In this document: positions 1 to 12,380 of the stretch, one piece after another
Layout of the letters: each line of letters opens with the position of its first letter
Position numbering within the stretch: the stretch's first letter is position 1
Source: an uncultured Verrucomicrobiota bacterium
GTDB taxonomy: Bacteria; Verrucomicrobiota; Kiritimatiellia; RFP12; UBA1067
Length of the DNA: 12,380 nt
NCBI GenBank assembly: GCA_946631535.1
Contig: CAMPAF010000049.1
Location: 1 to 12,380, forward strand
Direction of reading: 5' to 3'
The notes under the pieces: generated by a model
Database searches by the model: none
Seen by the model: only the letters and a program-made list of their open reading frames with translations
Told to the model about the DNA's origin: nothing
Position numbers and translations under genes: made by a program

Positions 1-1636
1 GGAGACGTACCTGAAGGACACCTACGGCGTGACGGTGTACCAGGAACAGGTGATGCTTCTCTCGCGCCTCCTGGGTGGCTTCACCCGCGGCGAGTCGGAC
101 AAGCTCCGCAAGGCGATGGGCAAGAAGCAACTCGCCGTGATGGAGGAGCTGAAGGTCAAGTTCGTGGAGGGGTGCCTCAAGAACGAGAAGTTCCGCATCG
201 ACAAGTGGAAGGACGAAAAGGAGGCGCGCAAGCTCATCGACAAGATATGGGACGACTGGAAGGCGTTCGCGAGCTACGCGTTCAACAAGTCGCACGCCGT
301 GTGCTACGCCTGGGTCGCCTACCAGACCGGCTACCTGAAGGCGCACTACCCGGCCGAATTCATGTGTGCGCAGATCTCGTCCGAAATCGGTAACTTCGAC
401 AAGCTGCCCGGCTTCGTCGCGGAGGCGGCGGCGATGGGGCTAGAGGTGCGTCCGCCGGACGTGAACGAGGCATACGCGCGTTTCACGCCTGTGAAGGGAG
501 AGAAGGCGATCCGCTTCGGCCTCGCCGGCGTGAAGGGCGTAGGGGCCGTTGCCGCGGATGACATCGTGGCCGAGCGCGAGAGGAACGGCCCGTACAAGGG
601 CCTCATGGACCTCGCGACGCGCCTCGCGGGCGCGACCACCGTCAACAAGCGCGTGCTCGAGAACCTCGTGAAGTGCGGCGCGTTCGACGAGCTCGCGCGC
701 GCATCCGGCTTCCATCGCGCGCGCTACTTCAACAACATCGACTTCGTCGTCAAGCGCGCGGCCCAGCGCGGCCGGGAGAAGGCCAGCGGACAGATGGACA
801 TGTTCGGCATGCTCGCGCCGGAGGAGGACACGAGCGACGCGGGGCTGCCGGACTGCCCGAAGTGGCCGTCGTCGCAGTGCTTCAAGGACGAGCGCGACCT
901 TACCGGCATCTACATGACCGGCCACCCGCTCGGCGCGTACGCGCGCGTGCTGGAGTCGCTCTCCACATTCAAGATCGCAGAGCCGCCGGAGATCCCGTTC
1001 ATGGAGGAGGTGGGCGCGGACCGTCCGCTCCGCGTGGCCGTGCGCCTGGGCGGCATGCTGAAGGCCTGCACGGTGCGCATGAGCAAGCCCAAGAAGGAGG
1101 GCGACGTGCCGCAGCCGTGGGCGATCCTCGTCCTGGACGACGGCGAGAACGAGATGGAGGCGCTCGCGTTCGCGAAGACGTTCGCGAAGTACAAGGAATG
1201 GCTGCCGGAGGCCGTGGACCAGCCGGTCCTCCTCTGCGGCGAGCTTGCGCACCGCACCAACCGCGAGACGCGCGCGGAGGAGCCGGACATCCAGTTCGTC
1301 GTGCGCGAGGCGTATCCGCTCGCGACCGGCCTCAAGAAGTTCTCGACGGCGCTGCACGTCTCCATGCGCTACGCCGATCCTGCGCTGATGGAGCGCACTG
1401 CCGCGCTGAAGTCGCTTGCGGCGGCGCATCCGGGCCCGGTCAAGGTCGTGCTCGACCTCTCGTGGCCGAACGGCGTCGTCACGGAGATCGATTCCGCCAT
1501 CGAAGGCGTGGAGCTGACGGAGGAGTTCCTGATGGAGCTGACCCGCATGCAGAAGGGCGACCCGTACCGCCTGAAGGCGATCAAGGAAATCTTCCTCGAA
1601 CCTCCCGAGCCGCGCCGCTGGGAGAGAGACAAGTAG
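1..1636 (+). CDS. dnaE: DNA polymerase III subunit alpha, C-terminal part (5' end outside window)
   Basis: Replicative polymerase catalytic subunit. The gene enters from the left edge already in frame (first full codon at 2) and ends with TAG at 1634-1636, so 544 C-terminal residues are visible out of roughly 1100-1200 usual for the family. The opening stretch TYGVTVYQEQVM and the later AFNKSHAVCYAWVAYQ and LKAHYPAEFM are signature motifs of the C-family fingers/beta-binding region. A helix-hairpin-helix segment follows (RFGLAGVKGVG, about visible residues 170-230). The GHPLGAY motif comes next, and then an OB-fold-like beta segment around visible residues 340-420 (starting near GGMLKACTVRMS). 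The last 100 or so residues would be the tau-binding region in DnaE1-type enzymes. There is no sign of frameshift or of a PolC architecture. The promoter of the next gene begins 17 nt after the stop. Family assignment is firm; the subtype is inferred. Confidence 0.97.
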   Translation, partial: ETYLKDTYGVTVYQEQVMLLSRLLGGFTRGESDKLRKAMGKKQLAVMEELKVKFVEGCLKNEKFRIDKWKDEKEARKLIDKIWDDWKAFASYAFNKSHAVCYAWVAYQTGYLKAHYPAEFMCAQISSEIGNFDKLPGFVAEAAAMGLEVRPPDVNEAYARFTPVKGEKAIRFGLAGVKGVGAVAADDIVAERERNGPYKGLMDLATRLAGATTVNKRVLENLVKCGAFDELARASGFHRARYFNNIDFVVKRAAQRGREKASGQMDMFGMLAPEEDTSDAGLPDCPKWPSSQCFKDERDLTGIYMTGHPLGAYARVLESLSTFKIAEPPEIPFMEEVGADRPLRVAVRLGGMLKACTVRMSKPKKEGDVPQPWAILVLDDGENEMEALAFAKTFAKYKEWLPEAVDQPVLLCGELAHRTNRETRAEEPDIQFVVREAYPLATGLKKFSTALHVSMRYADPALMERTAALKSLAAAHPGPVKVVLDLSWPNGVVTEIDSAIEGVELTEEFLMELTRMQKGDPYRLKAIKEIFLEPPEPRRWERDK

Positions 1637-1647
1637 GGAAGTCAGCA

Positions 1648-1662
1648 GGCGCATTGTGCGCC
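1648..1662 (+). other. Perfect 6-bp hairpin after dnaE, overlapping a -35 box
   Basis: GGCGCA (1648-1653) and TGCGCC (1657-1662) form a perfect inverted repeat with a TTG loop. It lies 11 nt after the dnaE stop codon. No T-run follows, so it is not a convincing intrinsic terminator. It overlaps the proposed -35 element (1654-1659), so it could instead be an operator half-site pair. Function is undecided. Confidence 0.4.
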
Positions 1663-1682
1663 GCCGCGCCGTATGATATAAT
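1654..1682 (+). promoter_or_regulatory. Sigma70-type promoter, leaderless start for the beta-CASP gene
   Basis: TTGTGC (-35, 1654-1659), a 17-nt spacer, then a perfect TATAAT (-10, 1677-1682). The ATG of the next gene begins at 1689, only 6 nt past the -10, which is where transcription would start. No Shine-Dalgarno sequence can be seen between -10 and ATG, so the transcript would begin at or within a nucleotide or two of the start codon. Confidence 0.7.
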
Positions 1683-1688
1683 TGGCGC

Positions 1689-3089
1689 ATGAAAATTACA
1701 TTCTACGGCGCGGCGCAGACTGTCACGGGGTCCATGCACCTCGTGGAAACGAACGGCAAGCGTATTCTGCTCGATTGCGGGCTATACCAGGGACACCGAA
1801 AGGAAGCTTTCGAGATCAACCGGAACATTCCCTTCGATGCCACGAAGATCGACGCGGTTGTCCTTTCCCATTCGCACATCGACCACTCCGGCAACCTGCC
1901 GCAGCTCGTGCGGCACGGGTTTCGCGGGAAGGTCTATGCTCGCCCGGAGGCCGTGGACCTCTGCGGGATTCTCCTGCGCGACTCCTGCTTCCTGCAGCAG
2001 CGCGACCTGGAGTACGTCAACAAGAAGCGCCGCCAGCAGGGCAAGCATCTCTTCGAGCCGCTGTACACCGAGGAGGACATCGACACGCTCATGCCGATGA
2101 TGTCGCCGGTGCCGCTCTACGCGCGGCGCGAGATATTCCCCGGCGTGACGCTAGAGTTCAGCAACGCCGGCCACATCCTCGGAAGCGCGCTCGTGACGCT
2201 GGACGTGGGTGGCGGCGCGTACCGTCGTCATAGGCTGCTCTTCTCAGGCGACCTCGGCCAGCCAAACCAGCCGATCCTTCGCCACTACGACTACCCGCAG
2301 GACGCCGACATCCTGATGATCGAGTCCACGTACGCCGACCGCCTGCATCCTTCGGCTGACGACGTGGAAGGCCGCCTCAAGGGGTACATCGACGACATCA
2401 TCCAGCAGAAGTCCAAGCTCATCATCCCGGCATTCTCCGTCGGCCGTACGCAGCAGATCCTCTACTACCTCAACCGACTTCTTGCGGCAGGGCGCATCCG
2501 TCAGATTCCCGTCTTCATCGATTCGCCGCTCTCGCAGAAGGCTACAGGGATCTACGAAAAGGCGAAGGACTGCTACAACCCTGAGGCGCAGGACCTGCTG
2601 CAGGTGGGCGTAAATCCGCTCACGTTCCCCGGGCTGCAGTATGTCGAGACGCCGCAGCAGTCGATGTCCCTGAACGAGCTTCGCGGGCCGATGGTCATCA
2701 TCGCGGCGAGCGGCATGTGCGAAGGCGGGCGAGTGGTGCACCACTTGAAGGCCTCGGTGGGCGATCCGCGCAACATCGTGCTCATCGTCGGCTTCCAAGC
2801 GGAAGGCACGCTCGGACGGCGGCTCGTGGAACACACGGAGAAGAAGGTCAAGATTCTCGGCGAGGAGTGCGACCTGGAGGCGCGCGTCCAGACCATCAAC
2901 GCGCTCTCGGCGCATGCCGACCGCAACGGACTGATGGACTGGTTCGACGGCGTGGGCAAGAACGTGAAGCGCGCGTTCGCGGTGCATGGCGAGCCGGACC
3001 GCGTGGAGAAGATGGTGGAGCTGCTCAAGGAGCACGGCTGTCCGTCGGCCGTCGCGCCCGTGAAGGGTCAGACCTTCGTGATCGACTGA
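1689..3089 (+). CDS. Beta-CASP metallo-beta-lactamase-fold ribonuclease (CPSF73/YSH1-like family)
   Basis: A 466-residue two-metal nuclease of the MBL/beta-CASP family, probably cytoplasmic and acting on RNA. All expected motifs are present in order: HSHIDH at residues 61-66 (motif 2, Zn ligands), GHILGSA with His162 (motif 3), SGDLG with Asp188 (motif 4), then beta-CASP motifs ESTYADR near 212-218, PAFSVGRTQQ, a SGMCEGGR segment and LSAHAD, with a terminal VHGE. The length matches the family's usual 450-470 residues, with no KH or other added domains. Bacterial members are annotated as MBL-fold RNA hydrolases or exonucleases. The exact substrate is unknown and no specific symbol is justified. 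The start at 1689 fits the family N-terminus (MKITFYGAAQTVTGS) and the promoter 6 nt upstream. The next gene starts 26 nt later and is probably co-transcribed. Confidence 0.95.
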   Translation: MKITFYGAAQTVTGSMHLVETNGKRILLDCGLYQGHRKEAFEINRNIPFDATKIDAVVLSHSHIDHSGNLPQLVRHGFRGKVYARPEAVDLCGILLRDSCFLQQRDLEYVNKKRRQQGKHLFEPLYTEEDIDTLMPMMSPVPLYARREIFPGVTLEFSNAGHILGSALVTLDVGGGAYRRHRLLFSGDLGQPNQPILRHYDYPQDADILMIESTYADRLHPSADDVEGRLKGYIDDIIQQKSKLIIPAFSVGRTQQILYYLNRLLAAGRIRQIPVFIDSPLSQKATGIYEKAKDCYNPEAQDLLQVGVNPLTFPGLQYVETPQQSMSLNELRGPMVIIAASGMCEGGRVVHHLKASVGDPRNIVLIVGFQAEGTLGRRLVEHTEKKVKILGEECDLEARVQTINALSAHADRNGLMDWFDGVGKNVKRAFAVHGEPDRVEKMVELLKEHGCPSAVAPVKGQTFVID

Positions 3090-3100
3090 TGCGAAAAGGA

Positions 3101-3106
3101 AGCAAG
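3101..3106 (+). promoter_or_regulatory. Ribosome binding site deciding the start of the MurU-AmgK fusion
   Basis: An AAGGAA-type Shine-Dalgarno sequence sits about 6-9 nt before the ATG at 3116. An in-frame ATG at 3089 overlaps the upstream TGA, but has no purine-rich site before it and would add nine residues (MRKGSKEYS) not expected before a Rossmann-like nucleotidyltransferase strand. The start at 3116 is therefore preferred. Confidence 0.6.
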
Positions 3107-3115
3107 GAATACTCG

Positions 3116-4954
3116 ATGGACACTGGAAAAGGCATCAAGAAGGCGATTGTGCTGGCGGCAGGGCTGGGGACGCGCCTGCGTCCGCTCACGTTTGTGCGGC
3201 CCAAGCCGCTCCTCCCGATATGGGGCGTGCCGATGCTCGAACGCGTCGTGCGGATGCTTGAGACGTGGGGCGTCACAGAGATAGCGGTCAACGCGCACTG
3301 GCTCGCGCCGCAGGTGGCGCGCTGGGCGTCGGAGCGCAAGGGCAAGGCGTCGATCCTCGTCTCGCGCGAGGAGGAGATACTTGGGACCGGCGGAGTGCTG
3401 CGTCCGCTGGAGGGCTTCATCGGCGGCGAGCCGTTCTGGCTCGTGAACGGCGACATCGTGATCGACGGGCTGAAGCCGGAACCTATCCTCAAGGCGTTCG
3501 CGGCGTCAGGCGACTTCGCGGGCTGCTGGATTTCCGAGAACTTCGGGCCGCGCACGATCGAGGCCGACCACGATGGGCACGTCTGCAACTGGAAGAGCGA
3601 CGTTCCGGGCGACTACGGCACATACACCTACTGCGGGTGCGCGCTACTTTCTTCGGATGTGGTCAAGTATCTGCCCGAGACGAAGTTCTGCTCGATCGTG
3701 CAGGCGTACGAGAAGGCGATGATGACGGACGCGCGCTTCGTGGTGGGGACAGACCCCGAAGGGGCGTATTGGGCGGATGCCGGAACGCTCGAGAGCTATC
3801 TGGAGGCACATGCCGCGCTTGATCCTGACAGGTTCGAAGACAACCCGAACGTCATCTTCGAGGGCGTCAAGCTGCTGGACACCGCCGATCTCGCTGGGTG
3901 CGTGGTGACGGGCGGAATGGTTGGCGGCACTTTCGAGCAAACCGCCCTCGTGGGCGTGGACCAGATAGGCAACGCGCCGCTTGCGGCCTTGGCGGAGGCG
4001 CTCGGCTGGAAGCCCGAGGACACCGCGGCTGTGTTCCTGGGGGCGCGCGGGAGCGACCGTTCGTTCTGGCGGTTCGTCCATGGCGACGACCGTGCGATCG
4101 CCATACAGTACGACGACGCGGCGCGGCCCGAGAACGCGCGCTACGCCTCTCATGCGCGGCTGCTCGATGCGTCCGGCGTGCCGGTGCCGCGCGTGCTGGC
4201 GGACCTTCCCGAGAAGAAGGTGCTGGCGCTCGAGGACTGCAACGGCGATTCGCTTGAGACGCGCGCTGCCAAGAAGGGCGTCGACCTGGTGAAGCTCTAC
4301 GCGCCGGTTGTGAAGGCGCTCCGCACGATGCACGAGCAGGGTACGGAGCGCGCGCTCGACGTGCCGCTGGAACCTTCCTTCGGCCCCGACCTCTACGCCT
4401 GGGAACGCGACCTCTTCGAGAAGTTCTGCGTGAAGGAACGCTACGGCTACGAGAAGCTGCCCGACGACGTGCGCGCGGACCTCGAGGCCGTGGCTGCGGA
4501 ACTCGCGCGCCAGCGGCCAGTGCTGGTGCACCGCGACTTCCAGAGTTCGAACGTGCTGTACCGTCCGGACGGTTCGTTCGCGTTCATCGACTTCCAGGGG
4601 ATGCGTCTAGGCGCGGCGGCGTACGACCTCGCCTCGCTCCTCTACGATCCGTACGTGCCGCTGGACGAGAAGGCGCGGACGGCGCTCGCGCGCCTGTATC
4701 CCGTGGACCGCCTCGCCTACGGCGCGGTGCAGCGTCTCGTGCAGGCGCTTGGCGCGTTCGGCAGGCTCGCGTCCGTCGGGCAGCCGCAGTTCGAGCGGCA
4801 CATCCCGCGCGCTCTCGGCAACCTGCTCGCGGCGGCGGACGAGGCGGACCTCGATGCGCTTGGCGGCTTCGTGGAGGACCTGATCGCCAAGGAGGAGATC
4901 CGCCTCGGCCATTTCCACCATCACCATCACGACGACGAAGAAGACGATTCGTAG
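3116..4954 (+). CDS. Bifunctional sugar-1-phosphate nucleotidyltransferase / aminosugar kinase fusion (MurU-AmgK-like)
   Basis: A 612-residue fusion. Residues about 8-235 are a nucleotidyltransferase: AIVLAAGLGTRLRPLT (10-25) is the nucleotide-binding signature, PKPLLPI follows, ILGTGGV is at 88-94, LVNGD at 109-113 (Asp113 is the likely metal ligand), and YWADAGTLESYLEA closes the domain, as in MurU. Residues about 240-275 look like a short hexapeptide/beta-helix linker. Residues about 300-560 are an APH/choline-kinase fold: HRDFQSSN at 472-479 gives catalytic Asp474 and Asn479, and IDFQ contains Asp492. The DFQ...YDLASLLYDPY stretch resembles AmgK. In Pseudomonas, AmgK phosphorylates MurNAc/GlcNAc at C1 and MurU makes the UDP-sugar, bypassing de novo synthesis. 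One chain doing both steps is inferred here. Another sugar (for example a heptose or capsule sugar) is possible. The C-terminus is an odd His/acid tail. Confidence 0.82.
   Translation: MDTGKGIKKAIVLAAGLGTRLRPLTFVRPKPLLPIWGVPMLERVVRMLETWGVTEIAVNAHWLAPQVARWASERKGKASILVSREEEILGTGGVLRPLEGFIGGEPFWLVNGDIVIDGLKPEPILKAFAASGDFAGCWISENFGPRTIEADHDGHVCNWKSDVPGDYGTYTYCGCALLSSDVVKYLPETKFCSIVQAYEKAMMTDARFVVGTDPEGAYWADAGTLESYLEAHAALDPDRFEDNPNVIFEGVKLLDTADLAGCVVTGGMVGGTFEQTALVGVDQIGNAPLAALAEALGWKPEDTAAVFLGARGSDRSFWRFVHGDDRAIAIQYDDAARPENARYASHARLLDASGVPVPRVLADLPEKKVLALEDCNGDSLETRAAKKGVDLVKLYAPVVKALRTMHEQGTERALDVPLEPSFGPDLYAWERDLFEKFCVKERYGYEKLPDDVRADLEAVAAELARQRPVLVHRDFQSSNVLYRPDGSFAFIDFQGMRLGAAAYDLASLLYDPYVPLDEKARTALARLYPVDRLAYGAVQRLVQALGAFGRLASVGQPQFERHIPRALGNLLAAADEADLDALGGFVEDLIAKEEIRLGHFHHHHHDDEEDDS
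4910..4951 (+). other. Natural His-rich then acidic C-terminal tail (HFHHHHHDDEEDDS)
   Basis: The last 14 codons of the fusion gene (residues 599-612) encode six His in seven positions, followed by six consecutive Asp/Glu and a Ser. CAC and CAT alternate, so this is not a simple nucleotide slippage product. The composition suggests divalent metal binding (Ni, Zn, Co), but no function follows from sequence alone. Confidence 0.85.
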
Positions 4955-4956
4955 GA

Positions 4957-4985
4957 TTGGACACCTGCGGCGGATATGGTAAAAT
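4957..4985 (+). promoter_or_regulatory. Sigma70-type promoter, leaderless start for the carboxyltransferase gene
   Basis: TTGGAC (-35, 4957-4962), a 17-nt spacer, and TAAAAT (-10, 4980-4985). The ATG at 4993 lies 7 nt after the -10, so transcription is predicted to begin at or next to the start codon. No Shine-Dalgarno sequence is present. The promoter starts 3 nt after the stop of the fusion gene. Confidence 0.68.
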
Positions 4986-4990
4986 ATCCG
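4971..4990. promoter_or_regulatory. 7-bp perfect dyad spanning the -10 box (candidate operator)
   Basis: CGGATAT (4971-4977) and ATATCCG (4984-4990) are perfect inverted repeats separated by 6 nt. The right half covers most of the -10 element and the predicted start region. A protein bound here would block RNA polymerase. A small hairpin is unlikely to matter because the site is mostly upstream of the predicted +1. Confidence 0.45.
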
Positions 4991-4992
4991 TC

Positions 4993-6849
4993 ATGAAAAA
5001 CGCCACCCTGAAGAAGGTCCGAATCACCGACACGACCCTGCGTGACGCCCACCAGTCCCTGTGGGCCACGCGCATGCGGACAGACGACATCCTCAAGATC
5101 GCCGAGGCGATCGACAACGCCGGCTACTATTCGCTAGAATGCTGGGGCGGCGCCACGTTCGACGTGTGCATGCGCTTCCTGCGCGAGAATCCGTGGGAAC
5201 GCCTGCGCCAGATCAAGGCCGTCTGCAAGAAGACGCCGCTCCAGATGCTTCTGCGCGGGCAGAACATCCTCGGCTACAAGCACTATCCGGACGACATCGT
5301 CGAGCGCTTCGTGGCCCTCGCCTGCGAGAACGGCATGGACATCTTCCGCGTGTTCGACGCGCTCAACGACCCCCGCAACCTGGAGAAGGCCATCGCGAGC
5401 GTGAAGAAGTACGGCGGCCACGCGCAGGGCACGATCTCCTACACCACCTCGCCAGTCCACACCGTGGCGGCCTACGTGAAGCTCGCCAAGGAGCAGGAGG
5501 CGATGGGCATCGACTCGCTCGCCATCAAGGACATGGCGGGCATCCTCACGCCCGGCGCGGCCCGCGAGCTCGTGGGCGCTCTCGTGAAGGCGCTCCCCGA
5601 GATACCGATCCAGGTGCATTCGCACATGACGAGCGGCATGGCGGCGGCCATGTATCTTGCCGCCGTGGAGGCGGGCGCGGGCTGCGTGGACTGCGCGATC
5701 TCCACGATGTCCAGCTTCAGCTCGCAGCCGCCGTGCGAGTCGATGGTGACGATCCTCGAGAGCGAGGGCTACGACACTGGCCTCGACCAGAAGAAGCTCG
5801 CCGAGATCAACGCCTACTTCCGCGAGCTGAAGGCGAAGCGCCAGCCCGCGTCCACGGCGAAGGTGGAGCCGGTGGACGCCGGCGTGCTCGTCCACGCGAT
5901 CCCCGGCGGCATGATCTCCAACCTCCGCAGCCAGCTCGCCCAGCAGGGCGCGCTGGACCGTCTGCCCGAGGTGCTGGAGGAGCTGCCGCGCACGCGAGCT
6001 GACATGGGCTATCCTCCGCTCGTCACGCCCACCAGCCAGATCGTCGGCGTGCAGAGCGTCCTCAACGTCCTCGGCGGCAAGCGCTACGGCATGGTGACTG
6101 ACGAGACGAAGCACTACGCCGCCGGCTACTACGGCCGCACGCCCGCGCCGATCGAAAAGAAGCTGCAGAAGAAGCTCGTCGGCGACCTCAAGCCCATCAC
6201 ATGCCGTCCGGCGGACCTCCTAAAGCCTGGCCTCGCGGCTGCGGCGAAGGAGATCCCGGCCAAGTTCATCAAGGCAGAGGAGGACATTCTAAGCTACTGC
6301 CTCTTCCCGGAAGTGGCGCTCGGCTACTTCAAGTGGCGCGCGCAGCCTGCCGACGCGAAGGATCCGATTCCTGCCGACCTGGAGATGAAAGGTGAAGAGG
6401 GAAAGGTGAAAGGTGAGGTTGCCGCTGTCGATCCAGAGACTGCCAAGTTCGCGCAGATCGGCAAGGCATTCGCTGCGCTCATGGCCGCCTGCGGAGGCGC
6501 GAACCTTAAGGACTCTAACGGCCTTAAGGACCTTAAAGACTCTATGGACCTTAAGGACGTTAAAGACACTAAGGACGTTAAGGACGTTAAAGACACTAAG
6601 GGCTCTAAGGCCGCCGAAGGCACGCCCGTCCTGGCGCCCTTGAACGGCACGTTCTACCGGAGCGCGGGTCCCGGCAAGCCGGAGATGGCTAAGGATGGCG
6701 ATTCCGTGAAGAGCGGCGCGCCGGTCTGCATCGTCGAGGCCATGAAGCTGTTCAATCCGATCAAGGCCACGGCCAACGGCAAGATCGCCTTCCTCGTCGA
6801 GCACGGCAAGCCGGTGACCAAGGGCCAGACCCTGGCCGTCATCGCCTAA
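4993..6849 (+). CDS. Biotin-dependent carboxyltransferase (pyruvate carboxylase subunit B / oxaloacetate decarboxylase alpha type) with fused biotinyl domain
   Basis: A 618-residue protein. Residues about 8-270 are a DRE-TIM/HMGL-like barrel: ITDTTLRDAHQS (11-22, metal ligand Asp13), LRGQN, FRVFDALND and the carbamylated-lysine motif AIKDMAGIL (Lys179), plus the HSHMTSG metal site (His209, His211). The PycB/OadA C-terminal domain follows to about 460. A repeat-built linker spans about 465-545, and the biotinyl domain about 548-618 has VEAMKL with biotin lysine 585. It transfers a carboxyl group between biotin and pyruvate/oxaloacetate. Direction and partner cannot be read from the window, because neither a biotin carboxylase nor OadB/OadG genes are present. 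The biotinyl domain looks like AccB (GTFYRS, a short SAGPGKP thumb, CIVEAMK) rather than a usual OadA domain. An in-frame TTG at 4957 was rejected because it is the -35 box and the family N-terminus begins at 4993. Confidence 0.93.
   Translation: MKNATLKKVRITDTTLRDAHQSLWATRMRTDDILKIAEAIDNAGYYSLECWGGATFDVCMRFLRENPWERLRQIKAVCKKTPLQMLLRGQNILGYKHYPDDIVERFVALACENGMDIFRVFDALNDPRNLEKAIASVKKYGGHAQGTISYTTSPVHTVAAYVKLAKEQEAMGIDSLAIKDMAGILTPGAARELVGALVKALPEIPIQVHSHMTSGMAAAMYLAAVEAGAGCVDCAISTMSSFSSQPPCESMVTILESEGYDTGLDQKKLAEINAYFRELKAKRQPASTAKVEPVDAGVLVHAIPGGMISNLRSQLAQQGALDRLPEVLEELPRTRADMGYPPLVTPTSQIVGVQSVLNVLGGKRYGMVTDETKHYAAGYYGRTPAPIEKKLQKKLVGDLKPITCRPADLLKPGLAAAAKEIPAKFIKAEEDILSYCLFPEVALGYFKWRAQPADAKDPIPADLEMKGEEGKVKGEVAAVDPETAKFAQIGKAFAALMAACGGANLKDSNGLKDLKDSMDLKDVKDTKDVKDVKDTKGSKAAEGTPVLAPLNGTFYRSAGPGKPEMAKDGDSVKSGAPVCIVEAMKLFNPIKATANGKIAFLVEHGKPVTKGQTLAVIA
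6388..6416 (+). repeat. Three copies of AAAGGTGA in the interdomain linker
   Basis: AAAGGTGA occurs at 6388-6395, 6402-6409 and 6409-6416. It is translated as EMKGEEGKVKGEV within the linker between carboxyltransferase and biotinyl domains. The A-rich codons contrast with the GC-rich flanks. Confidence 0.7.
6505..6612 (+). repeat. Twelve-unit 9-nt tandem repeat encoding (L/S/V/T)-K-D triplets
   Basis: Twelve consecutive 9-nt units, consensus NTT/NCT-AAR-GAC, read in frame as LKD, SNG, LKD, LKD, SMD, LKD, VKD, TKD, VKD, VKD, TKG, SKA. They form a charged, probably flexible linker before the biotinyl domain (residues 505-540). Codons CTT, GTT, TCT and ACT dominate here, whereas the rest of the gene prefers codons ending in C or G. 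This points to a distinct origin for the segment. Confidence 0.9.
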
Positions 6850-7595
6850 TGGGATTGTTCTGGAACATACTGCTCTGGGGCGCCATAATCTGGATGTGGG
6901 CGCATCAGGGCAAGGAGAAGATGCGCCGCGAGCAGGAGGCTCGTCGCCGCAATGCCGGATATCTGCGAGATGTCATCTTGGAGGGATTCGGCAAGATGCT
7001 CGGGTTCATCTCCAAGGCGGACGGGCACATCAGCGAGCCAGAGGTCAACGTCGCCAGCAAATGCCTGCGTTCGCTTGGGCTTTTGGAGGACGAATACCAG
7101 GTATGCGTGCGAGCGTTCAACAGCGTGCGCGCCTATTCGCTTTCCGCGTTCAACGCATACGCCTCGCAATTCGCGTCCATCGTGACAGGCGAGGCCAGGA
7201 CCCTCGTCTATGAGATGCTGTGGATGGTAGCCGCCGCAGATGGCGTCCTGGACGCCAAGGAAAGCGAGCTGCTCGGCCATGCCGTCAGTTCGCTGAACAT
7301 AGACCCGACATTGTACCTCTACTTCAAAAGGATGTATTTCGGGGTAGGCGGAGGAGGTGCTGGCGGATTCCGCAACGAGGAGTCCGAACTTGACAAGGCG
7401 TACTCTCGGTTGGGGTGCTCGCCGTCGGACACGGATGATGCAGTCCGGTCCGCATATCGGAAACTCGCCATGCGTTATCACCCCGACAGGCTAAAGGCGG
7501 AAGGCGTGCCGGAAGGCATGATTGCGCAGGCCACCCGATCCATGGCGGAAATCAACGCAGCATGGGAGGCCGTGAGAAAGGAACGGCGTCTTTAG
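6849..7595 (+). CDS. Membrane-anchored TerB-DnaJ protein (DjlA-like cochaperone)
   Basis: A 248-residue protein. Residues 3-18 are a hydrophobic segment (FWNILLWGAIIWMW) followed by a basic stretch KEKMRREQEARRR, as expected of an N-terminal membrane anchor with the rest in the cytoplasm. Residues about 45-150 are a TerB-like helical domain with two acidic motifs, KADGHISEPE (56-65) and AADGVLDAKE (129-138). A Gly-rich hinge (165-173) leads to a C-terminal J domain with HPD at 211-213. This order is that of DjlA, which in Enterobacteria stimulates DnaK and influences envelope stress. The ATG overlaps the previous TAA by one base (TAATG), and no clear Shine-Dalgarno sequence is seen, so translational coupling is likely. 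The usual DjlA length is about 250-270 residues. The name is withheld because similarity is architectural. Confidence 0.88.
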   Translation: MGLFWNILLWGAIIWMWAHQGKEKMRREQEARRRNAGYLRDVILEGFGKMLGFISKADGHISEPEVNVASKCLRSLGLLEDEYQVCVRAFNSVRAYSLSAFNAYASQFASIVTGEARTLVYEMLWMVAAADGVLDAKESELLGHAVSSLNIDPTLYLYFKRMYFGVGGGGAGGFRNEESELDKAYSRLGCSPSDTDDAVRSAYRKLAMRYHPDRLKAEGVPEGMIAQATRSMAEINAAWEAVRKERRL

Positions 7596-7597
7596 CA

Positions 7598-7627
7598 TTG
7601 ACCCCGCAGGGTGTGGTGTGGTATACT
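7598..7627 (+). promoter_or_regulatory. Sigma70-type promoter of the leucine operon
   Basis: TTGACC (-35, 7598-7603), an 18-nt spacer and TATACT (-10, 7622-7627), starting 3 nt after the previous stop codon. The predicted start is near 7634, giving a leader of about 200 nt before leuA. The -10 sits in an imperfect dyad (GTGGTATACTAC, 7618-7629). Confidence 0.75.
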
Positions 7628-7650
7628 ACGCCGCGTCACAGGAAAAAACG

Positions 7651-7725
7651 ATGAACACGAACCTTATGCTTCTGGCGCTTCTTGGCCTTCTCCTTCTTGG
7701 GAGCGGGACGGGTGCGGTTTGCTAG
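7651..7725 (+). CDS. Leucine-rich leader peptide (leuL-like)
   Basis: A 24-codon ORF starting at ATG 7651 with an AGGAA-type ribosome site about 6 nt upstream, ending at TAG 7723-7725. It begins MNTNLMLLALL and ends SGTGAVC. Nine of the 24 residues are Leu (codons 5, 7, 8, 10, 11, 13-16, spanning 7663-7698). Seven of the nine are CTT, which is a minority Leu codon in leuA itself. It lies between the operon promoter and leuA and is followed by a strong hairpin. In enterobacteria, leuL controls leuABCD by ribosome stalling at Leu codons. The same role is inferred here; the peptide sequence itself is not recognisably related to leuL. A small membrane peptide is the alternative reading. Confidence 0.72.
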   Translation: MNTNLMLLALLGLLLLGSGTGAVC

Positions 7726-7762
7726 AAGCAGAGGAAGAGCGTTCTGGAAAGCAAACGGCCCC
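7711..7762 (+). promoter_or_regulatory. Candidate antiterminator hairpin of the leu leader
   Basis: GTTTGCT (7717-7723, the end of the leader ORF) pairs perfectly with AGCAAAC (7750-7756). With single mismatches the pairing extends to 7711-7723 against 7750-7762 (11 of 13 positions). The right arm shares 7753-7762 with the left arm of the terminator hairpin, so the two cannot form together. Confidence 0.62.
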
Positions 7763-7785
7763 GCCCCAAAGGCGAGGCCGTTTCT
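7753..7785 (+). terminator. Attenuator (terminator-like) hairpin in the leu leader
   Basis: AAACGGCC (7753-7760) pairs perfectly with GGCCGTTT (7776-7783). After one C/A mismatch, CGCC (7762-7765) pairs with GGCG (7771-7774), closing a CCAAA loop. The stem is strong. The T-run is short (TTTCT, partly inside the stem), so termination efficiency is uncertain and may need Rho or pausing. Confidence 0.6.
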
Positions 7786-7833
7786 GCATCTCGGGACGGC
7801 GACGCCAGACAGGCAGGCAACAAGGAACAGGAA

Positions 7834-9354
7834 ATGAAAGACAACAGGATAAGGTTCTTCGACACGACGCTGCGAGACGGCGAGCAGGCCCCGGGCTACT
7901 CCATGTCGCACGACGAGAAGACGCGCATGGCGCTCCAGCTCGAGGCGCTCGGCGTAGACGTGATAGAGGCCGGGTTCGCCGTGGCCTCGCCAGGCGACTT
8001 CGAGAGCGTGCGCCAGATCGCGCGCGCCGTGAAGGGCTGCACCGTGGCATCGCTCGCCCGCGCGCTCGAGAAGGACATCGACGCGGCGGCGGAGGCCGTG
8101 AGGGAGGCGGCGCACCCGCGCGTGCACACGTTCCTCGCCACGAGCGACCTGCACCTGAAGAGCAAGCTCCACATGTCGCGGCGGGACGCGCTGGATAGGG
8201 TGAGGCGCATGGTCGCGTACGCGCGGAGGAAGTGCGCGGACGTGGAGTTCTCCGCAGAGGACGCTTCGCGCACGGACGTCGACTTCCTGTGCAGGGTGGT
8301 GGAGACGGCGATCGCCGCCGGCGCGTCGGTGGTGAACCTGCCGGACACGGTCGGATACGCCGCGCCGGAGGAGTTCCACGACTTCATCCGCTCCGTCATG
8401 ACGCGCGTCCCGAACATGGACAAGGCGATACTTTCGGTACACTGCCACGATGACCTGGGGCTCGCAGTCGCCAACACGCTTGCGGGCATACGCGCCGGGG
8501 CGCGCCAGGTGGAATGCACGATCGGCGGCATCGGCGAGCGTGCTGGCAACGCCGCGCTGGAGGAGATCGTGATGGGTCTGCGCACCAGGCACGACCACTA
8601 CGGCGACATGGAGTACGGCATCCACACGGAGGAGATCGCCCGCTCGGCCCAGCTCCTCTCGCGCATCACAGGCGTCAAGATCGCGCCGAACAAGGCGATC
8701 GTCGGCGCGAACGCCTTCGCCCACGAGAGCGGCATCCACCAGCACGGCGTAATGGCCGACGCGCGCACATACGAGATCATGACGCCGGAGTCCGTCGGCG
8801 TGAAGAAGACGGAGCTGGTGCTTGGCAAGCATTCCGGGCAGCACGCCTTCGCGGAGCGCCTGAAGACCCTCGGCTACGAGCTGGAAGCGGAGCAGGTGGC
8901 GGACCTCTTCGCGGATTTCAAGTCGCTGGCCGACCGCAAGAAGACGATCCTGGACCGCGACCTCGTCGCGCTCGTGGAGGCGAAGGCGGGGACTCGCGTA
9001 CGCCCGGAGCGCGAATGGCGGCTCGACACGTTCGTCGTCAACAGCGGCAACCACATGAGCGCCACCGCGCAGGTCACGCTTGAAAGGAACGGCAAGAAGC
9101 GCCAGGAGGCCGCGCTCGGCTCGGGGCCGATCTACGCCGCGTTCCGCGCCGTGGAGATGATCATACGGCACAAGTTCACGCTGGATGACTACCGCATCGA
9201 GGCCGTCACGGAGCGGCGCGACGCTCTCGGCGAAGTGTTCGTGAAGATATCGGACAAGCGAGGCTCGTACCGCGGGCGCGGCGTCTCCACCGACATCATC
9301 AAGGGCAGCATCCTCGCGCTGCTGAACGCCGTCAACAGGATGCTGAACGCCTAA
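7834..9354 (+). CDS. leuA: 2-isopropylmalate synthase
   Basis: Condenses acetyl-CoA with 2-ketoisovalerate, the first committed step of leucine synthesis, in the cytoplasm. At 506 residues it matches the usual bacterial LeuA length. The catalytic barrel begins at once: [14 protein letters not shown] (9-22, with Arg14 and Asp15), HCHDDLG with His203 and His205 as metal ligands, [14 protein letters not shown], and the HESGIHQHG motif that helps separate LeuA from related synthases. The [10 protein letters not shown] stretch and the C-terminal regulatory domain (about 390-506) are intact, so feedback inhibition by leucine is expected. The start at 7834 has AAGGA (7822-7826) at 7-nt spacing. It follows the leader attenuator and begins a leuA-leuC-leuD-leuB operon. 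leuC starts 30 nt later. Confidence 0.97.
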
Positions 9355-9384
9355 TGGCCTAGGACATGAAAGGAGAGTGTTGAC

Positions 9385-10653
9385 ATGGGCATGACGATGA
9401 CACAGAAGATCCTCGCGGTGCACGTGGCCGACGGAGCGACAGTACGCGCGGGCGAGCTGGTGATGGCGAAGCTCGACCTGGTGCTGGCGAACGACATCAC
9501 GGCGCCGGTCGCCATCGGCGAGTTCCCGAAGTTTGGGCGCGAGCGAGTGTTCGACCGCACGAAGGTCGCGCTGGTGCCTGACCACTTCGCGCCTAACAAG
9601 GACATCAAGGCGGCCGCGCAGTGCGCGTGCATGAGGGCGTTCGCCCGAGCGCAGGACATAGAGAACTACTTCGAGGTGGGCCACGACTGCGGCGTGGAGC
9701 ATGCGCTGCTGCCGGAGAAGGGGCTCGTGACGGCGGGCGACTGCGTGATCGGCGCCGATTCGCACACATGCACGTACGGCGCGCTTGGCGCGTTCTCCAC
9801 TGGCGTCGGCTCTACGGACGCTGCGGCGGGGATGGCGACAGGCGAGGCCTGGTTCCGGGTGCCGTCCGCGATCAAGGTCGTGCTGCGCAACGCTCCGCGC
9901 GGCTGGGTCTGCGGCAAGGATGTCGTGCTGCGGCTGATCGGCATGATCGGAGTGGACGGCGCGCGATACCAGTCGCTTGAGTTCACGGGTGACGGCGTCG
10001 CCGCACTCGGCATGGACGACCGCTTCACCATCGCCAACATGGCCATAGAGGCCGGCGCGAAGAACGGCATCTTCCCTGTGGATGACATCTGCAGGGCGTA
10101 CCTTTCGGAACATGGAGCGAAGCCGCCGCGAGCATTTGCGGCCGACGCTGATGCCGAATACGAGCGCGAGGTGGAGATAGACCTGTCGGGGCTGAAGCCC
10201 GTGGTGGCGTTCCCGCACCTGCCTTCCAACGTGCGCGACGTGGAAGAGGCAGGCGACGTGCCGATCGATCAGGTGGTGATAGGCTCATGCACGAACGGCA
10301 GGATATCCGACATGCGCGTCGCCGCCGAGATCATGCGCGGCAGGAAGGTGGCGCCGGGCGTGCGGTGCATCGTCATCCCCGCTACGCAGCGCGTCTGGCT
10401 GCAGGCGATGGAGGAGGGGCTGCTCAAGACGTTCGCGGAGGCGGGGTGCGTCGTGTCCACGCCGACGTGCGGACCGTGCCTGGGCGGACACATGGGCATC
10501 CTCGCGAAGGGCGAGAGGTGCGTGGCAACCACGAACCGGAACTTCGTCGGCCGCATGGGCCATGTGGAGTCCGAAGTGTATCTCGCCTCGCCGGCGGTCG
10601 CCGCCGCCAGCGCGTTGGCAGGACGTATCGCAATGCCGGAGGAAATGAAATGA
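9385..10653 (+). CDS. leuC: 3-isopropylmalate dehydratase large subunit
   Basis: Aconitase-family [4Fe-4S] subunit that, with LeuD, isomerises 2-isopropylmalate to 3-isopropylmalate. Cluster ligands are visible: Cys302 in GSCTNGR, and Cys362 and Cys365 in [11 protein letters not shown]. Other family motifs are [30 protein letters not shown] and a C-terminal [10 protein letters not shown]. At 422 residues it belongs to the short (archaeal/clostridial-type) LeuC group, not the roughly 465-residue proteobacterial type. The start at 9385 has AGGAG about 9 nt upstream; later ATGs at 9391 and 9397 have poorer spacing. Its TGA overlaps the leuD ATG (ATGA), so the two subunits are probably translationally coupled. 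Confidence 0.96.
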
Positions 10654-11159
10654 AGACCAGGGGAACAGCTTTCAGGTACGGCGACAACGTCGACACCGAC
10701 GTGATCATTCCGGCGCGCTACCTAAACACGCCGGACGCCAACGAGCTGGCGACGCACTGCATGGAGGACATCGACAAGCAGTTCGCGCGAACCGTCAGGA
10801 GCGGCGACATCATCGTCGCGGGACGCAACTTCGGCTGCGGCTCCTCCCGCGAGCACGCGCCGCTCGCCATCAAGGCGTGCGGAGTGGGTTGCGTGGTTGC
10901 GGCCTCGTTCGCGCGCATATTCTACCGCAACGCGCTCAACATCGGTCTGCCGATCCTGGAATGCCCCGCAGCCGCCGAGGCGGTGGAGGCGGGGCATGCG
11001 GTGACTGTGGACTTCGTGGCGGGAGAGATAACGGACGAGACGACGGGACAACGCTTCGCCGTGGAGCCGTTTCCTCCGTTCATGCGCGAACTCGTGGCGG
11101 CCGGCGGCCTCGCGAACTATCTCCGCAATCGACAGGGCAGCGGGGAGGGCCAGCCATGA
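10650..11159 (+). CDS. leuD: 3-isopropylmalate dehydratase small subunit
   Basis: Small swivelling subunit of isopropylmalate isomerase, pairing with LeuC. It has 169 residues, matching the short LeuD type that partners a roughly 420-residue LeuC. Motifs visible are [16 protein letters not shown] (10-25), then [14 protein letters not shown] (58-71), which holds the substrate loop, and [16 protein letters not shown]. The start at 10650 overlaps the leuC stop by 4 nt and has GGAGG (10638-10642) at 7-nt spacing. Its own stop overlaps the leuB ATG in the same way. Confidence 0.96.
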
Positions 11160-12238
11160 ACAAGACGGTAACGGTATTGGCCGGCGACGGCATCGGGCCG
11201 GAGACGACTGGAGAGGCGGTGAAGGTCCTCGCGGCGGTGGCGGAGAGGTTCGGGCACAGTTTCGAGACGCGCGAATGCCTGGTGGGCGGTGCGGCGATAG
11301 ACGCCGTGGGCGCGGCGTTGCCGCCGGAGACGCTGGCGGCTTGCCGGGCGGCGGACGCCGTGCTGCTGGGTGCGGTGGGCGGACCGAAGTGGGATTCGCT
11401 GCCGGGCGCACTTCGCCCTGAGCGTGCCGCACTCCTGCCTCTTCGCGCCGAGCTAGGCGTGTTCTGCAACATGCGTCCCGCGAAGGCATGGGGCGCGCTT
11501 GTGGACGCAAGCCCGCTGCGGCCGGAAGCAGTTGCCGGAGGCTTCGACATCCTTGTGGTGCGGGAACTGACCGGCGGCATATATTTCGGTGCGCACGAGC
11601 GGTCGGAGGACGGGCGTTCCGCGCGCGACGTTATGGAGTATTCCGTCGAGGAGATAGAGCGGGTGGCGCGAATGGCGTTCTCCGCGGCGCGCAGCAGGCG
11701 CGGCAGCGTAACGAGCGTCGACAAGGCGAACGTGCTAGAGACGTCGCGCCTGTGGCGAGAGACGGTCATGCGCGTCCGCGAGGAGAGGTTCGCGGACGTC
11801 TCGCTTGACCACATGTACGTGGACAACGCCGCCATGCAGCTCGTGCGCGATCCAAGGCGCTTCGACGTGCTGCTCACCGAGAACATGTTCGGCGACATCC
11901 TGTCGGACGAGGCGTCGCAGGTCGTGGGCTCGATCGGCATGTTGCCGTCTGCGTCGCTGCGAGAGGACGGGTTCGGGCTATACGAGCCTGTCCACGGATC
12001 GGCGCCGGACATCGCCGGGCGCGACATCGCCAATCCGCTGGCCACGATACTGTCTGCGGCGATGATGCTCAGGCATTCATTCGGACTGGAGCGGGAAGCG
12101 GCGGCAGTCGAGAGCGCGGTGGAGACCGTTCTCGCGAGCGGCTTTAGAACTGCAGACATCGCCAAGCCGGGCGAGGCGTCCATCGGCACGCGCGCCATGG
12201 GTGACGCAGTGCTTTCCGTGCTGCTGGATCAGGTGTAG
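11156..12238 (+). CDS. leuB: 3-isopropylmalate dehydrogenase
   Basis: NAD-dependent oxidative decarboxylation of 3-isopropylmalate to 2-ketoisocaproate, giving leucine after transamination. It has 360 residues, the typical length. Motifs in order: LAGDGIGPE (8-16), GAVGGPKWD (72-80), the substrate-contact helix [20 protein letters not shown] (LL and Arg as in IPMDH rather than isocitrate dehydrogenase), [40 protein letters not shown] with the metal-binding aspartates, and the NAD-site HGSAPDIAG. The start at 11156 overlaps the leuD stop by 4 nt and has GGGGAGG (11142-11148) at 7-nt spacing. The last 10 nt overlap a converging gene, and no terminator is visible between them. Confidence 0.97.
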
Positions 12239-12380
12239 CGTAGGACCTCGTCAACCGTGGTGTAGCCGTCGAGGATTGAGCGGACGCCGTCCTCGCGCAT
12301 AGTGCGCATGCCGAGCTCGCGGGCCTTCTCGCGGATGATGAGCGTGGGGGCGCGGTCGTTGATCAGCTCGCGGATCGGGT
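12229..12380 (-). CDS. C-terminal end of a GspE/PilB-family secretion or pilus ATPase (5' part outside window)
   Basis: The minus strand reads 49 residues in frame from the right edge to TGA at plus 12231-12229. They include [28 protein letters not shown] and [16 protein letters not shown]. This is the conserved C-terminal tail of type II secretion/type IV pilus assembly ATPases (ELGMRTLREDG and TTxEEVLR are typical). The hexameric ATPase core lies outside the window, so GspE and PilB cannot be told apart. It converges on leuB and overlaps it by 10 nt. Length and remaining domains are unknown. Confidence 0.85.

Follow-up and report, generated by a model that had tools for sequence, protein, structure and literature searches.

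What controls the leucine operon of this uncultured gut bacterium, and does the short leucine-rich open reading frame (ORF) ahead of its first gene take part? In the window, by which we mean the whole stretch of 12,380 nucleotides analysed here, four genes follow one another on the forward strand: leuA, encoding 2-isopropylmalate synthase and first in the operon (7834..9354; TIGR00973, 696 bits, cut-off 598.7), leuC (9385..10653; TIGR02083, 696 bits, cut-off 610.65), leuD (10650..11159; TIGR02087, 202 bits, above cut-off; TIGR02084, 233 bits, below the cut-off of 245.85) and leuB (11156..12238; TIGR00169, 495 bits, cut-off 353.2). The starts of leuD and leuB were placed from frame and overlap, and the corresponding profile queries were the longer frames 10287-11156 and 10877-12235. 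A preliminary description had read the ORF upstream of leuA as the leader peptide of a ribosome-mediated attenuator. Our analysis points the same way: recurrence of the ORF, a terminator behind it and pairing between the ORF end and the terminator 5′ arm all make it very probable that the leader controls leuACDB by ribosome-mediated transcription attenuation, as judged from sequence comparison and RNA modelling. The principle of such attenuation is textbook knowledge and the mechanism itself is not new. The observations beneath this reading are the parts of the leader and their conservation, their matched pairings, a codon bias, an occurrence confined, for the genes tested, to those of branched-chain synthesis and a modelled switch.

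The leader ORF lies at 7651..7725 on the forward strand and comprises 24 codons plus TAG (MNTNLMLLALLGLLLLGSGTGAVC). It is short, Leu-rich and, by sequence, translatable, with a Shine-Dalgarno-like AGGA (7640..7643, forward strand) 7 nt ahead of its ATG, and it recurs in relatives as a Leu-rich ORF followed by a terminator. The nine Leu codons within 12 that had been pointed out earlier are indeed there, filling codons 5-16 in the regulatory stretch 7663..7698 (forward strand; CTT seven times, CTC and CTG once each), and the ORF has no Leu codon elsewhere. At the 8.6% Leu of six window genes, the binomial probability of at least nine Leu in 24 codons is about 1e-4, a single-ORF figure uncorrected for the number of small ORFs. 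Searched against Pfam and NCBIfam models, the peptide gave no match, a comparison of little power for a query of 24 residues.

A putative promoter, recognised by consensus, precedes the ORF. The sole promoter-like site in 7400-7900 is TTGACC-18-TATACT at 7598..7627 on the forward strand, with an extended -10 (TGG before TATACT); shuffles averaged 0.1 such sites. Its -10 box stands 23 nt from the leader ORF, and an extended -10 pattern within 60 nt before the leader ORF is found in 37 of 56 family leaders, compared with 2.45 expected from shuffles. Transcription would start from this site, just ahead of the leader ORF. Immediately upstream, 6849-7595 holds a TerB plus DnaJ domain gene (DjlA-like) that ends 2 nt ahead of the -35 box. 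In the close relative G011 (locus L006), the end of an oadA-like gene seems to stand directly before the leader in its place, so insertion or loss of the TerB/DnaJ gene may have taken place immediately next to the promoter.

The choice of Leu codons sets the leader apart from the genes around it. Window leuA uses CTG 18 times, CTC 18 times and CTT 4 times, as the preliminary description had said in general terms, and over six window genes CTT makes up 27 of 243 Leu codons, as against 7 of 9 in the leader (Fisher p 1.3e-5). The argument from less common codons holds beyond the window: in 23 family sequences (the window and 22 others), CTT accounts for 145 of 205 Leu codons in leaders and for 113 of 907 in their own leuA genes. 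Where ten leaders of one group encode the same residue, they do so with the same codon in 78% of comparisons, compared with 67% in leuA. Isoacceptor identity was considered as the cause of the CTT choice and set aside. The tRNA loci scanned in one family genome (eight of the 48 hits, 71-76 nt by coordinates, lack a locus of their own) include tRNA-Leu anticodons TAA, TAG, CAG, GAG and CAA (twice); CTT should be read by tRNA-Leu(GAG), which would also serve the commoner CTC, and because that single tRNA reads both, isoacceptor identity alone appears insufficient to account for CTT over CTC. According to the excerpted text of PMC1183508, leader codons are those with a reading rate most sensitive to supply, and the leu operon is a paradigm of rare leader codons, with CUA named for Salmonella.

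Recurrence was assessed in three sets of relatives. Among the genomes compared, the one nearest to the window shows 98% identity over 2552 bases. Two LeuA relatives with named sources, 74 and 71% identical, belong to Kiritimatiellae, from which the window too appears to come; it is through these two that we equate the class of our genome sets with Kiritimatiellae. The family set comprises 69 sequences, namely the window, 67 of 68 matching genomes and an additional copy from G011. For the class set, 80 of at least 131 other matching class genomes were hand-chosen to spread over families; the outgroup set holds 20 of 49 matching genomes from other classes of the phylum. A leader was counted when at least four Leu fell within 12 residues, with a terminator 12-55 nt after the stop, within 350 nt upstream of leuA. 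By this test a leader plus terminator precedes leuA in 56 of 69 family sequences, 44 of 80 from the rest of the class and 0 of 20 from other classes. Reversed-strand controls gave 0, 0 and 1 for the three sets, and dinucleotide shuffles 0-1 per set over five rounds. The alignment of relatives that the preliminary description had named as its check comes out in its favour: a short Leu-rich ORF persists upstream of leuA, and the peptide apart from its Leu run changes among relatives, with length and other residues varying across the class.

The signal is specific in residue and in gene. Upstream of leuA, runs of six in 12 occur for Leu in 47 of 149 sequences and for each of nine other single residues in at most 2 of 149; Ile, Leu and Val taken jointly (eight of 12) give 22 of 149, overlapping with the Leu set. 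Upstream of hisG, the leader test found nothing in 30 loci. His leaders (at least three His in 12) had been sought before hisG as candidates in their own right, and none was found in these 30 loci, available in 30 of 39 genomes, in which hisG need not be the first operon gene; the hisG loci were then used as a control.

The leader test is failed by 13 of 69 family sequences and by 36 of the 80 others from the class. Named from translations, the end of an ACT-domain-like gene lies just upstream of leuA in five leaderless family members, and the end of an ilvB- or ilvN-like gene in several other leaderless genomes. Some failures concern single sequences: G107 has a leader by eye but with few Leu, and the contig of G030 leaves 282 nt upstream. 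G006 yielded only a fragment, G049 has masked bases in its upstream stretch and G097, whose contig begins inside leuA, was left out. The automatic pick in G053 is not a leader, and this genome was excluded from the permutation, codon, folding and promoter sets; G102 and G112 lacked a terminator in the first extraction and so lie outside the pairing sets, G112 having a leader that passes the leader test. G011 carries two leuA copies (L006 and L020), 99% and 71% identical to window leuA and each with its own leader; with an estimated contamination of 6%, this genome may be a mixture. Outside the class, locus L196 (G469) shows by eye a Leu-rich ORF, MTYIKRLSLISLLSLVLRPAGG, 33 nt ahead of a strong hairpin upstream of leuA. 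This candidate fails the automatic leader test and could be a relic, a transfer or chance.

The most informative part of the leader is a hairpin that the preliminary description did not include. It spans 7753..7783 on the forward strand (AAACGGCCCCGCCCC..GGCGAGGCCGTTT; -20.0 kcal/mol), begins 27 nt after the stop codon and is followed by a weak U tail, TTTCTGCATC (7781..7790, forward strand). A terminator scan of the forward strand does not list it, since the tail TTTCTGCA has four T in eight and the scan requires five. Many relatives have stronger tails, for example TTTTTCTTTT, and an intrinsic terminator stands between their leader ORF and the first gene. Under a stricter hairpin test, which the window fails, the counts become 50 of 69 in the family, 39 of 80 in the class and 0 of 20 in other classes; the six family sequences that drop are the window, two close relatives and three others. 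In an alignment of 25 family sequences, the 11-pair terminator stem is paired in 90.1% of cells, and its covariation score was equalled by 0 of 500 shuffles. The window terminator may nevertheless be leaky, its U tail TTTCTGCATCT being poorer than those of many relatives.

A terminator becomes a switch when a competing structure can hold one of its arms, and the end of the ORF appears suited to this. The core of the antiterminator 5′ strand (7697..7722, forward strand) lies in the last ORF codons and resembles the terminator 3′ arm; that of the 3′ strand (7751..7769, forward strand) overlaps the terminator 5′ arm. Across 23 representatives, this pairing averages -26.2 kcal/mol within a leader's own sequence and -20.5 kcal/mol across genomes, with 0 of 20,000 permutations as good; a second extraction gave 0 of 20,000 for each of 21 family and 32 other class representatives. 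The pairing is also stronger than with synonymously recoded ORFs in the 23 representatives (mean z -1.2, combined p 2.7e-8), a collective effect in which the median single p is 0.09 and the natural pairing is weaker than the recoded in 4 of the 23. Between clades the three strands change together: GCGGGGC goes with GCCCCGC, CCACGGGAG with CTCCCGTGG, and CGGTGGG with CCCACCG. In the alignment of 25 family sequences, the antiterminator is paired in 76.7% of cells compared with at most 49.4% when slid (3 of 500 shuffles as good), and its covariation score in the MAFFT alignment of these sequences does not rise above shuffles (94 of 500 as good). Folding of a single sequence was dropped as a proof of structure, the whole leader reaching a z of only -1.37 against shuffles.

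A further helix can form earlier in the leader. Segment 1, in the early ORF (7652..7675, forward strand), can pair with the stop codon and the stretch after it (7723..7745, forward strand; duplex -19.1 kcal/mol), a pairing supported by permutation: over 23 representatives the helix averages -15.9 kcal/mol within own sequences and -11.6 across genomes, and 0 of 20,000 permutations were as good. It belongs to the fold of the free leader, and on paper it and the antiterminator are mutually crossing. Leaders of one family group (for example L013:887-1038) carry two further Leu codons (..RGAVLLV) after the antiterminator segment; a stall at that point would put the ribosome over the antiterminator, seemingly against the purpose of the switch.

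These parts suggest the following sequence of events. Transcription would begin just before the leader ORF. With charged tRNA-Leu plentiful, the ribosome would pass the CTT codons, reach the stop and cover the last ORF codons; as these form the antiterminator 5′ strand, that strand would be blocked, the terminator at 7753-7783 would form and transcription would stop before leuA. With leucine short, the ribosome would stall in the Leu run, opening segment 1 and leaving the last codons free to pair with the terminator 5′ arm, and RNA polymerase would continue into leuACDB. If the leader were not translated, segment 1 might pair with the stretch after the stop and the terminator would be expected to form, a step to which the modelling lends weak support. 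In the cell, the start of transcription, the leucine dependence and the size of the effect are inferred.

The ribosome was represented by a mask on the RNA, extending to 12 or 15 nt from where the A-site codon begins. In the window RNA, the terminator has an equilibrium probability of 1.00 when no ribosome is present. Under the 12-nt mask, any A-site position between codon 16 and the stop gives 0.93-0.96, and codons 6-15 give 0.33 or less; codon 5, the first Leu, gives 0.56 and codon 4, ahead of the run, 0.27. Under the 15-nt mask the change happens a codon sooner, and termination would then be possible even with the ribosome stalled on the final one or two Leu codons; for A-site codons 7-14, neither mask gives a probability above 0.33. 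As a general test, equilibrium folding of stalled states fits the window and fails in most relatives, where the terminator wins at equilibrium in every ribosome state; among 56 family leaders, the probability falls more than 0.2 below the value at the stop in 11 at the first Leu of the run and in 21 at a middle Leu. For this reason the state before the terminator 3′ arm exists was also modelled. There, with a stalled ribosome, the ORF end holds the terminator 5′ arm (above 0.5) in 54 of the 56, and the absence of antiterminator with a ribosome at the stop codon follows from the mask itself. Even with no ribosome the antiterminator forms (mean 0.54; in the window 0.66, compared with 0.81-0.87 when stalled), so that this model separates the two conditions poorly and makes segment 1 a weak protector. 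Support for a mutually exclusive antiterminator under control of ribosome position comes from permutation and modelling.

How does this leader compare with known systems? The enterobacterial leuABCD attenuator places a Leu-rich leader ORF, a terminator and an antiterminator ahead of leuA, and the window resembles it in all three and in favouring a less common Leu codon, but differs in favouring CTT, in its gene order leuACDB and in having no Rfam match. At gathering scores, neither the window nor 20 related loci matched any Rfam model, including Leu leader, the family of the enterobacterial attenuator with LeuL, and the T-box leader. Seven sub-threshold matches in the leader belong to other families, five of them on the opposite strand and none a leucine or amino-acid leader. 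The earlier suggestion of an independently derived or undescribed leader is in keeping with a peptide that has no Pfam or NCBIfam match and an RNA that has no Rfam family match. Mixed Ile/Val/Leu leaders with a terminator are familiar from proteobacterial ilv operons. Actinobacterial ilvB leaders, as excerpted from PMC1262725, have this form too and resemble those before ilvB in the order and class of the window; here, unlike in either of these groups, the RNA core CGGTGGG / CCCACCG / CGGTGGGT is common to leu and ilv leaders from several families.

Two other systems come close in part. The ilv-leu attenuator of Staphylococcus aureus, in the sections of PMC5794164 consulted, also has a short Ile/Leu-rich ORF with a conserved terminator after its stop in a branched-chain operon, and its response to Leu has been shown experimentally; it differs in being a 26-aa Ile/Leu peptide before ilvD, with the terminator 52 nt after the stop, in an unrelated phylum, and its antiterminator pairs with the terminator poly-U, whereas that of the window pairs with the terminator 5′ arm. 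The actinobacterial LEU element likewise involves candidate leader peptides with Leu codons ahead of leuA, but in the published form excerpted from PMC1262725 it is a pseudoknot whose base stem joins the Leu codons to the Shine-Dalgarno box, with classical attenuation judged unlikely, whereas the window has a separate conserved terminator and, within the ORF, an antiterminator strand that matches it.

The shared core was searched for directly, using the pattern CGGTGGG-(35-65)-CCCACCG-(3-22)-CGGTGGGTTTT and no peptide criterion. It occurs once each in 17 of 266 class genomes, and the reversed pattern in none. In 16 of the 17 genomes, leuA or ilvB is the immediate downstream neighbour: the first long ORF past the match encodes IlvB in eight (above the TIGR00118 cut-off), LeuA in six (above the TIGR00973 cut-off) and a second LeuA type in two (above the PRK03739 cut-off). 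At the remaining site, L313, a 136-residue ORF without a family comes first and leuA follows about 3 kb further on the same strand. All 17 sites allow an Ile-, Leu- or Val-rich leader ORF to be read, the frame start having been chosen for most such residues and without a control; leaders before leuA are mainly Leu-rich and those before ilvB mixed Val/Ile/Leu. Independently of the motif, an Ile/Leu/Val leader with terminator lies upstream of ilvB in 11 of 50 stretches within the order, a count without a shuffle control and with three of the 50 stretches drawn from homologues below the family cut-off. In several class families (L297-L301, L306, L310, L311), ilvB has its own Val/Ile/Leu-rich leader with the RNA core of the leu leaders. 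A tentative extension, to which we give slightly less than an even chance, is that one inherited Kiritimatiellae RNA design, with an ORF end imitating the terminator 3′ arm and in many families the core CGGTGGG / CCCACCG / CGGTGGG, controls both leu and ilv genes. In this extension, the ORF codons alone would change with the pathway, and a single attenuator lineage would have shifted its specificity between leucine alone and the branched-chain amino acids together, CTT remaining the codon that senses leucine.

Other accounts of the locus have to be weighed against attenuation. The leader might act through translation or Rho, its translation shielding the RNA from Rho or being coupled to leuA, with the hairpin secondary; the weak U tail of the window would suit this, as would the proposal of Rho for actinobacterial cys leaders without terminators (PMC1262725, as excerpted). 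Yet the 56 family leaders have their hairpins 16-34 nt past the stop, many of them with a full U tail, and their ORF ends are matched to the hairpin 5′ arm; in the window the gap between leader stop and leuA start is 108 nt. All of this makes such action quite improbable. Even less credible is a T-box or other leucine-sensing riboswitch controlling leuA beside a fortuitous ORF. The ilv-leu operon of B. subtilis is under tRNA-Leu T-box control (PMC5794164), but the lack of Rfam matches in the window and 20 related loci and an ORF that recurs far above controls leave this reading hardly any probability.

That the ORF precedes leuA by chance and its product works as a small hydrophobic membrane peptide is very improbable too, if slightly less so than a riboswitch. 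Its Leu-rich, hydrophobic core and its near constancy within one group (MNTNLLLNGLLLLALTRRGAVLLV and close variants) are what such a peptide would show. Across the class, however, it is mainly the Leu run that persists; CTT is favoured, and codons within the one group are identical more often than in leuA. The ORF ends match their own terminators, the leaders before ilvB are rich in Val/Ile/Leu instead, and the peptide has no Pfam or NCBIfam match, itself of little power at this length.

What appears to be new here is the lineage, the RNA core common to leu and ilv leaders and the CTT preference. No description of attenuation in Kiritimatiellae was found among the listed matches of the literature searched, most subscription journals lying outside that search. 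The excerpted text of PMC2965389 (2010) states that leader-peptide systems had, to its authors' knowledge, been shown only in Proteobacteria and Actinobacteria, and adds Firmicutes. PMC4833913, in the part consulted, cites a 2010 comparative survey by Lopatovskaya and colleagues, which may hold a prediction for related phyla. Roughly 100 natural variants (56 + 44) are now available for comparing Leu codons, antiterminators and terminators. They could be used to test ideas on why attenuators use particular codons and on how leaders change amino-acid specificity, and gene annotation of uncultured genomes from gut and rumen would benefit from these leaders.

Two genes elsewhere in the window are also worth recording. 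The single frame at 2717-4954 combines a nucleotidyltransferase and an APH-like kinase domain with a His/Asp/Glu-rich tail, and its product presumably resembles fused enzymes of cell-wall sugar recycling. The other, at 1689-3089, encodes an MBL-fold beta-CASP-like protein; in NCBIfam its best match, the type VII CRISPR Cas14 model, scores 397 bits, far short of the cut-off of 800.
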